Positions 1-37,774 of a stretch of DNA of 37,774 bases are shown here, piece after piece. Both the position numbers and the translations under genes were made by a program. The DNA is taken from assembly GCA_028710895.1 (NCBI GenBank), contig JAQTTH010000027.1, forward strand, positions 1 through 37,774. Direction: 5' to 3'. The notes beneath the pieces are model-generated. The model was not told the origin of the DNA and made no database searches. It was given only the letters and a program-made list of their open reading frames with translations. The stretch comes from Paludibacter sp. Its GTDB lineage: Bacteria; Bacteroidota; Bacteroidia; Bacteroidales; Paludibacteraceae. Numbering within the stretch: the first letter of the stretch is position 1; each line of letters begins with the position of its first letter.

Positions 1-126
1 GGTCGCTTTCTCCATAACTACTTTGTCTTCTCAACGATCGTTGAATCAAGCTCCTGCAACCGGGAATACGGTTCAACCGACGCTTCCTTGCTGGGTCTTT
101 CAGACCGCAGGAAGCATAAGTATTAG
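1..126 (+). other. Possible 3' end of an unidentified reading frame, or structured RNA
   Basis: Frame 1 is open from the window edge to a TAG at 124-126, giving 41 residues without a recognised motif. The same stretch also contains a nested hairpin: GCTTCCT (82-88) pairs with AGGAAGC (109-115), and inside it GGTCT (94-98) pairs with AGACC (102-106). It may be the tail of a gene or mobile element that begins outside the window, or a structured RNA end. I cannot identify it. Confidence 0.2.
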
Positions 127-140
127 GTGCAGTAATTTTT

Positions 141-1037
141 TTATGCATTAATTAATCGAATTGAAAGTCCACAGTTTGCATAAGCTTCACTGTAGACATC
201 TTTTATATTTGTTTCTTCTTTTGATAAATACATGTCTTGTAATTCAGTTGACTTTTCAATGAATCGAAGAGTATTTGCTTTAATGTCGACTCTTGTTCCA
301 AAATCAATTTTCTCAATGGTTTCAATCAGATTTTTGGTTCTGGTGTTCCTCCAATGTCTCGGCCAGTCTAATAAATTCATGTTAGTGTTAGACTTAGCCT
401 TTATGATTTCTTTATTTAGTTTTTTACAATTCTCATCTTCAACTTTTAAATAGTTGTCAAAAGTCAAGAAGAATCTTTTAGGAATAATTTGCTCTTCAAA
501 ACTTTTACAAAAAGTTGCACCTACAATATCTTGTATTTTCTCCAATTGTGTCGCTTCGACAATTGGTTTTCCAATGAATATATATTTGTCAAAGTCAAAA
601 TAGGCATTTCCACTACTTAATGCTCCTCTCAAAGGTAAATCTAGTTCAATTGAAGCACATATAATCTCATTACAAATATCTATAAATGGGTCACAAGGTT
701 TTGGAAATCCAATCCATTTAGCTGCGAAATGTACTTTTTCTATGCTTTCAATTTTTTTTGCAGGTTCCCAAGTTCTGTCAGCCCAAATTACAATAGAATC
801 GCTCCCATATATAATGTTCGTTTTGTAAAATACTCCAACATTGTCATCTAATGTTGCATATGAATTTTCCCCAAAACCAGTCGAAAGAATGTCTTTATAT
901 TTTTCGTTTATCGCAATAACAATTTCAGTGAGTTTTATGTACTTCTCTTTTATCTCAATTAGTCCTCCTTCTTTTGAGATTTTATTTGAAAACCCCAAAA
1001 TGTCTAAAAAGCAAACATTATAACCGTAGTTTATCAT
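141..1037 (-). CDS. Class III nucleotide cyclase-fold protein, lone gene
   Basis: A 298-residue soluble protein without signal peptide or membrane helix. Residues 8-180 show the layout of a class III adenylate/guanylate cyclase core: an aspartate in FLDILGF (D12), a second in GSDSIVIW (D80), the strand LRGALSSG (136-143) and IGKPIVEATQLEK (155-167) where cyclases carry the G-x-x-V-N-x-A-A-R segment. The two candidate metal aspartates are kept, but the Asn/Arg transition-state pair is not evident, so activity is uncertain. The C-terminal 120 residues are unassigned. It starts at an ATG and has its own likely promoter and a hairpin leader. It is AT-rich, unlike the M15 peptidase gene upstream. 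The family placement is recognition from motifs; the product nucleotide and role are unknown. Confidence 0.55.
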   Translation of the reverse strand: MINYGYNVCFLDILGFSNKISKEGGLIEIKEKYIKLTEIVIAINEKYKDILSTGFGENSYATLDDNVGVFYKTNIIYGSDSIVIWADRTWEPAKKIESIEKVHFAAKWIGFPKPCDPFIDICNEIICASIELDLPLRGALSSGNAYFDFDKYIFIGKPIVEATQLEKIQDIVGATFCKSFEEQIIPKRFFLTFDNYLKVEDENCKKLNKEIIKAKSNTNMNLLDWPRHWRNTRTKNLIETIEKIDFGTRVDIKANTLRFIEKSTELQDMYLSKEETNIKDVYSEAYANCGLSIRLINA

Positions 1038-1118
1038 CTTCGTCTATTTTTTTATTATTGCACTTAACAAGAATATATGCGCATCTACACATATATCCCT
1101 TATATAATTTATTATTTT

Positions 1119-1155
1119 ACAGCACATATCCTCCAACTATTGGAATATGTGCTGT
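1119..1155 (-). promoter_or_regulatory. Leader hairpin upstream of the cyclase-fold gene
   Basis: ACAGCACATAT (1119-1129) is perfectly complementary to ATATGTGCTGT (1145-1155), with an inner CCAA/TTGG pair (1133-1136 and 1140-1143). No run of T follows on the minus strand, so it is a weak terminator candidate for the peptidase gene. If the -7 box at 1173-1180 is used, this hairpin lies near the 5' end of the mRNA. It may alternatively be a palindromic dispersed repeat. Confidence 0.45.
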
Positions 1156-1172
1156 TGTGTTTTAACGACTTG

Positions 1173-1180
1173 CAAATATA
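1173..1180 (-). promoter_or_regulatory. Candidate -7 box for the cyclase-fold gene
   Basis: On the minus strand this reads TATATTTG, a full match to the Bacteroidota TAnnTTTG box. The upstream -33 TTTG is not well placed, since the nearest copies are too close or too far. The implied leader to the ATG at 1037 is about 130 nt. Confidence 0.35.
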
Positions 1181-1288
1181 CAAATACATTTCAAACAATT
1201 AACCTAATTGGCAAAATAATTTTATGTAAAGTAGTATTTTCTTTGAAAGCTAAGCGTACTCATACTCAGCGCCGTTATTCAATGGAAA

Positions 1289-1720
1289 TTAATAGGATTC
1301 ATATTTCTTCTTCCCTCCCACTACTTTCATTCTCAGTACCTGTTTTCGGTTATTGGCTTCGCGGAAGCTAACATGTACCCAGTCGGGTTGGTGGTTGTCG
1401 CCGCCTTCCCATATCAGTTGGTCAAAGGGTAAGTGTTGGCGTATAAGTTGGAAGATGGCCGCGTTGTCGGCAGCATCCAGGTCGGCAGCTTCGCCGGTGC
1501 AATGTTGTGAGTTGGTTGCGCCACCAATGGCGCTGTTTACTGCCGCCGAGCGGAAACCTGAGTTGACACAAATCTGATGTCCGTACATATTGCGCAGAGG
1601 TTGTAGTACGCTTGTAACAAGGGCCTGCAAACGGGCAATTTCTGCTTCAGTTGGCAGGTTTGGCAAGTGGGTATTTGTGATTGTCAGTTCTTGTAATGTG
1701 AAATTTTTAGATAGTTGCAT
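1289..1720 (-). CDS. Peptidase M15-type D-Ala-D-Ala carboxypeptidase / endolysin-like
   Basis: A 143-residue protein of the M15A zinc peptidase family, which cleaves peptidoglycan stem peptides. The zinc ligands are visible in order: H73 and D80 in SQHCTGEAAD, and H116 in WVHVS. The arginine-containing SGFRS loop (54-58) precedes them. There is no signal peptide, so it resembles short cytoplasmic or phage-endolysin-like members that need another route to the wall. The N-terminal LSKNFTLQELT is typical of the family. Base composition is more balanced than in the AT-rich genes on both sides, and it resembles the 211-aa and DUF6261 genes nearby. Those three may form one resident locus. Confidence 0.85.
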   Translation of the reverse strand: MQLSKNFTLQELTITNTHLPNLPTEAEIARLQALVTSVLQPLRNMYGHQICVNSGFRSAAVNSAIGGATNSQHCTGEAADLDAADNAAIFQLIRQHLPFDQLIWEGGDNHQPDWVHVSFREANNRKQVLRMKVVGGKKKYESY

Positions 1721-1756
1721 TTTATTTTTACGGTTGGGGATGAAATATTAATTGGA

Positions 1757-1888
1757 CGTGTAGGGACAGGTCGTGACCTGTCCACAAATAAATATCGATA
1801 CATGTAAATAGGATTGTCCATGCATCCATACACATATTATCCTGATTTGTATTCCGGACAATCGGACAGGTCGCGACCTGTCCCTACG
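1757..1888. repeat. Inverted pair of REP-like palindromes
   Basis: Two copies of a self-complementary motif containing GACAGGTCGYGACCTGTC lie at about 1757-1783 and 1864-1888 in opposite orientation. Both carry GTAGG on the outer side of the pair. Each copy can form its own hairpin and the two can pair with each other. The arrangement resembles bacterial REP doublets in an intergenic region. Confidence 0.75.
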
Positions 1889-1891
1889 CAA

Positions 1892-2527
1892 TCAAAATCC
1901 AAATATGGTATAATCCACCTTCATGTTTCCGGTGGCATCGGGTACGTTTTGCATGTCGCGTTTGCCGTAAGGGTAATGTTCCTGTCGGGTGAAGGAGGTG
2001 AGCAGCAAGCCCAGTTGTCGGTCGTGTGCATTCATGCAGAGTTTCAATATTGATTCTGCCACCAGCGTTGTAAGGGTGCTTACGGCAGCCGTTACCGGAC
2101 TGGCTGCACTTGCCAACAAGCCAATAGTACCTACCAGTTTGGTGAGGTTTTGCTCGGTGAGTATCTGTGATAGCAGGGTGGCATTGTCGATAGTCTGTTG
2201 ATTCGATTTTACGGCCAGCAGCATCCAGTTTACGCTTTCGGGTATAGTGTCCGCCACAAATACGTTGTAGCCCGTATCACCAAAGAATATCAGCTGATTA
2301 TCTTTCACCCGCTGTATTTCGGGCAGTACCCGCGAACTGACAACCCGGGCCACTGCCTGCGATACCAGTTCTCTTTTCTGAACAGTATCCGTTGTGCGGA
2401 AAAACTCGTTTATCATCGGGAAATCGGCTTCGCCCAGCGTAACGAAACTCATTAGTTGTACTTCGCTCATACCCAGCAAAGCTCCGTTGCTGTATATGCG
2501 CAGTTTGTTTAGTCGTAGGTAAAACAT
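1892..2527 (-). CDS. Uncharacterised 211-aa protein
   Basis: I do not recognise a named domain. The protein has no signal peptide. Residues about 145-170 are hydrophobic and small-residue rich (IGLLASAASPVTAAVSTL), which may be a buried helix or weak membrane segment. The C-terminal third (HYPYGKRDMQNVPDATGN) looks like a conserved signature. The N-terminal half reads like a beta-rich domain followed by helices. It lies 171 bases upstream of the M15 peptidase gene on the same strand, separated by REP-like palindromes, and shares that gene's base composition. A role linked to the peptidase and to the DUF6261 gene at 8.4 kb is only inferred from context. Confidence 0.6.
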   Translation of the reverse strand: MFYLRLNKLRIYSNGALLGMSEVQLMSFVTLGEADFPMINEFFRTTDTVQKRELVSQAVARVVSSRVLPEIQRVKDNQLIFFGDTGYNVFVADTIPESVNWMLLAVKSNQQTIDNATLLSQILTEQNLTKLVGTIGLLASAASPVTAAVSTLTTLVAESILKLCMNAHDRQLGLLLTSFTRQEHYPYGKRDMQNVPDATGNMKVDYTIFGF

Positions 2528-2570
2528 TTTTTAATTGAAAATGAAAAATGGATAATGGATAGCAGAAAAC

Positions 2571-2608
2571 AAATCGAGGTTTGACAACAATATAAATTAC
2601 CAAACCTC
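2571..2608 (-). terminator. Hairpin after the small zinc-ribbon gene
   Basis: GAGGTTTG (2576-2583) pairs with CAAACCTC (2601-2608) around a 17-nt loop. On the minus strand it is followed by GATTTGTTTTC. It sits just after the stop of the 43-aa gene, so it is a plausible terminator for the small-gene cluster. Confidence 0.4.
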
Positions 2609-2618
2609 TCTTTTAAAT

Positions 2619-2750
2619 TTACCTGAAGTTGGTGTGACCACATTTTGGACATGGTGGTAAGGTATCCGTAGTATCATCTAATGTGACCGACTGACCACAA
2701 TTAGTACAATAATAAGTTCCTTTACCCGGTTTTTGACCTGTGCTTGGCAT
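2619..2750 (-). CDS. 43-aa zinc-ribbon protein
   Basis: This short gene encodes 43 residues from an ATG at 2748-2750 to a TAA at 2619-2621. It has two CxxC knuckles, C15/C18 (YYCTNCG) and C34/C37 (PPCPKCG), spaced as in a rubredoxin-like zinc ribbon, with a basic glycine-rich start. It is expected to bind one zinc ion. Similar tiny zinc ribbons occur as stand-alone proteins of unknown function. It is the last of four small genes on this strand (2.6-4.0 kb) and is followed by a hairpin that may end transcription. The regular cysteine spacing is the main evidence that it is real. Confidence 0.7.
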   Translation of the reverse strand: MPSTGQKPGKGTYYCTNCGQSVTLDDTTDTLPPCPKCGHTNFR

Positions 2751-2816
2751 GTTATTGATTATTTAATGAATAAAACTCCTTCAACATAAGACATGGAGGA
2801 TTGTCTTTATATAAAG

Positions 2817-3257
2817 TTATAACCAAACCTTGACCCCACCATGATGAGAACAAGTACCTCTCCGACTCTGGCTAAAGCTATAGGTTCCATCCCAACACAG
2901 TGCAGTAGCTCCAGCAGGGGCAGAATTATAATGGGTTGGTGATTGAATTATTTTTCCGGCAGAGTTTTTATAATGTTTTACATGAGCGCCAGTACTAACA
3001 TAAGACGGTTTTGATTTAGTCAGGTGCTTTGAATATACATATCCCGTATGACCCTGATACGAAACAAGTATCCATTCACAATCGCAATCTTCAGCCATTG
3101 AAACTGCGGTTCCCTTAGGTATAACCGTAATGACATTTGACCACGAATTAGCATCTTCTCTTAGATTGAGCCTGACAGATGTGTATTTTACGCCACTCTG
3201 AGCAAAACCGGACAGAACAATTGATAATTGTAATAGTATAAATAAGAATCTTTTCAT
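2817..3257 (-). CDS. Secreted SH3b plus DUF3761 protein
   Basis: A 146-residue exported protein. Residues 1-20 are a signal peptide ending near GFAQ. Residues about 24-80 look like a bacterial SH3 domain (VRLNLREDANSWSNVITVIP, then WILVSYQGHTGYVYSKHL), a fold that often binds cell-wall peptides or metals. The C-terminus, with ATALCWDGTYSFSQSRRGTC then SHHGGVKVWL, matches the DUF3761 signature of paired cysteines and histidines. It probably acts in the periplasm or at the surface. It lies between the zinc-ribbon gene and the lipoprotein gene on the same strand, with gaps of 66 and 41 bases. Its target is unknown. Confidence 0.8.
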   Translation of the reverse strand: MKRFLFILLQLSIVLSGFAQSGVKYTSVRLNLREDANSWSNVITVIPKGTAVSMAEDCDCEWILVSYQGHTGYVYSKHLTKSKPSYVSTGAHVKHYKNSAGKIIQSPTHYNSAPAGATALCWDGTYSFSQSRRGTCSHHGGVKVWL

Positions 3258-3298
3258 GGTACTAATGCTGTTTTATTGGTTATTACATCTAAGTTTTT

Positions 3299-3757
3299 TT
3301 AATACTCAACCGTGCGATACTTTATTACTTCTTTGGTTTCGGTTATGGTGGGTGCATTTATACCCCAATCATCCACCTGAACATTGGTTTCAAAACTAAA
3401 GGGGTTTATCTCTTTTTCCTGCGATATCCTGGCTGATTCACCCGACTTTATGAATTTCTCAGTAGCGAATTCAACCGTATTACCTTGTGATGAAAGCGTG
3501 GCATGAAACTTAAAAACACCATCGTGTTCGCTTGTATTAGTCACATCGCAAAACACCTTTAGCCTCGGGTTTGTACCAAACAAAACTGCACCACCTTGCC
3601 TCTGATGATACATTTTATTTTCTGGCACATAATACGTCAGCGTTATTTGTGTTTTCTCAATTTCGGTATAAGGTTCTTGTCTTGTTCGTTTTGCGCAAGA
3701 TTGCAGAAAGACGAAAGAACTAACAAGTAAAAGTATCAGATAATGATTTGTATTCAT
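3299..3757 (-). CDS. Uncharacterised lipoprotein
   Basis: A protein of 152 residues when started at the ATG at 3755-3757, which places a signal sequence directly at the N-terminus with a lipobox (FLQSC, Cys 21). An upstream in-frame ATG at 3802 would overlap the preceding gene and add 15 residues before the signal, so I prefer the shorter form. The mature part is beta-rich (TQITLTYYVPE, FKFHATLSSQGNTVEFATEKF), resembling an immunoglobulin-like or transthyretin-like domain, but no family is certain. It follows the preceding small lipoprotein gene by 13 bases, which suggests cotranscription. Confidence 0.65.
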   Translation of the reverse strand: MNTNHYLILLLVSSFVFLQSCAKRTRQEPYTEIEKTQITLTYYVPENKMYHQRQGGAVLFGTNPRLKVFCDVTNTSEHDGVFKFHATLSSQGNTVEFATEKFIKSGESARISQEKEINPFSFETNVQVDDWGINAPTITETKEVIKYRTVEY

Positions 3758-3770
3758 ATTAATGCAATAA

Positions 3771-4001
3771 TTAGTTACAATTACAATAAGACCGATCAAC
3801 ATATGTCTTGTTGCTGTTACTATTTATGTAATAGCAACCTCCTTGGGGTCCAGCGTAAAGTTGGTGTCCATTATAGGTTCCACAGTTAGTTTGATAATTG
3901 CTCGTACCAACATCCTCATAAGTGGAGCAAGCTGTTAGCAACAATACAATAATTGAAATGTAGCTCCATAAAATCATTTTATATTTTCTTCTCATTTTCA
4001 T
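3771..4001 (-). CDS. Small lipoprotein with PBCV-type basic adaptor motif
   Basis: A protein of 76 residues from the ATG at 3999-4001. The frame extends upstream only to a TTG. A short basic start and a hydrophobic stretch lead to a lipobox (LLLTAC), so the protein is probably a lipoprotein. The mature part is short, with four cysteines. It contains GPQGGCYYINSNSNKTYVD, which resembles the PBCV-specific basic adaptor domain (usual form GPRGGKYYI-x-NG-x-KTYV), a small module seen in viral and bacterial proteins. The role is unknown. It is the first gene of the four-gene run at 2.6-4.0 kb. Confidence 0.65.
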   Translation of the reverse strand: MKMRRKYKMILWSYISIIVLLLTACSTYEDVGTSNYQTNCGTYNGHQLYAGPQGGCYYINSNSNKTYVDRSYCNCN

Positions 4002-4036
4002 CTTTGCTTCCAAGTCTATCAACTATACCAATGTGT

Positions 4037-4085
4037 TTTGTTCAAGTTTAACGAAGTATAATCCATCCCGCTGATGCGCATATTA
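4037..4085. repeat. Degenerate half of a dispersed palindromic element
   Basis: GTTCAAGTTTAACGAAG and the following TATAATCC resemble one end of the structured repeats at 35.3 and 36.9 kb (GTTCAAGTTTAGCGAAGC followed by GTAATCC on their minus strand). Only this half is recognisable. It lies directly after the cyclase gene, between it and the next small gene. Confidence 0.4.
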
Positions 4086-4094
4086 AACAAATCC

Positions 4095-4781
4095 TCAACC
4101 TCTCCAATTGACAAAATGATCATCAAACTTCAATAAGCTTTCCCAGTCAACAAATAATTCTCTATAAATAATATCTTGAATCATATTTTTCGTATCTTTT
4201 GGTAATAGTTTATTGGGTTCAGAAGCTGTTAGAAAGGACTTATATTCTTTTAGTATTTCTTCAAAATGATTGTAAGCTTCTTCCTGAATGTATATATTAG
4301 AGGTTGCGGAACGAACTGACATTATTCTTGCTAGCTGATCAATGGAAGAACCAAGAAAATCCTCATTAGCTCTTATTAACTTTTTTGTAACTCCATAACT
4401 AAATCCGCATCTAATTTCAAAAGGAAAAACTTCTTTCGGCTGCGTTAATTTTAGATTTAAAGAAATCTGATTGATAAGAATAACGCTCTCAATCAGAGGC
4501 CTTAAACTATCAGCTGCTAATAAAACAGCATCGCCCATTTCTTTAATAAGTCTAACTTGATTATTGGCTGAAATAACATTTTTGATTAATGTGAAAAATG
4601 TTTCACCTCTAACATAACCAAGTTTTGGTCCATTTAACAATCTGTAATTTGAGCTATTTACTAAATCAATCATGCACCACACTCTAGTGTCATCTGCCAA
4701 TACGGAATAATTTTTTAAAAAATTTTCTTGCATGCCTTCTATTGAGGCTTGTAACTTTGTAATAATAAAGTTTAATTTCAT
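4095..4781 (-). CDS. Class III nucleotide cyclase, possibly Pycsar-like
   Basis: A soluble protein of 228 residues with a recognisable class III cyclase domain. Visible elements in order are the first metal aspartate in CMIDLVNSS (D39), the substrate lysine and second aspartate in IKEMGDAVLL (K80, D84), the strand FEIRCGFSYG (121-130), and DFLGSSIDQLARI (141-153). In the last motif the usual transition-state Asn is replaced by D148 while R152 is kept. This makes catalysis plausible but with altered chemistry or substrate. Short, stand-alone cyclases of this type include the cytidylate and uridylate cyclases of Pycsar antiphage systems. That identity is inference: no adjacent Pycsar TM or TIR effector is seen. 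It starts 11 bases after the stop of the dGTPase-like gene, so the two are almost certainly one transcript. Confidence 0.7.
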   Translation of the reverse strand: MKLNFIITKLQASIEGMQENFLKNYSVLADDTRVWCMIDLVNSSNYRLLNGPKLGYVRGETFFTLIKNVISANNQVRLIKEMGDAVLLAADSLRPLIESVILINQISLNLKLTQPKEVFPFEIRCGFSYGVTKKLIRANEDFLGSSIDQLARIMSVRSATSNIYIQEEAYNHFEEILKEYKSFLTASEPNKLLPKDTKNMIQDIIYRELFVDWESLLKFDDHFVNWRG

Positions 4782-4792
4782 TTGTCTGTTGT

Positions 4793-6244
4793 TTAAAATG
4801 AATCCATTCCCACGAATGAAAATATTTCTTGATCGCTTAATTCAGAAAAAATATTTACGGTCGTTTGAATTCGATGAATATCGTTGTTCAATAATTCAGA
4901 GGCAACTTTTTTTTGTTCGTCATTCCACCCCTCAATGTTACCTTTGGTCTGTAGATATTTATTAAGGAACTCTCTATCTTTATAAATCAAATCTATACAA
5001 CCATCTGTAATAGTTGATAGCATTTTCTTTCTATGTAAAACTTTATTTTCATTGAAAACACGGTCTTGTAAGAATTTTTTGAAATGGCCTAAAATTTCTT
5101 TTCCTTCTTTGGATAATCCAATCGTGTAATCAGAGTCACCTTCTTTCAAAAGTATTTTACATTCTTTTCCATCTTTTCTATTTAAGATATTGCTAGAGTT
5201 GCTAATAAAATCATTGATAAAATATGAATATAGCTTTCCTGAATCTCCTTTAGACAATCCTTGCATTAATAATGTGGAATCATAGTTGTTTTGATCAAAT
5301 AAATCACGGAAAAGCCCTCGATTATTTGGATTCCCTAAAAGGATTGCAGTGTTTGAATCATTCAAATTCTCAATTACCCATGTAATATCATCAGCATACT
5401 GAACTACTAAAGATTCATATGATACATTGCTCCAATCTATTTTATGATATTCACTTGATGCTTTATGTATTTTCTGATTGTGTATAAATGAATCCTTGCC
5501 AAATGGTGCATTTAGAGAATGTCTCCAAACACCATACATTAATTCAGGTGAAAAAGAATTTCCTTGTGATTCGTTTGTATAAGGATTCATTGTCAGTAAC
5601 CAATATCCCTGTTTTCCACTTGTGTAGGCATCATCAACCTTTTGTCCAGTAGCATATGGAATATTTTCCAAAACCTCTGCTCTTACTTTGTCGCTCTTTA
5701 TGTTTCGTATCCAATGAGGATGATTTGGTAAATGTTTTTCATCAACAAATAAATTCTGAGATTTTGTGCTTTCATATGAATTTTCTCGTTTATCATACTC
5801 ATCAACTTTTTCTTTAATCCATTTAGATACTACATCTTTTGAAGCATGAATAAAAGGAAGTGCTCCTACTTTTGAGCCTAAAACAATTGCTTCTGCAAAA
5901 TCTTCATTCAATTTTAGTGCACGACAAATAGTTCTTGCAACCTGCATCATTCGCATTGTATGAGTAATGTAATTTCGAATAATCCTTTGACCTCCACCAT
6001 ACAGGATATGGTATCTTTCAGATTGCTTTCTAATTCCATTTGAATAAAGTATTCTGTCTCTTTGATGTTGAATGGGTGTTCTGTTATTTAATCTTAAATG
6101 CTCGACATCTTTTTTCCATATATCTGTATAGTATTTAAATAAATCACCTCCATCTACGAAAATATTGCTGTCAAAACTTTTCATAGCATAGGACCCAAGA
6201 TGTCCTTCAAGTTGATCAACTATATTTTTATAACTATCTGTCAT
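4793..6244 (-). CDS. dGTPase-like HD-fold protein with a degenerate HD motif
   Basis: A protein of 483 residues from the ATG at 6242-6244; the frame extends upstream only to a GTG. It follows the pattern of dNTP triphosphohydrolases: RDRILYSNGIRKQSERYHIL (62-81), then THTMRMMQVARTICRAL (94-110) with the first metal histidine H95, then LNEDFAEAIVLGSKVGALPF (112-131). In the family this last segment reads HD-x-G-x-P-P-F; here the HD pair is S124-K125. The late aspartate survives in YADDI (D285 or D286). Losing two of four metal ligands suggests a pseudoenzyme that may bind nucleotides without hydrolysing them. The region about 215-245 (YWLLTMNPYTNE to MYGVWRHSL) matches the family's substrate-lid area loosely. 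It is upstream of, and coupled to, the cyclase gene. Confidence 0.7.
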   Translation of the reverse strand: MTDSYKNIVDQLEGHLGSYAMKSFDSNIFVDGGDLFKYYTDIWKKDVEHLRLNNRTPIQHQRDRILYSNGIRKQSERYHILYGGGQRIIRNYITHTMRMMQVARTICRALKLNEDFAEAIVLGSKVGALPFIHASKDVVSKWIKEKVDEYDKRENSYESTKSQNLFVDEKHLPNHPHWIRNIKSDKVRAEVLENIPYATGQKVDDAYTSGKQGYWLLTMNPYTNESQGNSFSPELMYGVWRHSLNAPFGKDSFIHNQKIHKASSEYHKIDWSNVSYESLVVQYADDITWVIENLNDSNTAILLGNPNNRGLFRDLFDQNNYDSTLLMQGLSKGDSGKLYSYFINDFISNSSNILNRKDGKECKILLKEGDSDYTIGLSKEGKEILGHFKKFLQDRVFNENKVLHRKKMLSTITDGCIDLIYKDREFLNKYLQTKGNIEGWNDEQKKVASELLNNDIHRIQTTVNIFSELSDQEIFSFVGMDSF

Positions 6245-6381
6245 ATTGTTTATACTTAAATGTAAAATTAACAACACTCATAAAACTATGGTTCGGAAAC
6301 GTACCAGAACATATTGAATCAGATTAAAGACTAAACCGTACAAGTAGATTCACTCCAGCGAGTTTATAGTATTACATAGCA

Positions 6382-6684
6382 TTAGAGTGGGCATGTCCAA
6401 TACAATTTGTCACTTTTGTCAAGGTTGTTTGCCCAATTTAATGGTTGGAGGTTGTTTAAATCATCAGAACCACCATTTGCAACTGGATTAATATGATCAA
6501 TTTCCCAACCATGATCTGAACTTCTATTTCCATGTTCAGAGTATTTCATTACTTTACCACATTTATCCCATCTCCAAACTTCAGAAGAGTAATTTGGAAT
6601 AATCCTTCCTTTATTCCATACTAACTTTTTCATTGTTTCCGACCAGCTATTGCCATTACGATCAGTGTTGTGACGTCTTACCAT
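6382..6684 (-). CDS. Stand-alone HNH endonuclease
   Basis: A protein of 100 residues with an HNH nuclease core in its C-terminal half: WEIDHINPVANGGSDDLNNLQPLNWANNLDKSD (about 60-92, with breaks between motifs). The DH pair and the Asn of NLQPL are clear. The position that is often His in LQPLHW is Asn here, a frequent variant. A single CG-x-V motif (WDKCGKVM) stands where paired zinc cysteines are common. HNH proteins of this size act as nicking or double-strand DNases in phages, homing elements and defence islands. It lies 137 bases upstream of the dGTPase-like gene and 102 bases after the membrane-protein gene. No partner is obvious. Confidence 0.8.
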   Translation of the reverse strand: MVRRHNTDRNGNSWSETMKKLVWNKGRIIPNYSSEVWRWDKCGKVMKYSEHGNRSSDHGWEIDHINPVANGGSDDLNNLQPLNWANNLDKSDKLYWTCPL

Positions 6685-6786
6685 AATTCTTAGAATAATT
6701 AATTTATTTCAAAAAGATACTTTCTACACTACAGTCAGACTACGATTACTAGTGTTCGTAGAACCACGACAGCGAGTGAAATATTA

Positions 6787-7350
6787 CTACTTATCATCAG
6801 TTTTTGAAACTTTCTTGTTTATCAGATAATGTTGATATTGGCTATAATTGAATATGATTAATACCAAATCTTTGATCATAAATGTTACATATAACAATCC
6901 AAACATCAAAATGATGATTGTAAAAATATTTACACTCGAAATCAAAAACTCGTTTTCACATGTCAGATTTGCAACAATAGCATATTTTACAAGAAATGCA
7001 AAAATCAATAATAACATTTGCATTAACAATGAAATAGAGAACACCGTACTTATTTTTTGATAAAGTGTTATTTCTTTATCTTTTTGTTTCGCGATTATTG
7101 TTATATTACCAAATCCAATTAAAAGAGCATAACCACTCAAAACAAAACCAAGTAGATTGGGAATAATTGACAAAATCATATTATCAATTATTTCTAAAAG
7201 TTTAATGTCTGGTTCTTTTGAAATTAAACAAATAGGAATAACAATCAAAATACTTATTATTAACGGAAGGATACAACCATCTAATAATAATTTCCATTTA
7301 TATAGTTTAAGTAAGGCAGAGAAGCCAAACAAATTACTTTTGGAGCCCAT
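6787..7350 (-). CDS. Four-helix membrane protein paired with the DUF4747-like gene
   Basis: A protein of 187 residues with four predicted membrane helices at about 25-43, 61-82, 102-127 and 136-158, and short charged ends. The second helix carries NLLGFVLSGYALLIGFG, glycine-rich as in small channel or effector membrane proteins, but no named family is certain. Its start lies inside the preceding gene (17-base overlap), so translation is probably coupled and the two products may form a complex. In defence islands, small multi-helix proteins next to a soluble sensor often act as membrane-disrupting effectors. That role is inference here. It could also be an unrelated membrane protein. Confidence 0.6.
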   Translation of the reverse strand: MGSKSNLFGFSALLKLYKWKLLLDGCILPLIISILIVIPICLISKEPDIKLLEIIDNMILSIIPNLLGFVLSGYALLIGFGNITIIAKQKDKEITLYQKISTVFSISLLMQMLLLIFAFLVKYAIVANLTCENEFLISSVNIFTIIILMFGLLYVTFMIKDLVLIIFNYSQYQHYLINKKVSKTDDK

Positions 7351-8197
7351 TTCTAAAAATGCTCATTATTTTTTCGAAAACTGCAATATGTTCTTTACCT
7401 TCTTGCGTAGAAATTTGTTCATTTCTTGGATATTCTGTTGTTGAAACAACGACATTTTTTCCACGTTCTTTAATTGTAGCTTCTGCATACCCATTACTTT
7501 GCGAAAGCTTCAGCGCCGCGCTAAGGACTTTACTTTGTGACAAATTTATGCTTTCTTTGCTGAATGACTTTGCTTCTAAATGTAGATTTCTAACATGACC
7601 ATCTTTCAAATCATCATCTAAAAGTTTTTCAAAATCATCAGACAAGTCATTATTTGTGTAAGAAATATCAATATCTAATTTAGACAAACTGCCAGCACTC
7701 AAAATTCTTTCAATAACGTCTTCTCTTAACTCTCTAGTTACAAAGACTGTTTGAAATTTATCTGCAATTTTCTCAAGTGCATATTTCATAAAGATTTCAA
7801 CTTGTGATATTGCAATTCCATTTGATTTTATTGTAAAACAAAATCTATGTGCATCAGGAATAAAAAAATAATCGCCTTCTTTAGCATTCGGATTCAGCGA
7901 GCTATCAATTTCAACTTTCTGCATCGTTTTAGAATCTCTATTATACCAATCATTCGGATCTAAGACAGTATAGTACATCAGCTTTCCATATACAATTTTT
8001 TTATCTTCAGTTATATTCATGGAACGAAATTCCATATATTTCTCCCCTCTCGTATTACATGCTATGTCATTTTCGAATACTCTCTTTAAAATATCTGTGT
8101 AAAAGGCAGCCGAATCAATTTCTTCGTCCTTTGGTGCAACTTTTATATTTAATATTCCGATTTTAAAATCTTTCTCTCTACTTCTCTTATTTTTCAT
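7334..8197 (-). CDS. DUF4747-like protein
   Basis: A soluble protein of 287 residues. The N-terminus (FKIGILNIKVAP, then FYTDILKRVFENDIA), the middle (GKLMYYTVLDPNDWYN and EGDYFFIPDAHRFCFTI) and the later NGYAEATIKERGKNVVVSTT segment follow the pattern I associate with DUF4747. That is a bacterial family of about this length without known activity. The assignment rests on recall of the pattern. No nuclease or nucleotide-binding motif is visible. The gene overlaps the downstream membrane-protein gene by 17 bases. It begins 173 bases after the DUF6261 gene, at the edge of the AT-rich island. Confidence 0.5.
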   Translation of the reverse strand: MKNKRSREKDFKIGILNIKVAPKDEEIDSAAFYTDILKRVFENDIACNTRGEKYMEFRSMNITEDKKIVYGKLMYYTVLDPNDWYNRDSKTMQKVEIDSSLNPNAKEGDYFFIPDAHRFCFTIKSNGIAISQVEIFMKYALEKIADKFQTVFVTRELREDVIERILSAGSLSKLDIDISYTNNDLSDDFEKLLDDDLKDGHVRNLHLEAKSFSKESINLSQSKVLSAALKLSQSNGYAEATIKERGKNVVVSTTEYPRNEQISTQEGKEHIAVFEKIMSIFRNGLQK

Positions 8198-8324
8198 GTT
8201 GATTGTGTTTTATTATCATCTCCTGTTACTCATTTGCAATGTTCTCCCCGGTAATAGAAGGCCATCCTCCGGCATTTCCTTGGCCTGATTATCCAGTTTT
8301 TTTATAATGTTTTTTATTCACACA

Positions 8325-8363
8325 AAAACTCCCCTTCCTGAACCATTTAAATTCAGGAAGGGG
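8325..8363 (-). terminator. Intrinsic terminator of the DUF6261 gene
   Basis: CCCCTTCCTGAA (8331-8342) is perfectly complementary to TTCAGGAAGGGG (8352-8363) with a 9-nt loop. On the minus strand the stem is followed by AGTTTTTG. It lies 8 bases after the DUF6261 stop codon. Confidence 0.85.
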
Positions 8364-8370
8364 AAGAATT

Positions 8371-9120
8371 TTAGTTGTTTACAGTAGTAGTTGCAGTGGC
8401 TGCATTCTTTTTCGCATTCTCGGTGCGGGTGTCAGATGCTTTCACGGTTGCCAGCGAGGTGGTGATTAGCTCGTTGAGCGAAGCTATCAATGCCGTTACA
8501 CCGGCCGATGGGGCTGACACTTCCTGCAACGAAATAATCTGAAACAGCTGCTTTACAGAGTCAGTGAGTGGCTGACGGGTTTCGGTAACTGTAGGTTCGG
8601 TGCTGTTGTTTTCGGAGCGCACCACATTGGTATCAGCCTCCAGATAGTCTGCTTGTGCCTGCTCCAATTCCTCAAGCAGCTCGGTAGCGCCAATTAGTGC
8701 CACTTCTGCCGGATGCTTTGTTTTAAGCTCTGATATAAGTCCGTCCAACTGAGTGAGACGTGTTTTTTGTCCGAATCGTTGTAGGGTCCATCCGTATTTT
8801 CGTATAACATCAATAATTACAGTGGCAGCCTCGGCTACACCGGCTTTTTTACGGGTGGAAGCGGATTCGGCTTGCTTACGCAGCGCCATAAAGGCATCAA
8901 TCTGGTCGGTAGCTTTTTGTGTACGAATTTTTACGAGTGGATTTTTTGCTTCCCGGTCGAGGGCGTTTTTAAAGTCCTCCAATCGTGCTTTGGAAATACT
9001 AAGAAAAGGTTCTACAGCCGTTACGGTAGTTTTCTTTTCGTCAATGAGTATAACACTCTTTTTTGTAAAGCTATAAAGCTCTTCACTTGGAAACAATGCA
9101 AAATTTGTTGACTGAATCAT
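8371..9120 (-). CDS. DUF6261 family protein
   Basis: A protein of 249 residues, almost wholly helical, with no signal peptide or membrane helix. The order of features matches what I recall for DUF6261 of Bacteroidota: an N-terminal ALFPSEELYSFTKK, a central KYGWTLQRFGQKTRLTQLDGLI, and helical repeats ending in an Ala/Thr-rich tail. No function is known to me. Base composition is higher in GC than the island genes immediately downstream and similar to the M15 peptidase and 211-aa genes at 1.3-2.5 kb. The three may belong together. A strong terminator follows. Confidence 0.7.
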   Translation of the reverse strand: MIQSTNFALFPSEELYSFTKKSVILIDEKKTTVTAVEPFLSISKARLEDFKNALDREAKNPLVKIRTQKATDQIDAFMALRKQAESASTRKKAGVAEAATVIIDVIRKYGWTLQRFGQKTRLTQLDGLISELKTKHPAEVALIGATELLEELEQAQADYLEADTNVVRSENNSTEPTVTETRQPLTDSVKQLFQIISLQEVSAPSAGVTALIASLNELITTSLATVKASDTRTENAKKNAATATTTVNN

Positions 9121-9246
9121 AGTATTCTTTTTAATTTAGTGAGTAATTGTGAAAATTCAATTTATAATGATATTAAATATATCCGGTTACAGATAGAATA
9201 AGGGCTACAGATATATGTAGAACGGTTTTATTGGATTATGGTTAAA

Positions 9247-9420
9247 GTTTTAGTCTTATTTATTTTATTTTCGGGCCCTTGCAAAAAGTTTAAGCCTTAT
9301 TTATTTTATTTTTGGGGCTTTGCAAAAAGTTTGAGCCTTATTTATTTTATATTTGAGGCTTTGCAAAAAATGCTAGCCTTATTTATTTTATTTTTGAGGC
9401 TCTGCAAAAAATGATGGTCT
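9247..9420. repeat. 41-bp tandem repeat, four copies plus a fragment
   Basis: Units start at 9247, 9288, 9329 and 9370, exactly 41 bases apart, with a fragment from 9411. Each has an AT-rich core (CTTATTTATTTTATTTT) and ends in TGCAAAAA. In units 2-4 the core is flanked by short complementary arms, AAGCC/GGCTT or AGCCT/AGGCT, so each unit can form a small hairpin. The tract fills the 534-base gap between the DUF6261 and DUF3244 genes together with the inverted repeat at 9537-9645. Confidence 0.85.
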
Positions 9421-9536
9421 CAAAAATTCTTATTTTATTGATATTCCCAAAATTTTGGTCTTATTTTTTTTCGTTTTTCTTATCTCTTCATCGTTTGAGA
9501 ACGAGGAGTAATTTGTTTATGAATGATTCGGGTAAT

Positions 9537-9645
9537 AAAGCGGTACAGTCAATAAAAAATTTGCCTTTCGATTTTGAATGTTCAGGCTACGGAAACAAAT
9601 TTCTTACACTGTGTTCACTATTCACTACATTGACTGCACCGCTTT
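9537..9645. repeat. 17-bp inverted repeat enclosing 75 bases
   Basis: AAAGCGGTACAGTCAAT (9537-9553) and ATTGACTGCACCGCTTT (9629-9645) are complementary with one mismatch. The right arm ends 9 bases from the stop of the DUF3244 gene. It could be an extended transcript-end hairpin or the ends of a tiny non-autonomous element. Confidence 0.55.
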
Positions 9646-9654
9646 GATTAATTT

Positions 9655-10044
9655 TTAAAGAGCAAAACTACCCCGCTGGGTGGTTGTTCCATACGTAACT
9701 GTAATTGTGTATATCCCACTGTCCCATGTTCCAACCGGAATATCAAATTCCGGAGTTGAGTCTGTATCCACCGCTTCCTGATAAACAATCGTATTTGATT
9801 GGTCGTACACCGTGATTGTTGCATCGCCTACCGAATATTCGAAGTATATTGCCAAATCAGTATCGCTTATTGTAGCAGAGGCTGAAGGTTCAATACCTGG
9901 TCTGTTTGGTAAACCGGGACGAGGCGGTTCGTTATCGGGTGGCAACAGTATTGGCGTTGTATCACCCGCAAAACTCAATTGGGAACAAAAAATAAAGCCT
10001 GCCACCAGCAGGGCTTTTGAAAGCATCGATTTCGAAATTTTCAT
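9655..10044 (-). CDS. DUF3244 secreted protein
   Basis: A protein of 129 residues with a signal peptide (1-26, ending LSFAG), a proline-rich linker (about 30-52, LLPPDNEPPRPGLPNRPGIE) and a single small beta-sandwich (about 53-129). The sandwich contains DLAIYFEYSVGDATITVYDQ and SGIYTITVTY, as in the DUF3244 family of Bacteroidales. These proteins are probably periplasmic or surface-exposed, with unknown role. The gene is on the same strand as the TPR regulator gene, 431 bases downstream of it and beyond a terminator, a neighbour pairing I associate with this order. A short inverted repeat covers its start codon. Confidence 0.7.
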   Translation of the reverse strand: MKISKSMLSKALLVAGFIFCSQLSFAGDTTPILLPPDNEPPRPGLPNRPGIEPSASATISDTDLAIYFEYSVGDATITVYDQSNTIVYQEAVDTDSTPEFDIPVGTWDSGIYTITVTYGTTTQRGSFAL

Positions 10045-10078
10045 ACGTGAATAATTTGCTTACTCGCGCCGTATGAAA
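10039..10078 (-). promoter_or_regulatory. Inverted repeat spanning the DUF3244 start codon
   Basis: TTTCATACG (10039-10047) pairs with CGTATGAAA (10070-10078) across 22 bases. The start codon of the gene is inside one arm, so in a longer transcript the ATG would be held in a 9-bp stem. The remaining 10079-10408 stretch contains a palindrome TTCGATCGATCGAA near 10173 and no convincing gene. Confidence 0.35.
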
Positions 10079-10403
10079 TTCACCTAAAATTCTTTCATGT
10101 TCATGAACCATTTCCGATTCCTAAATTTACTCCATAGGCGCTTTCATTGTGAATTACTTTTTTTGAAAAATTTTCGATCGATCGAATTGCTAATTTATGG
10201 AGGGTTCGGGTTAATATCCAAATTTCGGATTGAAAAAGAGGGGGACATCTTAAAAAGAATCTGTACTGTAAATCAGAACTTTACATTTTAATTCGGGACA
10301 AATTGGGGGACATGGGTTTTTATTGCTGACGATTAACAGCAAAAATCCCTGTTTTGAGGCAAAACTTCGGGAGAAAAGCAGCAAAAACAGTATTGGTTGA
10401 AGA

Positions 10404-10438
10404 TGAAAAACGCCGACCGGTTGTATCCGGTCGGCGTT
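10404..10438 (-). terminator. Intrinsic terminator of the TPR regulator gene
   Basis: AACGCCGACCGG (10409-10420) is perfectly complementary to CCGGTCGGCGTT (10427-10438), with a 6-nt loop. On the minus strand the stem runs into TTTTTCATC. It is 38 bases past the stop of the TPR gene. Confidence 0.9.
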
Positions 10439-10475
10439 GGTAATAGTGAATGATCTGGCAGGTTTTGAGACTGTA

Positions 10476-12077
10476 TTATTCGGTTAGAATACTAAAAAGG
10501 AAAGTTTCCAACTCCCGCAGGGAATCAATGCCAAACTTGGTTTTGGCGAGTCGTTGTCGCATTTTCTTCAAAGCCTCCTGGCTATAATCGAGCAGCATCA
10601 TTATGTCCTGATTGGATATATTGAGCAGGTAGAGGCAGCACCATTGTATTTCTTTTTGGTTGAGTTGATAGCGGGTTTGAAGCTTTGTCACCATATTGTT
10701 GAGAACGGTATCCATCTCTTTGTAGAAAAATTCAATATCATTCAAGTGCAGCAATTCTTCGTACATCTTCCGGTCGATGCGCTCCCGTTCGGCCGGACTG
10801 GCTTTTTTCCACTCTTCGGTATGCGACGATTTGCGGTCTTCAATTTTACGCAACAAGGCATCGCGGTGTTTCAGCATCACTTCTTTGCGGATATCGGCCC
10901 GTTGAATCTGGCTGTTTTCCTCCGAAAGTTGTAATTCATGAAGACCCTTCCTGTGTTTGACTGCATATACCCTGACGGAAACAATAATGACTATCAGCAA
11001 AATAGCACCCATATACCACAGCCAGCTTTGTTTTTTCTCAACCTCCTGCCTGGTACTATGCATGGTTTCGATATAACTTCCCCTGGTTTGAGCGGCAATT
11101 TTTCTGACCGAATCTCCCAATCTGACATATTCATTCATATAAATAGTTACATCCTGAGTATGTCCGTTTGCAAATTCACAATTAGTCATCACCCGGTAAC
11201 ATTCTCTTCGGGTATTAATATCGGGAGTGTACTTCAGGGCATTACCGGCATAAGTAAAAGCTGAGTCGTACTGCTTTGAATCAAAGTAGATGTTGGAGAG
11301 ATACAAATAACGCAGGCTCTTATTATTTTTCACATACGGATAATTCAGAATCTTCCTGAAATAGTAATTGGCCGAATCGTATTTCTTAAAATCGTAGAAA
11401 TTGATTCCCATATCCTGGTACAACGAACCCTTTTCCAGTGAGTCTTTAGCCTGATTTAGTATGCGCTGATAATAGGACTGAGCTATTGTATACTCTTTGG
11501 CATAATGATAGGTTTCGCCGATTGACAATAAAGTATAAAATGCATAAAACTGAGATTTTGCTGTAGTAAAATAAGAATATGCAAGTTGAAATTTCTTTCG
11601 GGATAATACAAAGTCTTTTTGAATACTGTAAATTTCGCCCATATCGAGATTAATCCTACCCAGTAAAAGACTGTTTCCTGAGTTTTTTGCTTCGTCCAAC
11701 GCCTTTAAATAAAAGTTCATTGCTTGCTCGTACTGAAAGCTGTACTTATACAATCGTCCTTTGTAGAAATAACAGGAGGCGAGGCGGTTTTTATCCGGAT
11801 GTTCCTGATAATAGGCCAGTGCAAAATTCAGCAGCGAATCAGGTTGAAGTGGAAGGAGCTTCTTGTCGAGCGTCTGTATCATCAAAAGTCCGTACAAAGC
11901 CCTGTTTCCGTCCGATTTATATTTATCGGGCGACAGATGCTGCAGAATCTGCAGGACCGAGTCGGGTGCAGTTTCTATTAGTTGTTCGGCCCGTTTTAAT
12001 TCGTTGGGCATGAGGGAACAACCGGATAATACTATGCAGAGCAGGGCAAAAACCCGAAGATGTAAACTTTTAGACAT
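10476..12077 (-). CDS. Lipoprotein TPR regulator with membrane anchor and C-terminal HTH-like domain
   Basis: A protein of 533 residues. It begins with a lipoprotein signal (lipobox VLSGC, Cys 20), followed by tetratricopeptide repeats over about 60-310 (such as CYFYKGRLYKYSFQYEQAMN and SLYQDMGINFYDFKKYDSAN). A membrane helix at about 352-373 is followed by a charged coiled stretch and a C-terminal helical domain (YQLNQKEIQWCCLYLL, then DYSQEALKKMRQRL). That domain resembles the LuxR-like DNA-binding end of this Bacteroidota family. The design suggests outside sensing through the TPRs and regulation at the membrane. The paired lipobox and later helix would leave the repeats in the periplasm. 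Targets are unknown; the DUF3244 gene downstream is a candidate. Confidence 0.8.
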   Translation of the reverse strand: MSKSLHLRVFALLCIVLSGCSLMPNELKRAEQLIETAPDSVLQILQHLSPDKYKSDGNRALYGLLMIQTLDKKLLPLQPDSLLNFALAYYQEHPDKNRLASCYFYKGRLYKYSFQYEQAMNFYLKALDEAKNSGNSLLLGRINLDMGEIYSIQKDFVLSRKKFQLAYSYFTTAKSQFYAFYTLLSIGETYHYAKEYTIAQSYYQRILNQAKDSLEKGSLYQDMGINFYDFKKYDSANYYFRKILNYPYVKNNKSLRYLYLSNIYFDSKQYDSAFTYAGNALKYTPDINTRRECYRVMTNCEFANGHTQDVTIYMNEYVRLGDSVRKIAAQTRGSYIETMHSTRQEVEKKQSWLWYMGAILLIVIIVSVRVYAVKHRKGLHELQLSEENSQIQRADIRKEVMLKHRDALLRKIEDRKSSHTEEWKKASPAERERIDRKMYEELLHLNDIEFFYKEMDTVLNNMVTKLQTRYQLNQKEIQWCCLYLLNISNQDIMMLLDYSQEALKKMRQRLAKTKFGIDSLRELETFLFSILTE

Positions 12078-12099
12078 GAAACAGATATAAAGTGAAGTG

Positions 12100-12107
12100 C
12101 AAAAATA
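12100..12107 (-). promoter_or_regulatory. Candidate -7 box for the TPR regulator
   Basis: On the minus strand this reads TATTTTTG, matching TAnnTTTG, 23 bases before the start codon. A TTTG lies upstream (12124-12127) with a spacer of 16, shorter than the usual 19-21. Confidence 0.45.
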
Positions 12108-12238
12108 GGGATTTTTTCATTATCAAACTATTCGATGTAAAAAGAAGCGGATTTAATTGTAAGAAGTAAATAATGTAGTATCAAATTGAATAAAAAGGAT
12201 AGAATAGAACACGGATGTACGCTGACGAAGCGGATTTT

Positions 12239-12452
12239 CCCGATAGCTATCGGGCGGATTTGAATCCTGAAAGGATTAAATGTGAATAACCGCGGGTGCA
12301 ACCCGTGGTAACGAATGATCTAATTCAAGAGCCCTGAAAGGGCTCAATAAAAACATTTTACACATTGAACCCTTTCAGGGTTCCGATTTATTTAGATTGC
12401 CTCCCACGGGTTGCACCCGCGGTTATTTACATTAAAGTCCTTCGGACTTTAA
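12239..12452. repeat. Composite palindromic repeat block
   Basis: The gap 12078-12573 holds this block and a terminator, with no gene seen. It starts with the palindrome CCCGATAGCTATCGGG (12239-12254). Two 30-base arms at 12279-12308 and 12404-12433 are complementary with one mismatch and contain CCGCGGGTGCAACCCGTGG. Between and beside them are small hairpins GAGCCCTGAAAGGGCTC, GAACCCTTTCAGGGTTC and AAAGTCCTTCGGACTTT. The layout resembles clustered REP-type elements. Confidence 0.8.
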
Positions 12453-12510
12453 AAACGGGTCATTTATTGAATCTTTTGAAATCTTATATCGAACTCACTT
12501 ACGGACCTTA

Positions 12511-12550
12511 TCAAAAAAAGCTCCGTACTTCTGAACGAAATACGGAGCTT
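12511..12550 (-). terminator. Terminator of the dcw operon
   Basis: AAGCTCCGTA (12518-12527) pairs with TACGGAGCTT (12541-12550). On the minus strand the stem is followed by a run of seven T. It lies 24 bases after the yqeY stop codon and is the natural end of the long operon. Confidence 0.9.
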
Positions 12551-12573
12551 GTCAGCTTTATGCCGGTTGTTGG

Positions 12574-13029
12574 TTACTTTGCCAACAGGGCTTTTACTTT
12601 TTCGGAAATCAGGCGTCCTTCGGTTTTGCCTGCCAATTGCTTGCTGGCTACACCCATTACTTTACCCATATCCTGAGGACCTGCAGCGCCTACCTGAGCA
12701 ATGATAGCTGCCACGGCAGCCTCCAGTTCGGCATCGGTCATTTGAGTTGGTAGATATTTCTCGATAACGGCTGCTTCGGCCAGTTCGTTTTCGGCCAGCT
12801 CGGGGCGGTTTTGTTCTACATAAATCGTTGCCGATTCCTTGCGCTGTTTCACCATTTTCTGAAGAATCTTCACTGCCACATCGTCGGCCAGTGTTCCATC
12901 ACTTCCTTTTGCCGTTTTAGCTTCAATAAATTCTTTTTTAATGCCGCGCAATGCCTCTAAAGCCACTTTATCGCGAGCCAACATAGCAGTTTTAATATCA
13001 CCGCTTACTCTGTCATATAATTCGTCCAT
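12574..13029 (-). CDS. yqeY: GatB/YqeY domain protein
   Basis: A protein of 151 residues covering the whole YqeY family length. It has the helical N-terminal part (LYDRVSGDIKTAMLARDKVALEALRGIKKE, shown in parts of the usual motif) and the C-terminal GatB-like small domain (GKVMGVASKQLAGKTEGRLI). The family is related to the tail of the GatB amidotransferase subunit and may bind tRNA; no enzyme activity is established. It follows ftsZ on the same strand and ends at the operon terminator. This ftsZ-yqeY linkage is common in Bacteroidota. Confidence 0.92.
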   Translation of the reverse strand: MDELYDRVSGDIKTAMLARDKVALEALRGIKKEFIEAKTAKGSDGTLADDVAVKILQKMVKQRKESATIYVEQNRPELAENELAEAAVIEKYLPTQMTDAELEAAVAAIIAQVGAAGPQDMGKVMGVASKQLAGKTEGRLISEKVKALLAK

Positions 13030-13035
13030 TCTTTG

Positions 13036-13172
13036 GGTTATTTATTGTTATTCGGTTATCAGATTAACTGGTTATTTGATTATGTGGTTATTTGATTATT
13101 TGATTATTGAGTCAATAAAATTACCAAATCATCATATCAACATATCATCAAATCAACCAATCATCACATCAA
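13036..13172. repeat. Low-complexity spacer between ftsZ and yqeY
   Basis: The spacer is built from repeated GGTTATTTGATTAT-like units on one half and ATCATCAAATCAACC-like units on the other, so the halves are roughly complementary. No gene or promoter box is evident. Confidence 0.6.
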
Positions 13173-13175
13173 TAA

Positions 13176-14483
13176 TTATTTCATCAGTCTTCGTTTCCAG
13201 GCCGGAATGTTTTCCACCTTATTCAATGTGGTAGGATCTTCCAGGTCGTCGAGCGTGAAAACGGGAAGTTCGGGTTCCACTTCCAGCTCCAGTTCCGGTT
13301 CTGTTTTCAGCGATTTCACGTAGTATTGCTCAAAGGCTTTTTCGGTATCGGCTTTTTTCTGAACTTCGGTTTCTTCCGCTTCTGTCAGTTCAACTTCCGG
13401 TTCAACTTCTTTGGCAGGAGCATCGAAGAATTTAGCTGCTTCGGCACTCATCACCGGTTTTTGCACATGCGATTTAGTAACGTTGGCCGGCATTCCCGGA
13501 ATATCGCTTACATCGAAACCTGTGGCAATCAGGGTTATTTTTACGCGGTCTTCCAACTCATCGTCGAAACTTGCACCCCAGATAACCTGAACGTTTTCGC
13601 CCACTTTCGACATAAACTCGTGAATCTGTTCCACCTCTTCCATACGAATCTGGTCGGTGTTGGAACAATACAGACTCAACAGAATTTTGCTGGCTCCACT
13701 CACGTCGTTTGTATTCAGCAGCGGAGAGTTTAAAGCGTCTTCGATGGCTTTTGTAATACGGTTTTCGCCCGAAGCATAACCGGTATTCATAATGGCCACA
13801 TTCCCATCTTTCATGATGCTGTACACATCGGCAAAGTCGGTGTTGATATAGCCCGGAACAGTAATAATCTCGGCAATGGCTTTCGCCGCATTTGTCAACA
13901 CATCATCCGCTTTGGCAAAAGCATTGGATAGTTCCAAATCGGGATATATCTGTTTCAGTTTTTCGTTATTAATAACAAGGATAGCGTCGACATGCTCGCT
14001 CAGTGCCGCAACACCTTCGAGTGCCTGACGGATTTTCAGGTTGCCTTCGAAAGCAAAGGGAATGGTTACGATACCTACAGTCAGGATTCCCAGGTCGTGG
14101 GCAGCTTTAGCCACCACCGGCGATGCGCCTGTTCCGGTTCCACCACCCATACCGGCTGTAATGAAAACCATTTTGGTATTGTCTTTCAATAATCCCTGAA
14201 TCTTTTCAATCGATTCTTCGGCTGCTCTGCGGGCAACTTCGGGTTTACCACCGGCACCAAGTCCTTCGGTAGTATCAACTCCCAGTTGGATTTTGGTAGG
14301 CACGGGCGATTTCACCAAGGCCTGATTGTCCGTATTACAAACCACAAACGAAACGTCGGTGATTCCCTGACGATACATGTGGTTTACTGCATTTCCGCCG
14401 CCGCCACCAACACCAATAACTTTAATGATAGAACTGTCAACCAGTGGCAAATCTAATGGCAAATTGTCGTCAAAATATCCCAT
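13176..14483 (-). CDS. ftsZ: Cell division protein FtsZ
   Basis: The tubulin-like GTPase that forms the division ring, 435 residues. The nucleotide-binding glycine loop GGGTGTGAS is at 113-121 and the T7 catalytic loop NTDFAD at 214-219. Residues about 12-315 are the GTPase core. An acidic, variable linker follows (about 335-415). The tail [10 protein letters not shown] is the conserved peptide that binds FtsA and other partners, in its Bacteroidota form. The start codon matches the usual N-terminus. The 5' spacer from ftsA carries eight AAGGAGT repeats, which is unusual. Confidence 0.98.
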
Positions 14484-14535
14484 ATCTTATATTATATAAT
14501 TTACGTTTTTATTCTTTTTATCTTGTGCTCGATGC

Positions 14536-14595
14536 ACTCCTTACTCCTTACTCCTTACTCCTTACTCCTTACTCCTTACTCCTTACTCCTTACTC
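14536..14595 (-). repeat. (AAGGAGT)8 tandem repeat upstream of ftsZ
   Basis: Eight exact 7-bp units ACTCCTT run from 14536 to 14591 with a partial ninth unit to 14595. On the ftsZ-coding strand each unit reads AAGGAGT and contains a Shine-Dalgarno-like AGGAG core. The tract sits between the ftsA stop (14607) and the ftsZ start, ending 52 bases before the start codon, too far for direct use of the nearest copy. Slipped-strand change in copy number is possible. Confidence 0.9.
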
Positions 14596-14606
14596 AGAAC
14601 TCCCGA

Positions 14607-15881
14607 CTAATTTAATTTGTTTTCGTCGTTGAAAAAATCGAAGAACCCCTTGCTCAGCTTTTCGCCCAACTTCCCTCTCCGGTTAATCTTAGGGGCTTTT
14701 TCGGGTTGCAATACCGTTACTTCAATCGGGTGCTCTTTCCGGTATTCGTGTGTCAGCAAAATGGTGCCGACCAACTGCGCATAAGCAGGGTCGTGAAACT
14801 TTTCGGGAGTACCATCGGCCAACCATTCGGAATGATCGCCAAAACGGGCATAAATACCTGTTTTCTCGGCAATGAAATCAATCATATTGTGCAACTTGGC
14901 ACCACCACCTGTAACGATGATTCCGGCTTCCAGTTGGAATGGAAGGTTCTTGATTACATTCACGATAGGTTGCATGATTTCGTCTAACCGTGCTTCGATG
15001 ATAGTAGCCAGGAATTTAGTAGAAATCTTCACCGGAGGATCTGCCTCTTCAACAGCCGCCACCTGAATATAAACAGGATCGTCCACCATCGATTCGAGCG
15101 CACATCCCTTCAGGCATTTCAATCGTTCGGCATTCAGCTCATTGATACCCAATTCCTGTATATCTTTCGTAATATTTTTGGCTCCCAGGGGCACTACCAG
15201 CAATTCCTGTAATACATCGTCGTGGTAAACAGCCAGCGTCGTTGTTGTTGCACCAAAGTTTATCAACGCACAACCAACTTCACGCTCCTGCTCTTCGGTA
15301 ACAACCGTTGAAATAGCCTCAACAGCCAACGGGGTATGTTCTAAAATAACGCCTCCGGTTCGGTCGAAACAACGCTCAATTTCCGACTTTACAATGGAAT
15401 TGGCATATACAATATTATAATTGGCTGTAATCTGAATAGCTGTTTGTCCAACCGGATCATCCAATCGCTTTCCATCCACATCGTACGAAGCGGGAATAAC
15501 CTGATAAACAGTTATCCCTTCCTTCGAAACCTTTTTCTCACACTCTTCCTGCATCTCAAGCAATAATTCATCAGTCACAATATTGGCTTTCCCCACAAAG
15601 CGACTTACCGAAACTGTTGCCAGTTTCATACTCTTGGCACATACACTAACCGAAATAGACGATATCTCGGGCAATTTGGCACTGTTTTTAATCAACTTCA
15701 ACAATTCTGTCACCTTGAATGATGCTCCGGTTGGCTTTTCAACTATCCCCCATTTTACATCATCCGACACTTTCGACTCATCTGAATATATTTTTACCGC
15801 GCCATTTTCAAGCACCTCGGCTGCCATCGCCGAAATACGAGTACTACCGAAATCAATCGCTATAAGTTTATTTGAAATCAT
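14607..15881 (-). CDS. ftsA: Cell division protein FtsA
   Basis: The actin-like ATPase that tethers FtsZ to the membrane and recruits later divisome proteins; 424 residues. The phosphate-1 motif IAIDFGSTRISA (about 7-18) and the late adenosine motif IIVTGGGAKL (about 318-327) are clear. The C-terminus ends in a basic amphipathic segment (KLGEKLSKGFFDFFNDENK) that serves as the membrane-targeting helix. Its start overlaps the ftsQ stop by 4 bases, so translation is coupled. The length is within the family range. Confidence 0.97.
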   Translation of the reverse strand: MISNKLIAIDFGSTRISAMAAEVLENGAVKIYSDESKVSDDVKWGIVEKPTGASFKVTELLKLIKNSAKLPEISSISVSVCAKSMKLATVSVSRFVGKANIVTDELLLEMQEECEKKVSKEGITVYQVIPASYDVDGKRLDDPVGQTAIQITANYNIVYANSIVKSEIERCFDRTGGVILEHTPLAVEAISTVVTEEQEREVGCALINFGATTTTLAVYHDDVLQELLVVPLGAKNITKDIQELGINELNAERLKCLKGCALESMVDDPVYIQVAAVEEADPPVKISTKFLATIIEARLDEIMQPIVNVIKNLPFQLEAGIIVTGGGAKLHNMIDFIAEKTGIYARFGDHSEWLADGTPEKFHDPAYAQLVGTILLTHEYRKEHPIEVTVLQPEKAPKINRRGKLGEKLSKGFFDFFNDENKLN

Positions 15882-16687
15882 AATTTTCTGGCAATTATAC
15901 TATCCTTTTTTTCAATACTATCTGTTACAATGGGTGTTTTCACGATAATGCCGGTTTTGTTACAAACAACCTGATCCTTGTATTCCAGATCAATCAGTTT
16001 ATACCTGTTCCAGCCTATCGTATTAAACCCGTTTACATAGAGTTTGTGCAATTTCTCAAGCTTCTTCTCATAATTGTCAAACGTTCCCAACAAAATAATG
16101 CCATCACCAACACGGGGAACGAGTTCAATCTTTTTATCATCCCGCACATTAATCTGTTCAATCTGAGCATTCCAGAAAGTGTTTTTCTCCAGGAATGTGA
16201 CAAAATCGAAGATGATGCCCGACGCCATCGTAACTGTTACATTTCCGGAAACAACCGGAACATAAGCCGCATAATTCTGCGAAACAGGCATTGGTTTACG
16301 GTCGGTATCAATGTAATAACTTCCTAACCCCACCACGCGCAGCTTCGGACAACGTTGCTGCAATTTAATAAATACAACTCCCGACGGAGTTTTATAACAC
16401 TCAACGGTTTTAATCATTGGGTTTTTGTGCAAAGCCACTTCGATATTCTCCGTGCTGATATACTTTATCGTCTTCCCCACCGGGTTCAGATTATTTTCTT
16501 CCAGTATCCGGGCAACATCCTGCTGATTAATCAGCTGCGCTTTATCACCATCATTGAAAATAATTTCCAGTTTATGGCAAACATTTTCCTTATCAGTTCC
16601 CGAAAAATACCACAACGAATACACAAGATACCCCAACACCAATGAAGTAAAAAAAGCTATCAATATGTATTTCCACACAGGTTTCAT
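15878..16687 (-). CDS. ftsQ: Cell division protein FtsQ
   Basis: A bitopic divisome protein of 269 residues: a short cytoplasmic start, one membrane helix (about 7-28, ILIAFFTSLVLGYLVYSLWYF) and a periplasmic part. The region about 35-105 corresponds to the POTRA domain, followed by the beta domain with KLYVNGFNTIGWNRYKLIDL. Sequence identity in this family is low, so the call rests on topology, size and position between murC and ftsA. The stop codon overlaps the start of ftsA by 4 bases. No ddl or murB gene intervenes, as is usual for this phylum. Confidence 0.93.
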   Translation of the reverse strand: MKPVWKYILIAFFTSLVLGYLVYSLWYFSGTDKENVCHKLEIIFNDGDKAQLINQQDVARILEENNLNPVGKTIKYISTENIEVALHKNPMIKTVECYKTPSGVVFIKLQQRCPKLRVVGLGSYYIDTDRKPMPVSQNYAAYVPVVSGNVTVTMASGIIFDFVTFLEKNTFWNAQIEQINVRDDKKIELVPRVGDGIILLGTFDNYEKKLEKLHKLYVNGFNTIGWNRYKLIDLEYKDQVVCNKTGIIVKTPIVTDSIEKKDSIIARKL

Positions 16688-16728
16688 CTTTTGTTTTTAA
16701 TTATCAATTTCCAATTTGTAATTGAGAA

Positions 16729-18108
16729 TTATTTCAGGGCTGCCTTTTTCAGTTGTTCCTTAATAAGCGGCACCATTTTATCGATGTCGCCGGCGCCAAA
16801 TGTCACCAGAATATCCAAATCCCTATCTTCCAGCAAAGGTAATAGATTTTCCTTCGGGCACAATTGTTTGTTTTTCAGTTTAACATCCCTTAAAATAAGG
16901 TTCGAATCCACTCCTTCGATTGGTAATTCGCGTGCCGGATAAATATCAAGCAATATCAATTCGTCCAGTTGCGACAAAGCATCAGCAAAATCGGTTGCAA
17001 AATCGCGGGTTCGTGTATAAAGATGCGGCTGAAAAATGCCTGTAATTTTACGGTCGGGATACAAATTCCGGATAGACGAAATACTGGCTTTCAGTTCGCT
17101 TGGATGATGCGCATAATCGTCCATGTAAACCGTTTTATCCGACTTGTACACCACATTAAAGCGGCGATAAATTCCGGAGAAAGAAGAGATACCCGTACGA
17201 ATTTCCTCGTTCGTAACCCCGTTCAACCAGGCCAATGCCATGGCTGCAACACTGTTCTCCACATTAATACGAACCGGTACGCCCAAACGAACATCGGAAA
17301 TACGATCGGTTGGCGTCACAAAATCGAAATGAATTTCGCCTTTTACAGTACGTATGTTTTCGGCACAAAAATCGCCTCCTTCGTCCATCGAATAGCTGAA
17401 ACACTTCACCCCTTTTTGCAACTGCGGCACCACATCAATTCCTTTACGCATAATCAAAGCACCACCGGGGCGAATGAGCGACGTAAAGTGTTCAAAACTT
17501 TCGCGGAAAGCCTCTGCCGTTCCGTATATATCCAAATGATCGGGATCAGCCGATGTAATAACCGCCATGTAAGGCGAAAGTTGGTGAAACGAGCGGTCGT
17601 ATTCGTCGGCTTCAATCACCACCAGATTACTTTCGGCCGACAACAATAAATTGGTGTTATAATTATTGGCTATTCCTCCCAAAAAAGCATTGCACGACAC
17701 CTGCGATTGATACAGCAGGTGTGCGGTAATGGTTGAAGTAGTTGTTTTTCCGTGGGTTCCGGCAATACAAATCCCTTTGCTTTCGCGGGTGATATTGCCC
17801 AACAACTGAGCCCGTTTAAGTATATTGAAATTATTTTCCTGAAAGTACTTCAGCTGCGGGTGATCCTGAGGGATAGCCGGAGTAAGTACTACCAGCGTAT
17901 TTTCCACATTTAGGTACCTGGCAGGAATCTGATCGACAGCTTCGTTAAAACAGATACTGAGACCTTCCGACTGCAAATCGGCAGTAAGCTTCGTCTCGGT
18001 TTTGTCGTAACCGGCCACCTGAAAGCCCTTTGTATGAAAATAGCGTGCCAACGCACTCATGCCAATCCCACCAATTCCCAGAAAATAATATTGCGTAAAC
18101 TTCTTCAT
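16729..18108 (-). CDS. murC: UDP-N-acetylmuramate--L-alanine ligase
   Basis: This enzyme adds L-alanine to UDP-MurNAc, the first amino acid of the stem peptide, using ATP; 459 residues, cytoplasmic. The N-terminal Rossmann domain shows GIGGIGMSALA (11-21). The ATP loop GTHGKTT is at 117-123, the central catalytic signature VIEADEYDRSF is near 184-194, and the C-terminal domain includes DDYAHHPSE. All expected parts are present and the length is normal. It follows murG with an AT-rich 88-base spacer. Confidence 0.98.
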   Translation of the reverse strand: MKKFTQYYFLGIGGIGMSALARYFHTKGFQVAGYDKTETKLTADLQSEGLSICFNEAVDQIPARYLNVENTLVVLTPAIPQDHPQLKYFQENNFNILKRAQLLGNITRESKGICIAGTHGKTTTSTITAHLLYQSQVSCNAFLGGIANNYNTNLLLSAESNLVVIEADEYDRSFHQLSPYMAVITSADPDHLDIYGTAEAFRESFEHFTSLIRPGGALIMRKGIDVVPQLQKGVKCFSYSMDEGGDFCAENIRTVKGEIHFDFVTPTDRISDVRLGVPVRINVENSVAAMALAWLNGVTNEEIRTGISSFSGIYRRFNVVYKSDKTVYMDDYAHHPSELKASISSIRNLYPDRKITGIFQPHLYTRTRDFATDFADALSQLDELILLDIYPARELPIEGVDSNLILRDVKLKNKQLCPKENLLPLLEDRDLDILVTFGAGDIDKMVPLIKEQLKKAALK

Positions 18109-18111
18109 CTA

Positions 18112-18196
18112 AATACAATTTCCAATTTTTAAATTATCAATTGCCAATTATTTCAAACCAATGCTCCTAAGCTAATTGGAAATTAATAATTGGTAA
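18112..18196. repeat. AT-rich imperfect inverted spacer between murG and murC
   Basis: Copies of CAATTTCCAATT-like sequence on one side face AATTGGAAATTAATAATTGG on the other, giving an imperfect hairpin. Related AATTATCAATTTCCAATT sequence fills the murC-ftsQ spacer near 16692-16725, so a shared spacer repeat is likely. Confidence 0.5.
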
Positions 18197-19297
18197 TTAA
18201 ACAATCAGCTTCAATATCTCACTCGCTATTCTGTCAGCCGAATCCATTTCAGCCAGTTTCAGTATGTTTTCACTCAGTTTTTTCAGTTCTGCGTCATCCT
18301 GAATCAATTCCAGGGCTTTATCCAGCAATTGTTCTTTGGCATCCACATCTTTAATCAAAATGGCTGCATCTTTCCGTACAAGTGCTAAGGCATTCTGAGT
18401 TTGATGATCTTCGGCTACATTGGGTGAAGGAACCAGAATAACCGGTTTACCCAACAAACAAAGTTCCGAAATAGAACTTGCTCCTGCACGCGAAATCACA
18501 AGGTCGGCAATGGAATAAGCCAAATCCATACGCGAAACAAAGTCGGTTACAACCAACCCGCTTGCAGTGAAACAATGGCATGCCATGCGGGCATCCTTGA
18601 TATAAAATTTGCCTGTTTGCCAAATCACCTGAATATCCTTTGCCCGGGCTATCTTGTTTAATCCGGCCGTAATACTTTGATTAATTGTACGCGCTCCAAG
18701 ACTACCTCCTACAACCAGAATTGTTTTTTTGGTCGGATCAAGTTTGAAGAATTCGTAGGCTTCTTCGGTCTTTGCTTTTACCGAAAATAAATCCTGTCGA
18801 ACCGGATTACCTGTTAGTATTATTTTATCTTTCGGGAAAAAGCGATCCATGCCATCGTAAGCTACACAAATGCGGGAAGCTCTTTTAGCCAACAATTTGT
18901 TGGTCACTCCCGCATACGAATTTTGTTCCTGCAAAACGGTTGGCACACCCAATGCCGAAGCAGCACGAAGTGTTGGAGCACTTGCATACCCACCTACTCC
19001 AATAGCAACATCCGGTTTGAAATTGCGAATGATTTTACGGGCCAATGTCAGGCTTTTAAATAAATCCAGCAACACTTTCACGTTGCGGAACATATTTTTT
19101 CTGTCAAAACCGCTTACAGGCAAGCCTTCGATAGGATAACCGGCTGCCGGCACCCGTTCCATTTCCATACGACCCAATGCGCCTACAAACAGGATATCAG
19201 CATCGGGTAGTTGTTTTTTCAAGGCATTAGCGATACTGATAGCCGGGAAAATATGCCCCCCTGTACCTCCACCGCTTATTATAAATTTACGTTTCAT
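18197..19297 (-). CDS. murG: UDP-GlcNAc:undecaprenyl-PP-MurNAc-pentapeptide GlcNAc transferase
   Basis: A membrane-associated GT28-family enzyme of 366 residues. It converts lipid I to lipid II on the cytoplasmic face. The N-terminal glycine loop GGGTGGHIFPA (8-18) binds the lipid pyrophosphate. Further family motifs are GVGGYASAPTL (about 101-111), the VVGGSLGARTIN loop (about 196-207), the UDP-GlcNAc-binding ISRAGASSISELCLLGKP stretch (about 263-280), and DHQTQNA. The upstream spacer contains a convincing internal promoter, so murG and later genes may be expressed separately from the front of the operon. Confidence 0.98.
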   Translation of the reverse strand: MKRKFIISGGGTGGHIFPAISIANALKKQLPDADILFVGALGRMEMERVPAAGYPIEGLPVSGFDRKNMFRNVKVLLDLFKSLTLARKIIRNFKPDVAIGVGGYASAPTLRAASALGVPTVLQEQNSYAGVTNKLLAKRASRICVAYDGMDRFFPKDKIILTGNPVRQDLFSVKAKTEEAYEFFKLDPTKKTILVVGGSLGARTINQSITAGLNKIARAKDIQVIWQTGKFYIKDARMACHCFTASGLVVTDFVSRMDLAYSIADLVISRAGASSISELCLLGKPVILVPSPNVAEDHQTQNALALVRKDAAILIKDVDAKEQLLDKALELIQDDAELKKLSENILKLAEMDSADRIASEILKLIV

Positions 19298-19415
19298 GTG
19301 TTCATTTTTATTTTTTAGTTAGTTGTCACATGGAACTCGCAATGAACATGGTCTTTGGTTTAAACATCTGTTTTAATGCTCGTTTCATATTTTTATTGTT
19401 CGATAATTGTTCCAT

Positions 19416-19445
19416 CTATTTTTGTCGGATTCCCTACAAAAATAG
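19416..19445 (-). promoter_or_regulatory. 10-bp inverted repeat in the murG leader
   Basis: CTATTTTTGT (19416-19425) and ACAAAAATAG (19436-19445) are perfect complements with a 10-nt loop. One arm contains the predicted -7 box of the murG promoter, so the palindrome may be a regulator site rather than an RNA hairpin. Confidence 0.4.
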
Positions 19446-19467
19446 GTAAAAAATAAGGATTTACAAA
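19437..19467 (-). promoter_or_regulatory. Internal promoter for murG and downstream genes
   Basis: On the minus strand this reads TTTG (19464-19467), then exactly 19 bases, then TATTTTTG (19437-19444). It matches the Bacteroidota primary sigma-factor consensus fully. The TTTG overlaps the last codons of ftsW. The leader to murG would be about 130 nt. Confidence 0.6.
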
Positions 19468-20693
19468 CTCTCTAATTCAACCACCGGAAGATTCTCATCC
19501 GGATGTGCCGGGGCTTCTTCTTCGTATGCCGGTTCTTCTTTTATTTGACGTGTAATGCCTAAAATAATTCCAAAATAAATACAGGTAATTAATATCGAAG
19601 TACCTCCCCTGCTTATCAAAGGCAATGGTTGTCCGGTTACCGGAATCAGGCTGGTTGCTACCGACATATTGATAAATGTCTGAATAACAATCATGAGCGA
19701 AAGACCGATTACGAGTATTGCCGGAAACACCGAGGAACAGGTAGTGGCTATTCTTCCCGCCCGGAAGAGCAGAATCAGATACAAAACTATGACAAAGACT
19801 CCACCGATTAATCCCATTTCCTCAACAATGATGGCATAGATAAAATCGGAATAAGCCTGTGGCAGGAAATCCCGTTCAATGCTGTTACCGGGCATTACAC
19901 CAACAACTCCACCGCGGGCAATGGCAATACGACCGTGCTGCACCTGACGATTTTCGTCGGTAATACTGTATTTTGTTTTATCGTCTTTTTTCTCTGTTTT
20001 ATAGCGGTCGATACGTCCAACCCAGGTATAAGCCCGGTCGAACATTTTGGGCATTGATTCTTTGGGAATAGCTTTTACTACTCCAAACCCGAGAACCAGC
20101 ATCAACACCAGTGAAGCTGCCAATAATCCCAGTCGTTTCAACGAAACACGCCCGATAAACATCATGATAAAAACCACAACGAACAAAATGAAAGCCGTAG
20201 AAAAGTTCTCAACAAGAATCAGCGGACAAATTACAGCCAGCATGATCATCGTATTCCAGAAATAAATCCGCTCGTCGTGTTTATTATCCTTAATGCGCGA
20301 TATAAAATCGGCTGCCACAATAATAACCGAAAGCTTCGCCAGTTCGGATGGTTGAAACTGCACACCACCAATCACCAACCAGCGGGTAGCGTCATTGGCA
20401 CTTTGTCCCCTGAAAAGTACCCAAATCAATGTCAGAAGCGACAACAACAAACCCAGGTACGAAAAAATACGAATGTAACGGTATGGAATCAAATGAACTC
20501 CAAAAGCAATCAAAGCACCTCCTGTCAGAAACGCTACGTGGCGCAACATAGGCGCCGCATGATTGCTTGCTTTGTAGGCCAACGTACTCGAAGCACTATA
20601 CATTTCGATGGACGAAAGTATGCACAAACCGATAAACACAATCCAGAGGGTTGCGTCACCTTTCAAATATTTCTTGAGTAAATTTTCCATCAT
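19461..20693 (-). CDS. ftsW: Septal peptidoglycan glycosyltransferase FtsW
   Basis: A SEDS-family membrane polymerase of 410 residues that builds septal glycan together with FtsI. About ten hydrophobic helices are visible. The family motifs include FQPSELAKL (about 112-120), the NSIERDFLPQAYSDFIYAIIVEE segment in parts (about 262-284, with the functional YSDFI and EE), and PLISRGGTS near 357. A charged loop of about 30 residues (RIDRYKTEKKDDKTKYS) before the NSIERDFLPQA motif is a feature of Bacteroidota proteins. A second Met directly follows the first, so the start may be one codon later. Confidence 0.96.
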   Translation of the reverse strand: MMENLLKKYLKGDATLWIVFIGLCILSSIEMYSASSTLAYKASNHAAPMLRHVAFLTGGALIAFGVHLIPYRYIRIFSYLGLLLSLLTLIWVLFRGQSANDATRWLVIGGVQFQPSELAKLSVIIVAADFISRIKDNKHDERIYFWNTMIMLAVICPLILVENFSTAFILFVVVFIMMFIGRVSLKRLGLLAASLVLMLVLGFGVVKAIPKESMPKMFDRAYTWVGRIDRYKTEKKDDKTKYSITDENRQVQHGRIAIARGGVVGVMPGNSIERDFLPQAYSDFIYAIIVEEMGLIGGVFVIVLYLILLFRAGRIATTCSSVFPAILVIGLSLMIVIQTFINMSVATSLIPVTGQPLPLISRGGTSILITCIYFGIILGITRQIKEEPAYEEEAPAHPDENLPVVELESL

Positions 20694-20722
20694 TCAACTT
20701 TTAATTGTGAACTATCAACTAA

Positions 20723-22057
20723 TTAAAGGTTTCTCACACAACTTTTAAATTGCCGGCCTCTGTCTTCGTAGTTCTGAAACAAATCAAAGCTGGCACAACA
20801 GGGCGAAAGCAATACGCTATCACCGTCACTTGCTGCTTCGTAAGCTGCTTTTACAGCATCTTCCATCGATTGTACATCAATGATATTAGCTACTTTGCCA
20901 TCAAAGAATGCATGCAAAGGCGCATTATCAAGACCCATAAAAATCAAGGCCTTTACCTTATCGCGAACAAGTTCTTCAATTTCCGAATAATCGTTTCCTT
21001 TATCTGTTCCACCCAAAATCAATACTACAGGCGTTTTCATACTCTGAAGGGCATACCAGCAAGAATTGACGTTCGTGGCCTTTGAATCGTTTATATACCG
21101 CACATTGCGCACAGTAGCAACATATTCCAACCGGTGTTCAACACCCTGAAAATCCTGTAACGACTGACGGATACTCTCTTTTCTAACATTCACAATAGAG
21201 GCAGCCAAACCCGCTGCCATTGAATTGTAGGTATTGTGCATACCCTGCAATGCTAATTCTGATGTTGGCATAGTAAATAGAGATTTTAAAGTTTGTATGA
21301 TTAATTCATCATTTTCAATGAAAGCTTTTGCCTTTTCCGAACGCTCCAGTGCGAAAGGATACATGGCAGACTGGATATTGCGTTTCGCCAGTTCAGCCTT
21401 AATGACAGGGTCATTGTCCCAGAAAATAAAGGTGTCTTCAGCCGTTTGATTTTGCGTAATGCGGAATTTCGAATCCACATAATTCTGGAAATTATACTCG
21501 TATCTATCCAAATGATCGGGCGTAATATTCAACAAAATGGCAATGTCAGCTTTAAATTCATTCATTCCATCCAACTGAAAACTACTCAGTTCAACCACAT
21601 AATAGTCGAAATTATCTGTTGCAACCTGCAAAGCCAGACTTTGTCCTACATTGCCTGCCAATCCAACATTTAATCCTGCATCTTTCAGAATGTGGTAAAC
21701 CAGCATCGTTGTGGTAGTTTTACCATTGCTTCCTGTTATACAAATCATTTTTGCTTTCGTATAACGACCGGCAAACTCAATTTCAGAAATTACAGGAGTT
21801 CCAAGTGAGTGAAGCTTCTTGATTAATGGTGCTTTGTCCGGAATTCCGGGGCTTTTGATAATTTCATCAGCATTCAGTATCAACTCCTCTGTATGTTGCT
21901 TTTCCTCCCAGGCAATTTCATGTTTATCGAGCAGGGCCTTGTATTCGGGTTTAATTTCCGACAAATCGGACAGAAAAACCTCAAAACCCTGTTTCTTAGC
22001 CAGTACAGCTGCACCGGCACCACTTTCGCCACCACCTAAAATCACGATTCGTTTCAT
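20723..22057 (-). CDS. murD: UDP-N-acetylmuramoyl-L-alanine--D-glutamate ligase
   Basis: This ligase adds D-glutamate to UDP-MurNAc-L-Ala; 444 residues. The N-terminal Rossmann loop is LGGGESGAGAA (7-17) and the ATP loop GSNGKTT is at 109-115. Central SSFQLDGM (about 157-164) and NITPDHLDRY (about 177-186) motifs are present. The C-terminal domain has YINDSKATN (about 305-313) and ends with LSPCCASFDLFQNYEDRGRQ as in the family, shown here as recognised signature. It lies 7 bases after mraY and 29 bases before ftsW. Confidence 0.98.
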   Translation of the reverse strand: MKRIVILGGGESGAGAAVLAKKQGFEVFLSDLSEIKPEYKALLDKHEIAWEEKQHTEELILNADEIIKSPGIPDKAPLIKKLHSLGTPVISEIEFAGRYTKAKMICITGSNGKTTTTMLVYHILKDAGLNVGLAGNVGQSLALQVATDNFDYYVVELSSFQLDGMNEFKADIAILLNITPDHLDRYEYNFQNYVDSKFRITQNQTAEDTFIFWDNDPVIKAELAKRNIQSAMYPFALERSEKAKAFIENDELIIQTLKSLFTMPTSELALQGMHNTYNSMAAGLAASIVNVRKESIRQSLQDFQGVEHRLEYVATVRNVRYINDSKATNVNSCWYALQSMKTPVVLILGGTDKGNDYSEIEELVRDKVKALIFMGLDNAPLHAFFDGKVANIIDVQSMEDAVKAAYEAASDGDSVLLSPCCASFDLFQNYEDRGRQFKSCVRNL

Positions 22058-22064
22058 AGATTTT

Positions 22065-23333
22065 TTATCTGATTTTCAATGTAATAATTGTCACCGCAGC
22101 TAATATAATCCCAACAATCCAAAACCGTATAACAATTCTTGATTCGGGCATTGCCTGTATCGGGCGTTGAAACAGAGCCACAATGCCTGAATTACCCGGT
22201 TTTTGATAGTGATGATGAAGGGGAGCCATTTTAAACATCCGGCGTCCTTCGCCAAAGCGTCGTTTTGTAAACTTGAAATATCCCACTTGCAAAACTACCG
22301 ACAAGTTTTCGACAATGAACACACCGCACAAAATCGGGATCAACAATTCTTTGTGAATGGCCAACGCAAAAACCGAAATAATACCACCCAAGGTCAAACT
22401 TCCTGTATCGCCCATAAACACTTGTGCCGGGAATGCATTGTACCAAAGGAAGCCAATTGTTGCACCAATAAATGCACCTGCAAACACAAGCAACTCACCT
22501 GTTCCGGGTAAATACATGATATTCAGATAACCGGAATAATTTAAATTACCCGACACATAAGCCAATATCCCCAGAATAACCCCGATAATAGCAGAAGATC
22601 CTGTAGCCAATCCATCCAATCCATCAGTCAGGTTAGCTCCGTTTGAAATGGCAGTTACAATGAAAATTGCAACAAAAACAAACAAAATCCAACCGTATTT
22701 TTGAGCATTGGCACCCGCCCATTTAAAGGCATCGGCATAATCCAGGTTATTATTTTTGAAGAACGGAATAGTCGTTTTGGTCGATTTCACATCTTTCTTA
22801 GCGTAAGAAACACTTTCAACACGTTGGGTAGTAACACCTTTTACTTCAATATTCTCACGAATAACTGCACTGGGACTCAAATACATGGTCATACCAACAA
22901 TTAATCCCAAACCAACCTGACCAACAATTTTAAAACGACCACTCAAGCCTTCTTTATTTTTCAGGAACACCTTGATATAATCATCCAAAAATCCAATCAG
23001 CCCTAACCATACAGTAGTTATCAGCATCAGAATGATATAAATATTCGTCAGATTTGCCAGAAAAAGCGTTGGCACCAAAATGGCAATAATGATAATGATA
23101 CCACCCATTGTTGGAGTTCCTTTTTTGCTCATTTGTCCTTCCAGACCCAAATCGCGAATTGTTTCGCCAATCTGTTTTTTCTGCAAATAATCAATTATCC
23201 GGCGTCCAAGCATAGTCGAAAGCAATAGCGCCAAAATAAACGCCAAACCCGTTCGGAACGAAATATAATTGAACAAGTGTGCTCCCGGAAAAGTAAATAT
23301 ATTCTCTAAATATCTGAATAAATGGTACAGCAT
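22065..23333 (-). CDS. mraY: Phospho-N-acetylmuramoyl-pentapeptide transferase MraY
   Basis: A polytopic enzyme of 422 residues. It transfers phospho-MurNAc-pentapeptide to undecaprenyl phosphate, forming lipid I. The catalytic aspartates are visible in GFLDDYIKV (about 113-121), [12 protein letters not shown] (about 233-244) and [12 protein letters not shown] (about 309-320). The HHH-containing [12 protein letters not shown] (about 371-382) follows. The protein is about 60 residues longer than the E. coli enzyme because of an inserted loop around 155-200 ([18 protein letters not shown]), a known trait of Bacteroidota enzymes. Spacing to murD is 7 bases. Confidence 0.98.
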
Positions 23334-23381
23334 AATCGTATGGTTTTAGTTTGCAATCGTGATGTTTTATTGTTTTCAATA

Positions 23382-24839
23382 TTAATTAAAGCACTCTCTG
23401 ACAATTTCTTTGTCGTCGAAATGATGTTTTACTCCCTGAATTATCTGATAATCCTCATGACCTTTACCGGCAACCAGAACCACATCGCCCGGTTGTGCCA
23501 ATGCACAAGCTGTTCGTATGGCTTCTCTTCGGTCGACAATGGTTAGACTTTTTGCTTTATCAACCACATCCAGTCCGGCTAACATATCATTTAAAATATC
23601 CTGAGGTTCTTCAAAACGCGGATTATCCGAAGTTAGTATCGCTTTCCAGCTTCCATTTACCGCCTCGCGGGCCATCATCGGGCGTTTCCCCTTGTCGCGA
23701 TTACCGCCACAACCAACCACCGTAATCAATCGCCCGTTTCCCTGTAAAATCTGGTTGATGGTACCGATAACATTATTCAAAGCATCGGGCGTATGAGCAT
23801 AGTCTACAATGGCTGTATAACCCGAAGGTGCATGCAGCGTTTCGAACCTACCCGAAACAGAATGCAATGAACTAATAATACGCAATACTTCCATTTCATC
23901 CTGTTCCAACAATACTGCCGTTCCGAAAACAGCCGATAAGTTGCTGGCATTGAATTTTCCAATAAATGAAACATTCACCTCTTTATCGTTCATATCGAGC
24001 ATCATTCCTTCAAATCCATGTTCCAGAATTCGTGTTTTGAAATCAGCCATCGAACGAAGCGAGTAGGTATATTTTTTCGCTTTCGTGTTCTGAAGCATTA
24101 CCAATCCGTTTTTATCGTCGGCATTAGTTAGCGCAAAAGCATTTGACGAAAGCTCATCGAAAAATTGTTTTTTGGCTTTCAGATAGTTTTCAAAAGTCAG
24201 GTGATAATCAATGTGATCGCGGGTGATATTGGTGAAAACTCCTCCATCAAATTCCAATCCGGCAATCCGGCGTTGATCTACCGAATGCGAACTAACCTCC
24301 ATAAAAGCATATTCACAACCGGCATCAACCATTTGTTTCAATAACTCATTCAACGCCAAGGCATCGGGAGTAGTATGCGTTGCCTCAACAGCTACATCAT
24401 CCACATAATTGCAAACGGTTGATAATAAACCTGATTTATGACCCAACTGACGAAATAGTTGATACAGTAAGGTGGCAATAGTGGTTTTCCCATTCGTTCC
24501 GGTAACACCAACCAAAATCATACTGGAAGAAGGAAAACCGTACCAGGCCGAAGCCATTTTACCTAATGCATCCGAGCTATTATCTACCTTTACATAGGTA
24601 ACGTCCGGGTGAATTTCTGCCGGAATTTCTTCGCAAACAATAGCCACAGCACCTTTTTCGATAGACATTGAAATATATTGATGCCCATCGGAAGCAGTAC
24701 CACGGGTAGCAACAAATACGCTTCCCTTTTCTACTTTCCGTGAATCAAACTGAATGTTTTCAATGTTGATTTCGATCTCTCCAATTGTTTTTTGCAAAAT
24801 CACATTTTGCAATATATCTGCTAAAATCATATTCGTCAA
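23382..24839 (-). CDS. murE: UDP-MurNAc-tripeptide synthetase, meso-diaminopimelate type
   Basis: This ligase adds the third stem-peptide residue; 485 residues. The ATP loop GTNGKTT is at 114-120, the [12 protein letters not shown] substrate loop at 156-167 and the carbamylated-lysine segment KAKKQFF near 221-227. The specificity motif is DNPR (405-408), which selects meso-diaminopimelate rather than lysine, so the wall is predicted to be of mDAP type. The frame starts with MTNM, so translation may begin at either Met. It lies 21 bases after ftsI. Confidence 0.98.
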
Positions 24840-24860
24840 TTTTGGTTTTATAAAATTGAT

Positions 24861-27017
24861 TTACTCCAGATTAATTTTAATCACTGTTCCTTTTCTCACG
24901 GCAAGTCCGGGTGTCAGGCTCTGTGAAAATACTTTGCCACGCCCATGAACCTGAACATTCAGACCTAATTTTTCCGACAAATACACTGCGTCTTTAGCCC
25001 CCATCCCCTTCATATCTGGAACAACATTTCCAGGCATCGAAATTTTTTCAATGCGTATTTGCTTTTCGTCTGTGAATGTTTTTACCCAGTTTGCCGGGTC
25101 CGAAGCCATTGGTAGCTTCAAATCGGCAGCTACTTCAAGCAACGGTTTAAAATAGCCAAATTTGGTGAAAGGATTTATCGGATTTTCTGAAACGGAATCT
25201 TTTTCAAAAGTCTCAGGCTGACGATTCGATTTGAGAGCCATAACCCGTTCTGCAATATTTTTAAACACCGAACCACACATACTACCACCCGAAGCATAGC
25301 CAATAGTCGGTTCACGCATAATTATTACACAGGTGTATAGTGGGTTTTCGTACGGGAAATAACCACAAAAAGCTACCTGATACTTCTTTCCACCATCTTT
25401 ATAACCGGTTTTTCCTTTTGATATTTGTGCAGTACCCGATTTACCGGCTATGCGTACAAACTTCGAACGAGCCGGTTGACCTGTTCCCAATTTATCTTCT
25501 ACTACTCCCAACAAAGTCGATCGGATATCACTCAAAGTTGTAGGCTTACAAATGGCCGGATTGATAACCTTTGTCTCAAATGTTTTAATTATCTGACCAT
25601 TTTTGCTGATCGACTTCACAAACATGGGTTTTATCAGCTTACCATCGTTGGCAATTGAATTGTAAAACGCCAGGGTGTAAATAGGTGGAATTTGCGTTTC
25701 GTAACCCACCGACATCCAGGGCAAAGTTGTATTCGACCAATATGCAGCAGCTTTATCATGTGGGTGACGGATATGAGGCGCAGCAGCTCCCGGAATTTCC
25801 AGATTCATATCCTCATTGAGTTTCATGGAATATAACTTGTCAACAAAAGCAGCCGGGTTACTCCCATAAGCTTTTACAATAGCCCGTGAAATACCAATAT
25901 TCGACGAAGCATAAATAGCTTGTGCCAGCGTAATTTTATGATACCCACCATGATTTGCATTATGGTCGGTCATTATACTTGTACCAAAAGCATACAATCC
26001 ATTGTAAGTATTTATCGTATCACTTAGCTTTACTTTTCCTTCATCCAAAGCGGCCATTAAAGAAGCGACTTTAAATGTTGAACCGGGCTCCACTAAATCC
26101 GAAACTGCACCGTTTCTGTTTTCAGTATAGGTTCCGTCCTGGTTGTGCTGCATATTTACAATCGCTTTTACTTCACCGGAATGTACTTCCATAAGAATGG
26201 CATATCCCACATCAGCACCAAACGCCTTAACTCCATCTAATAAGGCTTTCTCAGAAATATCCTGTAAGTCAATATCCAGCGTTGTGTTTATATCCATTCC
26301 ATCAATGGGCTCTACCTGAACAGTTTCCATGTAACGGTTTGCCACTTTCTGACGAATAGAAACACCGGGTGTTCCCAAAAGTTGTTCATTGAAATACATT
26401 TCCAACCCATTCTTTCCGCCTTTTGAATCATCGGCATAAATATCGCCAATCGTACGCGAAGCCAGTGAACCAAATGGTTTTACACGCTTGAAAAGTTCTC
26501 TTGTAACTAATCCGCTCTTGTTCTTTCCCAATCGGAACAAGGGTAAGGTTTTCAGTTGCTTCAACTGTGCGTACGAAATTCGTTTGGGGTATAGTTGAAA
26601 GTCGCTCAGCCCATCACGATAGGCTTTATTCAGGGCATTTCTATATTCCGTAGGAGTTCTGTCTTTAAAAAGGCTTGAAAGGTAAATGGAAACTGAGTCT
26701 ATGTTATCGGCAAAGAGAGTTCCCGTTTTTTTGCGGGGCGATGGACTATGCAAAGCAGGTACGCGCAAATCCATATAAATATAATAGGTTGGAATGGAAC
26801 TGGCCATTAATCGGCCATCGCAAGCATAGATGTTTCCACGATTAGGCTTTACAACAATGTCGGTTTTTTTATTTTGTTCTGCCAGTTGAAGCCAACGATC
26901 ACGCTCAACAGTCTGTATAACAATTATTTTATAAACAACTGCAATAAACGAAAGACATATGATTGTATAAACTATGCCAAAACGAAGGACAATATTTTTA
27001 CGTTTATCTGCTGCCAT
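24861..27017 (-). CDS. ftsI: Septal penicillin-binding protein (FtsI/PBP3) with PASTA domain
   Basis: The class B transpeptidase that cross-links septal peptidoglycan; 718 residues. A membrane helix lies at about 10-33. The N-terminal pedestal has PNRGNIYACDGRLMAS (58-73). The transpeptidase motifs are SxxK at S313-TF-K316, SxN at S371-S-N373 and KSGT at 526-529. A C-terminal PASTA repeat (about 662-718, PDMKGMGAKDAVYLSEKLGL) probably senses muropeptides or steers localisation. Length and PASTA tail are normal for Bacteroidota. It starts one base after the ftsL-like stop, so the two are coupled. Confidence 0.97.
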   Translation of the reverse strand: MAADKRKNIVLRFGIVYTIICLSFIAVVYKIIVIQTVERDRWLQLAEQNKKTDIVVKPNRGNIYACDGRLMASSIPTYYIYMDLRVPALHSPSPRKKTGTLFADNIDSVSIYLSSLFKDRTPTEYRNALNKAYRDGLSDFQLYPKRISYAQLKQLKTLPLFRLGKNKSGLVTRELFKRVKPFGSLASRTIGDIYADDSKGGKNGLEMYFNEQLLGTPGVSIRQKVANRYMETVQVEPIDGMDINTTLDIDLQDISEKALLDGVKAFGADVGYAILMEVHSGEVKAIVNMQHNQDGTYTENRNGAVSDLVEPGSTFKVASLMAALDEGKVKLSDTINTYNGLYAFGTSIMTDHNANHGGYHKITLAQAIYASSNIGISRAIVKAYGSNPAAFVDKLYSMKLNEDMNLEIPGAAAPHIRHPHDKAAAYWSNTTLPWMSVGYETQIPPIYTLAFYNSIANDGKLIKPMFVKSISKNGQIIKTFETKVINPAICKPTTLSDIRSTLLGVVEDKLGTGQPARSKFVRIAGKSGTAQISKGKTGYKDGGKKYQVAFCGYFPYENPLYTCVIIMREPTIGYASGGSMCGSVFKNIAERVMALKSNRQPETFEKDSVSENPINPFTKFGYFKPLLEVAADLKLPMASDPANWVKTFTDEKQIRIEKISMPGNVVPDMKGMGAKDAVYLSEKLGLNVQVHGRGKVFSQSLTPGLAVRKGTVIKINLE

Positions 27018-27404
27018 TTATTTTTCAGTTAAACTATCTTCGATTACAATGGGTGGTGTAGCTGTTTGGATAAGGTTCACACCACGTTCATTAATCATTT
27101 TCAACACATTGGATTGTCGACTAATCGTCATTAACTCTGCCGATATTGTCAGCGATTCGTATTTTAAATCCTGAATTTTCTTTTTAAGCTGAATTTCCTT
27201 TGCCAATTGTGTTTCACAATAATAGCGGTTGTCAACATACATAAAAGCTAGTACGGCAATCATTATTATTAATCCGTATTGCTTCTGTATGAATCTTTTA
27301 GTCAGGATATTGCCATTCAGTACATCGCGAAGCTTACTCGACTTGATGTCAGAGAAATCTTCACTTCCCAAAATAGCTTCGCCAATTTTTCTAAACCACG
27401 ACAT
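27018..27404 (-). CDS. ftsL: FtsL-like cell division protein
   Basis: A bitopic protein of 128 residues: a basic cytoplasmic start, one membrane helix (about 43-58, GLIIMIAVLAFMYVDN) and a periplasmic coiled coil (about 65-110, AKEIQLKKKIQDLKYES). FtsL sequences are poorly conserved. The call rests on topology and the fixed position between rsmH and ftsI. FtsL would join FtsQ and the DivIC-like partner to activate FtsW-FtsI. It is followed directly by ftsI. Confidence 0.85.
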   Translation of the reverse strand: MSWFRKIGEAILGSEDFSDIKSSKLRDVLNGNILTKRFIQKQYGLIIMIAVLAFMYVDNRYYCETQLAKEIQLKKKIQDLKYESLTISAELMTISRQSNVLKMINERGVNLIQTATPPIVIEDSLTEK

Positions 27405-27451
27405 GGTATCAATTAATAATTAATAATGCACAATTAATAATCCGGATAAAC

Positions 27452-28426
27452 TTAAGCTTTTAGTTCAGCAATTCTCAGCTTAGCACTTCGGGCACGAGGA
27501 TTACGTTCTATTTCAGCTTCATCAGCAATTATTACTTTAGTATTTACAGCTTTCATAGGTGATAGCACATTGCCAAAGAAATCTTTTTCTACATTTCCTT
27601 CAAAATTACCACTGCGAATAAAATTCTTCACCAACCTGTCCTCCAGCGAATGATAGGTCAGAACCACCAACCGACCATCCGGATTCAACACTTCCATACT
27701 TTGATCTAACAACGATTTCAGCACGTCCATTTCTTTATTCACCTCTATGCGCAAAGCCTGAAAAACACGCGCCATATCCTTCTTCTCTTTTTCGCGTCCA
27801 AAGAATGGTTTCAGCACTTCTATAAATGGAAAAATCCGGTCAAACGGCTTGTCTGAACGGGCATTTACAATCGTGCGTGCAATTTTACGGGAGTTATGCA
27901 ATTCACCATACAGGTAAAAAACGTCAGCCAGTTTTTCCTCCGGATAAGTATTCAGCAAAACGGCTGCCGTAAGAGGAGATTTGGTATTCATGCGCATATC
28001 CAGAGCGCCATCAAACCGAAATGAGAACCCACGTTCAGCCTCGTCAAAATGGTGCGACGAAACGCCTAAATCAGCAAGAATACCGTCTACTTTCTCAATA
28101 TTGTGATACTTCAAAAAATTTTTCAAATACCTGAAATTACTCCGAACAAAAATAAAACGTGAGTCGTCTAACTGATTCTTTACGGCATCTTCGTCCTGAT
28201 CAAAAGCAAGTAATTTTCCGGTTGGCCCGAGTCGGGATAAAATTTCCCGGGAATGTCCGCCACCACCAAAAGTAACGTCGACATATATTCCATCGGGTTT
28301 AATATCCAATCCTTCAATAGTCTCGTTGAGCAGTGCCGGTATATGATAAAGAGTAGAACCCTCATCCCCTAAAGGAGAGTTTAGGTTTCTTTCTTTCTTT
28401 ATATTTTTTTTTCCTTGTTTTTTCAT
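27452..28426 (-). CDS. rsmH: 16S rRNA (cytosine-1402 N4) methyltransferase
   Basis: This SAM-dependent methyltransferase modifies C1402 in the ribosomal decoding centre; 324 residues. The family start YHIPALLNETIEGL is seen only from residue 27. The SAM loop is DVTFGGGGHSREIL (about 49-62), LADLGVSSHHFD lies at about 117-128, and the C-terminal LTYHSLEDRLVK is intact. The first 25 residues (rich in Lys and Asn, then NSPLGDEGS) are not typical. The underlying DNA resembles a degenerate intergenic repeat, so the open reading frame seems to have been extended by it. No other ATG or GTG is in frame before the conserved core. Confidence 0.95.
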   Translation of the reverse strand: MKKQGKKNIKKERNLNSPLGDEGSTLYHIPALLNETIEGLDIKPDGIYVDVTFGGGGHSREILSRLGPTGKLLAFDQDEDAVKNQLDDSRFIFVRSNFRYLKNFLKYHNIEKVDGILADLGVSSHHFDEAERGFSFRFDGALDMRMNTKSPLTAAVLLNTYPEEKLADVFYLYGELHNSRKIARTIVNARSDKPFDRIFPFIEVLKPFFGREKEKKDMARVFQALRIEVNKEMDVLKSLLDQSMEVLNPDGRLVVLTYHSLEDRLVKNFIRSGNFEGNVEKDFFGNVLSPMKAVNTKVIIADEAEIERNPRARSAKLRIAELKA

Positions 28427-28481
28427 ATCAACAAATTGAATTGACTAAACTAATTCAGTCTCCCTTCAGAGGCCAGGGGTT
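28357..28481. repeat. Inverted degenerate repeat pair around the rsmH start
   Basis: CCCCTAAAGGAGAG near 28366-28379 and CTCCCTTCAGAGGCCAGGGG near 28459-28478 are imperfect complements. The first arm lies within the first 25 codons of rsmH and the second between mraZ and rsmH. It looks like an old intergenic element. Confidence 0.45.
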
Positions 28482-28486
28482 TTAAA

Positions 28487-28939
28487 TTAAATCTTCATCA
28501 TTCGCTCTTTCAGCAATGCAGCAAAATCGGCCGACGACATTTTCGCACTTTCATAGCGGGTTTTACTCCACACGGCAAACCGATCAATCATTCCCACAAA
28601 CAACACTTCCGAATTCTCCACACCAATCGACTGCAGATTTTTTTTCGATATCAGAATACGTCCCTGCGAATCAACATCCAGCCACTCAGCATCCGACACA
28701 AATTGCATCAACAGCAATTGATCAACCGGATTCCATTCGTCCAGTTTTGATTTAAAGTCCTGCAACTTTTCATTCCAAACACGTTCGGGGAAAAGTATCA
28801 TACAGTCATTCTCAGCATCTTTCCGCATCACAACCCGGTCTTTTTCACCATCAGGCAACAATTTACGATAAGCCGAAGGAATAAATATTCTTCCTTTAAC
28901 ATCGGCTTTTGCTTCGTATTTACCTATAAATGTTGACAT
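28487..28939 (-). CDS. mraZ: Transcriptional regulator MraZ
   Basis: A DNA-binding protein of 150 residues with two AbrB-like halves. It forms ring-shaped oligomers and represses the dcw operon in species where it has been studied. The N-terminal GKYEAKADVKGRIFIPSAYR (6-25) and the second-half DSQGRILISKKN (about 88-99) are the paired signatures. It is the first gene of the operon. Two GTGGGG boxes with a 10-bp period lie 52-71 bases upstream, fitting autoregulation. Confidence 0.97.
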   Translation of the reverse strand: MSTFIGKYEAKADVKGRIFIPSAYRKLLPDGEKDRVVMRKDAENDCMILFPERVWNEKLQDFKSKLDEWNPVDQLLLMQFVSDAEWLDVDSQGRILISKKNLQSIGVENSEVLFVGMIDRFAVWSKTRYESAKMSSADFAALLKERMMKI

Positions 28940-28990
28940 AACTTACCGGGTTCATTTTTGCAACGGTAAAAGTATAGAAATTAATTCAAA

Positions 28991-29010
28991 TTCCCCACAA
29001 TTCCCCACAA
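28991..29010 (-). promoter_or_regulatory. Putative MraZ operator at the dcw promoter
   Basis: Two exact 10-bp repeats read TTGTGGGGAA on the minus strand, at 28991-29000 and 29001-29010. MraZ boxes in other bacteria are GTGG-core repeats at 10-bp spacing, which fits. The boxes overlap the likely -33 region. A TATACTTT sequence about 21 bases downstream may be the -7 box, although it is not a perfect match. Confidence 0.6.
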
Positions 29011-29265
29011 ATTATTTATCAACAATTCATTCAACTACTTTTCAACATTACCAACAGGTTTTAAACAGGTTATGAACAAATCTAAAACCGCTAAAACAAA
29101 AATCAAACTATTGAATTACAATACTATAAATAATAAAAGTGTATTTTCAACAGATTTTGTCATTCCAGTGGGGAGAAAGAATAAAAATTTGCATCATTAT
29201 TTTGAAAAAGATTTTCGAAGTCAGGAACAACTCCATTTAAAATTTCGGGATATAAGCATTTTTCG

Positions 29266-29273
29266 TAAATTTG
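29266..29273 (+). promoter_or_regulatory. -7 box for the acyltransferase operon
   Basis: TAAATTTG matches TAnnTTTG exactly. It lies 26 bases before the ATG at 29300, which supports that start over the more distant ATG at 29072. A clear TTTG at the -33 distance is missing; TTTC is present. Confidence 0.5.
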
Positions 29274-29299
29274 TACCCTTACAAAATTCACCTGCACCT

Positions 29300-30118
29300 A
29301 TGAGTTCAAAAAAAATTATAAAATTAGATGTCTTACAAGTTTTAAGAAGCAAAGCGCCAAAGGCAAAAATACCGGGATTTATTATCAATTACTTACGACG
29401 TATCATTCACGAGAAGGAATTCAATAAACTCTTTGAAGATACTGTTGATGTAAAGAACATCGAATTTATTGAGGCCAGCCTCAACATGTTTGAAGTTACA
29501 ACAAGTATGGAGTTTAAAGAAAATTTGCCTCCGGCAAACGGAAGGTACATTTTTGCGAGCAATCATCCGCTCGGTGGACTCGATGGAATTATATTGGGGT
29601 TAATGCTGGGCCGCGAATATGACGGCAAAGTTCGTTTGTTTGTCAATGATTTGCTTATGTACGTAGAACCACTGCGGGAAATGTTTATTCCGGCAAACAA
29701 GCTCGGATCGCAAGGCAGAACAAATGCCGAAACTCTAAATAAGATTTTTGAATCGGACAATCACCTCATCACATTTCCTTCGGGCATGTGCTCCCGCAAA
29801 ATGAATGGAAAAATAGTGGATTTGGATTGGAAAAAGAATTTTATCAGCAAGGCAATCCAATACAAGCGGGATGTGGTTCCAATTTATTTTGAAGGAAGAA
29901 ACTCAGGCTTCTTTTACAACTTAGCCAAAATCAGAAAATTCCTGGGTATAAAATTCAACATCGAGATGTTGTACCTGGCCGACGAAATGTTTAAACAAAA
30001 AGGAAATCACTTCACTATTCGTGTAGGGAAACCAATTCCGTGGGAATCATTCGACAAATCGAAAAACCAGACACAATGGGCTCAGTGGGTGAAAGATAAG
30101 GTTTACCAAATGAAATAG
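29300..30118 (+). CDS. PlsC-like acyltransferase, first of a tandem pair
   Basis: A protein of 272 residues from ATG 29300. An ATG at 29072 would add 76 residues of low-complexity, basic sequence not shared with the paralogue downstream, and a promoter box lies in between, so I reject it. The acyltransferase motif NHPLGGLDG (88-96) has His and Asp with five residues between, a variant of the H-x4-D centre seen in hemolysin-type or aminolipid acyltransferases. FPSGMCSRK (159-167) and VVPIYFEGRN form the acceptor site. No membrane helix is clear. It probably acylates a lyso-lipid (phosphatidic acid or an amino-acid lipid). The substrate cannot be told from sequence. Confidence 0.85.
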   Translation: MSSKKIIKLDVLQVLRSKAPKAKIPGFIINYLRRIIHEKEFNKLFEDTVDVKNIEFIEASLNMFEVTTSMEFKENLPPANGRYIFASNHPLGGLDGIILGLMLGREYDGKVRLFVNDLLMYVEPLREMFIPANKLGSQGRTNAETLNKIFESDNHLITFPSGMCSRKMNGKIVDLDWKKNFISKAIQYKRDVVPIYFEGRNSGFFYNLAKIRKFLGIKFNIEMLYLADEMFKQKGNHFTIRVGKPIPWESFDKSKNQTQWAQWVKDKVYQMK

Positions 30119-30156
30119 CTGTTTTGTAATTTTTGAAAGTAAAAAACAAAAAGAAA

Positions 30157-30978
30157 ATGAGCTCAGAGAAAGTTATAAAAATAGATATTGCAGCAGTAAT
30201 TAAGCACAAAGCTCCCAAAGCGAATGTTCCCCGATTCATTGTCAATTATTTACGAAGGATTGTACACGAAGACGAGTTCAATATTTTTTTCAGGCAGAAT
30301 CCGGAACTTCAAAATCTCGATTTTATTGAAGCTGCATTCAAATACCTGCAGGTTACAACAAGCATTGAGGGCATTGAGAATTTACCCCCAAAAGGTGGTC
30401 GATATATATTTGCCAGCAATCATCCGCTGGGTGGCTTGGATGGCATTGCCACCGGTTATTTAATTGGGAAAGAATACGATGGAAAAGTTCGGTTTTTCTC
30501 CAACGACCTTATGATGCACCTCCACCCCATGCGCGACATGTTTGTTCCGGTAAATAAAACGGGTGCCCAAAGTAAAGAACATGCCGACATGATGCAAAAA
30601 CTGTACGAATCGGACAATCATTTGGTAACCTATCCCGCCGGGATTTGCTCCCGAAAAGTAAAAGGCGAAATTGTAGATTTGGAATGGAAGAAGAATTTTA
30701 TAAGTAAAGCTGTTCAATACCAACGGGATGTTGTTCCAATCTATTTCGAAGGACGAAATTCGAATTTCTTTTACAACCTGGCTAACCTGCGCAAATTTCT
30801 GGGAATAAAATTTAATGTAGAAATGCTGTATCTGGCGGATGAAATGTTCAAGCAAAAAGGAAAACATTTTACAATCAAAATAGGCAAAACCATTTCGTGG
30901 GAATCGTTCGACAAAACCAAAACGCAGGCAGAATGGGCCGAAAACGTGAAACAAATTGTGTATAAAATGGCAGAATAA
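30157..30978 (+). CDS. PlsC-like acyltransferase, second of a tandem pair
   Basis: A protein of 273 residues from ATG 30157; the frame reaches upstream only to a TTG. It aligns over its full length with the first acyltransferase, starting MSSEKVIKIDI against MSSKKIIKLDV. The catalytic NHPLGGLDG is again at 88-96 and YPAGICSRK near 159-167. The pair arose by tandem duplication and both copies keep every motif, so they probably act on different substrates or steps. It is 38 bases downstream of the first gene and 14 bases before the GNAT gene, in one operon. Confidence 0.85.
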   Translation: MSSEKVIKIDIAAVIKHKAPKANVPRFIVNYLRRIVHEDEFNIFFRQNPELQNLDFIEAAFKYLQVTTSIEGIENLPPKGGRYIFASNHPLGGLDGIATGYLIGKEYDGKVRFFSNDLMMHLHPMRDMFVPVNKTGAQSKEHADMMQKLYESDNHLVTYPAGICSRKVKGEIVDLEWKKNFISKAVQYQRDVVPIYFEGRNSNFFYNLANLRKFLGIKFNVEMLYLADEMFKQKGKHFTIKIGKTISWESFDKTKTQAEWAENVKQIVYKMAE

Positions 30979-30992
30979 CAACTTTCTATCAA

Positions 30993-31436
30993 ATGGAAAC
31001 GACCAACAAGAACCAATCGGTACGGAAAGCCCGCGAAGAAGACATTGATGTTATTCACAACATCCTGGATATGGAGCCGTTCAAATACAACGACGAAGTT
31101 CCTTACGACAGATCGTGGATTGAACAATTGGTTTTAAACGAACGCTGCCTGACTCTTGTTTACGAAAATGAAGGCGAAATAAAAGGCTTTATCAGCGGAG
31201 AGATTATGGTGAGTGGAGCTATTATGATTTGGTTTTGTGCCGTAAAAACCAACTATCAGCATAGCATTATCGGCATAAAATTGTATTACGAATTTGAGAA
31301 AGTGTGCAAAGAAACCGGCGTAACCGCTATACTGGCTTATGGTTACAAAACTTCTGCCGGAATGCTCGACAGGCTTAATTTTTACTCAAACGAAATGACT
31401 TACCGCGAATTTTATAAGCCGCTGGTGGATTGGTAA
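30993..31436 (+). CDS. GNAT family N-acetyltransferase
   Basis: A protein of 147 residues with the GNAT order: an N-terminal VRKAREEDIDVIHNIL (10-25), a beta-rich centre (LTLVYENEGEIKGFISGEI), and a C-terminal segment with QHSIIGIKLYYEFEKVCKE, where an acetyl-CoA loop is expected but the classic R/Q-x-x-G-x-G/A is degenerate. The end, AGMLDRLNFYSNEMTYREF, matches the usual last strand and helix. The substrate is unknown. Its place 14 bases after the acyltransferase pair suggests a role in the same lipid pathway, perhaps an N-acyl or N-acetyl step. This is inference from context. Confidence 0.75.
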   Translation: METTNKNQSVRKAREEDIDVIHNILDMEPFKYNDEVPYDRSWIEQLVLNERCLTLVYENEGEIKGFISGEIMVSGAIMIWFCAVKTNYQHSIIGIKLYYEFEKVCKETGVTAILAYGYKTSAGMLDRLNFYSNEMTYREFYKPLVDW

Positions 31437-31542
31437 GTTATAAATCCGGCAAACCCTCCGGAAGTTTTGCGTAAGTAATCTTCTTCTCCGATTAATTTCA
31501 GTTCAGCGTAATCTCCTTCACCAACCAACCGAATGTACTACA

Positions 31543-33255
31543 CTACGCACAAAGGGGAATCTCTATAATTATTTTAGTTCCCTGTTCCGATGCCGTTTCT
31601 ATTTGCATGTTTCCATCTAGCAAATGAATACGTTCCTGCATAAACATCAAACCTTTGCAGGTAAAAAGCATTGATTGATTGTAACTGAAGCCGATACCGT
31701 TATCAACAATTTCCAGGCGGAGTGTATTGTCGACAGTATTTATCCGAACTTTAGCTTCAGTTGCTTTGGAATGCTCTGCTATATTCGACATGGCGTTTTC
31801 GAAAACCCGAAACAAAGGCGTTGATTGTTGCGGGTTCAGTGGATACTTCGAAATATTTGTTTCAATATCGCATTTTATCTGATTTTTTTTAGAGAACTCA
31901 TCCACATAAAGCTCTACAGCACCCATAAAGCCCATTATATGAAGAACTTCATTCCTTAACGAACTCATTATTTTCAACGAAGATTTGAGCGAATTGCCGA
32001 GTATGCTGTAAATATCATCAATTTTTACGCTTATCTCAGTGGGTGCGTTGTTTGATTGTCCCGCATTTAGTTGGTTTTTAAAATGCCCCAGTTCTAATTT
32101 CAGGGCAGCCAGATTCTGATTCAATTCATTGTCTATCTGATTGGCTAACAAAACTTTTTCCTCTTCAACCGCACTTTGAAGTTGAGCGGCAAACTTTTTG
32201 AGCATTAGCTGTGAGTCATTTATCAGTTTATCTGCTTTCGTTTTTTCAGTGATGTCATTTATAACAGAAATGAGACATTCCTCATGGTTATACATAAAAG
32301 TTTGTGCGGATAATTCTCCCGGAAAAATATCGCCGTTTTTTCGCTTAAATTGATATTGCAAACTCTTTGCTTGCCCGTTTTCCAGCGATTGCATAAAAGA
32401 AGTCCTGTCGCATTCCGAAAGCCACATATTGACATCGCTTATCAATCGGCCATCGAGTTCGGCCATTGTATAGCCATGTAGCTTTTCAAAAAATTCATTT
32501 ACCTCCAATATTTTTCCATCGGAAATTCGCGTAACACACATCGAAAAAGGTGCATAATGAAATGCTTTGTTGAATTTATCTTCCTGCGATTTAATTTCAC
32601 GAATCAGCCGGTTATTTATAATCAGTATTAGAAAGAAAGAAAGCAATAAAAACAGCACATGGAATGACAATACAACAAACAAATCAGTTGTTTTAGGATT
32701 GAAATAATCGGGGATGACCTGAGGATGATAAATTGTCCGGTAAATTCGGAATATCGATATTCCGAAAAAAAGCATGTTGGCAATTCCGTATGCTTTTAAT
32801 ATAGGGTCATCAATATTTCTAAGTTTAATTAAAGATAACCACACCAACAATCCGGTTATTACAGCAATACCGGCAGAAACATTGATAATCCGAATATTCA
32901 AATCGGGATAAATGGAACAAAAGTAGTATTGAACCGGCACAAAACAAGCCAGTAGAATAATATGCTTCAGTATGGAGCTTTTTTGTTTGTAAAACCGCTC
33001 CAGGCCAATGTAACTCAACGAAGCGCCAAGGATAATTAAGGAATTTGATACCACTATGGACAGCACATCCGGAATGTATCCGCGAAGCGATATCAACCCA
33101 TCCCCGAATAAGAACAGCACAATATATAAAACAAAAAATTGTACACCATCAAACCGCTTCCGTGTTTGCCACCATAAAATAAATATGACTATGGCACTTA
33201 CAAAAAAGAATAATAATGAATTAAAATAAACCGTCCTCAAATCAAGATCAATCAT
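31543..33255 (-). CDS. Membrane PAS histidine-kinase-like protein without phospho-acceptor His
   Basis: A protein of 570 residues. About seven membrane helices fill 10-212. A PAS domain follows (about 224-340; AFHYAPFSMCVTRISDGKIL, then GDIFPGELSAQTF). Next come a HisKA_3-like dimerisation helix (about 355-395) and a GHKL ATPase domain (about 480-570). The N box is FENAMSNIAEHS (485-496), the G1 box DNGIGF (518-523), and the GL-x-x-x-x-ER box KGLMFMQERIHLLDG (534-548). Where the family reads E-I-H-D-E-L, this protein has Q373-I-D375-N-E-L, so the phosphorylated His is Asp. It cannot autophosphorylate in the normal way. No response regulator gene is adjacent. Confidence 0.8.
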   Translation of the reverse strand: MIDLDLRTVYFNSLLFFFVSAIVIFILWWQTRKRFDGVQFFVLYIVLFLFGDGLISLRGYIPDVLSIVVSNSLIILGASLSYIGLERFYKQKSSILKHIILLACFVPVQYYFCSIYPDLNIRIINVSAGIAVITGLLVWLSLIKLRNIDDPILKAYGIANMLFFGISIFRIYRTIYHPQVIPDYFNPKTTDLFVVLSFHVLFLLLSFFLILIINNRLIREIKSQEDKFNKAFHYAPFSMCVTRISDGKILEVNEFFEKLHGYTMAELDGRLISDVNMWLSECDRTSFMQSLENGQAKSLQYQFKRKNGDIFPGELSAQTFMYNHEECLISVINDITEKTKADKLINDSQLMLKKFAAQLQSAVEEEKVLLANQIDNELNQNLAALKLELGHFKNQLNAGQSNNAPTEISVKIDDIYSILGNSLKSSLKIMSSLRNEVLHIMGFMGAVELYVDEFSKKNQIKCDIETNISKYPLNPQQSTPLFRVFENAMSNIAEHSKATEAKVRINTVDNTLRLEIVDNGIGFSYNQSMLFTCKGLMFMQERIHLLDGNMQIETASEQGTKIIIEIPLCA

Positions 33256-33460
33256 AACGAATAGATTAATTTTTGCACAATAAATATATTGTATTCAAAA
33301 TTACAACAGGCAAATATACGTATATATCTTAATCAATCGTTCCTTACGATTTTATTTAACCCCACCCTGCCGCACAATTTACATCCATGTGGCAAAACCC
33401 CACATACGGGGAAGTTTCCGTCTCTCTCAGACCTGTGCCAAACACCAAATACACATAAGC

Positions 33461-33555
33461 TGTCTGAATCATAATTTACAGGATTTTAGAATTCCCGGAA
33501 TTAAAAATCAATTTGGATTGTTTGTTTCTTATCCTATAATTGGAGTAAAAAGGGG
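33461..33555 (-). repeat. Array repeat E1, downstream of the 83-aa gene
   Basis: On the minus strand it begins with CCCCTTTTTACTCC and TATAGGA, then carries a 65-base segment that recurs in E4, including the palindrome ATTCCGGGAATT and ending TGATTCAGACA. The rest of the 33256-33558 gap (33289-33460) shows no gene. Confidence 0.7.
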
Positions 33556-33558
33556 ATT

Positions 33559-33810
33559 TCACTTTTGAATATCAATTATATTTTGAGTACTTAAAATACC
33601 TTTAGTGTATTTCTTATATTCTGAGATATATACAGAAGCTTCATGTTTTGTAGTACCTATAAATTTTACATGTACATATTTTTCAATATCATTTATATAT
33701 CTCAATTGTGACTCAGTTGCGGGTGAGTAATTTTCAGTAGTATAGATTAGAGCATTAACTGAAGCTCTAGCAATTATTTCTTCTACAGAAACTATTTTTC
33801 CTTTTAGCAT
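33559..33810 (-). CDS. Uncharacterised 83-aa protein
   Basis: A soluble protein of 83 residues. The segment SPATESQLRYINDIEKYVHV followed by KFIGTTKHEASVYISEY resembles a small helical motif (ATExQxxYI, then FxGxTxxEASxxI) found in phage and mobile-element proteins, but I cannot name a family with confidence. No signal or membrane helix is present. It is the last gene of the cassette-like row on the minus strand, with array repeat E2 before it and E1 after it. Short genes of this kind are typical cassette cargo. Confidence 0.5.
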   Translation of the reverse strand: MLKGKIVSVEEIIARASVNALIYTTENYSPATESQLRYINDIEKYVHVKFIGTTKHEASVYISEYKKYTKGILSTQNIIDIQK

Positions 33811-33829
33811 AATTTTAATTTAGCCGTTT

Positions 33830-33870
33830 TTAGTTAGTTTGGTCTCCTATACTTTGACTAAAAAGGGATG
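33830..33870 (-). repeat. Array repeat E2, partial
   Basis: On the minus strand it reads CCCTTTTTAGTC, then AGTATAGGAGAC, then ACTAAC, matching one end of E3 almost base for base. The palindromic body is missing: the 83-aa gene starts 20 bases further on. Confidence 0.65.
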
Positions 33871-33893
33871 ACAGAAGATTTAAATATTTATTT

Positions 33894-35255
33894 CTACATA
33901 TCCTCATCACTAAATTCCCAAAAATCAACCAACAGCCATTTACCATTGATTCTTTCAAAACCATATGAATTAATCAAATCAGAGTCAACAATACCTAACG
34001 AATAAGAAATTTTGTTTGAATTTTCCACATAAAAACTACCTATCCAGTTAGTTCCATCATATATCTTTTTTCCCTCAAAATACCATTTTCTTTCAACAAA
34101 CCCCCAATTTTGAGCATTATATTGATTTAAAATTTTATTGCTATTTGAATCTTTTAGAGGAAATTTAATTGATAAAATTTGTGTTGCTTTATTTGTCGTG
34201 AAAATTTCAATAAATCTCAAAAAATCTCGAGGTAGTTTTTGTTTAATAGAATCTATATTTTGAATATCCGTCTTTTGTTCTTGTGAAACTTCCGTCTCAT
34301 GTTTCAAGCTTATATTACTTGTCAAATTACTACTTTCAGAATTAGTTTCTTTGATGTTGAAGTACCAGATTAGACCACAGATAATTCCTACAAAAACTAT
34401 AAAAGATCCTATAGTTATTAAGATTTTGGGCTTATTTATTTTTGATATTTCTTGGATTTTCTCTTCATTATTAATTCCCTCGCTATTATTTACCCTTTCA
34501 TCATAAAATGCTTGTGTTGATTCAGTATTATCTACAGAATAAAATCTATCTTGATGGTCTTTTGCGAGCATAAACATTTGAACCATTATTACAAAAGGAT
34601 AAATTGTAGCAATATAACCAATCAGGAGGAAAAAATATGACAATATTAATAATTCTCCATTTTCTTTTAAAGCCGCTCCAATTAATGTTAAAATTAAGCT
34701 GATCGGAATAAATATAATTATAGAGTTACCGAATTGTTTCATCTTACCAATGAAGTCGAAACGTGCTAATTTCTTTAATCTGATTCCAATTATTATAAAG
34801 ATTACTAACCAAGAAATCAGTAATAGCAATGCAATTGCCATTACTGAATCTTCCTCTCCAAATTTTTCGCTCAAAGTCAATATTATTTGACTAATTACAT
34901 AAATGATTATCAATGTTGAAAGAAGTAAATTGAATTTATATCTTTGAAAATTTTGCAAGTAGTTTTTTAGGAATAACATAAGCCATACCCAAAGTGAAGT
35001 GCTAACAATTTCTGCAAGAAAATATGTTTTTAGAAAAATCGAGAAAATCATTGCAATGAAGGATGATGCCACGAACAAGCCAAAATAAAGTTTGATTTTA
35101 TCAAAGTCTTGATAAATCAACTCCTTGTTTTTGTTTTTTTGAATGAAGGTGACACCTTCAAATTCGACTGTGTCAAATCTTTCTCCACAATGTTTGCACT
35201 TGATTGCTTCAGCAAGTACATTTTCCCCACAAAAAAGGCATTTTTTTATTTCCAT
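33894..35255 (-). CDS. Zinc-ribbon multi-pass membrane protein
   Basis: A protein of 453 residues. It opens with a zinc ribbon (C6/C9 and C20/C23). Six or so membrane helices span about 53-235, a hydrophilic linker follows, another helix lies near 277-297 (PKILITIGSFIVFVGIICGLI), and the C-terminal domain is exported or cytoplasmic (about 345-453). That domain (RDFLRFIEIFTTNKATQI, then SIKFPLKDS, and GKWLLVDFWEF) loosely resembles DUF4348. A zinc ribbon fused to membrane helices is common in uncharacterised Bacteroidota proteins. It lies between array repeats E3 and E2. Function unknown. Confidence 0.7.
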   Translation of the reverse strand: MEIKKCLFCGENVLAEAIKCKHCGERFDTVEFEGVTFIQKNKNKELIYQDFDKIKLYFGLFVASSFIAMIFSIFLKTYFLAEIVSTSLWVWLMLFLKNYLQNFQRYKFNLLLSTLIIIYVISQIILTLSEKFGEEDSVMAIALLLLISWLVIFIIIGIRLKKLARFDFIGKMKQFGNSIIIFIPISLILTLIGAALKENGELLILSYFFLLIGYIATIYPFVIMVQMFMLAKDHQDRFYSVDNTESTQAFYDERVNNSEGINNEEKIQEISKINKPKILITIGSFIVFVGIICGLIWYFNIKETNSESSNLTSNISLKHETEVSQEQKTDIQNIDSIKQKLPRDFLRFIEIFTTNKATQILSIKFPLKDSNSNKILNQYNAQNWGFVERKWYFEGKKIYDGTNWIGSFYVENSNKISYSLGIVDSDLINSYGFERINGKWLLVDFWEFSDEDM

Positions 35256-35322
35256 AGAAAGTATATTTATTATTTATATCGGAATTTAGAGGAATGAGTG
35301 ATTTTCAACCTGCAATATATAT

Positions 35323-35539
35323 TTGTCCCCTCTTTACTCCAGGTTTGCAATCACCGAATAGTTCAAGTATGAGCGGAGCGGGGACTTGGACTCATAATTT
35401 TGAAGTTTTCAACTTCATTTATCAGTCAATAGACTGATTTATTTCAAGTCCAAAGCCTGTCCGACAACTGGCGGATTACGCTTCGCTAAACTTGAACTAA
35501 AGTTAGTCTCGTCTCCTATACTTGGATTAAAGGGGTATG
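35323..35539 (-). repeat. Array repeat E3, structured palindromic element
   Basis: Outer ends pair imperfectly (CCCCTCTTTACTCC near 35327 against the complement of TTGGATTAAAGGGG near 35522-35535). Inside, AGTTCAAGT (35360-35368) pairs with ACTTGAACT (35490-35498), and GGACTTG (35382-35388) with CAAGTCC (35445-35451). That last stem encloses hairpins GAAGTT/AACTTC (35402-35416) and TCAGTC/GACTGA (35422-35437). The 307-base gap here holds this element and no gene. E5 is a near-identical copy. Confidence 0.85.
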
Positions 35540-35563
35540 TTCTCAAATGAAATGTTGAGTTGC

Positions 35564-35953
35564 TTAATGAATCTTTGTAAAAGTCAATATTACACCAGTG
35601 TTGATAGAGTCAACAAAAAAATTTCCGATTTTAATTTCCTTGTTTTTTAAGTCCAATTTGAAATAATATTTATTTGCATAAGAAGAGCTCGAAGCTATCC
35701 AGCGTAATGAAATACTATCATTTTCTATTTCGTACATATAAGGACCTGAATGGTATTTTGGTAATAAAAAACCGTTTCTCATTTCAGTTCCTCGATTCAG
35801 ATTTAGCCCAGTAGTTTGATTGTCAAACACTAATGAGTCTGTTTTATGATTTACTTCAACCCATACTCCATCTATTGTTGTGTTTTCAATATTATTCTTG
35901 TCGCAACTTGTTGAAATTACTAAGACAAAAACAATAAATAATAGTTTCTTCAT
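35564..35953 (-). CDS. Uncharacterised lipoprotein, 129 aa
   Basis: The signal sequence (MKKLLFIVFVLVISTSCD) ends in a lipobox with Cys 17, so the mature protein is lipid-anchored and very likely periplasmic or at the outer membrane. The mature part is beta-rich (GVWVEVNHKTDSLVFDN, YYFKLDLKNKEIKIGNF), like a small lipocalin-type or META-like beta barrel, with no clear family. It sits alone between array repeats E4 (upstream) and E3 (downstream). The arrangement of one gene and one repeat is the same as for its neighbours. Confidence 0.65.
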   Translation of the reverse strand: MKKLLFIVFVLVISTSCDKNNIENTTIDGVWVEVNHKTDSLVFDNQTTGLNLNRGTEMRNGFLLPKYHSGPYMYEIENDSISLRWIASSSSYANKYYFKLDLKNKEIKIGNFFVDSINTGVILTFTKIH

Positions 35954-36004
35954 ATTTTGTTATTTATATAAGTTTCAATATTGCTGTCACCTTTTTTCTA
36001 CACT

Positions 36005-36193
36005 TGCCCCTAACGACCGAGGCTATGGGCATTTGTCTGAATCACAATTTACAGGATTTTAGAATTTCCGGAATTAAAAATCAATTTGTATTGTTAGTTT
36101 CGTTCTAATTCTTCCCTGTTTGTCTACAAATATCTCAGATTTTTCTCAATCTGAAATATCTTGTAAACATACGAGATACTATGTTAGGGGTAA
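36005..36193 (-). repeat. Array repeat E4
   Basis: CCCCTAAC (36007-36014) and GTTAGGGG (36183-36190) are perfect complements at the ends. Inside are the 65-base segment shared with E1 (with GAATTTCCGGAATT) and a long hairpin between about 36126 and 36164 (TCAGATT against AATCTGA). The left part, TAACGACCGAGGCTATGGGC, recurs exactly in E6. Confidence 0.8.
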
Positions 36194-36197
36194 TTTT

Positions 36198-36824
36198 TTA
36201 TTCTTTCATTGATTCAGAATACTTCTTGTTATTTCTGTACATAATCAGATTTCCAGTTGATTCAATCACATAATAGTCAATTGGATTTTCGGTGTTTATG
36301 TATTTGATTTCTCCATTCTGCTTCTTTAGTTTCAATATTTCGTCACCATTACTACCATCTTTGAAAATAGAATGTAATTTTAATGTGTCATTCTGTTTAA
36401 AGAGAATTATTCTTCTTTCAAATGTGGCTGTGTTGTCATTCCATATGCCAATTATCTCCCCCGTAGGTAGTGTGGCGTTATTCATGCTCTTGTTTTCTTC
36501 ATCCGTAGAACCCAAAATCTGTATATCAGGCTCCGGATTAAAATGAGTAATAGCCCACGCTATATTTCGGTCAGAACCTTTTAAATAGTAGTTAATCATA
36601 AAATTTCGAGAATCTGGATATTTTGATTTGATTTCTTCAGCAATCAAAGTCAAAACATCTTTAGAAACTCTTTTATTCAATTCAACGTCAATGAGTGACT
36701 TTTTATATGTTCTTACAAACTTTTCATTCAGTATTTTGTACTCTACATCCGAAGGTATTTGGCTACAATTTGTCATTAAAACGGTAAAGATTATAAGTAC
36801 GGAAAAAATTTTTAAGTATCTCAT
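36198..36824 (-). CDS. Uncharacterised lipoprotein, 208 aa
   Basis: The start is at the ATG 36822-36824; the frame upstream reaches only a TTG and would add nine residues before the signal. The signal sequence ends in a lipobox (MTNC, Cys 20). The mature protein of about 188 residues mixes helices (VSKDVLTLIAEEIKSKYPDS) with beta segments (ERRIILFKQNDTLKLHSIF). No family is recognised. It lies between array repeats E5 and E4, with E4 starting 5 bases after its stop codon. Confidence 0.65.
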   Translation of the reverse strand: MRYLKIFSVLIIFTVLMTNCSQIPSDVEYKILNEKFVRTYKKSLIDVELNKRVSKDVLTLIAEEIKSKYPDSRNFMINYYLKGSDRNIAWAITHFNPEPDIQILGSTDEENKSMNNATLPTGEIIGIWNDNTATFERRIILFKQNDTLKLHSIFKDGSNGDEILKLKKQNGEIKYINTENPIDYYVIESTGNLIMYRNNKKYSESMKE

Positions 36825-36853
36825 ATTCACGTTGTTTTTTGTTTTTTTCAATT

Positions 36854-37035
36854 ACCCTCTTTACTCCAAGTTTGCACTCACCTAATAGTTCAAATCTGAG
36901 CGAAGTGGGGACTTGGACTCATAATTTTGAAGTTTTCAACTTCATTTATCAGTCAATAGACTGATTTATTTCAAGTCCAAAGCCTGTCCGACAATTGGCG
37001 GATTACGCTCCGCTTAGACTTGAACTAATTAGGGG
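36854..37035 (-). repeat. Array repeat E5, near-identical copy of E3
   Basis: Over about 108 bases from GGGGACTT (about 36907) to CGCT (about 37014) it differs from E3 at two positions. The nested stems are kept: GGACTTG/CAAGTCC (36909-36915 and 36972-36978), GAAGTT/AACTTC (36929-36943) and TCAGTC/GACTGA (36949-36964). The outer AGTTCAAAT/ACTTGAACT arms differ by a substitution. Confidence 0.85.
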
Positions 37036-37040
37036 TTTTT

Positions 37041-37232
37041 TTATTCTTTTTTCTTTGTTATTCCTTTTGTCAAAATGTAAACTCCGCTAAATAGAATTGC
37101 GAAACTCACAACCAAAAGATAATTCATAGAATTGTCTTTTTCCTTGCCAGAATAAATAATAATTCCAAAAGTCAAAAACAAACCTATTATAGTAATAAAA
37201 CCACCAACAAATAAAAAAATAATTTTTCTCAT
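37041..37232 (-). CDS. Small two-helix membrane protein
   Basis: A protein of 63 residues with two membrane helices (about 4-27 and 37-56), a short charged loop (YSGKEKDN) and a basic tail (KGITKKKE). Positive residues at both ends predict both termini in the cytoplasm. No family is recognised. It is the first clear gene of the minus-strand row, followed after 5 bases by array repeat E5 and preceded by E6. The size and repeat association argue for a real gene, but coding evidence is limited. Confidence 0.45.
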   Translation of the reverse strand: MRKIIFLFVGGFITIIGLFLTFGIIIYSGKEKDNSMNYLLVVSFAILFSGVYILTKGITKKKE

Positions 37233-37353
37233 AACTGTCTATTTTGAAATCAAATAAAGTTTAATTGCTGATTGTCAATTTCAATTCGTTCGTGAATTTA
37301 TGTGTGATTTTTTCTCTGTTGTAAGTTGTTTTATAGACCTGTGTTTATTTTTT

Positions 37354-37575
37354 CTGCACTTACCGCTAACGACCGAGGCTATGGGCATTTGTCTGAATCT
37401 TAATTTATAGAATTGAAGAATTCTCTGAATTAAAAATCACTTATTACCAAGCGTATTATGCACCTTCATTGTACACCCAATAATATCAAATGTCAACTTG
37501 TCTTTTTCCATAGATATTTTTTTTCTATTCTATTCTGTAAATTCTATAATTTTGCAAATTCTGATTCAGACAACA
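37354..37575. repeat. Array repeat E6 with inverted partner
   Basis: The left part, 37354-37440, shares CTAACGACCGAGGCTATGGG and TTTGTCTGAATC with E4. A second, inverted copy of the TGTCTGAATC end lies near 37530-37575 (ATTCTGTAAATTCTATAA, then AAATTCTGATTCAGACAA). The rest of the 37233-37774 gap has a palindrome CCCGATCTATCGGG (37644-37657) and no convincing gene. Confidence 0.65.
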
Positions 37576-37728
37576 TGCGACAAAGTGAATTGCAAATCAG
37601 CGAAGCTAATGCGGGAGCAAAACTGCCGGAATGCACAGCTTGTCCCGATCTATCGGGGTCAGCCAGCCAATGAACATAGATACTATGATTAAATCCAAAT
37701 AAAATTATACTTTTTTCAAGAAAATCTT

Positions 37729-37736
37729 TATTTTTG
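37729..37736 (+). promoter_or_regulatory. Possible -7 box pointing out of the window
   Basis: TATTTTTG matches TAnnTTTG on the plus strand, 38 bases from the window edge. No TTTG stands at the -33 distance. A plus-strand gene may start just beyond the window. Confidence 0.3.
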
Positions 37737-37774
37737 TACTGCACAGAAAGAAGACTTCAATCGATACTTTGTAC

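Follow-up and report, generated by a model that had tools for sequence, protein, structure and literature searches.

A conserved pair of a class III nucleotide cyclase and a degenerate dGTPase homolog in a variable region of a Paludibacter genome: a candidate two-protein nucleotide switch

The gene pair and its layout

The window analyzed here, i.e. the entire stretch of 37,774 nucleotides of contig JAQTTH010000027.1 from Paludibacter sp. (assembly GCA_028710895.1), contains two closely spaced genes on the minus strand, with the gene for a protein of the dGTPase fold preceding that for a stand-alone nucleotide cyclase:

4793..6244, minus strand: dGTPase-fold protein, 483 aa, assigned by homology, predicted fold and residue comparison; S124-K125 at the position of the HD pair and K136 at the position of the catalytic-dyad Glu; H95, H133, D285 and D286 retained
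4782..4792, minus strand: intergenic gap of 11 bases between the dGTPase-fold gene and the cyclase gene, both on the same strand
4095..4781, minus strand: stand-alone class III nucleotide cyclase, 228 aa, with an N-terminal helix (residues 3-25); D39 and D84 (metal), K80 and D141 (substrate choice) and R152 (transition state) retained; D148 in place of the usual Asn

This layout confirms an earlier note on the same DNA, which had placed the two genes 11 bases apart on one strand. An alternative GTG start at 6277 would lengthen the dGTPase-fold reading frame to 494 aa; we favor the ATG at 6244, since many dGTPase-like relatives start at the residue that corresponds to it. A promoter scan of the pair returned only chance-level candidates, a terminator search found none, and an Rfam scan of window bases 1-12000 gave no match.

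Conservation of the pairing across genomes

In a pattern-based scan that included one genome per species, a profile of the dGTPase-like protein detected six loci (L002-L007) besides the window, from Psychroserpens, Rhodothermales, Cyclobacteriaceae, Humibacillus, an unclassified bacterium and Cellulomonas citrea, which, judging by the organism names, we take to represent at least two phyla. In all seven directly read loci (the window and L002-L007), for which overlapping ORFs were reduced to the longest, the cyclase gene lies directly downstream of the dGTPase-like gene, on the same strand and in the same order, with gaps of 11, 13, 10, -4, 14 and 2 bases in L002-L007. The earlier note had proposed a co-occurrence check and regarded rare adjacency of the homologs as evidence against a coupled system; the check, now run, gave the opposite outcome. 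A Pyrinomonadaceae record provides a third group, in which a cyclase (P0031) and a dGTPase-like protein (P0071) are encoded on one 7086-base contig with the locus numbers 15445 and 15440, and the names of Undibacterium and of other Acidobacteriota were seen for the dGTPase-like protein alone. Some entries describe the same DNA: L002 and the proteins P0024/P0065 lie on a common 13015-base contig, and L003, L009, L010 and L037 are a single locus according to their coordinates, the genome being present twice (as G195 and G494).

Contig sizes suggest that the pairing extends beyond the loci that were read. Among the 47 cyclase contigs of at least 2300 bases (a subset of the 56 cyclases found), at least 27 have the same size as the contig of a listed dGTPase-like protein, a lower bound because the comparison list comprises 120 of the 148 dGTPase-like proteins; the 20 unmatched contigs include at least one that does carry the pair (77216 bases, L007). 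For the dGTPase-like proteins that are 40-50% identical to that of the window (P0076-P0157), 4 of 82 are on a contig matching that of a found cyclase in size, with contigs of up to 645 kb and cyclase searches limited by shared words. This branch may be paired with divergent cyclases or with other proteins, or it may be unpaired. The pairwise distances of the cyclases and of the dGTPase-like proteins are correlated with r 0.96 over 32 pairs (none of 2000 permutations was as high, the best being 0.49), as expected in any case because the genes are linked, and the nearest neighbor agrees between the two distance sets in only 15 of the 32 pairs.

Comparison of the 342 ORFs of at least 60 aa within 5 kb of the pair in the seven loci (blastp, E 1e-4) revealed the cyclase and the dGTPase-like protein as the only recurring genes; contig ends limit the flanks to about 0.5 kb downstream in L003 and 1.6 kb upstream in L004 and leave no downstream sequence in L005. 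A further two short cross-matches in this set proved to be antisense ORFs inside the dGTPase-like gene. A third conserved gene is accordingly rejected as far as the contigs reach. Chance pairing is likewise rejected, given the paired loci, the matching contigs and the lack of another recurring gene. The pair is a conserved two-gene module.

Phylogenetic distribution

Both genes are rare. Of the genomes sampled in the phylum of the window, 2 of 395 were found to have the cyclase and 2 of 380 the dGTPase-like gene; these are the same two genomes, namely that of the window and one with the L003 place, and neither gene was seen alone there. For the L007 phylum, the dGTPase-like gene was detected in 1 of 386 genomes, which is the seed, and the cyclase profile matched 9 of 396 genomes at E 1e-6, with scores that indicate family membership only for the seed. 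The other eight genomes contributed 11 weak cyclase matches (at most 36 bits) with no dGTPase-like gene in the 3.2-3.4 kb around each, and the few sequences inspected look like ordinary cyclases by eye. The phylum of L006 gave 1 of 286 genomes, again the seed, and among 100 genomes searched around that of the window the pair was found in its own genome only. Each of the five genomes with L003-L007 has a single cyclase of the family.

No relative of either protein was confirmed in viral contigs and no cyclase relative was found on plasmids, and the matches in phage records were all partial, with a query coverage of at most 32%. Plasmid matches to the dGTPase-like protein were confined to the N-terminus (at most 20% of the query); they were taken as ordinary dGTPases and rejected. 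The GC content of the module is 31%, vs. 39% for window bases 10001-37774.

A dGTPase homolog with a conserved degenerate active site

The product of the first gene matches PADLOC and NCBIfam dGTPase models as well as the PDB entry 2dqb, mostly over residues 50-145, and its predicted structure matches dGTPases over residues 2-482 (336 of 483 residues aligned), i.e. both the fold and the sequence homology of the class are present. It departs from the class in the metal site: of the four ligands in the arrangement H...HD...D, the first His and the last Asp are retained and the HD pair is gone, with LSHDLGHPPFGHTGE opposite LGSKVGALPFIHASK at the HD region in the alignment with 2dqb. According to an excerpt of the Clover paper (PMC12265719), the metal ligands of CloA are H69, H117, D118 and D242, its dyad is H126 and E129, and D243 and Y246 contact dGTP. 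In a mapping made from motifs, these ligands correspond to H95, S124, K125 and D285 of the window protein, the dyad to H133 and K136, and the two contact residues to D286 and W289.

Analysis of the 120 relatives listed, of 148 found, reveals that the substitutions are characteristic of the family. The position of the HD His (124) is occupied by Ser (62), Ala (46), Thr (6), Cys (5) or Val (1), never by His, and Lys is present in 120 of 120 both at the position of the HD Asp (K125) and at that of the catalytic Glu (K136). H95 is kept in all 117 sequences that cover it, H133 in 118 of 120 (the remaining two have Tyr), and D285, D286, W289, E292 and N293 in 120 of 120 each. In a separate alignment of nine sequences L006 has Gln at H95, so even the retained metal ligands are not universal. 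Since the HD pair and the catalytic Glu are replaced and the pocket residues are fixed, the nucleotide pocket is conserved, but dNTP hydrolysis by the known HD-type metal mechanism should be lost; judging from these residues, dGTP hydrolysis is not expected. The earlier description of the partner as a dGTPase homolog with part of its metal site lost is thus borne out, and the protein is a conserved degenerate member of the class. A Pfam scan detected no TM, TIR, nuclease or cyclic-nucleotide-binding domain in it.

The genome of the window also encodes an ordinary dGTPase-type gene (L015, contig C33 of G000, 206395-207714), which matches the PADLOC dGTPase model with E 6.6e-76; the reported match stretch contains three in-frame stops.

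A cyclase with an intact metal site and an Asn-to-Asp substitution

Scans of the cyclase as a single sequence against Pfam, NCBIfam, PADLOC, PHROG and PDB gave only chance-level rows; its predicted structure has the fold of the class III cyclase homology domain, and a profile also recognizes it as a cyclase. Among the structural matches listed for it no Pycsar chain appears, an absence from which we draw no conclusion. Within the family of 56 proteins (46 and a further 10 from a second search), D39, K80 and D84, which include the two metal-binding Asp residues, are conserved in 56 of 56, and D141, D148 and R152, the last being the transition-state Arg, in all 55 sequences that cover these positions; all six are invariant also in the alignment with L003-L007. 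The position of D148 is normally occupied by Asn, a transition-state residue of class III cyclases, and comparison with Rv1264 aligns K80, D84, D141, D148 and R152 of the window protein with K, D, D, N and R. Asp in place of this Asn is a family trait, and the enzyme could have low activity or yield a different product. These counts uphold the active-site description of the earlier note (D39, D84 and K80 kept, D148 present), and the finding that it would have taken as an argument against a coupled system, namely homologs lacking the metal aspartates, is the reverse of what the family displays.

In class III cyclases a Lys-Asp pair is of the adenine type, and as K80 and D141 form such a pair, the enzyme is predicted to use ATP rather than a pyrimidine nucleotide. 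A KDA-to-EGY mutant of Ma1120 appears in the title of the PDB entry 5d0g. The comparison with the pyrimidine cyclases of Pycsar, drawn in the earlier note, is weakened. According to an excerpt of PMC11224242, pyrimidine choice depends on F100, R142 and Q144 in clade E PycC (metal residues D102 and D146) and on F60, K104 and F109 in clade D PycC (metal residues D62 and D106). In a rough mapping by offset from the metal Asp residues, which covered clades D and E, the window has M37, K80 and M82 at the clade E positions and M37, M82 and L87 at the clade D positions, i.e. none matches and one carries the ATP-type Lys. Some relatives of the cyclase have Phe at position 37.

Elsewhere in the window (141-1037, minus strand) a 298-aa protein with the motifs LDILGFS, SDSIVIW and RGALSSG resembles by eye a divergent class III cyclase domain; it has no convincing match in Pfam, PADLOC, NCBIfam or PDB.

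Relationship to known systems

The module resembles several characterized systems, each in a different part. With Clover it shares the two-gene arrangement of a dGTPase-fold protein beside a nucleotide-making enzyme, and in Clover the dGTPase fold of CloA reads dNTPs at allosteric sites (excerpt of PMC12265719). However, the same excerpt describes CloA as retaining the HD and HE motifs and hydrolyzing dGTP, whereas the window family has lost both motifs in 120 of 120 listed relatives, with HD changed to (S/A/T/C/V)K and the Glu to Lys; and CloB is a Pol-beta nucleotidyltransferase, whereas the partner in the window has the class III cyclase fold, no CloB-like neighbor is present, and a Pfam scan of ten window genes found no nucleotidyltransferase domain. 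Pycsar, in the excerpt of PMC11224242, likewise combines a stand-alone class III cyclase bearing both metal Asp residues with one adjacent partner gene, but the partner in the window is a dGTPase fold, not a PycTM or PycTIR receptor, and the clade D/E pyrimidine-choice residues are absent by the offset mapping. The pair fits neither Pycsar nor Clover, as the defining features tested fail for both. PADLOC, which presumably includes a Pycsar cyclase model, gave no match for the window cyclase at E <= 1.

Relative to antiphage and housekeeping dGTPases (T. thermophilus dNTPase 2dqb, SpdGTPase 9p8w and E. coli dGTPase), the fold is common and the positions of H95, H133, D285 and D286 are kept, whereas the HD pair and the catalytic Glu are replaced, with Lys fixed at two of these three positions in the 120 listed relatives. 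The mycobacterial class III adenylyl cyclases (Rv1264, 1y10/1y11, and Ma1120) share with the cyclase the fold and the aligned second metal Asp, substrate Lys and Asp, and transition-state Arg; in contrast to them, the window protein has Asp for the transition-state Asn, a short N-terminal helix alone precedes its cyclase domain, and it is genetically tied to a pseudo-dGTPase. In the open-access literature, searched by titles and abstract starts (most subscription papers lie outside it), we found no description of a pair formed by a class III cyclase and a dGTPase homolog, and the word "cyclase" is absent from the text of the Clover paper (PMC12265719).

Genomic neighborhood

Stretches of 9.9-13.6 kb flanking yqeY in 11 same-genus loci (from 11 of 32 other genomes of the genus that have a yqeY match; L046, of 735 bases, was excluded) lack the 14 other window genes tested, apart from a single occurrence of a TPR gene, which marks the region as variable. 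In the window it extends from the start to yqeY (1-12077), next to the dcw cluster. Upstream of the pair we found the following genes:

6382..6684, minus strand: HNH endonuclease domain protein, 100 aa (Pfam HNH, E 7e-7), between the pair and the membrane protein
6787..7350, minus strand: membrane protein, 187 aa, RexB-like partner of the DUF4747 gene (hydropathy; PHROG 20580, E 6.4e-7)
7334..8197, minus strand: DUF4747 protein, RexA-like (Pfam DUF4747, E 5.4e-36)

The last two genes overlap (6787-8197) and lie about 0.5 kb upstream of the pair, beyond the HNH gene. Strong hydrophobic stretches in the 187-aa protein (18-49, 99-132 and 133-168) and a weaker one (54-87) are consistent with about four helices. 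Excerpts of published work describe DUF4747 together with a four-helix membrane protein for RexAB, Sbash, CarolAnn and Butters, and for the phages Butters and CarolAnn a weak DUF4747 match and a four-helix membrane protein as a RexAB-like exclusion system. Passages from a paper on RexAB in P. putida (PMC12894663) do not mention DUF4747. Relatives of the two window genes adjoin on a Hymenobacter plasmid. PADLOC had no match for the DUF4747 protein and none better than E 0.91 for the membrane protein, and a tblastn search of 50,697 phage records with the former gave no match. On the basis of Pfam and these papers, we read the two genes as a putative RexAB-like exclusion pair.

In L002 an AAA-15/21 ATPase and DUF4276 pair (4306-6100), which matches the PADLOC candidate HEC-01 (HEC-01A/B), adjoins the module, a PDC-M05A-like gene (PADLOC) is among the neighbors in L005, and L007 contains a TrwC relaxase. 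Strong PADLOC neighbors thus occur in only two of the seven loci (L002 and L005), a count made among selected genes and without a background rate; the remaining neighbors tested, including those near the pair in the window, had no or weak PADLOC matches. The presence of defense genes around the pair is suggestive only.

Proposed mechanism and alternative explanations

We propose that the pair is a mobile two-protein nucleotide switch, in which a hydrolysis-dead (d)NTP sensor gates an ATP-type cyclase, probably against phages, and we hold this reading tentatively, at a little under an even chance. The dGTPase-fold protein would bind a dNTP or NTP in the old substrate pocket without hydrolyzing it, given the loss of the HD pair and of the catalytic Glu and the presence of two Lys residues in their place. 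Binding or loss of the (d)NTP, e.g. when a phage remodels the dNTP pool, would alter the shape of the protein, and this change would turn on the co-transcribed class III cyclase; the ATP-type cyclase would then produce a cyclic nucleotide and/or burn ATP, leaving a cell that no longer supports the phage. This reading draws on the conserved pairing, both predicted folds, the fixed pseudo-active site, the intact metal site of the cyclase and the patchy, AT-rich, variable location; from these we infer co-transcription, the ligand, the direction of control, the product, the outcome and a role in defense, to which the neighborhood, the patchiness and the low GC content are suggestive pointers. Several observations count against it: the small number of strong PADLOC neighbors, D148 at the transition-state position of the cyclase, the few contig matches of the 40-50% identical dGTPase-like branch, the modest nearest-neighbor agreement and the Gln at H95 in L006.

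The same proteins could work in the order known from Pycsar, with infection activating the cyclase, the cyclic nucleotide serving as the signal and the dGTPase-fold protein acting as receptor and effector via its altered pocket rather than by dNTP hydrolysis. A live-looking class III cyclase, a conserved ligand pocket and the lack of a third recurring gene fit a signal-receptor pair; however, the partner, whose dGTPase match spans nearly the whole chain, shows no TM, TIR, nuclease or cyclic-nucleotide-binding domain in Pfam, and a receptor lacking an output activity is hard to see as an effector, which makes this order rather unlikely. We regard as less likely still an ordinary accessory signaling role, in which a metabolic regulator of the cAMP type reads the nucleotide pool from a mobile region and has no part in anti-phage defense. 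Direct evidence for defense is absent and strong PADLOC neighbors are few among the genes tested, as such a role would have it, but the rarity, patchiness, low GC content and variable site of the module speak against it, as do defense-like neighbors in three loci (the window by Pfam and published papers, L002 and L005 by PADLOC).

Two further explanations concern the dGTPase-fold protein itself, and to both we assign only a slim chance. The dead dGTPase could act as a decoy for phage proteins that inhibit dGTPases, such as Gp1.2 of T7, whose binding would free the cyclase: the fold is retained while catalysis should be lost, and structures of a phage protein on a dGTPase exist (T7 Gp1.2 on E. 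coli dGTPase; PDB titles 7u65-7u67). Yet K125, K136, W289, E292 and N293, identical in all listed relatives, make the pocket more conserved than a surface bait needs. The pocket could equally be that of a changed enzyme, performing a new, metal-light nucleotide chemistry with its Lys substitutions, perhaps on the cyclase product, and the invariant Lys125 and Lys136 together with His95, His133, Asp285 and Asp286 do resemble an active site under selection; but structural or phosphate-binding roles of the two Lys residues are just as likely, and we know of no HD-fold enzyme with this residue set.

Returning to the sensor-gated cyclase, its most far-reaching form would be a hitherto undescribed two-gene immune switch, with a Lys-fixed dNTP hydrolase as a pure sensor of the dNTP pool (or a decoy for phage dGTPase inhibitors) gating a class III cyclase, i.e. 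the counterpart of Clover with a dead enzyme, in which the output is an ATP-type cyclase and no separate effector exists. We consider this form possible, though clearly short of an even chance.

Implications

The cyclase belongs to a class III family that escaped recognition by the Pfam, NCBIfam, PADLOC and PHROG models in the scans made, and the invariant Lys125 and Lys136 of its partner constitute a sharp, testable prediction. Bacteria and animals alike use dNTPases to restrict viruses, and nucleotide signals serve to spread antiviral alarms. A conserved module that joins both folds with the hydrolase killed would show that sensing of the nucleotide pool is separable from destruction of the nucleotides.
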